40,237 nt of DNA, taken from Betaproteobacteria bacterium (GTDB lineage Bacteria; Pseudomonadota; Gammaproteobacteria; Burkholderiales; Burkholderiaceae_A). Under the pieces are notes generated by a model. That model had not been told where the DNA came from, ran no database searches, and saw only the letters and a program-made list of their open reading frames with translations. Both the position numbers and the translations under genes were made by a program. Position 1 is the first letter of the stretch; each line of letters opens with the position of its first letter. Shown here piece by piece: positions 1 to 40,237 of this stretch. The stretch spans positions 1 to 40,237 of the forward strand of contig JAGWXV010000004.1 in NCBI GenBank assembly GCA_018969705.1, written 5' to 3'.

Positions 1-1234
<1,234 letters not shown>

Positions 1235-1434
1235 AATCTCTTGGCGTCAAATAAATACTTCTGACGCAATATTTTTTTACTCAAAAAAATTACGAGGTAT
1301 TTCTCTTGACAGACAAATACACACGTATATTTTTTGTGAGCACTAAGTTTTGAGCATTCAGCATTGTTTTGTCACGTGAGTTCGAAAACATGCTGTGCGC
1401 TTCTGCCCTAGTGCCCACACTTATCGGCTGTTCA

Positions 1435-1446
1435 TTGTTAAAGAGC
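1435..1446 (-). promoter_or_regulatory. rrn leader boxA antitermination element
   Basis: Minus strand reads GCTCTTTAACAA, matching boxA consensus (TGCTCTTTAACA), about 200 nt upstream of 16S. Confidence 0.85.
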
Positions 1447-1550
1447 GATTCGTCTGGCTTCCGAAATTTGCGGGAAAAAGAGGGCCCTTGGTCTTGCTAG
1501 CACTCTGGAATTTTTTGCACCGCGTCATTCGCAAGCAGCGAAGAAGCGGA

Positions 1551-1579
1551 ATTATGGCTGGCCGTATCGGATATGTCAA
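1551..1579 (-). promoter_or_regulatory. sigma70-type rrn promoter
   Basis: Minus strand TTGACA (1579-1574), 17-nt spacer, CATAAT (1556-1551), upstream of boxA and 16S. Confidence 0.8.
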
Positions 1580-1645
1580 ACGCATTAAAAGGGCTCCACA
1601 CCCGGTGTGCAAAACGTGTCTAGGAGCAATGCGCCTCGGTAAAGA

Positions 1646-2458
1646 CTAGGAAGGGAAAAACAGTGCCTTTAGCGCCGCGCCAGGGGAGGGCGCCCGCATG
1701 AAGGCCTCTCCGATCAAAAACGTCTGGATACCGGCCTCGGTCAAGCGCGCAAGATCCACCGGAGTGTGAATCCCGCTTTCGGATACCAGGAGTCGGCCTG
1801 GCGGCATCTCTCGGGCGAGCTCCAGGCTGGTCTCCAGCCGGGTCTCAAAGGTCCTGAGGTTGCGATTGTTGACCCCGATTAGGGCCGATTTGCAGTGCCC
1901 CAGGGCGCGCTCTAGCTCGCTTAAGTCATGTACCTCAACGAGGACATCCATCCCCAGCGCGAAGGCCGCAGCCTCGAGCTCCTGCAGCTGAGTCTCAGAA
2001 AGGGCCGCCACGATGAGCAATATGCAATCAGCCCCCCAATAACGCGCTTGCAAAACCTGGTAGGGGTCGAGCATGAAGTCTTTGCGGAGCACTGGCAGGC
2101 TGCAGGCAGTCCGGGCGGCCCTGAGGTGCTCGGGATCGCCCTGAAAAAATTCAATGTCAGTAAGTACTGACAAGCACGCTGCGCCGCCCCGCTCGTAATC
2201 CACAGCAATCTCGGCAGGCGCGTAGGGGTCACGAATCACGCCCTTGCTGGGGCTGGCCCGCTTGACCTCGCTGATCACCGCTGACCAGCCCGCTCGATGT
2301 TTGGCCTGAATGGCCGAAACGAACCCCCGGGGCCGGTGGACGGCATCGGCAGCAAGCGCTGCCAGCTGTTGCTGCAATACTGCCTCGGAGGTATGCCGGC
2401 GAGCAGCCGCGATCTCGCGGTGCTTTACCTCCAGAATCCGCTGCAGGATGTCCGACAT
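1646..2458 (-). CDS. trpC: indole-3-glycerol phosphate synthase
   Basis: ORF 270 aa with [39 protein letters not shown] motifs. Confidence 0.97.
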
Positions 2459-3505
2459 TTAGCCGGCCGCAGATAGGGTCTGGGAGAGTGTGATGAACTC
2501 CTGAAGCTTGGCCTTAGCCGCGCCGGACGCAATGGTCCGCATCGCAAGGTCGACCGCTGACTGCCAGTCAGCCGCTACGTTGGCTGCCAACAGTGCGCCC
2601 GCTGCATTCATTCCAACAATGTCGCGTACCGGCCCGAGTTCATTATTGAGCGCCGCACGAAGTTTGGCCTCGGACTCCTCGGGGCTGGACGCGCGCAAGG
2701 CAGCATCACATTCTTGCACCGAGTAATTCGGAAATCCGAACTGCTGCGCTGTGATCGCATAGTGCTGGACATGACCGAATTGAAGCTCTCCAATCATGGT
2801 CTCACCGTGCAGGGCGATCTCATCCATGCCGCTTTTCGCATGCACGACTAGCACATGGTTGCTGCCCAGCTTGCGCAGCACCTCCGATTGAATCGATACG
2901 AGCTCAGGGTGAAAGACTCCCATCAGCTGATGGGCCGCGCCGGCAGGGTTAGTCAGCGGGCCAAGAATATTGAAAATCGTACGAACGCCAAGCTCTTTTC
3001 GAACCGGAGCGATGTGTTTCATCGCCGGGTGATAGTCCGGTGCAAACATAAATCCAACACCACAGCCCCGAATACAGTCGGCGACCTGGGTTGGCGAGAG
3101 ATGAATGTTGGCGCCAAGCTTCTCGAGAATGTCAGCACTTCCTGTTGACGAAGAAACCGAACGGCCGCCATGCTTTGCGACTTGTGCTCCAGCTGCGGCT
3201 GCAACGAACATTGCTGTAGTGGAAATGTTAAAGGTATGTGCACCATCACCACCCGTGCCACACATATCAACCAAGTGGGGCGCTTGCACGCTGACACGGG
3301 TTGCGAACTCGCGCATGACCGTTGCCGCGGCTGCCACTTCGGTGGTGGTCTCTACCTTTACCCGCATCGCGGCCAGCACGCCCGCGGTCTGCACCGCCGA
3401 GGCCTGGCCCGACATGATGGCGCGCATGATGTCGATCATCTCCTCGTGGGTGAGATCTTGATGGGCCACTACCCGGTTGAGTGCTTGAGCAATCGTGAAA
3501 GCCAT
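2459..3505 (-). CDS. trpD: anthranilate phosphoribosyltransferase
   Basis: 348 aa; DMCGTGGDGAHTFNISTTAMFVAAAAG, KHGGRSVSSSTGSADILEKLG, FNILGPLTNP motifs. Confidence 0.97.
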   Translation of the reverse strand: MAFTIAQALNRVVAHQDLTHEEMIDIMRAIMSGQASAVQTAGVLAAMRVKVETTTEVAAAATVMREFATRVSVQAPHLVDMCGTGGDGAHTFNISTTAMFVAAAAGAQVAKHGGRSVSSSTGSADILEKLGANIHLSPTQVADCIRGCGVGFMFAPDYHPAMKHIAPVRKELGVRTIFNILGPLTNPAGAAHQLMGVFHPELVSIQSEVLRKLGSNHVLVVHAKSGMDEIALHGETMIGELQFGHVQHYAITAQQFGFPNYSVQECDAALRASSPEESEAKLRAALNNELGPVRDIVGMNAAGALLAANVAADWQSAVDLAMRTIASGAAKAKLQEFITLSQTLSAAG

Positions 3506-3519
3506 GGTTTTACCGAGGG

Positions 3520-4110
3520 TTATGTAATACCGGAATCATCCAGGAAATTTTTCAAAAGCGCATGGCCGGATTCACTGAGGATGGACTCCGGATGAAACTG
3601 CACGCCGTGAACGGGCAGGTAGCGGTGCTGCAAGCCCATGATTTCGCCGTCGGCGGTCCAGGCCGTCACGGTGAGCTCCTCGGGCAGGCCATCTCGGCTG
3701 ACCGCCAGAGAGTGGTATCGAATCACTGTCATTGGCGACGGAAGGCCGTGAAAAACCCCCTGGCCAATATGTTCAATCGCAGAGGTCTTGCCATGCATCA
3801 GGGTCTTGGCCCGCACTACCTGAGCGCCAAACGCCGCGCCGATCGCCTGATGGCCCAGACAAACCCCAAGCAGCGGAATCTCGCCCGCGGCTTTTTGAAT
3901 GAGCTCGACAGAAATTCCAGCCCGATCGGGACTGCACGGCCCCGGGGAAATCACGATCCGGTCAGGCCGCTCACCGGCCGGCCTGCGCAAAATCTGATCT
4001 ACAGAGATTGCATCGTTTCGAACGGTCTCCACTAATGCACCCAGCTCGCCTAAATACTGCACGAGATTGAATGTGAACGAATCGTAATTGTCGATCATGA
4101 GCACCCGCAT
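3520..4110 (-). CDS. trpG: anthranilate synthase component II (glutamine amidotransferase)
   Basis: [57 protein letters not shown]. Start placed at the internal Met ([12 protein letters not shown]); the track ORF starts at 4122. Confidence 0.96.
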
Positions 4111-5261
4111 CAAGATGCCCACTTCGCAGAAGTCTTATGGATCTCCTCTTTTGCTAAACGCATGTAAATTTGTTGATTAATACCCTTGATACAAAATCCT
4201 TGCTCTTTATGACGACACTGAAATCCTTTGCAGTGACCATTTGGAATTTCTGCATAACCATGAAGTCTTTTTGTAGAGCGACATGCGAGCTCACCGGAAT
4301 ACTGAAAAATTCGATTTGGGAAAAATAATTCAGAGTGCGCCAGGCGTGGTTGACTCGACCCCATGATCACTACGGTCCTAACACCCAACGATGCTGCCAA
4401 GTGAGTGACCCCCGTATCTGGGCCAAACACTAACTCAGATCTCGCCAAGATTAACAGCAGCTCAGGCAAAGAGGTTTTATCAATTAAGCTGATCGCATTA
4501 AGTTCGAGCCCGGCCGGAAGTCGGTCTCCCGTTCCGGTAAATACTGGCGTGATTCCCGCTTCTATCAGATTGTTTTTTAATTCCGCGGCAGTATCGAAAT
4601 CAATCCTACGGAACTCACCGCGCCCCGACAAATGGATAACCGCATAGCGTTCGCAATCAAACTTAAGTCTCTGTTTCGCCACTGAAGATAGGTTCCAAAA
4701 ACTCTGTGTTAGCTGCCTGCGTCGGACTGGCGACCTCAACTTTGAAGACGTGTAATCTAGAAAATCAATGACTAAAAAATCCAACATCTCAGCGATCGGC
4801 AGTGCCGATACTTTTTCGAAACAAGGTCCATGAATAAATCTAGGTGAGTCATGATCACGAAAAGCCCATATTTTTCTAGCGCCGGATGCGCGCACAATCT
4901 GAAAAAGGCGCTTCTCAAAAAAACAAATTGCTAAACTCACTTTGAAAGCACGAATAGAACGAAGCGTTTGTGTATTTTTATAAAATGAAATTACATGATC
5001 GATTCCAATTATAAGTTTTGCAAGAGCTTCGAGCTCCGGCCGCACAAGCAGGATGATTCTTTGGTTGGGCATCGACTGCTTTAGTCTTGCCAGGGCTGGA
5101 AGTGCCATACAAAGGTCACCCAGGTATAAGGGTGCTGCCACAAGAACCGCCGGCTCGCCTGGGAGGTTTTCAGGATTAAATGATCGCCGTGGCATCTTTG
5201 AATACCAAACAATCAGTAGCTTGAACTGAAGCTTTTGTATCAGGGAAAAAATTGTCGACAA
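4110..5261 (-). CDS. glycosyltransferase family 9 (heptosyltransferase-like) protein
   Basis: 383 aa ORF; N-terminal [26 protein letters not shown] and C-terminal [27 protein letters not shown] resemble GT9 nucleotide-sugar site motifs. The ORF-track start is a TTG; an ATG at 5195 is an alternative start. Confidence 0.82.
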
Positions 5262-5269
5262 ATCGGACC

Positions 5270-6805
5270 TCAGACTCGATCGCCTTCTGGTGCTGGTTGG
5301 AGGCCGTTCTCCGCGAGCTCCGCCGCACGAATCACGGCTTTTGCTTTATTTTCGGTTTCAAGCCACTCATTTTCAACAATGGAATCTGCCACAATCCCAG
5401 CAGCTGCCTGCACATGAAGCAGGCCGCCTTTCAATACTCCGGTTCGGATCGTAATTGCCAGGTCTAATTCGCCTGAGAACGATAGATAGCCACAGGCACC
5501 GCCATATAAACCGCGCTTCGTGGGCTCCAGCTCATCGATGATTTCCATGGCCCGAATCTTGGGTGCGCCAGACAACGTTCCAGCCGGAAAAGTTGCACGC
5601 ATCACATCAAGGGCGCTTAAGCCGGGCTTAAGTATTCCCTCCACATTCGAGACAAGATGCATCACGTGCGAATAACGCTCGACTGTCATTTGTTCGGTCA
5701 CACTTACTGAGCCAATTTTCGCAATTCGGCCAATATCATTTCGCGCTAAGTCGATCAGCATGACGTGCTCGGCGCGCTCTTTTGGGTCATCGCGAAGTTC
5801 TTGTTCAAGGACCAGGTCTTGCTCAGCAGTCGGACCCCGTGGCCGTGTACCCGCAATAGGGCGAATCGTTATTCGCGTCTCTGGTTTGTTATCGATCTTG
5901 ATCTGATCTTGGCGCACTAGAATCTCGGGTGATGCACCAATCACATGAAAATCACCGAGATCATAAAAATACATATAAGGCGACGGATTGATCGAGCGCA
6001 GGGCACGATATAAAGTAAGTGGTGCGCCGTAATAAGGCTTACGTAAAACCTGCCCAATCTGTACCTGCATCACATCACCAGCAGCTATGTAATCTTTGGC
6101 CGCCGCAGCTGCTTTCAGGTAATCCTCTTTTTTGAAATCCCGGATCACCTCTGTCGGACTTAAGCGCTCTGAGCGAGGCGCGACAACGGGCGCTACGAGT
6201 TTTGACTCCAGCTGATCCAGGGCAGCCATTGCCCGATCAAAGGACTGATCCAGCGTTTGACCGCTGACAGTGGGATCCGCATAGACAACGAGATATAAAT
6301 GCCCCGCCAGGTTGTCAATGACAGCCAGCTGCTCGGTAAGCAATAAAACAATATCCGGCACGCCAATCGGGTCCGATTTTTGTTTTGCAGCCTCAGTCGC
6401 AAGCCGGGGCTCGATGTGTCGAACAGTGTCGTAACCGAAATAGCCCGCCAGCCCACCACAAAAACGTGGCAACTCAGGTGTTAAAGCCACCTTAAAACGG
6501 GCAAGGTAGCCCTCGGCAAACGCAAGTGGATCGCCGGTGAATGATTCAACCAGCCTGCCATCATCAATCACCGAGACCTCATGGTCTCGGGCCTCGATCC
6601 GAGTTTTTGCAGGCAGTCCGATAAAAGAATAACGGCCGAACCGCTCACCGCCCACGACTGACTCCAAGAGAAAACTGTTTGGCCTGTTGGCGAGCTTTAA
6701 GTACAGCGATAGGGGCGTGTCGAGATCGGCTTGCAGCATCCGCATCAAGGGAATGCGGTCATAGCCCAGGGCTGCCAGGGCCTTAAACTCAGCCCTGCTG
6801 ATCAC
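5270..6805 (-). CDS. trpE: anthranilate synthase component I
   Basis: 511 aa; [75 protein letters not shown]. Confidence 0.97.
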
Positions 6806-7506
6806 TGCCCGCCCGACTTCAGTGCAGAGCGAAACTTGGACATCACCCCACGATAGCCGCCATCGGCATCAGCGGCACCGAAGATGGCTGAGCCGGCTAC
6901 AAATGTATCGGCACCCGCAGCCGCCACGGCAGCCACATTCTCAACCTTAATTCCGCCATCGACTTCTAGAAGAATTGGCTGGCCACCGGCGATTACATGC
7001 TGATCAATTTTTTTTCGGACTGCTTTGAGCTTATCCAGGGTCGAAGGAATAAATGATTGACCCCCAAAGCCCGGATTCACAGACATGAGAAGAACGATAT
7101 CCAGCTTGCTCATCACCCAATCCAGATGCTCCACCGGGGAGCCCGGATTCAGCACCAAGCCTGCCTTACAGCCCTGATCGCGAATGAGCGCGAGCGTCCG
7201 ATCAACATGGGGTGAGGCCTCGGGGTGAAACGTAATCAGATTCGCACCGGCCTTGGCGAATTCGACCACTAAGACGTCTACCGGCGAGACCATCAGATGC
7301 ACATCGATTGCAATCTCGACATGGGGACGAATCGCCTGACAGACCATGGGCCCGATGGTGAGGTTCGGAACGTAGTGGTTATCCATCACATCAAAATGGA
7401 TAAAGTCAGCACCGGCTGCCTGCACCTGACGAACCTCGTCTCCGAGTCGGGCAAAATCAGCGGACAAGATGCTTGGGGCAATCCGATAAGTCGTGGAGGC
7501 TGTCAT
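6802..7506 (-). CDS. rpe: ribulose-phosphate 3-epimerase
   Basis: [64 protein letters not shown]. Confidence 0.97.
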
Positions 7507-7521
7507 GGTTTCGATTTTAGA

Positions 7522-7605
7522 TCAGCGCTTACCGCGCATGGTCCACCAGACAATAAAAAGCAGGAGGGCCAGCGCAACCCCGGCCTCGAGAAAAATGAGC
7601 CACAT
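7522..7605 (-). CDS. predicted 27-aa single-pass membrane micro-protein
   Basis: Own translation of the minus strand: MWLIFLEAGVALALLLFIVWWTMRGKR*, lying exactly between rpe and mltA. Below the size cutoff of the supplied ORF track. Confidence 0.45.
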   Translation of the reverse strand: MWLIFLEAGVALALLLFIVWWTMRGKR

Positions 7606-7612
7606 ACGTTTG

Positions 7613-8794
7613 ATGTTCGAGTTAAGGCTAGCAGATTGTACGGGGCGTTACCCGCTGCCGCTTGCGCGCTTTTTAGCGGGCCTGCTCTGGATTTGCGCCC
7701 TCGGGCTACTGCCTGCGATCGCCAATGCCCAGTCAGAGGCGCGGCTGCGGCCCGTCCCGTTTTCAGAGCTGCCAGGCTGGCCAGAGGACGATCTCAAGGG
7801 ATTTTCGACCGCACTGACGACCAACTGCTCTGCGATGCGCGCCAGGACGGCGGTCTGGGGGCGCTTGTGCCGAGAGGCCGATCAGATAACTGCTACCGAT
7901 ACAACGGCCCTGAAGCAGTTCATTGAATCGCAATTTCTCGCTCACGAGCTCAGTGATACCAAAGGCAGTCGGACCGGTCTGATCACTGGCTACTACGAAC
8001 CGCTACTAAAAGGATCGCGTACACGCGGCGGTGCATTCCAAATTCCGCTGTATCGGACGCCTAAGGACTTGATCAATGTCGATCTCTCCTCCATCTATCC
8101 AGAAATCAAATCCCTTCGGCTGCGTGGCCGGCTCGAAGGCAATCGCATCGTGCCGTATCCAACCCGCGCCGAAATCGAACGCGGTGGGCTATTGGCGGGC
8201 GGGGAGCTGCTTTGGGTAGACGACCCCGTCGAAGCTTTCTTTTTACAAGTACAAGGCTCAGGCAGAGTCCAGCTGCATACCGGAGAGACAGTACGGGTGG
8301 GCTATGCCGAACAAAACGGCTATCCGTATCGCTCGATTGGCCGCTATCTCATCGATAAAGGCGAGCTCAAGCCAAATGATGCTTCGATGCAAAGCATTAA
8401 GGCTTGGATGGCAGCCAATCCGCATCGCCGCGATGAGGTCCTGCATCAGAATCCGAGTGTGGTTTTCTTTCGGGAAATCACCACCCTGCCGAGCGCACAG
8501 GGGCCCCTTGGTTCAATGGGACTTCCGCTGACCGCCGGGCGCTCGCTCGCGGTGGATCCGCGATTTGTGGCGCCAGGCAGCCTTGTCTACCTCTCAACCC
8601 GCGTACCAAAGCCCGGCGCGCCACCGAAAGATCACGGGCTCTCTTTTCAACGGCTCATGATTGCCCAGGATACGGGTAGCGCTGTTTTGGGCGCCCACCG
8701 GGGTGATATCTTTTTCGGTACCGGCAATGACGCGGGAGAAGTCGCCGGCCGGATGCGGGCCGATGGGAGGATGTTTGTCTTGCTTCCGAAATAG
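7613..8794 (+). CDS. mltA: membrane-bound lytic murein transglycosylase A
   Basis: GLITGYYEPLLKGSR, VDDPVEAFFLQVQGSGRV, MGLPLTAGRSLAVDPRFVAPGSLVYL, RLMIAQDTGSAVLGAHRGDIFFGTG. Start placed at MFELRLADCTGRYPL... with a hydrophobic signal; the track ORF begins at 7493. Confidence 0.94.
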   Translation: MFELRLADCTGRYPLPLARFLAGLLWICALGLLPAIANAQSEARLRPVPFSELPGWPEDDLKGFSTALTTNCSAMRARTAVWGRLCREADQITATDTTALKQFIESQFLAHELSDTKGSRTGLITGYYEPLLKGSRTRGGAFQIPLYRTPKDLINVDLSSIYPEIKSLRLRGRLEGNRIVPYPTRAEIERGGLLAGGELLWVDDPVEAFFLQVQGSGRVQLHTGETVRVGYAEQNGYPYRSIGRYLIDKGELKPNDASMQSIKAWMAANPHRRDEVLHQNPSVVFFREITTLPSAQGPLGSMGLPLTAGRSLAVDPRFVAPGSLVYLSTRVPKPGAPPKDHGLSFQRLMIAQDTGSAVLGAHRGDIFFGTGNDAGEVAGRMRADGRMFVLLPK

Positions 8795-8837
8795 ACAGCA
8801 GTGTGCTTATAAAATTGTTTTCCGGCGCTCAATAAAC

Positions 8838-9623
8838 CTATTTGGTATCCGCAAATAGCTGCTCTAACCGATCCCGACTAATCGCACCGGTGAGTCTGCG
8901 GCCATCGGCTAGAAATGAGGTGGGGGTTCCCGAGACACCGAGAGATCGGCCCAATTCAACAATCTTGGCTGATGGAAATCGGCAATCTGCGGATGCTTTC
9001 GGGGGCTCTTTTCCAAAAAGCATCCAATCATTCCAGGCCTCCTCCCGATTTTTTGCACACCATGCATTTCGAGAAACGGTTTCCGATTCAGCGCGCAGTG
9101 TGGGATAAAAATAGGTATAGATAGTGACATTGTTTAATTCAGTTAATGTTTTCCGGTAGGTTCTGCAGAAGCTGCAATAGGGATCCTCAAATACCGCAAG
9201 GGTGCGCTTTCCATTTCCGCGAACAGTCTTCAGAGCAAGATCCTTAGGGAGTTTTGCGAAATCAATTTTGTTGATTTCTTCCAGCCGAGCCGCGGTGAGA
9301 TTTTCACCGGTCTTTAGATTCACCATCTGACCTTCAACAATTGCAAACTGGCCTTTTTCATCAGCATAAATTAGGTCGGTGCCCAGCCGAACCTCAACGA
9401 TGCCGGGCATTACGGTGCGATTGACGCTGTCGACCTTAAAGCGGCCTTTCAGCCAAGACTCCACTGCTATCTTAACTGGTGACTCAATTGCGGGACTCAC
9501 GCGCTCTTGTGCCTGCAGGGACTGTGACCATAATCCGACAACGAAAATCCAACAGAAGATTCCACCGGCGAGAAGTTTGACGTTTTTGATTTGACAAATT
9601 TCCGAAAGATTCAATCTTGACAT
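8838..9623 (-). CDS. DsbC/DsbG-family thiol:disulfide interchange protein
   Basis: Hydrophobic N-terminus, FEDPYCSFCRTYRKTL (CxxC), cis-Pro loop SGTPTSFLADG, DsbC-like N-terminal dimerisation region. Confidence 0.88.
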   Translation of the reverse strand: MSRLNLSEICQIKNVKLLAGGIFCWIFVVGLWSQSLQAQERVSPAIESPVKIAVESWLKGRFKVDSVNRTVMPGIVEVRLGTDLIYADEKGQFAIVEGQMVNLKTGENLTAARLEEINKIDFAKLPKDLALKTVRGNGKRTLAVFEDPYCSFCRTYRKTLTELNNVTIYTYFYPTLRAESETVSRNAWCAKNREEAWNDWMLFGKEPPKASADCRFPSAKIVELGRSLGVSGTPTSFLADGRRLTGAISRDRLEQLFADTK

Positions 9624-9633
9624 TTTGATTTCC

Positions 9634-10803
9634 TTAAGAAGGGCCGATTGCTTGCCGAATCAATAGCTGACGCAGAAGGCCTGTGTTGGCGACAACGCGC
9701 ATGCCCAATTGGCTGAGACGCTGTAGCGTAGGATGGGGTTGAACCACCCAGCGCTGCAGGAGGTCTAGGCTCCACTGAACGGTTTTGATGCGGCGCAGTC
9801 GCTGGCGACGATACGCAGCGAGTGCCGACCCGTTGCCAGGATCGGATCGGTACTCCTTCCAAATGTTCTCGAGGCAGAGCAGATCTTGGATGCCCAAATT
9901 TAAACCGTATCCAGCAAGTGGATGTACCGTATGGGCAGCATCCCCCAGCAGTGCAATACGTGGCGCTGTCAGCTCATCAGTGAGCAGCATACGTAGAGGG
10001 CTTGAAGTCAGGCTCCCCACCAGCCGTAAGCGCCCAAATCGCATCGCTGTTCGATCAGCGATCTGATCTGCAATGGTTGCATTCAAATCCGGGGCGAGTA
10101 GATCGACCCGCGAAGAGGACCACACCATCGAAACCTGCTGAGGGTCGGCTAAGGGTAAGAGCGCAAGGATATCGCCCCGATCAAACCACTGGGCAGCAAC
10201 ACCGCCGTGGGGAAACTCAGTGTGAAAAGCAGCAACAATCGCATTCTGGCTGTAATCCCGCTGGCCCCAGAGAATTCCTGCCTGGCCCCTCACCCAAGAT
10301 CGGGCGCCGTCGGCCCCTAGTACAAGCTGCGCATCAAAAGTCTTTCCGTCGACACCAAGCCTCACTCGGTCCGGGAGCGCCTCTAAGTAGTTCGGCCGCA
10401 CAGGAACACGCGTAACCGGTGCACGAAACTTGAGCGCCTGCTCAAGGACATCCAACAAATTCCGATGTGTCACCATGGCGGAGAGAAATTCCACCCCCGA
10501 ATCCGAGGCGGTAAGGTCAACACGCGATGCCCCCGAGAACACCTCCATTCGGGTCACTGTACAACTGTTTGCCTCCAGCGCAGACCATACACCAAGACGC
10601 TTTAAAAGGCCGACGGTCGCAGGTGAGAGCGCGTAATTGCGGGCATCTGCGCCATCTGTACGATCCACCTCGGCCGGACCAAACCATAGTACTTTTAACC
10701 CCAGCTGTGCAGCCGTCAAGGCCGATAAGGCACCGATAACTCCACTGCCCACAATGGCAAGCGGTGAAGTAACGGTGGGGTCGGCTGCGGTCGGGCGGCT
10801 CAT
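9634..10803 (-). CDS. UbiH/UbiF/COQ6-family FAD-dependent monooxygenase
   Basis: GSGVIGALSALTAAQLGLKVLWFGP dinucleotide fold, VLGADGARSWVR, IALLGDAAHTVHPLAGYGLNLGIQD. Confidence 0.9.
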   Translation of the reverse strand: MSRPTAADPTVTSPLAIVGSGVIGALSALTAAQLGLKVLWFGPAEVDRTDGADARNYALSPATVGLLKRLGVWSALEANSCTVTRMEVFSGASRVDLTASDSGVEFLSAMVTHRNLLDVLEQALKFRAPVTRVPVRPNYLEALPDRVRLGVDGKTFDAQLVLGADGARSWVRGQAGILWGQRDYSQNAIVAAFHTEFPHGGVAAQWFDRGDILALLPLADPQQVSMVWSSSRVDLLAPDLNATIADQIADRTAMRFGRLRLVGSLTSSPLRMLLTDELTAPRIALLGDAAHTVHPLAGYGLNLGIQDLLCLENIWKEYRSDPGNGSALAAYRRQRLRRIKTVQWSLDLLQRWVVQPHPTLQRLSQLGMRVVANTGLLRQLLIRQAIGPS

Positions 10804-10906
10804 CGCGCTGGAAGGAATACCCGAGATGTCGCCTCATGGCAAGTGGGAAGATCGCTTCGGCTATACTTTCGACTCTTCTCCGGCGTCTGATTTTCGGCGC
10901 CCGGCT

Positions 10907-10982
<76 letters not shown>

Positions 10983-11028
10983 TCCCTGAACGGTACGTAC
11001 TCGAGACATCGTTTACAGATCGTACCGA

Positions 11029-11229
11029 TCACATAGTTAACACTTTTGGCCCAAAGGGGTTCTCGAGTGGTTCAACTTTACAGCTGTCTAAATCGAAGTA
11101 TCCCAAATCGTAATCCATAAAACTGGCCAGCCAGACACGGTCCTCGACCTGGCGCACACCCACATTTTGACCGGCAAAGACGGTGCCAAGGTGAATTAGC
11201 GTTGGAAGCTTCAATTGTCTATTCGGCAT
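11029..11229 (-). pseudogene. C-terminal remnant of IS481-type (rve/integrase core) transposase
   Basis: 66-aa ORF HLGTVFAGQNVGVRQVEDRVWLASFMDYDLGYFDLDSCKVEPLENPFGPKV matches the typical C-terminal tail of these transposases. No catalytic DDE domain is present upstream. Confidence 0.8.
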
Positions 11230-11352
11230 AGCACCCCAGTGTCTTAATTTAGGGGGAGACTATAGGGGCATCTCGGGTCATTACGTCGCAAGAAGGTTAT
11301 AGGGGCAAGACACCTCAACAAATGAGTCGACTATCACGGCATCGACTCTACT

Positions 11353-11358
11353 TATAAT
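11353..11358 (+). promoter_or_regulatory. candidate -10 element (TATAAT) of first FkbM gene
   Basis: Perfect TATAAT about 26 nt upstream of the ATG at 11384, which is preceded by SD-like GAGGAAGGA. Confidence 0.5.
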
Positions 11359-11383
11359 GCTTACTAATAACCGAGGAAGGACT

Positions 11384-12106
11384 ATGCGACGTCTACTAAA
11401 TAAACTGTTTGGTTCTGAGCTCGGAGAACTTATCAGAAAAGAGTGGTCTTACCGGCAGCTAAAGAAGAGTGGTAGGTTCGCTCGATTTGATATCGATAAA
11501 ATCCTAGAGGAACTACTGCCGCACAACAACGGGTTCTATGTAGAGCTTGGAGCAAACGACGGTGCGCTGGCATCAAACTCATATTATTTTGAACTAAAAA
11601 AGAATTGGCGGGGAGTGCTCATCGAACCAGCGCCAAACTTATTTCTTAGCTGCCTTAAACGTCGCAGGGAGAAAAATCATGTTTTTTGCGCCGCTTGTGT
11701 ACCGTATGGGCACTCAAAAGAACTCGTCGAAATGCGTTATGCCGACTCCATGACAATATCGTCCGGGCTAGACCTCGATATTGGAAATCATGATGCATTT
11801 TTAGATCGTGGAAAAAAATTTCTTCGAGATGGGGAAGAATCTTTTAAATTTGGCGCTCCATCAGCAACGCTGAATGAACTTCTACTCGCCGCAAATGCAC
11901 CCAGCGAGATAGATTTTCTCTCACTTGATGTTGAGGGGGCTGAACTTAACGTTTTGCAAGGAATTGATTTTTCAATCTACAGATTTAGATATATCGTAGT
12001 CGAGAGCCGGAGTATCGACCGCTTGCTTTTGTACTTGGAACCAAAAAACTATTTTTTAGTGAGAAAAATATCGCATCACGACTATCTTCTAGCGTTTAGA
12101 TTTTAA
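11384..12106 (+). CDS. FkbM-family SAM-dependent methyltransferase
   Basis: GFYVELGANDGALASNSYYFELKKNWRGVLIEPAPNLF and EIDFLSLDVEGAELNVLQGIDFSIYRFRYIVVESR. Start chosen at MRRLLNKLFG; the track ORF begins at 11357 (inside the -10 element). Confidence 0.88.
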   Translation: MRRLLNKLFGSELGELIRKEWSYRQLKKSGRFARFDIDKILEELLPHNNGFYVELGANDGALASNSYYFELKKNWRGVLIEPAPNLFLSCLKRRREKNHVFCAACVPYGHSKELVEMRYADSMTISSGLDLDIGNHDAFLDRGKKFLRDGEESFKFGAPSATLNELLLAANAPSEIDFLSLDVEGAELNVLQGIDFSIYRFRYIVVESRSIDRLLLYLEPKNYFLVRKISHHDYLLAFRF

Positions 12107-12331
12107 TGGCAGACTCTAAACTCTAAATAGTCGCGTTCAGATCACAGTTTTGCCATACAAAACTTATTTAAATTTAGAAAAATATTATTAAGCAGGGAAA
12201 AATTGAGTCCTCTATCGGAATTTCGGGGGCTGACCTAACCACAACTTACCTTGAGAGTTATAGGTAAATGCCTGCTGGTCTAGATATGGTTCACTAGATT
12301 GCATAGTAGTTTAACTGCCGAAGCACAAACA

Positions 12332-13072
12332 TCATTCCATTTCTTTTTTCCATTCGCTTCGGCCATTCACTACACGTTTTGTAAGTCGCTTACCGTCTCT
12401 CCACTCACGACCTAGGTCACAAATTAACTCTGCTTCCTTCGTTCCGAGGATAAATTTACTTCGATATCGGCTCACATACTCAAACAATGTTGGGTTCCAC
12501 GGCGGCTTAGCTTGCTTCTCTGGATCGTAATTTAAATCCATTTTCTTAGCCCATTCGCGCAAGAAGTCTCCATCAAAAAATCCTGGCGAAGTGCCGTGTC
12601 GGTTGTAGGGTTTTTTTGAAATAGTGATTCCTAAAACTTTTTTCCGAATCCAATCAATATCAAATTGCTGATCAAGCTCTAGTACTCTGCTTTTTTCCTT
12701 GAAATAGAACTTCACAGCTTTCGTTTTATCATCGAGTGCGCTTATAAATCGTTCTGGAGAGCACTCTTCCAACAGTATCCAGTCGTCCTCTAAGTGCAGT
12801 ACGACCCGTTCAGTTGTCCCTTCCCACACACTTTTAACTGCGACTGTTAAGTTAGGGACTCTGGGTGTAAATATCTCGACATTTGGAAAATAGCTGCGAA
12901 TTAGATTGATACACTCTCCTCTACTACGCTCGTCACCGCCAAAGAGATCTACGTTGGCGATACACTTTTTAACCTCTAAATTTTTTATAAGTTGAGAGTG
13001 AAAAGAAAGGAGCGTACTTCGAAGCAGCTCAGGGCGGGAGCCAGAAATTAGACAGACATCAACAAGCGGCAT
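12332..13072 (-). CDS. GT2-like glycosyltransferase (GT-A fold)
   Basis: CLISGSRPELLRSTLLSFHSQ N-terminus, VVLHLEDDWILLEE (ExD/DxD-like), C-terminal DLGREWRDGKRLTK. Confidence 0.6.
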   Translation of the reverse strand: MPLVDVCLISGSRPELLRSTLLSFHSQLIKNLEVKKCIANVDLFGGDERSRGECINLIRSYFPNVEIFTPRVPNLTVAVKSVWEGTTERVVLHLEDDWILLEECSPERFISALDDKTKAVKFYFKEKSRVLELDQQFDIDWIRKKVLGITISKKPYNRHGTSPGFFDGDFLREWAKKMDLNYDPEKQAKPPWNPTLFEYVSRYRSKFILGTKEAELICDLGREWRDGKRLTKRVVNGRSEWKKEME

Positions 13073-13136
13073 AATTTTTCGAATTAAATTTTTAATAACG
13101 CCTGGTCCACAGCTTTCTACTCATCCAATAATCTGC

Positions 13137-13805
13137 TTACGGCTGCTTAACTCCAAGCATGACGGTTATTCGATAAGACTTAAATAGCCATAATATTCTG
13201 AGGCTCCGCCTCCAAGAGCCCCTACTCTGCAGCGGCCAAAATGGCCTTATAAGCTTTCGAAGTTGCTTTAGTGGCGACATACTAAGGAACTCTTGTTTAT
13301 ACGACCCTGCGCTCACGATTGTCTGTTCAATCCACTTGAGAGGTATGGTTTTAGCCAATTCCGGTGGGCTCGGTCGGAACATCGTATCGATAGGATCGGG
13401 ATGGTACGGATAATCAAAGGGGGCTGTTATCAGCAGTGCATCCTCTGCACGCATCGAAGAGCAAAGCCTTCTAAGAATCTGATCTCGTGAAGATTCCGGC
13501 AAATGCTCCACAACATTAGCGAGAATTAGTAGCCTCGGCGCAGGGAGTTTAAAAATAAATTCAAACGCATCAGCAGACTCGAGATCACAAACGACGTCAA
13601 CTCCAGCATGCTTTGATTGATCGACGTTTATCACGCATAATCCCGCATTTCTCAGTCGATCAAAGATTTGCTCATCGATCCATGGTTTTTTTTTGCGTAA
13701 ACTTTCAATATCTCCACATCCAAGGTTAATGCAAACCCTGAAGTCGTGAATGTCAAGTCGACCAAAAATAAACTTTGCAGCAACCTCTGACTCCTGTTGT
13801 CTCAT
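13137..13805 (-). CDS. class I SAM-dependent methyltransferase
   Basis: VCINLGCGDIE motif I, LLILANVVEHLPESSRDQILRRL, LLITAPFDYPYHPDPID. Confidence 0.72.
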   Translation of the reverse strand: MRQQESEVAAKFIFGRLDIHDFRVCINLGCGDIESLRKKKPWIDEQIFDRLRNAGLCVINVDQSKHAGVDVVCDLESADAFEFIFKLPAPRLLILANVVEHLPESSRDQILRRLCSSMRAEDALLITAPFDYPYHPDPIDTMFRPSPPELAKTIPLKWIEQTIVSAGSYKQEFLSMSPLKQLRKLIRPFWPLQSRGSWRRSLRILWLFKSYRITVMLGVKQP

Positions 13806-13886
13806 TTTTCCTTTTCTTCTAGCAAGGCGTACGCGGATTAAGCAGTCATTGGTAGCGATTCTTCGGTAGGCAAAAATCAGTATGCG

Positions 13887-14810
13887 CTACTGAAAATTCT
13901 TATAAAGTGATTTTAGAGCCTTAATTCTACGGTCATTGTTACTTAAGGTATCTATTATTGATTCTTTGCTCATACGGTCAGTCTTTCGTAAAGAAACAAA
14001 AAACTCACAGCCCTCTGTTGGGAATTCTAACTCGATCTTCAGTCCAATAAGCTCGAGAAAGTAAAGATCACTCACTATCAATCTAAAAGACTCCGGTATA
14101 AACCGCCAACAATGCACATCAAAGTATTCGCCGCTGGAAGAATACCGATCAACACAAGTTCGCGCATCCTCTATACCGTGAACCAAACCGTCCGGAATAA
14201 ATGTATCTGAGCCCCACGCAATCGAGTCTCCAACTTTCGCAGCGTTAGCAAAGTGATCGAAAATTTGACCAATGGTTGAAGATTTTCTTTCTGAATAGAA
14301 AGCATCGAGCAATGCGCCTGTTTGGCTAATTGGTGAAAAGTAATCAAAGCATCGACGTTTGTCAGGAATTACGAGGGAAAGCACACCCCCTGGTTTTAGT
14401 ATTTTTTCACATTGCTGGAGAAATAGAATGGGGTCTGGCATGTGCTCAATTGCGTGGCTACAGATAATCCAGTCGTAGTAGTTTTGAACTCCGATCAGTT
14501 CAGAATAGGGCTCTCCTCTCGAAACGAAGTCAACTAATTCAATGTTTTCTAAATTTACATTATGAAATTTGTATTTCTCCCTCAACTCCTCAGTACTGGC
14601 ATGATCGAGAATGTGAACGTTATAACCTTCACGTTTCGGTGCGATAGGATTATGGCTCGGTCCGATCTCCAAGCCAATTCCTTCGGAATCTAGTAAAGAG
14701 AATACTTTTTCTTTACGATTCTTTTCTTTTTTTGAAACACTAGGCTGCCTAAAAACTGTCAATTTGTGCAGGGCAGATTTGAGAAAATTTTTTACGTTAT
14801 AGTGAGTCAT
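13887..14810 (-). CDS. class I SAM-dependent methyltransferase
   Basis: GIGLEIGPSHNPIAPKREGYNVHILDHAS, DWIICSHAIEHMPDPILFLQQCEKILKPGGVLSLVIPDKR. Confidence 0.85.
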   Translation of the reverse strand: MTHYNVKNFLKSALHKLTVFRQPSVSKKEKNRKEKVFSLLDSEGIGLEIGPSHNPIAPKREGYNVHILDHASTEELREKYKFHNVNLENIELVDFVSRGEPYSELIGVQNYYDWIICSHAIEHMPDPILFLQQCEKILKPGGVLSLVIPDKRRCFDYFSPISQTGALLDAFYSERKSSTIGQIFDHFANAAKVGDSIAWGSDTFIPDGLVHGIEDARTCVDRYSSSGEYFDVHCWRFIPESFRLIVSDLYFLELIGLKIELEFPTEGCEFFVSLRKTDRMSKESIIDTLSNNDRRIKALKSLYKNFQ

Positions 14811-14954
14811 GTAGTGTTCGATCTGTATCGCGTATTAAATTTATTTAATGATCAAGACAAAAATCTTCTAAAACCAAAACGGCTAGCCTTTATCTGTATT
14901 TTGAACTATCTTCCAGTGACTTAGTGTAAGAGTCGATTCGGCCATAAAATATCA

Positions 14955-15710
14955 ATGAATAAAAATCTTGACGACGAGGTGTTTCTCGCGTTGTGTAATT
15001 GGATCAAACCGGGTGATACAGTTCTCGATGTGGGCGCAAATGTGGGGAGTTTTACCAATCACATGGCAAAACTCGTTGGCCCCGGAGGGCATGTTCATGC
15101 ATTCGAACCAGAGCCTAATAACTTTAGCGCACTTGAGAAAGCTGTCAGCAATCGAAAACTCCACAATGTAAGTTTGCACCGGTCTGCCCTGGGTGCGATG
15201 CCGGGTTTTGCAAAACTATATCTCAGTCAATTTAATGTGGGAATGCACCGCTTATATAAATCCGAAGTCTGTGGAGAGGAGTCGATTCTTACGGAAGTTC
15301 AAACAATTGATAATTTGTTTAAACCAGATGAAATATCTTTGATTAAAATTGATATTGAAGGATTTGAACCGTACGCATTGTTCGGGGCGGAGTCGCTTAT
15401 TAAGCAATCGAAAATCACTGTAGTTGCTGAGCATTGCCCACCTTCAATTTTAGAAGCTGGAGCATCTATAACTAAATATCTTTCATGGCTTAGATACCAT
15501 CAATTTCGTGTTTTTAACTGCACCAGCGAGGAAGTTGATTGGGAGTCACTTATCTCAGATGGGCAACGATGGGATTCGTTCGGGTGCGAAAGACTAAAGC
15601 GACGCTGCAAAGAAAAGACAAATCCTCAAATTGCTGAAGAGGTTCAAGCCATTGGTTATGAATTGAGCTGTAAACGCCCATATATCGAAAACCTTGTTTT
15701 CATCCGATAG
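14955..15710 (+). CDS. FkbM-family SAM-dependent methyltransferase
   Basis: GDTVLDVGANVGSFTNHMAKLVGPGGHVHAFEPEPNNF, ISLIKIDIEGFEPYALFGAESLI. Confidence 0.9.
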   Translation: MNKNLDDEVFLALCNWIKPGDTVLDVGANVGSFTNHMAKLVGPGGHVHAFEPEPNNFSALEKAVSNRKLHNVSLHRSALGAMPGFAKLYLSQFNVGMHRLYKSEVCGEESILTEVQTIDNLFKPDEISLIKIDIEGFEPYALFGAESLIKQSKITVVAEHCPPSILEAGASITKYLSWLRYHQFRVFNCTSEEVDWESLISDGQRWDSFGCERLKRRCKEKTNPQIAEEVQAIGYELSCKRPYIENLVFIR

Positions 15711-15875
15711 AATCTTCATCAGATTGAGACTTGTCAACCATTGGTTATATGTTTTTTTAAGGTGGTTGCAGTCTAGTTTCCGGCAGAATGCGGCGGCTCT
15801 ATAAATTTCCTTTCCGAAGATAAACTGATTTGGCCATTTTCCAATAGCCTCATCACCAATAAATGGAGAATCAAA

Positions 15876-16733
15876 ATGCAAACTCTTCCTTTGGTTGCCC
15901 TTTTGGTTTCAGGAGGCTTAACAGTCAGCTGCGCAGTGCAGAACTATGGAGATAGCCTCTATCACTTGCGGAGAGCTACTGCCGGAAAAGACGTGATGTG
16001 GATTCCAACAAAGGTGGAAACGATCCATCAAATGCTGGCGATGGCCGAGATTACGCCGCACGACTATCTGATTGATCTCGGCTCGGGGGATGGCGTTATT
16101 CCAATTGAAGCAGCAAAAAAATTTGGTATTCGATCGCTGGGAATTGAGTATAACCGAGATCTTGTCGCGCTGTCACAACGCAATGCAGACCGGGCGAATG
16201 TAAAACATTTGGTGAATTTTCGACAGGGAGATATTTTTGCCGAAAATTTTTCTGAAGCAACAGTCTTAACACTTTATCTCGGCGAATCACTGAATAATCG
16301 ACTGAAGCCAGCCCTTCTCAACATGAAGCCTGGTACGCGCATCATATCGAATACATTCCGTATTGATGCATGGACTCCCGATCGAGAGTTAAAACTAAAT
16401 TCTGGGGAGAGCGCTTTTTTATGGATTGTTCCCGCTCGTTTCGAAGGCGAATGGGAACTCCAAGGTCTGCCGGGGAGCTCTAAAGCGAGTATGAAAATTC
16501 GTCAAAAAACGCAATTTTTCGAGGGCACAATCGATACTGGACAGCGGCGGCCTGCCGTAATCGAGGATGGCAGACTCTCTGGTACCCAGTTTACGTTTAG
16601 TTATCTTGACCATAACAATCGATCCCGGACACTAACAGGCACAATCAACGGACCTGAGTCAAACGAATTTACAGCTCAGTCGTTAGATCAGGGTGGCCAA
16701 AAAATTTTCGGACAATTGCGCTCTCGACGTTAG
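15876..16733 (+). CDS. predicted exported class I SAM-dependent methyltransferase
   Basis: Hydrophobic N-terminus MQTLPLVALLVSGGLTVSC, then DYLIDLGSGDGVIPIEAAKKFGIRSLGIEYNRDLV, LKPGTRIISNTF-like motif; beta-rich C-terminal extension. SD GGAGAA upstream. Confidence 0.82.
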   Translation: MQTLPLVALLVSGGLTVSCAVQNYGDSLYHLRRATAGKDVMWIPTKVETIHQMLAMAEITPHDYLIDLGSGDGVIPIEAAKKFGIRSLGIEYNRDLVALSQRNADRANVKHLVNFRQGDIFAENFSEATVLTLYLGESLNNRLKPALLNMKPGTRIISNTFRIDAWTPDRELKLNSGESAFLWIVPARFEGEWELQGLPGSSKASMKIRQKTQFFEGTIDTGQRRPAVIEDGRLSGTQFTFSYLDHNNRSRTLTGTINGPESNEFTAQSLDQGGQKIFGQLRSRR

Positions 16734-16755
16734 CATTATCCAAAATCGTTAGTTG

Positions 16756-17043
16756 CTAAGGCTCAACTCCAAATAAAGTCAAAGCCATTGCTCTGCTACG
16801 CACCGACATGAGCGCGCAATATTCTGGGCTTAACGACCAACGCTCGGCATCCTCTTTGCTTGGAAAGGACAGCTCAACGAAGGCATCGAACTCACCGATG
16901 CCCAGTTCGTTCCAAGGCATCAGCTTTCGACGACCCCTAAACTCGATGCTGCCTCGGTAAAGGGTGACAGTCTGACCCACCTGGCTACGATAGTCCTCAA
17001 ATGCCTCTTGATTCAGAACTTTTATAAGACCAATTACTTTCAT
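16756..17043 (-). CDS. DUF1330-like protein
   Basis: 95 aa; FEDYRSQVGQTVTLYRGSIEFRGR...FDAFVELSFPSKEDAERWSLSPEYCAL resembles DUF1330. Confidence 0.65.
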   Translation of the reverse strand: MKVIGLIKVLNQEAFEDYRSQVGQTVTLYRGSIEFRGRRKLMPWNELGIGEFDAFVELSFPSKEDAERWSLSPEYCALMSVRSRAMALTLFGVEP

Positions 17044-17061
17044 AAATATTTTCTCTCTTTT

Positions 17062-18114
17062 TCACTTAGCCCTTCGACTTCTTGCGGCTTGGGCCAAAAG
17101 ATCTAGCAGTGGCCTTGTCTGAGAAAAACTAATACAGGAGTCAGTAATAGAGACTCCGTGCTGAAGCGGCCGGCCCGACACTAAGTCTTGCCGGCCTTCT
17201 TTAAGATGGCTCTCGATCATAACGCCCATAATCCGTGCATCGCCCTGCGCAATCTGCTGGGCGACATCCGTCACAACATCAATCTGACGCTGATGCTGCT
17301 TATCGCTGTTGGCATGCGAAACATCGATCATAAGCTGCGGGCGCAGACCCGACTGCTGTAAAAGGCTGGCCGCAGCGTTTACCGAATCAGCCCCGTAATT
17401 TGGCGTCTTTCCGCCGCGCAAAATAATGTGACAGTCCTGATTGCCGCAGGTCTCAAAAATCGCACTCTGGCCAAACTTCGTCATGCCGATAAAAGCATGA
17501 CTTGCCTGGGCGGCTAGTAGCGCATCTACCGCAACCTTGATACTGCCTTCAGTGCCGTTTTTAAGGCCGACCGGGCAGGAGAGGCCGCTGGCCAGCTGAC
17601 GGTGACTCTGACTTTCTGTGGTGCGGGCGCCGATGGCGCCCCAGCTCACTAAATCGCTAAAAAACTGCGGGCTCAGCAGATCAAGAAACTCGGTGCCTAC
17701 CGGAAGGCCCAAATTCAGAATATCCAGTAAGAGCTGCCGGGCCAACTCAAGCCCTTCGTTGATAGCGTAGGAGCCATCGAGATGCGGGTCATTGATATAA
17801 CCCTTCCAGCCGACGGTTGTTCTGGGTTTTTCGAAATACACACGCATCACGACAATCAGATCATCAGCGAATCGCTTAGCCTCGGTGCGAAGTAGCCCGG
17901 CATATTCCATGGCCTGATCATGGTGATGAATTGAGCAAGGACCGACGATGCAAAGCAATCGATCGTCCTGGCCCTCCAGGACCGCCGTAATGTCCGATCG
18001 GGCCTGAAAAACAACTGCCTGCGCGGTAGCCGACGCCGGCAGCTTTTCCAGCAAAAGCTGGGGAGAAATAAGGGCGCGAATCGCCCCGATTCGAAGATCC
18101 TCTAAATTCTGCAT
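17062..18114 (-). CDS. aroG: 3-deoxy-7-phosphoheptulonate (DAHP) synthase, AroG/F/H type
   Basis: CIVGPCSIHHHDQAMEYAGLL, VVMRVYFEKPRTTVGWKGYINDPHLDGS, GAIGARTTESQSHRQLASGLSCPVGLKNGTEGS, MIDVSHANSDKQ. Confidence 0.96.
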   Translation of the reverse strand: MQNLEDLRIGAIRALISPQLLLEKLPASATAQAVVFQARSDITAVLEGQDDRLLCIVGPCSIHHHDQAMEYAGLLRTEAKRFADDLIVVMRVYFEKPRTTVGWKGYINDPHLDGSYAINEGLELARQLLLDILNLGLPVGTEFLDLLSPQFFSDLVSWGAIGARTTESQSHRQLASGLSCPVGLKNGTEGSIKVAVDALLAAQASHAFIGMTKFGQSAIFETCGNQDCHIILRGGKTPNYGADSVNAAASLLQQSGLRPQLMIDVSHANSDKQHQRQIDVVTDVAQQIAQGDARIMGVMIESHLKEGRQDLVSGRPLQHGVSITDSCISFSQTRPLLDLLAQAARSRRAK

Positions 18115-18167
18115 GAGCCTGATGTTAATTGATGAACGATTCCCCGAGATGGTCTAGACTTTCAAAC

Positions 18168-18563
18168 ATGGATCGTTACCAAATAGCGCTTATCGTCGCT
18201 TTCTCAGCGCTGCCGATGGCGGCCCTCGCCCATCCGGGCGAAGCCACCTATAAAGCGGTCTGTGCAGCGTGCCACACCGCTGGAGTCGCTAATGCGCCCA
18301 AGCTTGGCGATGCCAAGAAATGGGGGCCACTGATCCGTGAAGGCCAAGCGGTTCTTACCGCCCATGGCTATGTCGGCATTCGGGGTATGCCCGCAAAGGG
18401 GGGTAAGCCTGATCTCAGCATCGAGGACTTCGCTGATGCGGTCGTTTATATGGTGAATAACTCAGGGGGTAAATGGGTCACACCCGACACCAAAATGCTG
18501 GCTGCGATTCGTACTGAGATCGAGAAACGCGAGAAGGCAATCGCTGCCAAAGCCCGAAAATAA
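18168..18563 (+). CDS. class I c-type cytochrome (cytochrome c5-like)
   Basis: Signal peptide, VCAACHTAGVANAPKLGD haem motif, distal Met in GMPAKGG. Start MDRYQIALI. Confidence 0.87.
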   Translation: MDRYQIALIVAFSALPMAALAHPGEATYKAVCAACHTAGVANAPKLGDAKKWGPLIREGQAVLTAHGYVGIRGMPAKGGKPDLSIEDFADAVVYMVNNSGGKWVTPDTKMLAAIRTEIEKREKAIAAKARK

Positions 18564-18576
18564 AAGCGCATCTCAG

Positions 18577-18864
18577 ATGGACTCACTGCACCCTGTTTAT
18601 ATTCTGATTGGCGGCATGATCGGGATCAGCGTGCTGGTGCTGATTGGTCTAAAGATCTACATGAATCGGGCTATGCGCGACTCAGGCCATCAATCCGCTT
18701 TTCTAATCGATCAAGTGAATCACGAAAATTTCGAAGCATCTGATCATGCTCCGCAACCTGATTGCGGCTCACTAACACGCCTGCTTCATGAACAGCGAAC
18801 TCCGCTGCCTGCCGCGCGAGCTGGCCTGCAGGCGACTGATTCCAAAAATGCTCCCAGGGGCTAA
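18577..18864 (+). CDS. possible small membrane protein, 3' part antisense to ubiJ-like gene
   Basis: 95-aa ORF with N-terminal transmembrane segment HPVYILIGGMIGISVLVLIGLKIYM; C-terminal two-thirds overlaps the opposite-strand ubiJ-like ORF. Confidence 0.3.
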   Translation: MDSLHPVYILIGGMIGISVLVLIGLKIYMNRAMRDSGHQSAFLIDQVNHENFEASDHAPQPDCGSLTRLLHEQRTPLPAARAGLQATDSKNAPRG

Positions 18865-19198
18865 GTCGATCCTTAATTAGCTTTACTAGTGGCGCAAGAC
18901 GCTCCACCACCATGGCATCACCCTCAATGCGTGGGCCACGAGAAATCTCAGTGCTGAATCGCAGGGTCACATCGGGCTCACGGCGCGGGCTTCTCGCCCC
19001 CGCCGAATTCACCTGCACCACTTGATGGCTCAGTCCGATTTCTTTCAGTAGGCCATCGGCCTCGATTTCCCAATCGAGGCTACCGACTACCGGAAGAACG
19101 ACCTGTAAACGCTTGCCGGATAAGCCCTTTAAAGCAAGATGCAGGGGCTCATCCTTCGCGATCGCCCAGTTCAGGGCGCTTACAACATCAATGGCCAA
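18671..19198 (-). CDS. ubiJ: UbiJ-like (SCP2-type) ubiquinone biosynthesis accessory protein
   Basis: Position downstream of ubiE/Tim44-like gene; SCP2-like beta pattern, C-terminal coiled helix LRNFRDSLDRLEKRIDGLSRA typical of UbiJ. Start uncertain (track ORF to 19288 overlaps the Tim44-like gene; TTG at 19198 proposed). Confidence 0.65.
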   Translation of the reverse strand: MAIDVVSALNWAIAKDEPLHLALKGLSGKRLQVVLPVVGSLDWEIEADGLLKEIGLSHQVVQVNSAGARSPRREPDVTLRFSTEISRGPRIEGDAMVVERLAPLVKLIKDRLSPWEHFWNQSPAGQLARQAAEFAVHEAGVLVSRNQVAEHDQMLRNFRDSLDRLEKRIDGLSRA

Positions 19199-20162
19199 GC
19201 TGGGCGATTCCCGCCAGCATCCAGCCGGTATCTCCACCCTTTGCACGGTGAAGGGTCCAGACCTCGTCAAAGTCAGCTGCAGCCGCATCAGCCGCTTCTC
19301 GGATTAGACCGCTGAATCGAATCCGAACTTCATCAACAGGTTTGCCGAAGTCATCCTGGCTGTCTTGCATGCCGAGCCATTCGGCCTGAAGACTCACGAC
19401 CTGGGTCACATTGGCCGCGCCCTTACGGTCCGCAATCTGATGCGAGAGCTCGCGGGTCATCTCGGGCGTGCAGAATTCGGATAAGGCATGAATGTTTCCA
19501 GAATCCCAAATTGTCTGAAGCCGTGTGAACTGCTCGCGGGCGACTTTGAGAAACTGATCGACTTCTTCTGCGCTGATGTTCGCGCCTGAAGCGGGCTCTT
19601 CGATCGCCGCAGGCTGAGCGGCCGACATGCTGCCCGCGCCGCCTGCGGATTGCGGCGCCCAGCCCTGCTGGCTTGGGGATCCTTGCGTACCTGGGCCCGA
19701 TGCGCCATAGCCGGAGCGGGCCATGGCGGGCTCGCCGAAAGCGCCTGCCTGCGCGGTGCGACGACGCAGCGAGATCCAACGAAAGAGTGCGAACGCAAGC
19801 ACAACGGCCAGCACAATCAGCATCAGGCTCATGAGCTCTTCGCCAAAGCCCAGATACGAGGCAAGCGCTGCAAGGCCGAGACCTGCGGCGATGCCAGCGA
19901 TCGGTCCGAGCCAGCTATTTTTGGCTGGCTGCTGTGCGGCTGGCGCGGGCGAGGCTGGCTTAGCCGCTTGCTGGCCCTGCGGGGCCGCCTGAGGCGCTGG
20001 GGCTGCGGGCTTAGCGGGCACCGCCTGAGGTTTCGCGGATGGCGAGGGCGCAACACGTCCGACGTTACCGCCGCTGCCCAAGCGCTTGGCCTGGGCCTCA
20101 ACGATCGGCGCAGTCAACACAGCCACACAGGTCACGAGAGCGAGAAACTTTGTCTTATTCAC
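19188..20162 (-). CDS. Tim44-like domain membrane protein
   Basis: Signal peptide, Ala/Pro-rich linker, TM segments, C-terminal Tim44-like domain (EEVDQFLKVAREQFTRLQTIWDSGN...LQAEWLG...RIRFSGLIRE...FDEVWTLHR). Confidence 0.88.
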   Translation of the reverse strand: MNKTKFLALVTCVAVLTAPIVEAQAKRLGSGGNVGRVAPSPSAKPQAVPAKPAAPAPQAAPQGQQAAKPASPAPAAQQPAKNSWLGPIAGIAAGLGLAALASYLGFGEELMSLMLIVLAVVLAFALFRWISLRRRTAQAGAFGEPAMARSGYGASGPGTQGSPSQQGWAPQSAGGAGSMSAAQPAAIEEPASGANISAEEVDQFLKVAREQFTRLQTIWDSGNIHALSEFCTPEMTRELSHQIADRKGAANVTQVVSLQAEWLGMQDSQDDFGKPVDEVRIRFSGLIREAADAAAADFDEVWTLHRAKGGDTGWMLAGIAQLGH

Positions 20163-20211
20163 GGAATTGCACTCCTATCAAAACAACAATCAAATTTTTT
20201 ACAAACGGCTT

Positions 20212-20949
20212 CTAAATTTTTACAGCCTGATGTAGGGCAACTACTCCGGCCGACATTGTGTGATGGCGCACGATGTCAAAGCCCGCGCTACTGAGCATCT
20301 CGGCGAGTTCTTTTGGGCCGGGATGCATGCGAATCGACTCCGCCAGGTAACGGTAGCTTGCCTCATCCCGGGCAATTTTTTGGCCTAACCAGGGTAAGAC
20401 CTTAAACGAATACAGATCATAGATTTTTTCTAAAGGCGCTGCTACTTTGGAAAACTCTAAGACAAGACATTTACCGCCAGGTTTCAGCACCCGCGCCATC
20501 TCTTTCAAAGCGGCCTGCTTATCTGTCATGTTGCGCAGCCCAAAAGCAACCGTCACCAAATCAAAACTGGCATCAGGAAATGGCAAATGCTCGGCATCAC
20601 AGACCACAGACTCGACCGGACAACCTTGGTCAATTAAACGATTGCGGCCACGGGTAAGCATCTGGCCATTGATATCGCTCATCACGACACGGCCCTGGGG
20701 GCCGACACGCTTGGCAAACGCGAGGGCTAAATCACCAGTGCCACTGGCGACGTCCAGCACGTGCTGGCCAGGCCGCACATTGGCCTGCGAGATTGCCACA
20801 GCCTTCCAGACCCGATGTAGGCCCATCGACATCAGGTCGTTCATGAGGTCGTAGCGGGCAGCTACCGAATCAAATACCCGTGCGACCCGTTGGGCCTTTT
20901 CGCCCGCCGGAACCTGCACAAACCCGAAGTGAGTGGTGTTTTGATCCAT
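20212..20949 (-). CDS. ubiE: demethylmenaquinone/2-methoxy-6-polyprenyl-1,4-benzoquinol methylase
   Basis: [74 protein letters not shown]. Confidence 0.97.
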
Positions 20950-20958
20950 CCAGTGATT

Positions 20959-21411
20959 TTAGTGGCTGCCACAGCCCCCCGAACCACAACCGGGCTTTCC
21001 ACAGCCGCCCCCGGCATCGGCAGCAAGCGCCGCAAAGTCCGGTTCCCGGGACGCGCCCGCAACCTTCAGCCGGGCCAGATAGTCCGCCCAGAGGGCCTCC
21101 TGGTTTTCTCCAAGCCAAGCAATGTAATCCCAGCTGAAAATTCCGGACTCGTGGCCATCGCTGAATTTAGGCTTCACTGCATAGTGGCCGACTGGCTCGA
21201 GCGACTCGATGATGACGTGCATTTTGCCGACCTGCAGGGTCTCCTGTCCGGGCCCATGGCCCATCACCTCTGCCGAAGGCGAATAAACGCGCATCAGCTC
21301 AAAGGGGATACGGTAGGTCTTGCCGGCCTCGTAGCCGACCTCCAGCAGCTTGGACTTCACGTGGACGGTTAGGCTTGAGGGCAGGGCTGTCGATGCAGTT
21401 TCTTGGCGCAT
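20959..21411 (-). CDS. DUF971 (GBBH-like N-terminal domain) protein
   Basis: FELMRVYSPSAEVMGHG, VGHYAVKPKFSDGHESGIFSWDYI; Cys/Gly-rich C-terminus GGGCGKPGCGSGGCGSH. Confidence 0.9.
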   Translation of the reverse strand: MRQETASTALPSSLTVHVKSKLLEVGYEAGKTYRIPFELMRVYSPSAEVMGHGPGQETLQVGKMHVIIESLEPVGHYAVKPKFSDGHESGIFSWDYIAWLGENQEALWADYLARLKVAGASREPDFAALAADAGGGCGKPGCGSGGCGSH

Positions 21412-21535
21412 GGTCGTGTCACTAAATTGTCAAAAATCAGGTTTAGGATCGGGTTATCCGGACAGAAAGGATCGCAGAAAATCAAGCCAAACACACTGCC
21501 AATCTCTACGGATTTCTCCCTGCCCCGACTGACCC

Positions 21536-22234
21536 ATGACCTCAACCATCCTTATCGTTGAAGACGAGCCCGCGATCGCGGAGCTCTTGGCGATCAATCT
21601 GGAGTTCGCGGGCCACCGGGCGGTACGTGCTGCTGACGCCGAGGAGGCGATTCGGCTGATCCAGCACGAGCTTCCCGATCTGATTTTATTGGACTGGATG
21701 CTGCCCGGTATTGCGGGAGTCCGGCTTGCGGAAAAACTTCGGGCAGATGAGCGGACCCGGGAGATTCCAATCATCATGCTCACGGCCCGCAGCGATGAGG
21801 GCGATAAGGTGCACGGCTTGGAGATGGGCGCCGATGACTACATCACCAAGCCCTTTTCTCCAAAGGAATTGATGGCCCGAATCAAGGCGGTGTTACGCCG
21901 CAGAGCGCCGCAGCTTACCGATGACATCATCAGTAGCGGCGGGCTTAAGCTCGATCCCGCAACGCATCGGCTTTGGGCAGTACAAAACACTGCCGATGTA
22001 GCCCTTGATCTCGGGCCCACTGAATTTCGGCTGCTGCATTTTTTTATGACACACCCCGAGCGTGTGCACAGCCGCAGCTATTTGTTGGATCAGGTCTGGG
22101 GTGACCATGTCTATGTCGAAGAACGAACCGTCGATGTTCACATTCGACGGCTACGCAAAGCCTTAGAGCCGACAGGCCACGACGCACGGATTGAAACCGT
22201 CCGAGGAAGCGGCTATCGGTTTAGCGCGCGATAA
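21536..22234 (+). CDS. phoB: phosphate regulon response regulator PhoB
   Basis: TILIVEDEPAIAELLAINLEFAGH, LILLDWMLPGIAGVRLAEKLR, GADDYITKPFSPKELMARIKAVLRRR, C-terminal winged helix. Confidence 0.93.
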   Translation: MTSTILIVEDEPAIAELLAINLEFAGHRAVRAADAEEAIRLIQHELPDLILLDWMLPGIAGVRLAEKLRADERTREIPIIMLTARSDEGDKVHGLEMGADDYITKPFSPKELMARIKAVLRRRAPQLTDDIISSGGLKLDPATHRLWAVQNTADVALDLGPTEFRLLHFFMTHPERVHSRSYLLDQVWGDHVYVEERTVDVHIRRLRKALEPTGHDARIETVRGSGYRFSAR

Positions 22235-22242
22235 TCGGTCCC

Positions 22243-23562
22243 ATGGTTGGTTTCTGGATCCGCATTGTGCTGTCCATGCTCGCGATTGCAGGCATGGGCT
22301 GGCTATTTGCCGCAATTGGTGAGGCCCGCTCCGGCTGGCTTGTAGCCGTCCTGCTGCTCGGAGGGTGGGTGGTGTACCACCTGTTTTACTTGCAAAAGGC
22401 CATGGCCTGGCTCGAGGATTTCCAATTGGATCGGGTGCCCCATGGATCGGGCGCCTGGGAGTCGCTTTACGCAAAAATCTATCGGCTGGCGAAATCCAGC
22501 GAACGACAACGGCAGCAGCTCACCGAAACGCTGAAGGATTTTCGCAGCGCGACTGAGGCAATGCCCGATGGTGTGGTCACCTTAGATGAAGACAACCAAA
22601 TTCTTTATGCCAACGAGCAGGCGGAAGACCAGCTGGGCATCAGCACCGAAAAAGATGCGGGCCGAAACCTGATCAATATTGTTCGCCACCCGGAGTTTGT
22701 CAGCTACCTCAATAGCGGATCATGGGAGAAATCAGTTGTGATTCGCGGCATTCGAAGTTCGAATCGGGTGCTCCAAGTCCAGCTCATTCCTTATGGCACG
22801 CGCCAGCGTCTTCTCATGACCCGCGACATCACGCAGATCGATCGGCTGGAGACCACCCGACGAGACTTTGTCGCCAATGTGTCGCATGAACTCAAAACGC
22901 CGCTGACGGTACTCAATGGCTTTTTAGAGACTCTGCGAGACCTGCCTTTGCAAGAGGAGCAAAAAAGCCAATATCTGGGGCTGATGCAGATTCAGGCACA
23001 GCGCATGCAAAATATTGTCGAAGATTTGCTGGTGCTCTCTAAACTCGAGTCGACCGCCTCGGTGACACAAGAGGACCCGATCGCGATGCCGGCACTAATT
23101 GAGCGGCTAGGCAATGATGCAAAAAGCCTTAGCCGAGACCAGCACCAGATTCATTGCCACTGCAGCGCGAATTCAATCCTGATTGGCGCAGAAGATGAGC
23201 TCAGCAGCGCCTTTGCAAACCTGGTCAGCAATGCCGTGCGCTATACGCCGGCCGGCGGATCCATCACGATTCAGTGGGCTCTGGAGCCGGACGGATCGGG
23301 GAGCTTCTCGGTTGCTGATACGGGCCCTGGTATTGAATCTCAGCACCTGCCTCGATTGACCGAGCGGTTTTACCGAGTTGATCGAAGCCGATCGCGCGAA
23401 ACGGGCGGCACCGGCCTGGGCCTAGCAATTGTCAAGCATGTAGCAACCCGGCATCAAGCCCAGCTTCTGATTGACTCCGAGGTCGGCAAAGGCAGCCGGT
23501 TCACGCTGCTTTTTCCCGAAAAACGACTCAGACCAGGACCCGCTCAATCCCGCCCTGATTAG
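22243..23562 (+). CDS. phoR: phosphate regulon sensor histidine kinase PhoR
   Basis: [26 protein letters not shown]-box [59 protein letters not shown]. Confidence 0.93.
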
Positions 23563-26500
23563 CACTCGCAACATAGTGCGATAGCCACTCCTGGCCCAAA
23601 ACATGACGGGCGATTTCGACCACGATGTAATCGGCCTCAACCGATACGTCCTCGGAATACCGTGATAAGCCCTGCAAACAAGATGGGCACGCCGTGAGAA
23701 TCTTGACCTCAGCGGCCGATGACGCCTCACGCAGGGCCTGAGCGCCTTTACGCATTTCCTCTTCTTTTCGAAAACGGACTTGGGTTGAGATATCCGGCCG
23801 AGTCACTGCCAGAGTACCTGACTCACCACAGCAGCGCTCATTTTTCTCGACCTTGCCATTAAGATCACTGTTCATCAGTGTGTTGACGACCTTTAGCGGC
23901 TGGTGCTGCTTCATCGGGCTGTGGCATGGATCGTGGTACATGTAACGCATGCCCGTCGCTTGATCTAGGCGCACGCCTTTTTCCATCAGAAATTCGTGGA
24001 TATCGACAATCCGGCAGCCCGGAAAAATCTTCTCGAACTCATAGCCCGCGAGCTGGTCATAACAGGTGCCACACGACACCACCACGGTCTTGATATCGAG
24101 ATAGTTCAGAGTATTGGCCACTCGATGAAAGAGCACCCGGTTATCGGTGATGATCTTTTCGGCCTTATCAAACTGCCCAGCGCCTCGCTGGGGATAACCA
24201 CAGCAGAGATACCCCGGGGGCAAAACAGTCTGCACTCCCACATGCCAGAGCATGGCCTGGGTGGCCAGACCCACCTGAGAAAAAAGCCGCTCAGAGCCAC
24301 AGCCCGGAAAGTAAAACACCGCCTCGCTTTCGCTGGTCGTCGCGCTCGGATTGCGGATGATCGGCACAAATGCTGAGTCCTCAATATCCAATAGCGCGCG
24401 GGCAGTCTTTTTCGGCAGATTGCCCGGCATTTTTTTATTCACAAAGTGGATGACCTGCTCGCGAATTGCAGGCTTTCCAACCGTTGCCGGCGGCCTTGCG
24501 GTCTGAGTCTTGGCAAGACGCTTTAAAAGATCGTGGGCGATCCTCTGGGCCTTATATCCCCAGTCCATCATCATCTTTCTAAGAATCGTGATGGTCTGCG
24601 GGTTGGTCGCATTAAGAAACAACATGGATGCGGCTGCGCCAGGATTGAATTTTTTCTTGCCCATCTTGCGCAAGAGATTGCGCATATTCATTGAGACCTC
24701 GCCAAAATCGATATCGACTGGGCAGGGAGTTAAGCACTTATGGCAGACCGTGCAGTGATCGGCGACATCTGAGAATTCTTCCCAATGTTTAATCGAGATA
24801 CCACGGCGTGTTTGCTCTTCATAGAGAAACGCCTCAATTAAAAGAGAAGTCGCAAGAATTTTATTGCGTGGCGAATACAGCAAATTCGCGCGTGGCACAT
24901 GGGTCGCACAGACCGGCTTACACTTGCCACAGCGCAGGCAGTTGGCAAATGAGTCAGCAATCGAGCCGATATCTGACTGCTGCATGATCAGGCTCTCAGC
25001 GCCCATCAGGCCAAACGAAGGTGTATATGCATTTTCAAGATTGCCGCCGCGCAGCAGTTTTCCAGCATTAAAGTGCTGATCTGGATCGACCTGATTTTTA
25101 TAGGCATGGAATGCATCGAGTTCCGCCTCGGAGAGAAACTCCATCTTGGTAATTCCGATGCCATGCTCACCCGAGATCACGCCATCCAAGGACTTTGCAA
25201 TCTCCATAATGCGCGCCACGGCCCGGTGGGCCTCCTGCAGCATGTCGTAGTCATCTGAATTGACGGGGATATTGGTGTGCACATTACCATCACCCGCATG
25301 CATGTGAAGCGCGACAAAGACGCGCGATCTGAGTACCTCTTGATGAGTCGCATCAATCTTCTCGACAATCGCTGCAAAGGCGCCGCCGCCGAAAATGCCA
25401 CGCAGTGGCTCTTTTAGCTCGCGTTTCCACGAGATCCACACGAGATGGTCCTGGATGAGCTCAACGATCCGCGTGTCGGGCTGGCTGGCCATTCGCTCAG
25501 CGATCAGTGTCTCGTTGATATCGACTCCCAGCCCGCGCAATTTTTCACTTAACCCCGCGACATCATCGTAAAGATGGGAGAGCAGAAATGACCAGCGCTG
25601 GGTGATGCGATCCAGAAGAGTTGCGGCAAGCGCTAGGCGGCGCTCCAGATCTTCGTGAAGGGTCTGCTCCGGTGTGAGATCCGTCTGATGCAGATGGGCG
25701 GCCGGCCACTGGCTTGCGAGAAGCACCCGGCAGGCAGCGACAAACTTTAACTTGTTGCCGATCGAGAGTTCGATATTGATGTGCTCGATGGCATTGGTGT
25801 ATTCGCCCATCCGATCCAGCGGAATCACAACATCTTCATTGATCTTAAATGCGTTGGTATGCCGTGCGATGGCGGCTGTTCTTGCCCGCTCGGCCCAAAA
25901 GGCCTTGCGGGCCTCGGGAGAAACAGCAACAAAGCCCTCTCCGGCATGGCCGTTGGCCAGCCGAATCACCTCTGAGGCTGCGCGGGCAACCGCCTGATCA
26001 TCATCACCCACGATATCGCCAATCAGCACCATCTTTGGCAGCGACCCGCGTTTACTCTTAGTGCTGTAGCCCACCGCACGAAGATAGCGCTCATCGAGAT
26101 GCTCAAGGCCTGCCAATAAAGCGCCGCCCGGCTTGCGGTCAAGGTGATTCTTGATTTCAACAATCGAAGGCACTGCCTGCTGGGCATTACCAAAAAACTC
26201 AAGGCAGACAGTACGAATATGATTGGGCATGCGGTGTAGGACCCAGCGGCTGCTGGTAATTAAGCCATCACAGCCTTCCTTCTGAATGCCTGGAAGGCCG
26301 CCCAAGACCTTATCGGTGACATCTTTGCCCAGGCCGAGTCGACGAAAGCGCCAGCCCTCAAGCTTTAAAAGTTCTTTACGAAAGGGTTCGCCCCGCATCA
26401 CCCCGACTGCGCCTGAGCCCGCAGTCGCAGCCTCGTATTGTTCAGGCCGATACCAGGCGAGCTCGAACTCGGCCCACTCGGCATCATGAATCTTGCCCAG

Positions 26501-27559
26501 ATTGTGGTGAAGACGGGATACCTCAAGCCAGTTGCCTTGCGGGTCCACCATGCGCCACCAGGCCAGATTATCAATGGCCGTTCCCCAGAGCACCGCTTTT
26601 TTTCCGCCCGCATTCATGGCAATGTTGCCGCCAATGCATGACGCATCCGCTGAGGTTGGATCCACTGCGAACACGAGCCCAGCTGCATCCGCCGCATCCG
26701 AGACCCGGCGGGTCACCACACCGGCTCCGCTAAAGATTGTCGCAACCGGCTCCGCCAGGCCCGGCAGGCGCAGCCGCTCAACTGCACCAAGTGTTTCGAG
26801 TTTTTCGGTATTGATCACTGCCGAGCGGGGAGTCAGCGGCACCGCGCCACCGGTGTATCCAGTGCCACCCCCGCGCGGGATGATCGTTAAGCCCGCCTCA
26901 ATGCATCCGCTGACCAATGCAGGAATCTCTTGTTCAGCATCTGGTGTGAGCACAACAAAGGGATATTCCACACGCCAATCAGTCGCATCAGTGACATGAG
27001 AGACCCGCGATAGCCCATCGAACTTAATATTGTCCGCTGCGGTCACACGGCCAAGAATTTTTCTTACCTGCCGACGCAGCTTTGCAGTCTCATCAAATCC
27101 GGAATTGAACAGAGCGACCGCTTGGCGGGCGAGCTCAAGAAGCCGAGCGACTTTCCGATCGCGGGAGCCGGTCGTCAACGGCGATGACAGCAACGCAGGA
27201 TCCAAAGCATCCTGCTGACGGCGTCGATCAATCTCGGCAAGCCGATGATGCAACGCCCCGATTAACTGCTGACGACGCTTTGGGTTATCCAGTAAATCGT
27301 CTTGCAGGTAGGGGTTGCGACTAACGGCCCAAATATCGCCCAAGACTTCATACAGCATGCGTGCTGAGCGTCCGGTCTTGCGCTCGCCCCGCAATTCTGA
27401 AATCAGCGCCCAGCCCTCTGCGCCCAGCACCCTAATCACAATCTCACGATCCGAAAATGAGGTGTAGTTATAGGGAATCTCGCGCAGGCGTGCCGGATTT
27501 CGGCCAGGATCGGCCTGATCCAGGCGGGCCAGCAGCATCGGGTTTAACGGGGCATTCAT
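23528..27559 (-). CDS. large FAD-linked oxidase with 4Fe-4S and CCG domains (DUF3683-type FAD/FMN oxidoreductase)
   Basis: 1343 aa; FAD-binding [29 protein letters not shown], ferredoxin-type [16 protein letters not shown] and [17 protein letters not shown]-type [18 protein letters not shown], and a DUF3683-like N-terminus. Confidence 0.93.
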
Positions 27560-27684
27560 GAGGGAGAAAAGTGTATCGGAATGGATCGTTTTCAGGCCCT
27601 ATTGTCGCCCGAATCAACATCACCGATGGCGCGTGAACGCGGCCTTGGTGTAGGGCTTTGCGTAAATTGGGTTATAAAACGGGC

Positions 27685-29208
27685 ATGGGATCCGATTACC
27701 TGAGAAGAATACTGACTGCCCGGGTCTACGATGTCGCCCAGGAAACGCCGCTTGAGGTCGCCAAGGGCCTGAGCCGGCGGCTTGCCAATCGCATCCTGCT
27801 CAAACGCGAGGACATGCAGCCGGTGTTCTCATTCAAATTGCGCGGGGCCTATAACAAAATGGCGCACTTAAGCGCGGACCAGCTGGCCAAGGGGGTGATC
27901 GCCGCATCAGCCGGCAATCATGCCCAGGGAGTCGCACTCTCAGCACGTCGCATGGGCTGCCGGGCCGTGATCGTCATGCCGGTCACAACGCCAGCGGTAA
28001 AAATCGATGCGGTTCGGGCCCTAGGCAGTGAGGTGGTATTGCAAGGCGACTCCTACTCCGATGCCTATGCGCATGCGCTGACGCTGCAGCAGTCGCAGGG
28101 GCTGACCTTTGTTCATCCCTTTGATGATCCAGATGTGATTGCAGGCCAGGGCACGATTGCCATGGAGCTGCTTGCCCAGTACCAAGATCCGATTGATGCG
28201 GTCTTTGTGGCCATCGGCGGAGGTGGATTGATTGCGGGCATTGCCGCCTATCTCAAACAGGTTCGGCCTGAAATCCGCGTGATTGGTGTTCAGATGACCG
28301 ACTCAGATGCGATGTCCCAGTCTCTGAAGGCGGGCCAGCGTGTCGTGCTCCCCGAGGTGGGCCTCTTTTCTGACGGCACTGCAGTCAAGCAGGTCGGCGA
28401 AGAGACATTCAGGCTCTGCCAGAAATATGTCGATGAGATTGTGTTGGTTGATACCGATGCAGTCTGCGCTGCGATTAAAGATGTTTTCGAAGATAGCCGC
28501 GCAATTCTTGAGCCCGCGGGAGCATTATCGATTGCCGGCATGAAAGCGTGGGTCGGCCAGCAGGCCTGCCAAGATAAGACCCTGGTGGCGATTGCCTGCG
28601 GGGCCAATATGAATTTTGACCGGCTGCGCTTTGTCAGCGAGCGGGCTGAAATCGGTGAGCAGCGTGAAGCTGTCTTCGCTGTAACGATTCCAGAAGAGCG
28701 CGGCAGTTTTAAAAGGTTCTGTGCCAGTGTCGGCAATCGTAATGTGACGGAGTTTAATTATCGAATCGCTGATGCCCGTGCCGCCCATATTTACGTGGGA
28801 ATTCAGATTCGAAATCGCGGTGAGGCCCATCAGATCGCGGCCGATTTTGAATCGGCAGGTTTTAAAACCCTTGACCTCACAGATGATGAACTCGGAAAGC
28901 TTCACCTGCGCCATATGGTGGGTGGCCGCTCGGCCTTGGCAAAAAAAGAGCGTCTGTTTCGATTTGAATTTCCGGAGCGGCCCGGTGCACTGATGCGGTT
29001 TTTATCCTCGATGCATCCCGATTGGAATATCTCGCTTTTTCATTACCGAAATCATGGCGCTGACTATGGCCGTATCTTGGTCGGTATTCAGGTTCCAGAT
29101 GACAGCGATCGCGCCCTCGAGGCGTTTTTGAGCCAGCTGGGCTATCCCCACTGGGAAGAGACCCAGCACCCGGGCTATCAACTCTTCCTGTCGGCATCTG
29201 GCCTGTAA
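27685..29208 (+). CDS. ilvA: threonine ammonia-lyase, biosynthetic (two C-terminal ACT-like domains)
   Basis: KREDMQPVFSFKLRGAYNKMAHL (PLP lysine), ASAGNHAQGVA, GGGGLIAGIAAYLK, C-terminal GSFKRFCASVG and RPGALMRFLSSM ACT-like segments. Confidence 0.96.
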   Translation: MGSDYLRRILTARVYDVAQETPLEVAKGLSRRLANRILLKREDMQPVFSFKLRGAYNKMAHLSADQLAKGVIAASAGNHAQGVALSARRMGCRAVIVMPVTTPAVKIDAVRALGSEVVLQGDSYSDAYAHALTLQQSQGLTFVHPFDDPDVIAGQGTIAMELLAQYQDPIDAVFVAIGGGGLIAGIAAYLKQVRPEIRVIGVQMTDSDAMSQSLKAGQRVVLPEVGLFSDGTAVKQVGEETFRLCQKYVDEIVLVDTDAVCAAIKDVFEDSRAILEPAGALSIAGMKAWVGQQACQDKTLVAIACGANMNFDRLRFVSERAEIGEQREAVFAVTIPEERGSFKRFCASVGNRNVTEFNYRIADARAAHIYVGIQIRNRGEAHQIAADFESAGFKTLDLTDDELGKLHLRHMVGGRSALAKKERLFRFEFPERPGALMRFLSSMHPDWNISLFHYRNHGADYGRILVGIQVPDDSDRALEAFLSQLGYPHWEETQHPGYQLFLSASGL

Positions 29209-29237
29209 AAAATCCTTACAGAAAAAATTTCTTACAG
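29203..29237. repeat. CTGTAA / TTACAG repeat cluster (inverted pair plus a third copy)
   Basis: CTGTAA 29203-29208, TTACAG 29216-29221, TTACAG 29232-29237, immediately upstream of the response regulator. Confidence 0.6.
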
Positions 29238-29265
29238 CTGGAAAACCCGAGGAAATCCTTTAACT

Positions 29266-29285
29266 TGGCGGTCTTTTCACCGCCA
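29266..29285 (+). promoter_or_regulatory. perfect 7-bp hairpin abutting the start codon of the orphan response regulator
   Basis: TGGCGGT-CTTTTC-ACCGCCA; final A is the A of the ATG at 29285. Confidence 0.55.
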
Positions 29286-29983
29286 TGATGCAAGTCGCAA
29301 TTATCGAAGACAGCCCTGAGCAGGGCCGGCACTTAAGCCGATTGTTTGAGTCGTTTGGAACAGCCGCCGAGGTTTTTGCCTCGGGTCGGCAATTCCTGCA
29401 TCGAATCCGCTCCACGACCTTTGATCTGGCGACTTTGGATTTACAGCTTCCCGATATCAGCGGCCTGGAGATTCTTAGGCAGCTTCAGACCGAGCGACAG
29501 CTGTTTCATCGCGGACCCCCAGTAATGATTGTTTCGGGCCATCATGATCTCGCCACAATGAAAACCGCATTTTCAAGCGGTGCGGATGATTTCATCAGCA
29601 AGCCCTTTCGGCCAGACGAACTGATCATTCGCGCCGAAGCGATCGCGCGCCGGCATCAGCCCAACCTTTTTCAAGATCAGCCGATCGCTGTGCAGGGCGT
29701 TGAATTGAATCTGGCGACCCTGCAGGCCTTTTGCGGCGGACAGGAGGTCGCGCTTTCGGCAAAAGAATTTCGTCTGGCCTGGCTGCTTTTTCATAAGCGT
29801 GGCCAAACCGTACCCCGCTCGCAGATCATGAAGCTCATCTGGGGCCGCTCTGACTGGCCGAGCTCCCGAACCGTCGACACCCACATCGGCCGGATTCGCC
29901 AAAAACTCGGCCTTGAATCCCACCCTGGGCTGCGGCTGCGGCCCGTTTACGGAGTGGGTTACCGGCTGGATGTTTTCCCGTAA
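29285..29983 (+). CDS. OmpR/PhoB-type response regulator (orphan)
   Basis: VAIIEDSPEQGRHLSRLFESFG, LATLDLQLPDISGLEILRQL, GADDFISKPFRPDELIIRAEAIARR; C-terminal winged helix RTVDTHIGRIRQKLGLE...VYGVGYRLD. Confidence 0.92.
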   Translation: MMQVAIIEDSPEQGRHLSRLFESFGTAAEVFASGRQFLHRIRSTTFDLATLDLQLPDISGLEILRQLQTERQLFHRGPPVMIVSGHHDLATMKTAFSSGADDFISKPFRPDELIIRAEAIARRHQPNLFQDQPIAVQGVELNLATLQAFCGGQEVALSAKEFRLAWLLFHKRGQTVPRSQIMKLIWGRSDWPSSRTVDTHIGRIRQKLGLESHPGLRLRPVYGVGYRLDVFP

Positions 29984-30018
29984 AATCAAGGCCTTAGTCA
30001 CTTTTCGTCGCATGGTTG

Positions 30019-31305
30019 ATGCAACTGATCACGCTTGGACTGAATCACCAGTCCGCCCCACTGCAGCTTCGGGAGCGCCTTGCGTTTCCTGGTGATGCCC
30101 TGCGTGATGGCTTAAACGAACTGCGCGCCAGCCTCAAGGGCTTCGCCCCCGAGCAAGCGTTGCTCTCGACCTGCAATCGCACCGAGATGTACTTGGCGGT
30201 GGAGAACTCAACTCAGGCCAAGGGCCAGGCGATGGGCTGGCTGGCTTGGAAGTCCGGCACCCGAGAGTCCGAACTCAGCCCCCATGTTTACCAACTGCCC
30301 GATGACCGGGCAGTGCGCCATGCATTTCGCGTGGCCTGTGGGCTTGATTCGATGGTGCTCGGAGAACCGCAGATTCTTGGCCAGATGAAACTTGCTGCCC
30401 GCGAAGCCCAAGAGGCGGGTTGCCTGGGCACCCACCTGCATCACTTATTTCAGCAGGCCTTCTCGGTCGCCAAAGAGGTTCGGACTACCACGGAAATTGG
30501 TCTGCATTCGGTCTCGATGGCGGCGGCCTCCATCAAACTCGCCCAACGAATTTTTGGGGATCTCTCCAGCACGCGGGTGCTGTTTATCGGCGCCGGGGAA
30601 ATGATTCAACTCTGTGCAACACACTTTGCTGCCCAGCATCCTCGGCAGATCGTGGTGGCCAATCGCACACTGGATCGCGGTGAACTTATTGCAAAAGATT
30701 TTGGCGGCGAGGCAATCACACTGTCTGAGCTGCCGCTACGCATGCATGAATTCGATATTGTGGTGAGCTGCACGGCCAGCACACTGCCGATTATTGGTCT
30801 GGGTATGATCGAGCGTGCGATCCGTCAGCGTAAACATCGACCCATGTTTCTGGTTGATCTTGCGGTGCCGCGCGATATAGAACGCGAGGTCGCCGATCTG
30901 CCTGATGCGTTTCTGTATACCGTTGATGATTTAGGCGAGCTGATCAAAGAAGGGGCCCAAGCCCGGCAGGATGCGGTGCTGCAGGCCGAGGCCATCATTG
31001 ATCATGGTGTTCAGAATTTCATTCAATGGCGTGATTCACGCCAGCATGTGCCCGTGATCAAAGCGCTTGCCGAGCATGCGCAGGCCATTCAAGCAGGTGA
31101 GCTTGCGCTGGCCAAGAAACGACTGGCCAAAGGCGAGGACATCGAGACGGTGCTGCAGTCTCTCGCCCATGGCCTATCTCAGAAGTATCTCCACGGCGCC
31201 TACAGCCAGCTACACCAAATCGGAAACGACAGCCCTGAGAGCCGGGAGGCCAAGGCCGATCTCATTCGCGAACTGTTTGGACTTAAGCCCGACCGACACC
31301 ACTAG
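30019..31305 (+). CDS. hemA: glutamyl-tRNA reductase
   Basis: [83 protein letters not shown]. Confidence 0.97.
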
Positions 31306-32385
31306 ATGAAGCCCAGCCTGCTGGCCAAACTCCAGCAGCTGGCCGAACGCCTTGAGGCGGTCGACCGTCTGCTGTCAGCGCCCGACGCCACCGATCGCAT
31401 GGATGAGTTTCGAAAACTCTCCAAAGAACGTTCGGATCTCGCGCCTGTGGTGGCAGGCTTTCACGACTATCAACGATTAGAAGCCGACTTGTCCGCCGCC
31501 CAGGACTGGATGAATGATCCTGAGCTTAAGGAATTTGCCCAGGAAGAGATTCTTCGGCTGAAGACAGCAGTCGAAGAAAAAGATGCGGCCCTGCAATTGT
31601 TGCTGCTACCGAAAGACCCAAATGATGAGCGCAATGTCATTCTTGAAATTCGGGCAGGCACCGGCGGGGATGAATCGGCGCTTTTTTCGGCGGATTTGCT
31701 ACGCATGTATATGCGGTTTGCGGAGCGCAATCGCTGGCAGGCCGAAATCTTATCTGCCAATGCCTCGGACCTTGGGGGCTATAAGGAAGTCATCGTGCGT
31801 ATCGCTGGCAATGGCGCGTACTCCAAACTGAAATTTGAGTCTGGTGGCCATCGGGTCCAGCGGGTCCCCCAGACCGAGACCCAGGGCCGGATCCATACTT
31901 CGGCCTGCACGGTGGCAGTACTGCCTGAGGCCGACGAAGTCGCTGAAGTCATCTTTTCCCCCGATGAATTAAGAATCGATGTTTTTCGGGCCTCCGGCGC
32001 GGGTGGCCAGCATGTCAATAAAACGGAATCGGCAGTTCGCATCACCCACCTGCCAACAGGCCTTGTGGCGGAATGCCAGGACGATCGCAGTCAGCACAAA
32101 AACAAGGAGCGGGCCCTAAAGGTTCTGGCAGCCCGTGTTCGTGATCAGCAGATGCGTGAGCTACACGCTAAAGAGGCTAGTGCACGTAAGCTGATGATCG
32201 GATCGGGCGATCGATCTGAGAGGATTCGAACCTACAACTTTCCACAGGGCCGAATCACCGACCACCGTATCAACCTCACCCTTTACAAGATCGATGCCAT
32301 GATGGATGGCGATCTGGCTGAACTCACGCAGACCCTGATGTCGGAGCACCAGGCCGAGCAGCTCTCGGCAATGGCCGATGCTTGA
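31306..32385 (+). CDS. prfA: peptide chain release factor 1
   Basis: [75 protein letters not shown]. Confidence 0.98.
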
Positions 32386-33229
32386 CGATTTACTGAATGC
32401 CTCAGGCCTGCCGCGCCGAGAGGCAATCGCCCTGCTTGAGGCAGCAAGTGGGCTGCGCCGTGAGGCCCTGATTGCACATGGATCGGATCCCACGCCCTCC
32501 GAGGTTCAAGCGCTTTTTGAGCGCATGGTGGCCCAGCGCAGGCTTGGCGTGCCGATCGCCTACCTGACGGGATTTCGCGAATTTTATGGCCGCTCGTTTT
32601 GGGTCAGCCCTGCAACGCTAATTCCCAGGATTGAGACCGAGCTTCTGATTGACACGGTGATTGACTTAACCCGAGCGGCTGAGAGGCCGCTTCGGCTTGC
32701 GGATCTGGGTACTGGCAGCGGCTGCATCGGCATAACATTGGCTTTAGAAATTCGGTCAGCAGAAATCACGGCGACTGACCGGTCCGCGGCGGCCTTACAG
32801 GTGGCCCGCAATAATGCGGCCTTCCTCGGGGCAGCGCCAAAGACCCGCTTTTTTGAAGGCAGCTGGTTTGATGCCTTGCCTCGCGATCGCGTGAAATATC
32901 ATGGCCTGATCAGTAATCCACCCTATGTTAGCGCTGGGGATCCGCATCTGTCGCGGGGGGATCTTCGCTTTGAGCCAAAAGCCGCGCTCAGTCCAGCCGC
33001 TACTGGGGATGGCACCACGGCGCAGTCCGACGGGCTCAGCGACATCGCCATCCTTGCCACCGGCGCCCCAGAGTGGCTTGAAACTGGTGGATTTTTGCTG
33101 GTCGAACACGGATCAGAGCAGCAGGCGGCTGTCATTGAATTGTTTCGTCAGGCAGGCCTCACGAGAGTCCGGGGCCTCGTCGATGATCAGTCACTGCCGC
33201 GGGCGGTGATTGGGTTTCGGGCCAGCTAA
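32378..33229 (+). CDS. prmC: release factor glutamine methyltransferase
   Basis: [61 protein letters not shown] motif. Confidence 0.96.
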
Positions 33230-33260
33230 AGTAAACTTTCAACTTCTTTGGAGGCAGGAC

Positions 33261-33584
33261 ATGGACGTAAAAGAATTCATTCAAAAAACCGTTTCGGAAC
33301 ACCCGGTGGTGCTTTTTATGAAAGGCACCGCACAGTTTCCTCAGTGCGGCTTTTCCGGCCGTGCGATTCAGCTGCTTAAGGCCTGCGATGTAAAAAATGT
33401 GGTGACTGTCAATGTGCTGGATGATGACGGCATCCGACAGGGCATTAAAGACTTCTCGAACTGGCCGACTATTCCGCAGCTGTATGTGGGCGGTGAGTTC
33501 GTCGGGGGCTCGGACATCATGGGTGAGATGTACGAAAGCGGAGAGCTGAAAAAGGTGCTGGAGTCGGCCGGCGCAACTGGCTAA
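33261..33584 (+). CDS. grxD: monothiol glutaredoxin, Grx4 family
   Basis: VVLFMKGTAQFPQCGFSGRAIQLLK (CGFS), NWPTIPQLYVGGEFVGGSDIMGEMYESGEL. Start ATG 33261 with SD GGAGG. Confidence 0.96.
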   Translation: MDVKEFIQKTVSEHPVVLFMKGTAQFPQCGFSGRAIQLLKACDVKNVVTVNVLDDDGIRQGIKDFSNWPTIPQLYVGGEFVGGSDIMGEMYESGELKKVLESAGATG

Positions 33585-33591
33585 TTCAAGG

Positions 33592-33618
33592 CATACGCAG
33601 ACATTTTGTCTGCGTATG
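33592..33618. terminator. bidirectional terminator-like hairpin between grxD and tRNA-Thr
   Basis: CATACGCAGAC-ATTTT-GTCTGCGTATG perfect 11-bp stem between convergent units; no strong T tract on either side. Confidence 0.6.
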
Positions 33619-33626
33619 AATAGGGG

Positions 33627-33699
<73 letters not shown>

Positions 33700-33706
33700 G
33701 AAAAAC

Positions 33707-34168
33707 TTATTTTACGCGAGTCAGTTTCGGACGGCCGCCTGCAGGTGGTCGTGGCGGGTCCTCAGTGATCGATAAGCCTGCAGCAGGCTGCGCTTCGGAC
33801 TCCTGCACCGCCTGCAGATGCGGCTCGACCTCCGCCAATGGTTTGCTGACCTCAAACGCCATGCCGTTGCCGGTTTCCTTGGCGTAAATCGCGACCACAT
33901 TTTCTATTGGCACCATGATCTCGTGGACCCGGCCAGAGAATCGGGCCTGAAAGCTAATGACATCGTTGGCAATCATTAACCGATCAGTCGCAAGACTGCT
34001 GACATTGAGCACAATTTCGCCATTGCGCACATGTTCTTTGGGCACCTGGACCTGCCCATTGACCGATACCGCCAGGTAAGGCGTTAACCCATTATCCGAG
34101 CACCACTCGTGGATTGCTCGGATCAGGTAAGGCCTGGTGGACGATGGGGTTGATTCGGTCATGCCCAA
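33707..34168 (-). CDS. sspB: ClpXP protease specificity-enhancing factor SspB
   Basis: RPYLIRAIHEWCSDNGLTPYLAV, ISFQARFSGRVHEIMVPIENVVAIYAKETG; C-terminal basic tail LTRVK. Confidence 0.93.
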   Translation of the reverse strand: MGMTESTPSSTRPYLIRAIHEWCSDNGLTPYLAVSVNGQVQVPKEHVRNGEIVLNVSSLATDRLMIANDVISFQARFSGRVHEIMVPIENVVAIYAKETGNGMAFEVSKPLAEVEPHLQAVQESEAQPAAGLSITEDPPRPPAGGRPKLTRVK

Positions 34169-34171
34169 AGA

Positions 34172-34771
34172 TTAACGACGCATGATTTTTTCAGGCGGCG
34201 TTAGGGCCTCAAAAAATGCGGGTCGCGAAAAAATACGCTCTGCATACTTCTGAACTGGTGCTGCGGTTTTGGGCAGCTCGATGCCGTAGTACTCCAGCCG
34301 CCACAACAACGGCGCCAGGGCAACATCAATCATCGAGAAGTCCTCGCCCAGCATGAATTTATTTTTTGTTACAACAGGCGCTAACTGGGCAAGGCGATCC
34401 CTGACCAAGACGCGGGCCTTATCAATTTTTTTGGCGTCTTGTTTTTCTAAGGCTTCGACGTGTACGAAGAGCTCCCGCTCAAAATTAAACAGTAAAAGCC
34501 GCGCACGGCCGCGCTGTACGGGATCCGCCGGCATCAATTGCGGATGGGGAAACCGCTCATCAATGTATTCGTTGATGATGTTGGATTCATACAAAATCAG
34601 ATCGCGCTCAACCAGAATTGGAACCTGGCCATAGGGATTCATGACTGAAATGTCCTCGGGCTTATTAAAAAGATCAACATCCCGAATCTCAAAATCCATG
34701 CCCTTTTCAAACAACACAAAACGGCAACGATGACTAAACGGGCAGGTGGTTCCGGAGTAGAGGACCATCAT
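34172..34771 (-). CDS. sspA: stringent starvation protein A (GST-fold)
   Basis: LYSGTTCPFSHRCRFVLFEKGMDFEI, NPYGQVPILVERDLILYESNIINEYIDERFPHPQLMP. Confidence 0.94.
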   Translation of the reverse strand: MMVLYSGTTCPFSHRCRFVLFEKGMDFEIRDVDLFNKPEDISVMNPYGQVPILVERDLILYESNIINEYIDERFPHPQLMPADPVQRGRARLLLFNFERELFVHVEALEKQDAKKIDKARVLVRDRLAQLAPVVTKNKFMLGEDFSMIDVALAPLLWRLEYYGIELPKTAAPVQKYAERIFSRPAFFEALTPPEKIMRR

Positions 34772-34842
34772 GATGGAGCATTCCTTAAAGAAGAAGGGCG
34801 GGAAAGGCCCCCGCCCTTATGCGAAACAAACGAAAACCAGTC

Positions 34843-35532
34843 CTACTTGATGTTTTTCCAGTAGACCTTATTTAAGCGCCAGGCCAGCACGAAGAATATG
34901 GCCAGGAATGCCATAACCACCATGCCGATAGTCTTGCGTGAGAATTGGGCAGGCTCGGCAACATAGTTTAAAAATGCAGCCAGATCGCCGACCATCGAAT
35001 CAAACTCAGCGGGTGATTTAGACTTCTGTGCATCCCAAAGCACATGCGGCATGCCCACGCCAACATAAGTCTTATTGTTCCAGCCAGTCGGACGGCTGGC
35101 ATCTTCGTAGTAGGTTCTCAGAAATGTGTAGATCCAATCGGTGCCCGCACCGGAGTGGGACGAACGCGAGCGGGCTGTGACAGAAAGGTCTGGGGGTGCA
35201 GCACCAAACCAGTCTTTCGCCTCGGCGCGATTTAATGAAGTCCGGATATAGTCGCCCGGCTTTGCTCCGGGCGGCATGACGGCCTTGATCTGCTCTTCGG
35301 TCATGCCGATGTCGGCTAGCCGGCTGTAGCGCATCGCCGATAGTCCATGGCAGCCCAGGCAATACGACATGAAGGTCTTGGCACCATTTTGCATTGCTGC
35401 CCGATCGGAGAGCTTCTGCGCCGGGATCGCATCCAAGGCCACCGGGCCGCCAGCCGCAAAAGCCGCGGGGGCGACGGCGAAAGCCAGCGATGCGGCGATT
35501 GCCGCCAGAAAGGATTTAAAAATTTTTTTCAT
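34843..35532 (-). CDS. petC: ubiquinol-cytochrome c reductase cytochrome c1
   Basis: SYCLGCHGLSAMRYSRL haem motif, PPDLSVTARSR, GVGMPHVLW; C-terminal TM. Start at MKKIFKSFL (track ORF 35556). Confidence 0.95.
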   Translation of the reverse strand: MKKIFKSFLAAIAASLAFAVAPAAFAAGGPVALDAIPAQKLSDRAAMQNGAKTFMSYCLGCHGLSAMRYSRLADIGMTEEQIKAVMPPGAKPGDYIRTSLNRAEAKDWFGAAPPDLSVTARSRSSHSGAGTDWIYTFLRTYYEDASRPTGWNNKTYVGVGMPHVLWDAQKSKSPAEFDSMVGDLAAFLNYVAEPAQFSRKTIGMVVMAFLAIFFVLAWRLNKVYWKNIK

Positions 35533-35555
35533 GGTGAGGTCCTTGGCGCGGCGCA

Positions 35556-36959
35556 TTAATGAGGCTTGAACGTCACGCGTTCGGGAACAGGCTTGAAGTC
35601 TCCGATCCGTGACCAGATCGGCATGAGCGCAAAAAACGCGAAGTAAAACACGGTGCCCACCAGCGAGTAGGCCTGGCCGAACGGGAAGGGAGGCAGCACG
35701 CCGAGATAGCCCAGGATGAAGAAGTTCACCAGGAACACCATGTAAAGCGCCTTGTGCCAGTTCGGACGATAACGAATCGACTTCACAGGGCTGTAGTCTA
35801 GCCAGGGCAAGAAAAACAAAATAATAACGGCGCCGCCCATGATCACCACGCCCCAGAACTTGGCATCGAATACACGGAAGGTGATGGCCAACACCAGCAG
35901 GGCTGCGATTGCGCCGGCTTTAATCATCATCGGCCAGCGGGCACGCAAGACCGCAAGGGCGCCAAGCCCGGCAGAGGCCACCATGATCCAGGTAAACAGA
36001 TCCGTGACAGCACGGAGCATGGAATAAAACGGTGTGAAGTACCAGACTGGCGCGATGTGCGGCGGCGTCACCAGGGGATCAGCAGGGATGAAATTATTAA
36101 ATTCCAAGAAATAGCCGCCGAGCTCGGGAGCAAAAAATACGACCGCGCAAAACAGAATCAAAAAGCCCGCGATTCCCAAGATGTCATGTACGGAGTAATA
36201 CGGATGAAAGGGAATGCCATCAAGCGGGATGCCCTCTGCATTTTTGTTTTTCTTAATTTCCACGCCATCGGGATTGTTGGAGCCGACTTCATGCAGGGCG
36301 ATGATGTGGGCCGCAACCAGGCCCACCAGCACGAGCGGGATCGCAATGACGTGAAACGCAAAGAAACGATTCAAGGTGGCATCGCCCACCACAAAGTCGC
36401 CGCGGATCCAGACCGAGAGATCTGGGCCAATGAGCGGAACAGCGGAGAAAAGATTCACGATCACCTGGGCTCCCCAGTAGGACATCTGGCCCCAAGGAAG
36501 CAGGTAGCCAAAGAAGGCTTCTGCCATCAGACACAGGAAGATCGCGCAGCCGAATATCCAGATGAGTTCACGGGGGCTGCGATAAGAGCCATAGATCAGT
36601 CCGCGCCACATATGGAGATAGACCACCACGAAAAACGCCGAAGCGCCTGTGGAGTGCATGTAACGGATGAGCCAGCCGAAGGGAACCTCGCGCATGATGT
36701 ATTCCACGCTGGCAAAGGCCACCGGAACGCCTGCGGCGTTTAACGATGCATCCGGCTTGTAGTGCATGGTCAGAAAAATGCCGGTGATGATCTGCAGGGC
36801 CAGCACCACCATGGCCAGCGAACCAAAGAAATAAAAGAAATTAAAGTTCTTCGGAGCGTAATACTCCGAGAGGTGTTCTTTATAAAGCTTGGTCAGAGGG
36901 AATCGGGTATCGATCCATCCGAGTAGGCCGGTGGTGGTGACATTCTTTTCAGAGGCCAT
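35556..36959 (-). CDS. petB: ubiquinol-cytochrome c reductase cytochrome b
   Basis: FFYFFGSLAMVVLALQIITGIFLTMHY, RYMHSTGASAFFVVVYLHMWRGLIYGSYRSPRE, GYLLPWGQMSYWGAQVIVNLFSAVPLIG. Confidence 0.97.
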   Translation of the reverse strand: MASEKNVTTTGLLGWIDTRFPLTKLYKEHLSEYYAPKNFNFFYFFGSLAMVVLALQIITGIFLTMHYKPDASLNAAGVPVAFASVEYIMREVPFGWLIRYMHSTGASAFFVVVYLHMWRGLIYGSYRSPRELIWIFGCAIFLCLMAEAFFGYLLPWGQMSYWGAQVIVNLFSAVPLIGPDLSVWIRGDFVVGDATLNRFFAFHVIAIPLVLVGLVAAHIIALHEVGSNNPDGVEIKKNKNAEGIPLDGIPFHPYYSVHDILGIAGFLILFCAVVFFAPELGGYFLEFNNFIPADPLVTPPHIAPVWYFTPFYSMLRAVTDLFTWIMVASAGLGALAVLRARWPMMIKAGAIAALLVLAITFRVFDAKFWGVVIMGGAVIILFFLPWLDYSPVKSIRYRPNWHKALYMVFLVNFFILGYLGVLPPFPFGQAYSLVGTVFYFAFFALMPIWSRIGDFKPVPERVTFKPH

Positions 36960-37025
36960 GCAATTCTCCGCGAGCTCAGGTCTAACTTATCGACTTAAAA
37001 ATTTAAAAGCGCCAGACAAAACGAA

Positions 37026-37664
37026 TCAGGCCTCGCCCTTTTCATCCTTACCGACAACAATCCGCGTATCCGACAGGTACATGTGACGGGGGATTTCCAG
37101 GTTATCGGGCGCAGGCTTATTGGCATACACGCGGCCCGCATGATCGAAATTTGAACCATGGCAGGGGCAGAAGTAGCCACCTTGCCAGTCCGTGCCAAGG
37201 CCCGGCTGGTTGCCTGTGTCGAATTTGCTGACCGGCGAGCAGCCGAGATGGGTGCAGATGCCAACGGTCACCAGAAATTCCGGCTTAATCGAACGATGTC
37301 GATTCTTGGCGTAGGTCGGCGTCGGAAAGGCGGTCCGATCCGATTTTGGATCAGCAAGCTGGCCCTCAATTTTTTCTAGGGAGGCCAGCATCTCGGGAGT
37401 GCGGCGGACAATCCAGACGGGCTTGCCGCGCCACTCCACGGTCTTTAAGCCGCCAGGGGGAATATCGCCAATATCGACTTCAACCGGAGCGCCGGCAGAG
37501 CGGGCTTTTTCGGCTGGCGCCATCGAGGTCAGCAGGGGCACGGCGGTCGCGGCGGCAGCGACGCCCCCGGCCGCGCCGCAAGCAATCAGCCAGGTTCGGC
37601 GTTCAGATTTGGCGCTAGAGGAAGGCTGTGCGGGAAAACTAAGGTCTTGCGAGGTTTGAGACAT
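37026..37664 (-). CDS. petA: ubiquinol-cytochrome c reductase Rieske iron-sulfur subunit
   Basis: CTHLGCSPV and FCPCHGSNFDHAGRV cluster ligands; N-terminal TM. Confidence 0.96.
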   Translation of the reverse strand: MSQTSQDLSFPAQPSSSAKSERRTWLIACGAAGGVAAAATAVPLLTSMAPAEKARSAGAPVEVDIGDIPPGGLKTVEWRGKPVWIVRRTPEMLASLEKIEGQLADPKSDRTAFPTPTYAKNRHRSIKPEFLVTVGICTHLGCSPVSKFDTGNQPGLGTDWQGGYFCPCHGSNFDHAGRVYANKPAPDNLEIPRHMYLSDTRIVVGKDEKGEA

Positions 37665-37747
37665 AAAACCGCTCTTTCGACGTTCAAAGTTAGGGCAAAC
37701 AAGTATTTTAAGCCAGCCAAAAGTCCAGTTCCAGCAATAATGGCAGC

Positions 37748-38872
37748 ATGGTCCGACGTATTTGGCTCATTTTCGCCCAGGCCACCACGCTGGCCCTTGC
37801 TGCCCTGTTTGTGGTCCTGACCTTTAAGCCGCATTGGGTTGCCAATCTGGGCTCAGGCTCGGAGCCCGCCGGCTCGGGGGAGCTCGGCCTGCGCGAGGGA
37901 GGCTCTCCGATTGCGGCCCACGGCTATCGTGAGGCGGCCGCCCGGGCCATGCCGGCTGTGGTCTACATCTACACCACCCAAAAGGTCGCGGTCCCCAACC
38001 ACCCCCTTCTAAATGACCCGACATTTCGCAAGTTCTTTCGTGACCAGCCCGAGCGCGAGCCCACCGCGGGCCTGGGCTCTGGGGTCATCGTGTCCGAAAA
38101 AGGTTATGTTCTGACCAACCATCACGTGGTCTCGGGTGCCGAACAGATTGAAGTAGGCCTAGCGGATGGCCGAAGGGCGGGCGCAATCCTGGTGGGCACG
38201 GATCCCGATACCGACCTCGCGGTGCTGAAAATCTCACTGAACCGGCTTCCGGTAATTGCCTTTGGCCGGCCCACCGAGGCCCGGGTCGGCGACACCGTGC
38301 TGGCCATCGGCAATCCATTCGGTGTGGGCCAGACCGTGACCCAGGGCATCATCAGCGCGATGGGCCGCAGCCGTCTTGGCATCAACACTTACGAAAATTT
38401 TATTCAAACCGACGCGGCAATTAATCCGGGCAACTCGGGCGGCGCATTGATTGATACACAGGGTCAGCTACTGGGCATCAACACCGCGATCTATACCCGC
38501 TCGGGCGGCAACCAGGGAATCGGCTTTGCGATTCCGGCAGACACAGCGCGAATGGTGATGGAGGCATTGGTCACGAAAGGCAAGGTGAGCCGTGGCTATA
38601 TTGGCGTGGAGCCACGTGATGCAGTCGAAGGCGAGGGAAGCCTGATCGCTGGCGTATTAAGAAGCGGGCCTGCTGATGAGGCCGGCATTCGTCCAGGCGA
38701 TGTGGTGATCGCGGTGAACGATCGGCCGATTCGCAATATGACGGAACTCATGGCCATGGTCGCCGCAATCGCCCCCGGCAGCAAGGCCAAGTTCAAAGTG
38801 AGACGGCAGGATCAGGTCTTCGAGGCAAGCGTTAGTATCGCCGAGCGGCCCGCCATTGCAGCGAAACGCTAG
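37748..38872 (+). CDS. membrane-anchored Do/DegS-like serine protease with one PDZ domain
   Basis: H/D/S triad: YVLTNHHVVSGA, DPDTDLAVLKI, INPGNSGGALID; one C-terminal PDZ (GVLRSGPADEAGIRPGDVVIAVNDRPI). Confidence 0.94.
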   Translation: MVRRIWLIFAQATTLALAALFVVLTFKPHWVANLGSGSEPAGSGELGLREGGSPIAAHGYREAAARAMPAVVYIYTTQKVAVPNHPLLNDPTFRKFFRDQPEREPTAGLGSGVIVSEKGYVLTNHHVVSGAEQIEVGLADGRRAGAILVGTDPDTDLAVLKISLNRLPVIAFGRPTEARVGDTVLAIGNPFGVGQTVTQGIISAMGRSRLGINTYENFIQTDAAINPGNSGGALIDTQGQLLGINTAIYTRSGGNQGIGFAIPADTARMVMEALVTKGKVSRGYIGVEPRDAVEGEGSLIAGVLRSGPADEAGIRPGDVVIAVNDRPIRNMTELMAMVAAIAPGSKAKFKVRRQDQVFEASVSIAERPAIAAKR

Positions 38873-39633
38873 GCGGCTTCGGCGACTTTTTCGCGTGGTG
38901 TGATGTAGCGCGACATAAAGATGCCGAATTCATACAGCAGGATCATGGGCACGGCCAGCATGAACTGGCTGATGACATCCGGCGGCGTGACAATCGCTGC
39001 AATCACAAATGCAATCACGATGAAGTACGGACGAAACTCTCTGAGCTTTTCGATAGAGACTATTCCCAGCCGCACCAGTACCATCTCGACAACGGGTGTT
39101 TCAAAAGAAAGCCCAAACACGATAAAGAGCGTCAGCACAAAGCTTAAGTACTTATCAATGTCGGTGGCCATCTGAACGCCGCTGGGCGTGTAGGCGGCGA
39201 CAAACTTAAATACGGCAGGAAACACAAAGAAATAGGCAAAGGCCATGCCCAGCAGGAACAATAAAAAACTGCTCAAAATAATGGGTGCCGCAAGTTTCTT
39301 CTCGTGCTCATACAGGCCTGGAGCAATAAAGGCCCAAACCTGATACAGCACATACGGCAGGGCAATTACGAAGGCCACCATCATGGTGACTTTCATCGGC
39401 ACGAAAAACGGTGCGGTGACATCTGTGGCGATCATCGATGTGCCCGCAGGCAACGCACTCACCAACGGATCGGCAAGCAGCGAGTAAATATCCGGAGCCC
39501 AATAGACAAGTGCCAGAAAACAAATAATCACTGAGGCTGCAGCCCGCATCAGCCGATCGCGCAGCTCAATCAAGTGGGTAACAAAGCCCTCTTCTTTTTG
39601 GGCGGCTTCGTCTTTCTGTTCTGAATCAGTCAT
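38869..39633 (-). CDS. tatC: Sec-independent protein translocase TatC
   Basis: FVTHLIELRDRLMRAAASVIICF, FFVPMKVTMMVAFVIALPYVLYQVWAFIAPGLYEHEKK, FGLSFETPVVEMVLVRLGIV. Confidence 0.97.
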   Translation of the reverse strand: MTDSEQKDEAAQKEEGFVTHLIELRDRLMRAAASVIICFLALVYWAPDIYSLLADPLVSALPAGTSMIATDVTAPFFVPMKVTMMVAFVIALPYVLYQVWAFIAPGLYEHEKKLAAPIILSSFLLFLLGMAFAYFFVFPAVFKFVAAYTPSGVQMATDIDKYLSFVLTLFIVFGLSFETPVVEMVLVRLGIVSIEKLREFRPYFIVIAFVIAAIVTPPDVISQFMLAVPMILLYEFGIFMSRYITPREKVAEAA

Positions 39634-39643
39634 AAGTCAGGAG

Positions 39644-40108
39644 TTAATCACGGGGCCGCTTCACATGGAAACGCTTGCGAAGTCGGCCGCGGACACGTTC
39701 ACGGATACGACGCTGCTCTTGCTGCTCTGACCAGGAGGGCTCAGGCGCATGAATGTGGGTGCCGAATTGACGCGTCAGCGGCGACGAAGCGGCTGCCGGC
39801 TCACCAAAACCCTCCCAGGCATCGGCGGTCTGCGACAGATCAGATGTCACCGCACCCACCTCAGACTCCACACGCTGGACTCCACTTTGAATTTGTTGGC
39901 CGACGTCTTGGACCTGCTGCTGCACTTTTCTTAGTTCATCGAGATCCATTTGTCGCTGGATATCAGTCTTCACATCACTGACATAGCGCTGCGCCCGGCC
40001 AATCAGCGCCCCCAGCGTTCGCGTGGCCACCGGTAACCGCTTAGGCCCCACCACCACCAAGGCAACGAGGCCGATTACAACAAGTTCGGAGAATCCGATA
40101 TCAAACAT
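39644..40108 (-). CDS. tatB: Sec-independent protein translocase TatB
   Basis: MFDIGFSELVVIGLVALVVVGPKRLPVATRTLG. Confidence 0.94.
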   Translation of the reverse strand: MFDIGFSELVVIGLVALVVVGPKRLPVATRTLGALIGRAQRYVSDVKTDIQRQMDLDELRKVQQQVQDVGQQIQSGVQRVESEVGAVTSDLSQTADAWEGFGEPAAASSPLTRQFGTHIHAPEPSWSEQQEQRRIRERVRGRLRKRFHVKRPRD

Positions 40109-40189
40109 AGCCTGCGGGGATCAGAGGCGCCAACGCACTGCAGCCTCAAGAAGTGAAAGGTCCGACAGCATGCTGCGGACCCGATGCCA

Positions 40190-40237
40190 TTAGCTGGGAG
40201 TTTTGTCCTTGGCCTGAACGTCGATGGTCGGGGCCTC
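40190..40237 (-). CDS. tatA: C-terminal fragment of probable TatA (runs off window edge)
   Basis: Minus-strand reading EAPTIDVQAKDKTPS* immediately upstream of tatB; assigned by position and hydrophilic TatA-like tail. Confidence 0.5.
   Translation of the reverse strand, partial: EAPTIDVQAKDKTPS

Follow-up and report, generated by a model that had tools for sequence, protein, structure and literature searches.

The tRNA-Phe/aroG site of this uncultured small-genome betaproteobacterium is a hotspot of gene turnover that carries differing AT-rich gene sets in sister genomes, and it holds here an islet of about 4.6 kb (positions 11237-15875) encoding one GT-A glycosyltransferase (hereafter GT) and four methyltransferases, two of the FkbM family and two of other class I types. 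The islet is probably a strain-variable cassette that decorates a surface glycan in trans. The window, by which we mean the whole stretch of 40,237 nucleotides that was analysed, corresponds to contig C45 of a metagenome-assembled genome (1.45 Mb, 79% complete) whose relatives are Burkholderiales.

An initial sequence-only reading had pointed to an AT-rich shift, and quantification upheld it: GC content across 11234-15875 is 41.7%, about 12 standard deviations under the genome mean of 56.5% (sd 1.2%, minimum 53.6%) obtained from 45 four-kb windows on other sampled contigs of the same genome. Some one-kb windows on those contigs read as zero GC, probably withheld sequence, and the background uses the four-kb windows alone. 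The islet lies between tRNA-Phe, correctly named by that reading as a border, and a DUF1330-aroG pair (Table 1). All five reading frames are intact, and by ORF coordinates about 88% of 11357-15710 is coding. Because the genes lie on mixed strands in a divergent arrangement, a single operon is excluded; promoter-like and terminator-like sites were no more frequent than expected by chance. Only 4 of the family's 26 genomes contain FkbM genes, and in the present genome both copies fall inside the islet, which makes such a density of methyltransferases unlikely to have arisen by chance. Pfam and NCBIfam searches found no sugar-nucleotide, flippase, ABC-exporter or polymerase genes in the islet, in line with the earlier remark that O-antigen synthesis genes are absent from it, so the locus does not qualify as an O-antigen or capsule cluster.

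Table 1. Features of the tRNA-Phe/aroG site, with positions in the window.
Feature	Position	Strand	Evidence
tRNA-Phe (GAA), left hotspot border	10907..10982	+	ARAGORN
Scar ORF, dienelactone-hydrolase fragment + transposase C-terminus	11029..11229	-	phrog_8463 transposase 2.1e-5
FkbM1, FkbM-family methyltransferase, 249 aa	11357..12106	+	PF05050 1.9e-19; TIGR01444 54.5 bits
GT-A glycosyltransferase (GT), 246 aa	12332..13072	-	AlphaFold model + Foldseek; conserved motifs
Methyltransferase A, 222 aa, GT partner	13137..13805	-	Alignment motifs; pair order as in G004
Methyltransferase B, 307 aa	13887..14810	-	PF13489 8.1e-9
FkbM2, FkbM-family methyltransferase, 251 aa, divergent from methyltransferase B	14955..15710	+	PF05050 1.8e-18; TIGR01444 94.7 bits
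Exported lipoprotein-like class I methyltransferase, aroG flank	15876..16733	+	G004 orthologue beside DUF1330-aroG
DUF1330 protein, right flank	16756..17043	-	PF07045 6.3e-9; adjoins aroG in G004, G006
aroG paralogue (DAHP synthase), right flank	17062..18114	-	TIGR00034 496.8 bits; patchy in genus

Both borders proved more intricate than first described. The transposase remnant on the tRNA side is real but chimeric: at the scar ORF, 11181-11236 (56 bp) matches a dienelactone-hydrolase (DLH) gene found at the same site in the sister genome G006 (77% DNA identity), and the remainder is a transposase C-terminus (72-76% to plasmid transposases). The tRNA neighbourhood, deviant composition and patchy presence are those of a tRNA-borne island, but no integrase was found among the islet ORFs and no att repeat in the window, where the tRNA 3′ end, searched with up to 3 mismatches, occurs just once. 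On the opposite side, a predicted exported methyltransferase had been counted as part of the islet, giving five methyltransferases and one glycosyltransferase; the glycosyltransferase stands, whereas the methyltransferases number four. We assign the exported enzyme to the aroG flank because its orthologue in G004 (64-67% identical) directly adjoins DUF1330-aroG at 58.4% GC; the gene itself has 47% GC, and a paralogue lies elsewhere in the genome (contig C105, 42%). Its relatives by sequence are the RNA methyltransferase 5bxy and archaeal protein-lysine methyltransferases; membership of the latter family (NF041081) was rejected at 85.5 bits against a curated cut-off of 200 bits, and its predicted structure (mean pLDDT 46) was too poor for use. 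The aroG gene does lie beside the islet, although the flank, contrary to what had been assumed, is not strictly core: G000, G004 and G006 carry this aroG paralogue, G005 has it at a contig end, and searches of G001-G003 found none.

We then compared the site between species of one genus, in which the species under study is represented by one genome. The ubiH-tRNA-Phe neighbourhood recurs in G001, G003, G004 and G006. G006 keeps both ubiH-tRNA-Phe and DUF1330-aroG, separated by 13 kb of unrelated genes that begin with a nucleotidyltransferase/HEPN-like pair (named by sequence appearance rather than by a search) followed by DLH; such a pair likewise follows tRNA-Phe in G001. In G004, ubiH-tRNA-Phe is followed by two DUF4214 proteins, hydrolases, GT and methyltransferase A up to a contig end, with the aroG side on a separate contig; this gene set differs from the islet and is larger, and GT and methyltransferase A are the sole islet genes that it shares (62-64% identical, order unchanged). 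AT-rich dips mark the site in both G004 and G006. The presence of other genes at the site in these two genomes, together with the deviant composition, bears out the variability and foreign origin proposed from sequence, and the combination of genes in the islet does not recur throughout the family.

The islet genes differ in their distribution. Across 300-genome samples of the order, GT is rare and occurs in four genomes and methyltransferase A in three, the present genome included. FkbM1 had no match among sampled family members, FkbM2 has only a weak relative within the family, in G001, and the best relative of methyltransferase B (46%) belongs to another family. We regard the islet as composite, only the GT-methyltransferase A pair having been seen to travel together, and the earlier notion of one cassette with one history is not sustained. 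Because dS was saturated, selection was judged by codon-position contrast: GT and methyltransferase A differ from their G004 counterparts at 60-66% of third codon positions and 27% of first and second positions, a contrast like that seen for ubiH and the exported methyltransferase. These two genes, the only islet genes that could be compared, are under purifying selection like their neighbours, and neither the frameshifts nor the relaxed selection raised beforehand as possible counter-evidence was observed. Their divergence from G004 fits long residence in the genus and later exchange equally.

Profile searches confirmed both FkbM assignments, with FkbM1 and FkbM2 exceeding the cut-offs of PF05050 (70.9 and 67.7 bits; cut-off 22.7) and TIGR01444 (54.5 and 94.7 bits; cut-off 37.7). 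The two other class I methyltransferases also held up: methyltransferase B is of the Methyltransf_23 type (PF13489), and methyltransferase A, which has no Pfam or NCBIfam match and whose profile retrieved nothing convincing in a PDB sequence search, was recognised by class I motifs (NLG[CS]G, NV[VI]EHLP, YPYHxDPID and RPxP) common to its relatives in G259 and G230. The best sampled relative of FkbM2 (37%) sits in a cluster with Wzm, Wzt, GDP-mannose dehydratase and GT2 genes. Relatives of methyltransferase B adjoin a 1125-aa glycosyltransferase together with an acyltransferase and a further methyltransferase in Aminobacter, adjoin a GT-A gene in Bradyrhizobium, and lie near a sugar C-methyltransferase in G046. 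No evident glycan locus surrounds the relatives of methyltransferase A: the one in G259 lies beside an RTX/DUF4214 protein, and those on Planktothrix plasmids lie beside an integrase and hypothetical proteins. Elsewhere in the genome, polysaccharide genes are clustered on contig C212; they encode a WcaJ-type phosphotransferase (490 bits against a cut-off of 411), several GT4 glycosyltransferases, a Wzm-like permease and, by appearance only, a polymerase- or ligase-like membrane protein.

Since relatives of FkbM2 and methyltransferase B occur in glycan contexts and the genome holds a separate polysaccharide cluster, the glycan role within the proposed surface-glycan cassette is supported. From these observations we infer the substrate, the joint action of the enzymes and their relevance to phages. 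The backbone would be made by a distinct polysaccharide cluster of the same genome. To this surface polysaccharide GT would attach a side or terminal sugar, and the SAM-dependent methyltransferases would O-methylate glycan hydroxyls while the glycan is still on the cytoplasmic side, ahead of its export. The decorated glycan may be that of C212, which is tied to the islet only by their shared genome, or another surface glycan. Altered sugar and methyl groups would give the cell different phage receptors and surface antigens, and this would explain why the locus is swapped.

GT itself belongs to a family that current profiles do not capture. Neither it, its G004 orthologue nor four viral relatives has a Pfam match, PF00535 (glycosyltransferase family 2) included; NCBIfam likewise gave nothing for GT, and no PHROG match was obtained for GT and the four viral members tested; a PDB sequence search with the GT profile returned nothing convincing. 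Its AlphaFold model, confident for residues 1-110 and uncertain in the C-terminal half, gave 313 PDB matches at E ≤ 0.001 by Foldseek; the matches listed are GT-A enzymes, TarP (2.8e-7) and SpsA (1.9e-6) included. On this model GT is a GT-A fold glycosyltransferase. The motifs RP, N[IV]D, HLEDDW, PEKQ and GR.W are conserved, with few exceptions, in 16 aligned family sequences, HLEDDW providing the acidic metal-site motif of GT-A enzymes.

An IMG/VR scan identified 58 viral contigs encoding GT relatives, raising the question of whether the islet is phage-derived cargo, once used to change the host surface and then left at a tRNA integration site. Glycosyltransferase, methyltransferase and sugar-epimerase PHROGs abound around six viral GTs, whereas control viral loci, chosen by arbitrary DNA words, have head, portal and helicase genes instead (a contrast, not a count, among the top 25 families listed for each). 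Moreover, phrog_8156 and phrog_22502 match the islet FkbMs and methyltransferase B, and the islet adjoins a tRNA. Against this origin, most viral GTs reach no more than 21-29% identity, measured across the greater part of the length; no structural phage gene was found in the islet, and the integrase and att repeat are missing as described above. No GT relative was found in the isolate phage and plasmid collections scanned, and no FkbM1 relative in isolate phages. A recurring viral cassette of the islet families was likewise rejected, as FkbM-like genes (1/58 loci versus 0/63 controls) and methyltransferase-B-like genes (4/58 versus 0/63) are seldom near viral GTs. We thus consider a phage origin of the islet unlikely. 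A broader proposal, that GT typifies an undescribed family common to phages and hosts and that such islets form a host-side store for exchanging surface-masking sugar and methyl groups, is a similarly speculative one.

A further explanation, which we hold to be improbable, is that GT and methyltransferase A modify a secreted DUF4214/RTX-type surface protein, the other methyltransferases being unrelated passengers. The G004 locus, which holds the pair together with two DUF4214 proteins, and the best methyltransferase A relative (G259), immediately upstream of a DUF4347-RTX-DUF4214 protein, both hinted at such a partnership, and within the genus DUF4214 occurs only in G000, G004 and G006. A family-wide neighbourhood tally did not bear it out: among 78 ORFs around DUF4214 genes of the family, the recurrent families included no glycosyltransferase or methyltransferase, and the islet itself lacks a DUF4214 gene. 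Still harder to sustain is that the islet is a functionless remnant of a larger glycan cluster under loss, as its missing sugar-nucleotide, flippase and polymerase genes and the transposase scar at one edge might suggest, given its intact and densely coding frames and the purifying selection on its two testable genes.

If glycan decoration by the islet is correct, surface-modifying enzymes are being swapped at a tRNA site that is separate from the polysaccharide-synthesis cluster, and strain typing by the main polysaccharide cluster alone would miss them. The part that a specialist would least expect is the GT family: it has no Pfam or PHROG model, is frequent in environmental viral contigs, and presents a concrete target for characterisation.

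Finally, several known systems offer parallels. The best PDB fold match of GT is TarP (6h4f), the wall teichoic acid glycosyltransferase of S. aureus, yet at 15% identity and a TM-score of 0.48, with the C-terminal half uncertain, the GT-A fold alone is confidently common to the two. In WbdD-type terminal methylation of O-antigen (PMC3482155), as proposed for the islet, a SAM enzyme modifies an O-polysaccharide that has yet to be exported; WbdD, however, is a kinase-methyltransferase and serves an ABC-type O-antigen system, and no kinase domain was found in the islet. In Enterobacteriaceae, variable islands for flagellin glycosylation and methylation occupy one fixed position and bring together glycosyltransferases, FkbM enzymes and further SAM methyltransferases, and strains may differ by one FkbM gene (PMC4875605). 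The islet joins the same enzyme classes at a fixed locus; however, those islands occupy the flagellin locus and include sugar-biosynthesis genes, whereas the islet lies at tRNA-Phe/aroG without such genes and with no sign of a flagellin gene in its surroundings. SAR11 HVR2 is likewise an RNA-gene-anchored variable region, lies in a small genome and encodes glycosyltransferases and methyltransferases, but it spans 48 kb devoted mainly to LPS synthesis, O-antigen polymerase included (PMC2217521), in contrast to the 4.6 kb of modification genes described here. Swappable islets that change the cell surface are therefore already known, flagellin glycosylation islands and SAR11 HVR2 being the nearest published examples, and the present islet stands apart from these kinds by its site and by consisting of modification genes only.

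The trp locus of the window carries a heptosyltransferase-like gene of glycosyltransferase family 9 (44.8% GC) that is flanked by trpE and trpG. At the corresponding loci of three other genomes of the genus (G001, G003 and G004), trpE directly adjoins trpG, and a search there for a relative of the gene found none. This gene is a second glycan-type insertion, 6 kb away from the AT-rich islet beside tRNA-Phe.

Features of the window and compared loci
Feature	Location	Positions	Strand	Pfam match
Glycosyltransferase family 9, heptosyltransferase-like	window	4110-5261	-	PF01075, 1.9e-11
Class I methyltransferase, apparent export signal	window	15876-16733		
Class I methyltransferase, apparent export signal	contig C105 of the same genome (L217)	10030-10878		
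167-aa protein	L061	7861-8364		
167-aa protein	L063	14449-14952		

The tRNA-Phe hotspots of G006 and G004 share a 167-aa protein, which had no match in Pfam or NCBIfam. DUF4214 (PF13946) matches are abundant in one genus of the family, at up to 13 per genome; G004 has 15, and the search of family genomes found the domain absent in G001, G002, G003 and G005.

Viral contigs of up to 494 kb (L277-L334) encode a GT-A family, related to the islet glycosyltransferase, that carries the signature HLEDDW ... PEKQ ... GR.W and matches neither Pfam nor PHROG.

Both tabulated methyltransferases combine their apparent export signal with a C-terminal extension. Their SAM motif is intact, the signal is lipobox-like in the window protein and its G004 counterpart, and each of the genus's seven genomes encodes relatives. 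An extracytoplasmic location would be unusual for a SAM-dependent enzyme.
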